Below, piece by piece: positions 1 to 6,176 of a DNA stretch of 6,176 nucleotides. Position 1 is the first letter of the stretch. Each line of letters begins with the position of its first letter. Below the pieces are notes generated by a model. It did no database searches, was not told the DNA's origin, and was given only the letters and a program-made list of their open reading frames with translations. The position numbers and the translations under genes are program-made. The DNA comes from Caldilineaceae bacterium (GTDB taxonomy: Bacteria > Chloroflexota > Anaerolineae > Caldilineales > Caldilineaceae): NCBI GenBank assembly GCA_012032975.1, contig JAAUPU010000200.1, forward strand, positions 1-6,176, written 5' to 3'.

Positions 1-173
1 GAACCCCTATAGACTCGGCATCGAATCATCAGTTGGAAGATTTGCAGCAACCGTTCAGGCATCGCATAATAGAACATGCGTTCTGTAAGTTCGGTGACTG
101 GTCCAGCTTGACGATGAAATTCGCGAATTGCCTGGCGGAGTGTGACGCACTCACCGGCAATCGGTCGACCCAT
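1..173 (-). CDS. Unrecognised protein, N-terminal part only (runs off the left edge)
   Basis: On the minus strand an ATG at 173-171 opens a frame that stays open for 57 codons to the window edge, so only the N-terminus is visible. It is preceded by an in-frame TAG about 15 codons upstream and by a purine-rich AAGGTGGGG that can serve as ribosome binding site, which supports this start. The visible protein starts MGRPIAGECVTLRQAIREFH and continues with a charged, probably helical stretch containing TELTERMFYYAMPERLLQIF. I recognise no family or motif. It diverges from the small plus-strand gene starting at 229, with 55 nt between them. Open frames on the plus strand (33-236) and in another minus frame (29-316) compete for the same DNA. 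I prefer this frame because of its start site and its less cysteine- and serine-rich, more protein-like composition. This is inference only. Confidence 0.45.
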   Translation of the reverse strand, partial: MGRPIAGECVTLRQAIREFHRQAGPVTELTERMFYYAMPERLLQIFQLMIRCRVYRG

Positions 174-228
174 TGTCCGCCCCACCTTGATGAACGGCGG
201 ATGGAGAAGGCTCTAGAAATGAGGATAG

Positions 229-549
229 ATGGATAGTAAGCTTTTTCGCTCCGAGGCGTTTGTGCGCGATGACATCCGCAACATCTTGCGAGCGATTCAG
301 GTAGCCAACAGTTCAATGGGCAGGTTCATCAATCAGGATGATCTAACCGCCTATCAAGCAGGTTTTGAGTCCGCCATCTTGGCCATCGCCACTGCATTCG
401 ATCTTGACATGGCAACTGAGGCGCGCCCGGCCACGCTCGGTGAACCTCAACCATTCCGGGTACTCCACGAATCCCCAGGCAGCAATCCTATGTTGGCTAC
501 GGAGCCGCTCCCGCAAGATTTCGGATCATCCTCTCTATCGCGTCGTTGA
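229..549 (+). CDS. Small soluble protein of unknown function (106 aa)
   Basis: The ATG at 229 follows GAGG at 221-224, a close but usable ribosome binding site. The first 60 or so residues look like a compact helical domain, with FVRDDIRNILRAIQVAN near residues 11-27 and an AYQAGFESAILAIATAFDL stretch near residues 41-59. I cannot assign a family. After about residue 60 the composition becomes proline- and serine-rich and the last 53 nt overlap the convergent SPFH gene on the other strand. The SPFH C-terminus is the better supported of the two there. The true protein may end soon after the AFDL residues: one other plus frame has a TGA right at that point, so a single lost or gained base would give a natural short C-terminus. 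No signal peptide or membrane segment is seen. Confidence 0.55.
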   Translation: MDSKLFRSEAFVRDDIRNILRAIQVANSSMGRFINQDDLTAYQAGFESAILAIATAFDLDMATEARPATLGEPQPFRVLHESPGSNPMLATEPLPQDFGSSSLSRR

Positions 550-1706
550 CCTCTGGCGTCACCACAATCTTGGTGGCTGGGTCTTTGGCCATCTTCTCCA
601 AGATTCTATGTAGAACCTCTCTGTGAATGGCGGCATCAGGCATTCCACGCTGACGTGCGCGTTGATAGCCGTCCGCGATAAAGACCAGGGCGTCCGCCCA
701 TGCACGTGCGCGGGCGCGTTCCTCAAGCAGCGTTGTCTGCTGCCGTGCGTCCGCCAATCGCTGCTCAGCAGAGGCTGTGGTGACGTCCTCTGGAGGCATG
801 AGCCTGTCGATATTGACGTTGCCGATCCGGACACCATATTGGTTCAGCCGCCCATTCCCCCGCTGCAAGAGGTTCGACTCTAGCCAATCAATTCTTCCGC
901 CGCTGAAAAGTTGCTGAAGCTCTATCTCACTCACCAGTTGCCTGGCAGCCGATTCCATGTGGTTGCTCAGTTCTCGCCTCCAGTCCAGCACCCAATTGTG
1001 AAGGCTCAGAATGGCTGCTTCATCACCCACACTCAGAGGCTGATCGCCAGATCGGGCCGCGGGCGGTATGTCCACACCAAAGGTGAACGTGATCATCAAG
1101 TACAGGGTGGCCCGGTCACGCGTCAAGGCATCCCAGACCTCGATTGTCTGCGACTCGATTTGCAGATCGAAGACGCGTTTGATGTACTCGAATTGCTCCG
1201 TGACAAACCATTTCGGTCCGAATATCCTAGTTCGGCTTGGCCCGCGGACAACTATCGTGAAACCGAACAATGCAGTTGATCTTGGAGAAGGGGCCAAGCG
1301 CCGTGGGTTGACCAGCCGGAACCGCGACGCCGCCATTTTCGACGATGGTAAAGCCTCGGTTGCGCCCGATCAGGAGTTCCATGTGTTCACGAAAGGCGTC
1401 GAATTCGCTGCCATGATAGAACTCGCGAAGAATCGACGACGAGACAAACAGGGTAAGCCCAAACGTGGTGAGCAAGAACATCAACCCCAAGAGACCATCA
1501 CGTTCGACCACCATGATCGCCATGATCACGAGGAGCAAAGCAGCCAGCCATCGCCGCCGCTTGGTCATGGTAGCCATCCCTAAGGCAGCGCCGATCAGCA
1601 GCCCGCCGACGAAGCCAAGAACGGGACGCCCAATATATTGGCCCAGCAGGATGCCGGCGCTCATGCACATGAAAATGGTAATCAGCAAGGGCATTTGGGG
1701 GATCAT
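497..1706 (-). CDS. Membrane-anchored SPFH/band-7 domain protein, split by one frameshift
   Basis: Proteins of the SPFH (stomatin/prohibitin/flotillin/HflK) superfamily form membrane-bound oligomers that organise membrane patches or regulate proteases; the role of this one is not known. The start ATG at 1706-1704 has AGGAG nine bases upstream; a longer reading from 1787 is open but has no comparable site. Residues about 5-92 hold three to four hydrophobic segments separated by a TKRRR loop. The linker has NRGFTIVENGG near residues 116-126. The frame then breaks near 1290-1297 (GGCCCC tract) and resumes one frame over with FGFTIVVRGPSRTRIFGPKW and EQFEYIKRVFDLQI, the start of the SPFH fold. 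A charged, alanine-rich helical region (RLADARQQTTLLEERARARA) and a C-terminal segment with DPATKIVVTPEVNDAIERMI follow, before TAG at 499-497. Removing one C of the CCCC tract restores a protein of about 402 aa. SPFH assignment is fairly firm; function is unassigned. Confidence 0.8.
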
Positions 1707-1715
1707 CTGTTGCTT

Positions 1716-1720
1716 CTCCT
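1716..1720 (-). promoter_or_regulatory. Ribosome binding site of the SPFH gene
   Basis: AGGAG on the minus strand, nine bases before the ATG at 1706. It decides the start of the SPFH protein, because the frame is open further upstream to an ATG at 1787 that would add 27 residues unlike a membrane protein N-terminus. Confidence 0.6.
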
Positions 1721-1815
1721 GTGTGGGGATCAAGAGACTGGAGTTTGCGAACTGGATTTGCAGCCAAATTTGCGCAGGGAGGCACAACTGTCAGTCGAAC
1801 GCTTGTAGCCGGTTC

Positions 1816-1844
1816 ATTCTTGATACAAACGGAGATGCTGTCAA
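1816..1844 (-). promoter_or_regulatory. Predicted sigma-70-type promoter for the SPFH gene
   Basis: Read on the minus strand, a perfect TTGACA (1844-1839) is followed after 17 bases by AAGAAT (1821-1816), which matches TATAAT at four of six positions. Transcription would begin near 1809 and leave a leader of about 100 nt before the ATG at 1706. The -35 box lies inside the inverted repeat at 1837-1870. The position between the patB stop and the SPFH start suits a promoter that makes the SPFH gene independent of the upstream operon. Prediction from consensus match only. Confidence 0.5.
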
Positions 1845-1870
1845 GTCTGGGTTGTCGCAGACCTGACAGC
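1837..1870. repeat. 13-bp inverted repeat: possible operator, or hairpin after patB
   Basis: The arms are GCTGTCAAGTCTG (1837-1849) and CAGACCTGACAGC (1858-1870) around an 8-nt centre. Twelve of 13 positions are complementary. The odd one (1844 against 1863) becomes a U-G pair in minus-strand RNA, so the transcript could form an unbroken 13-bp stem. It lies 62 nt past the patB stop, where a terminator would be expected, but no U-run follows it on the minus strand, so it is not a classical intrinsic terminator. Its overlap with the -35 box of the predicted SPFH promoter, and half-sites about 21 bp centre to centre, fit an operator for a dimeric regulator. A further CTGTCA half-site lies at 1788-1793. 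Which role applies cannot be told from sequence. Confidence 0.55.
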
Positions 1871-1931
1871 GGCTGTGCTGTGGAAGGAAGAGAAGGCAAG
1901 GGGCAGGGGGATCTTGACGCGGGTGGCGAAC

Positions 1932-3105
1932 CTACACCATACGCATCGCCCCCTCCATCCGCCCTAACGCCTCCTCCAGCGTTGCACGCGGGCAGCCGAA
2001 GTTGAGCCGGACGAAGCCCTGTCCGACGTGGCCGAAGTTCGAGCCGCAGTTGAAGGCCACGCGTGCCTTCTCCAGGAAGAACTGCTGTGGGTTCCCCTCG
2101 ATGCCGCTCTCCCGACAGTCCAGCCAAAGCAGATAGGTCGCCTCTGGCACAGTCGTCTTGAGTGACGGCATGTGCTGGGCGATGTACTCAACGGCGAAAT
2201 CCCGGTTGTCGGTCAGGTAGTCGCGCAGCTGGGCCAGCCACTCGCCGCCCTCGCTGTACGCAGCCTCCGCGGCCACATAGCCCAGGATGCTGGGATGGGG
2301 AACGATGCCAGCCGAGGCGCGATTTCATTGCGCGCAATCGGCGTTGGGAATGATGGCCATGCTGCAGCCAAGCCCCGGCACGTTGAAGCTCTTGCTGGGC
2401 GCCATCAGCGTGATCGTCCTGTCGGCGACCTGGGGGTCGAGGCTCGCTATGGGAGTGTGTTGGGTGTCGCCCAGCAACAGATCGCAGTGGATCTCGTCCG
2501 AGCAGATGACAAGAGCATGGCGCTCACAAATCTCGGCCATGCGCGTCAGTTCGGCCGGCGAGTAGGCGCGGCCGGTTGGGTTGTGGGGGTTGCAGAGCAG
2601 AAAGAGGGCTGTGGCAGGTGTAATGGCCGCCTCGAACGCATCCCAGTCGATCTCATAATAGAGGTGCTGTCGATCTTGAATCCGTCGCTCACTTTCCCGA
2701 AGGGCAGCCACGTGAGCTTCCCGATTCTGGTTGGTCGGCGCGGTCAGAAAGGGCGGATAGACGGGCGTGTTGACGAGTACACCATCGCCATCCGCACCGA
2801 TCGCGCGGCTGACTGCGTTAAGCCCGCAGACGAGGCCAGGCAAGAATGGCAATCATATCGGCCTCGATCTGCCAGCCATAGAGATCGTCGAGCCGTTGGC
2901 AGATCAGTTCGCGCAGGCGCACGGGATCGCGACCATAGCCAAAGACACCCTCTGCCGCGCGCGCCTGCAACGCCGCTGCGATCGCCGGCGGAGAACGGAA
3001 ATCCATGTCCGCCACCCACAGCGGCAGCACGTCGCTCTCATAGTGCGACCATTTGCCGCAGTCCGTTCCAAGTCGAGGCACGATCTCGTCGAAGTCGTAT
3101 TTCAT
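1932..3105 (-). CDS. patB: MalY/PatB-type PLP-dependent aminotransferase-fold C-S lyase (cystathionine beta-lyase), interrupted
   Basis: This fold-type I PLP enzyme family cleaves cystathionine or cysteine-like substrates to a thiol, pyruvate and ammonia in the cytoplasm. The start ATG at 3105 has AAGGA five bases upstream (3115-3111). Family signatures in order: LPLWVADMDFRSP near residue 28, FGYG, FLPGLVCGLNAV, CNPHNPTGRAY, CSDEIHCDLLLG (the Asp contacts the PLP ring nitrogen in this fold), APSKSFNVPGLGCS with the Schiff-base lysine near residue 238, IVPHPSILGY, and VRLNFGCPR near the C-terminus with the carboxylate-binding Arg. Total span is about 391 codons, the usual family length, ending in TAG at 1934-1932. 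Two breaks exist: a frameshift near 2845-2852, between YGWQIEADMIA and FLPGLV, and an in-frame TGA at 2327-2325 with the same frame continuing on both sides. It follows mrpG by 10 nt, so is probably in the same operon. Exact substrate is not determined. Confidence 0.87.
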
Positions 3106-3115
3106 GAGTTTCCTT

Positions 3116-3520
3116 TCAATTCGCATTGGCAAGCGACTCCGGTTTCGGCCCTGGTTTCGGTCCCGGTTCCAGATCCTCGACCGCCTCTTCCAACTCATCG
3201 CAATGCAACAAAACGGAGCGTCGCGTTTCGTCGGTGCTATGGGCGGCACGCGCCATGGTCGTGGTGGCAATGGGCGCAGTCACAAAAAAGAGCACGATCA
3301 GCACCAGCATACGCAAGAGGCTGCTCTCGCCAAAGTGGAGTCCCGCACTCAGCAGAATGCAGCTCACCCCCAGCGTGGCTGCCTTGCCCGCCGCGTGCAT
3401 GCGCGCATAGACATCTGGCAAGCGCAGAATTCCGACAGCACTCACAAACATGAAGAACGTACCGATCACGGCCAATACCAGCGAAAAACCGTCCAAAATG
3501 CTGACACCCAGAATGCTCAT
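3116..3520 (-). CDS. mrpG: Na+/H+ antiporter subunit G (MrpG/MnhG/PhaG family)
   Basis: MrpG is a small membrane subunit of the Mrp multisubunit cation/proton antiporter. The 134-aa product has three hydrophobic segments (about residues 9-31, 44-62 and 66-86). The family signature is between the first two: GILRLPDVYARMHAAGKAAT, the LR-x-PDVY-x-R-x-HAA-x-KA motif typical of MrpG. The tail after residue 90 is hydrophilic, first acidic (CDELEEAVEDLE) and then a short proline-rich repeat (PGPKPGPKPE). This tail is somewhat longer than in many homologues. Its ATG overlaps the mrpF stop in an ATGA, implying translational coupling, and its TGA stop is 10 nt before patB. The frame is intact. Confidence 0.93.
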   Translation of the reverse strand: MSILGVSILDGFSLVLAVIGTFFMFVSAVGILRLPDVYARMHAAGKAATLGVSCILLSAGLHFGESSLLRMLVLIVLFFVTAPIATTTMARAAHSTDETRRSVLLHCDELEEAVEDLEPGPKPGPKPESLANAN

Positions 3521-3861
3521 AGCCCACCATTCCCACCCGCGCCGGAGTCGGTCGGACTAGAATCTGGGGATTCGCTGGCGGATACCTGTTCGACCACGTC
3601 AGCGCTCTCCAAATAGCGCGCCAGCATCACCGTCCCCAAAAAACCCAGCACAGCTGTGACGATTGCCACATCCAGCAAGAACGGCGAATCGATGCGCACC
3701 GAGAAGAGCACAACCAGGCAGACCGCGTGGATCGCAATCACATCGAACGCAACCGTCCGATTTGGCACATTTGGCCCCAGCAAGAGGCGAATCGCGCAGA
3801 GCACCAACCCCACGCTGACGACGGCAATCAATATATCCAGTAACAGGGTGTATGAACCCAT
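3517..3861 (-). CDS. mrpF: Na+/H+ antiporter subunit F (MrpF/MnhF/PhaF family)
   Basis: MrpF is a small membrane subunit of the Mrp antiporter. The 114-aa protein has three hydrophobic segments (about residues 5-27, 37-55 and 61-82). The conserved family core is visible: RLLLGPNVPNRTVAFDVIAI after the first helix, then FLLDVAIVTAVLGFLGTV in the third helix followed by ARYLE. Residues after about 85 form a hydrophilic Ser/Pro/Gly-rich tail that I see as a lineage-specific extension. The ATG at 3861 has GAGGGG eight bases upstream, inside the end of mrpE. It starts three bases past the mrpE stop and overlaps mrpG by four bases. The frame is intact. Confidence 0.93.
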   Translation of the reverse strand: MGSYTLLLDILIAVVSVGLVLCAIRLLLGPNVPNRTVAFDVIAIHAVCLVVLFSVRIDSPFLLDVAIVTAVLGFLGTVMLARYLESADVVEQVSASESPDSSPTDSGAGGNGGL

Positions 3862-3864
3862 CGA

Positions 3865-4401
3865 CTATTCCCCTCGCGAGATCTGCAGAATCATACGCTC
3901 GAAGCCATTCTGAATCTCAGTCCGAAAGTGCTCTTCGTCGCCCAAACGCAGGCTGTGTACGTAGAGTACCTGGCGTCCATTGGCATCGGGGACGAGGTCC
4001 ACGCTGAGTGTACCGGGGGTCAACGTGATGACCGACGCGAGCACCGTGATCTCGATGTCACTGGTAACGGTGAGTGGAATACCCACGATGCCAGGGTCAA
4101 GATCAAGCCGGGGACGCAGAACCACGATGGCTAGGCTCACATTGCTGACAAGGATTTCCCACAACACATAAAACAGGAAAATCGTGGTGCGATAACAGCG
4201 TCGTCCATAGGCGCGGTCGAAGAGTGTGATGGCAACAAAGCCAATCAAGAAACCACTAAGATAGTCCCACGGCTCGCCCCAGATGGGAGCGAACAACGGC
4301 ACGAGAAGCGCAATGAGCGCGTTGAACGACAGGAGCATCAACATCCGAAATAGGCTGTGGTCGGCCTGGGATGGAGACGGGTCTGGCTGGCTGGGCGTCA
4401 T
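3865..4401 (-). CDS. mrpE: Na+/H+ antiporter subunit E (MrpE/MnhE/PhaE family)
   Basis: MrpE is a membrane subunit of the Mrp antiporter needed for assembly and full activity. The 178-aa protein has an N-terminal polar stretch of about 18 residues (MTPSQPDPSPSQADHSLF), longer than the usual start. Hydrophobic helices follow to about residue 60. Then come FLFYVLWEILVSNVSLAIVV, matching the WEL-x-x-SN-x-x-V motif of the family, and the soluble C-terminal part with GIVGIPLTVTSDIEITVLAS and LTPGTLSVD, the most conserved MrpE signature. The C-terminus FRTEIQNGFERMI is also typical. An in-frame TAA lies just upstream of the ATG, so translation cannot start further out; the Met residues near position 20 are alternative starts. 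The ribosome binding site is weak (AGAAGA). It follows mrpD by 94 nt with no gene in between. Confidence 0.92.
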   Translation of the reverse strand: MTPSQPDPSPSQADHSLFRMLMLLSFNALIALLVPLFAPIWGEPWDYLSGFLIGFVAITLFDRAYGRRCYRTTIFLFYVLWEILVSNVSLAIVVLRPRLDLDPGIVGIPLTVTSDIEITVLASVITLTPGTLSVDLVPDANGRQVLYVHSLRLGDEEHFRTEIQNGFERMILQISRGE

Positions 4402-4495
4402 GATGGCTTATCTTCTGATCAACTATATCCCCGGCGCGCCTCTTGTTGCGGCCGGCAGCTCATTTTTCACGTTTTGGCGTCGAAGCCAATGCGGA

Positions 4496-5978
4496 CTATC
4501 TATGCTCACCGTCGCCATTGCTCTTATCAGCAATCACAGGAATCTCATCGGTTGGCGCCACCTGCTGAATATACCCTTCGCGGTCAAGCACCTGGTGCGC
4601 GGCGATCTCGGACCAGTGAAAGACCGTACCGCCAAAGATGCCGATAGCCAAACTGAGCGCGACCAGCAGGGAGATCGGTGCAAGAGTCAACCAGCGACGG
4701 AAGGGTCGCGTCATCGGCGCGAAAGGAGAGAGCGGTTCGGTTGCTTGACCCCAGAATGCCTTCTGCCACAATCGGACCATACTGAGCAACGTAAAGAAGC
4801 TCACGATCAGGCTGACCGCGGCGATCAGCCAGTTTTCACCGGCCAACGCACCTTCGAGCAGGCTCAATTTGCTGACAAAGCCACTCATCGGGGGAATGCC
4901 CGCCAGCGCCATGGCAGCGAGGAAGAAGACCACGGCCAACCCAGTGCGTCTGCCTATCAATCCGGCCAACTGGTTGTGCAGCAGGCTGCCGCTCCCAACT
5001 TCCATTTCTGCGGCGCCGCCAGCCATCAACAGAGCCGTCTTCACAATCATGTGATGGACCAGGTACAAAATACCGGCCGCCATGCCAAAGGTGGCCGCGC
5101 TGCGGTCGCTGCTTGCGGCCAACCCCAACCCCAAGACCATATAGCCAACCTGCGAGATGATATGAAAACTGAGCACCCGGCGCATGGTGTTGACCGCCAT
5201 CGCGCCAAAGACGCCGACGAGCATGGTCAGGCCCGCGATGGCCAAGATCAGCGGCTGCCAGGCGATCAGAATGGCCGGAAAGATCAGCGGAAAACACGGA
5301 ACAAGGTGTAGATGCCCACCTTGGTCAACAACCCGCCAAACAACGCGGTCACCGATGGATGGGTGGTATGATAGCTGCTGGGTAACCAGAAAAACAACGG
5401 AAAGAGACCCGCCTTGCTGCCAAACGCAACCAACAACAGCCCAGCCAGAATCAGTTGCACCGTCTCGGGCGCATGACCCATGCGCTGGGCCAACTGTGCC
5501 ATGTTGAGCGTGCCCAAAGCGTGCCATACATGACCCCGACGGCGACGAGGAGCAAGGTCGAAGCAAGCAGGTTGAGCAACACATAGCGAATGCCGCCGTT
5601 GATCTGCGCAGGTTGACCGCCCAGGGTCAACAGCACAAAGCTGGCCATCAGCAACACTTCGAAGAAGACATAGAGGTTGAAGAGATCGCCAGCCAGAAAT
5701 GCGCCGTTGACGCCCATCAACAGAAAAAGGATCAGCGGGAAAAAGTTCATCCGATCTCGCTGATCGAGCGTGCCCACGGCATAGCTGACGGTTGCGACCG
5801 CCAAGATCGCGCTGAGTGTCAGCATGATCCCACTCAGACCATCCAGCACAAACGAGATGCCGAAGGGCGCGGGCCACAGCCCCATTTGCAGCACCAGTCG
5901 CCCCTCGGTCAGCGCGTAATAGAGGAGCAGACAGGAGATGAGCAGATTGACGACGACGGCCACAGCGGCGACGAGCAT
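4496..5978 (-). CDS. mrpD: Na+/H+ antiporter subunit D (MrpD/MnhD), two frameshifts and a lost N-terminus
   Basis: MrpD is one of the two large proton-pathway subunits of the Mrp antiporter and is related to complex I subunit NuoN/NuoM. Three pieces in different frames together cover nearly the whole protein. Piece 1 (to about 5520) has GLWPAPFGISFVLDGLSG, GVNGAFLAGDLFNLYVFFEV with the conserved membrane Glu (codon 5660-5658), and GVMYGTL. Piece 2 (about 5515-5290) has GTLNMAQLAQ, GSKAGLFPLFFWLPSSY with the conserved Lys, and LLTKVGIYTLFRVF. Piece 3 (about 5290-4496) has ILYLVHHMIVKTALLMAGG and LAGIPPMSGFVSKLSLLEGA, and ends in TAG. The breaks lie near 5508-5527 and 5286-5297 (CCGC next to TTTT); each is repaired by one added base. 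The minus frame stays open to an ATG at 6050, but codons beyond about 5978 are antisense to an ABC-2 permease and do not resemble the MrpD N-terminus, so the true start is missing. Confidence 0.9.
5947..5978. other. Inverted junction between mrpD and an ABC-2 permease
   Basis: To the left, the minus strand reads as MrpD; to the right, the plus strand reads as an ABC-2 permease. In these 32 bases both strands still give sensible readings (minus LVAAVAVVVNLL of the first MrpD helix, plus TTTATAATSM of the permease), so the breakpoint cannot be placed more exactly. The permease reading continues to the right without a start codon, and the MrpD reading ends without its normal first residues or the mrpC gene. 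Two gene fragments meeting head to head like this indicates a rearrangement or a chimeric sequence, not a normal gene boundary. Confidence 0.6.
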
Positions 5979-6176
5979 GACGCGCGAAAAGGAATCGAAC
6001 ACGCTGGAATTGGTGCTCGCCACGCCGTTGACCAGCCGCCACATCATCATGGGAAAGATCCTGGGCCTCGTTTATGCCACCGGACCGATGCTGCTCGTCC
6101 CGTTTCTCACCGTCGCATTCTTTTATCTTGCGGGGTTGCTGCCCAAGACCGAGGCGGTCGTTTTCTGGGAGACGCT
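5947..6176 (+). CDS. ABC-2 type transporter permease, internal fragment (cut at the junction and by the window end)
   Basis: ABC-2 type permeases are the membrane subunits of ABC exporters. A plus-strand frame, open from 5923 to the window end, reads TAATSMTREKESNTLELVLA from about 5962 and then TPLTSRHIIMGKILG. The (T/S)REKE...TLELxLATPLT...I-x-x-GK-x-LG pattern is the cytoplasmic coupling-helix signature of ABC-2 permeases. It is followed by a strongly hydrophobic helix (PMLLVPFLTVAFFYLAGLLP) as expected in the family. There is no start and no N-terminal domain: plus-strand codons upstream of about 5947 are antisense to mrpD, and a TAG sits at 5920-5922. An ATG at 6049 is only an internal Met. 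I see an internal part of roughly 76 residues; the remainder would lie past the right edge. Confidence 0.72.
   Translation, partial: MTTTATAATSMTREKESNTLELVLATPLTSRHIIMGKILGLVYATGPMLLVPFLTVAFFYLAGLLPKTEAVVFWET

Follow-up and report, generated by a model that had tools for sequence, protein, structure and literature searches.

In the collection described in PMC1855051, over 85% of the chimeras formed by MDA are inverted and intramolecular events are favoured, and complementary sequences of 2–21 bases are present at over 70% of the junctions. For metagenome assembly, the account in PMC7881036 describes a tendency of low- to intermediate-coverage species to enter chimeric contigs. The window, by which we mean the whole stretch of 6,176 nucleotides that was analysed, is very probably one whole 6176-base contig, and about 200 bases before its end two cut-off genes meet head-on. 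In all likelihood this junction is an assembly or library artefact, a chimeric join between two phyla, as judged from the nearest relatives of its two sides.

Organisation of the contig

Read from the junction, the minus strand carries mrpD (in pieces), mrpE, mrpF, mrpG, a PatB-like aminotransferase and a Band_7 protein, and the plus strand carries a fragment of an ABC-2 permease on the other side. The features are as follows.

1935..3099, minus strand: PatB-like aminotransferase/C-S lyase, interrupted near 2844 by a frame change and near 2325 by an in-frame stop
3116..3520, minus strand: mrpG (PF03334)
3517..3861, minus strand: mrpF (PF04066)
3865..4401, minus strand: mrpE (PF01899)
4496..5972, minus strand: mrpD, Na+/H+ antiporter subunit D of Caldilineaceae type, with about 40 N-terminal codons missing at the junction and frame changes near 5518 and 5294
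5956..5972, no strand: junction, about 17 bases that fit mrpD on the minus strand as well as the ABC-2 permease on the plus strand; each edge may be off by several bases
5956..6176, plus strand: ABC-2 family permease, internal fragment of Phycisphaerae (Planctomycetota) type, cut off by the contig end

The genes mrpE, mrpF and mrpG are intact, in contrast to the broken mrpD and PatB-like gene. The stretch 1935–4401, in which mrpG is followed by the PatB-like gene, has the same arrangement in several Chloroflexota relatives and is a conserved neighbourhood; among the 80 mrpD loci that were fetched, single loci with DNA similarity to both mrpD and the patB-like part include L001, L004, L007, L019, L038 and L043. 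At 497–1787 on the minus strand two overlapping frames encode a Band_7 (SPFH) product (497–1336) and a product with membrane regions (1227–1787), the latter with a weak match to TgpA_N below the cut-off (E 0.0019); a further frame change may have divided a single gene into these two frames.

The frame changes in mrpD were placed alike by all four relatives tried (that near 5518 to within 3 bases), and those in the PatB-like gene, the frame change near 2844 and the stop near 2325, by both of the two relatives tried. The third codon position showed the most change in 24 of 24 comparisons of eight gene pieces, and since change is concentrated there these genes were under selection until recently. 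The simplest reading is that the frame changes and the stop are errors in a low-coverage consensus; possibly they reflect a recent decay of the region.

The edges of the two genes

The minus strand at 5451–6050 matches MrpD models, the best being NF009306 (E 1.6e-49, model residues 26–178), and a Proton_antipo_M domain is found together with the MrpD-type models, in pieces owing to the frame changes. On the opposite strand positions 5938–6174 match PF12679 with E 3.3e-8 over profile positions 84–142 of 283, that is, as an internal piece that is open at the contig end, and the 33.6 bits of this match, for a fragment only, exceed the curated cut-off of 27.2. The tail is also matched by a profile of 16 permeases from the Chloroflexota class. 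The first-pass annotation had described mrpD running head-on into an internal ABC-2 permease fragment, and with clear matches on both strands the junction, as well as the ABC-2 identity of the tail, holds.

The mrpD match ends near 5972 and lacks some 40 residues at the N-terminus; the relatives, whose copies of the gene are intact, have about 40 residues ahead of the point where the window starts fitting. In an alignment with 120 MrpD proteins, the matches listed for the joined mrpD query, a consistent fit is seen from residue 27–28 of the 6050 frame (about 5972–5967) leftwards; residues 21–26 score negative, and the W-Q-R stretch of the family is missing there. Two isolated earlier columns, at residues 9 and 19, agree with the alignment, and this is taken as chance. 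The apparent start of mrpD at 6050 (MMMWRLVN...) lies within the antisense of the permease, and the intact MrpD of relatives has a different N-terminus, so that the gene is truncated, as first proposed. Against a clean mrpD edge, local alignments with two of four relatives, L001 (in two analyses) and L005, extend to 6065, and those with L004 and L002 end at 5972 and 5984, respectively; the 120-protein alignment does not support the stretch reaching 6065.

The permease match begins at 5951–5956 and continues off the contig end. When the window from 5700 to 6176 was compared by blastn with 20 permease loci of the closest genomes, 19 matched, with starts at 5951–5986 and none to the left of 5951. 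Base by base, in the ten loci that could be anchored (the other ten of the 20 lacked the anchor motif and were dropped), identity per five bases rises from 8–52% left of 5955 to 58–96% right of it. The same comparison on the MrpD side with 30 loci gave 19–51% throughout, owing to indels ahead of the anchor; the 120-protein alignment was used in its place. Eight relatives of the tail in a collection of 5.8 billion proteins are 54–75% identical to it, and the only one of these eight matches named by organism is from a Phycisphaerae bacterium. The sequence ATAATSMTREKE is common, exactly or nearly, to the window and the eight permease relatives, and P0128 starts inside ATAATSMTREKE.

Since the permease edge, from the DNA matches and the base-by-base identity, overlaps the mrpD edge, about 17 bases at 5956–5972 fit both genes. 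The claim that both genes are cut at one place in opposite orientations was therefore borne out, and the interval, originally put at some 30 bases, is narrowed to 15–22.

Which lineage each side belongs to

With the joined 493-residue mrpD query the best matches were 74–75% identical, Litorilinea aerophila among them, and further named matches in the list are Caldilineaceae and Anaerolineales. When the first mrpD piece was used to fetch 80 loci, the best were titled Caldilineaceae, Anaerolineales or Chloroflexi, with 60–73% identity in the best segment. The permease was searched in two classes, each assigned to a lineage by the title of the locus used to enter it: L044, a Phycisphaerales bacterium (Planctomycetota), and L001 (genome G001), a Caldilineaceae bacterium. 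In the L044 class (298 genomes), 213 genomes have a match at E <= 1e-3 and 20 have one at E <= 5.8e-17; L113 gives the best match, with 79% over 73 of 73 residues and E 5.3e-33. In the G001 class (396 genomes), 212 match, at best with E 7.8e-8 and 44% identity, and in the family of G001 six of 46 genomes do so (best E 5.3e-6, 38%).

The mrpD piece behaves in the opposite way. In one search of 14 genomes it matched G001, G002, G003, G004, G007 and G013 at 62–72%, and the eight genomes with the best permeases at no more than 52%. Two of these eight, G466 (52%) and G544 (51%), encode their own MrpD, and Mrp is for this reason not foreign to the permease-bearing class; the other six reached only 30–36%, among them G538, the genome with the closest permease, at 33%. 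The two sides are thus almost certainly a Chloroflexota antiporter operon and, at its end, some 200 bases of a planctomycete transporter gene, as far as relatedness of sequence can assign them.

At the left end of the contig the Band_7 product (497–1336) has relatives at E <= 5.2e-35 in three of the 46 family genomes, or in 37 of them when mostly weak matches at E <= 1e-3 are counted, and none in six permease genomes, a distribution that weakly fits Chloroflexota. GC content does not separate the two sides, being 0.58 in the tail and 0.58 in the rest, and a distant DNA search in plasmids gave short MrpD-like matches only.

A tblastn search of the tail against the 80 mrpD loci, taken with as much as 10 kb of flanking DNA, found no permease of this kind (E <= 1e-2). 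Many of these loci lie on short contigs or are truncated by a contig end, and not all have the full 10 kb flanks. Likewise, the 16-permease profile gave only two matches, with E 0.48 and 0.56, in the 9993 frames of 60 amino acids or more in these loci. The predicted 67-residue product of the tail's gene (P0001) is known from a single contig, of 6176 bases, which is the window's own.

Origin of the junction

An mrp operon of Chloroflexota type and a permease of planctomycete type, cut at a short shared stretch in opposite orientation close to a contig end, indicate a false join in a mixed sample. Reads or molecules of a Caldilineaceae-like Chloroflexota and of a Phycisphaerae-like planctomycete would have been present in the same sample and been fused at their ends, oppositely oriented, at about 17 bases shared by chance, which are mrpD in antisense and permease in sense. 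The assembler might have made the join through an overlap or a shared k-mer where coverage was low, or a chimeric molecule might have formed in the library; the contig then ended about 200 bases past the join, which presumably no cell carried. The junction is almost certainly such an artefact, going by the comparisons above.

Counting against an artefact, 212 of the 396 genomes of the Chloroflexota class do carry weakly similar permeases. Transport genes move between phyla, and for both reasons a planctomycete-like permease would be possible in a Caldilineaceae organism. A real rearrangement, in which a planctomycete-type permease was gained by transfer and mrpD was truncated by an inversion or insertion breakpoint inside both genes, would agree with the long open frames of both fragments up to the junction, and with the frame changes and stop in mrpD and the PatB-like gene as expected in a decaying region. 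It would, however, require a transfer, a breakpoint in two genes and a contig end 200 bases away, and no close permease is present in the 46 family or 396 class genomes; the dominance of third codon positions in every comparison moreover argues that mrpD and patB have not been decaying for long, and neither the list of open reading frames nor the family searches, which were not designed for this purpose, gave any hint of a transposon or integrase. We regard it as very unlikely, and slightly less credence still is given to its stronger form, a real and recent transfer in which the insertion, or an inversion, at the shared 17 bases disabled the Mrp antiporter.

An inverted MDA chimera within one genome, formed when the strand switches to complementary sequence close by on the same molecule, is the most improbable of these alternatives. 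The inverted orientation and the short shared sequence are its usual signs as given in PMC1855051, but the preference for intramolecular events stated there would lead one to expect the permease near mrp, where none of the 80 loci, searched with as much as 10 kb of flank, has it, and the relatives of the tail belong to another phylum. An inversion or the usual MDA chimera is disfavoured because either joins parts of one genome, and the relatives of the two sides are from different phyla. The first-pass annotation had left the choice between an inversion that cut an antiporter operon and an inverted chimera or misassembly; the artefact is upheld, with the sides now placed in different phyla, and the inversion is not supported, given that the 80 mrpD loci lack a permease of this kind and that the relatives of the tail are planctomycete, no close copy of the joined gene being found elsewhere in the related genomes searched (80 mrpD loci, 46 family and 396 class genomes). 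A fold-back of the contig was rejected, as a comparison of the tail with the rest of the window gave no second copy, inverted or direct, better than chance (best E 0.16).

If the contig were annotated unchanged, it would give the impression of a disrupted antiporter operon, of genes paired head-on and of an inter-phylum transfer. Such joins can be detected without raw reads by comparing the nearest relatives on either side of a junction.

Comparison with known systems

The window resembles the inter-species chimeric metagenome contigs of PMC7881036 in that different genomes would share one contig, here with halves whose homologues are in different phyla; unlike the chimeras described there it is a single contig, known by its sequence. 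With the MDA chimeras characterized in PMC1855051 it has the inverted join and the short shared sequence in common, but those were mostly formed within one molecule and the two sides here look like two organisms.

As in the Mrp antiporter operon of Caldilineaceae, the subunit order is D-E-F-G with a PatB-like gene downstream, as in several relatives, but mrpD of the window is truncated and frame-broken. Unlike a full Phycisphaerae ABC-2 permease (PF12679) the window holds an internal 73-residue piece only, and over these 73 residues it shows 79% to L113, with ATAATSMTREKESNTLELVLATPLTSRHII in common.
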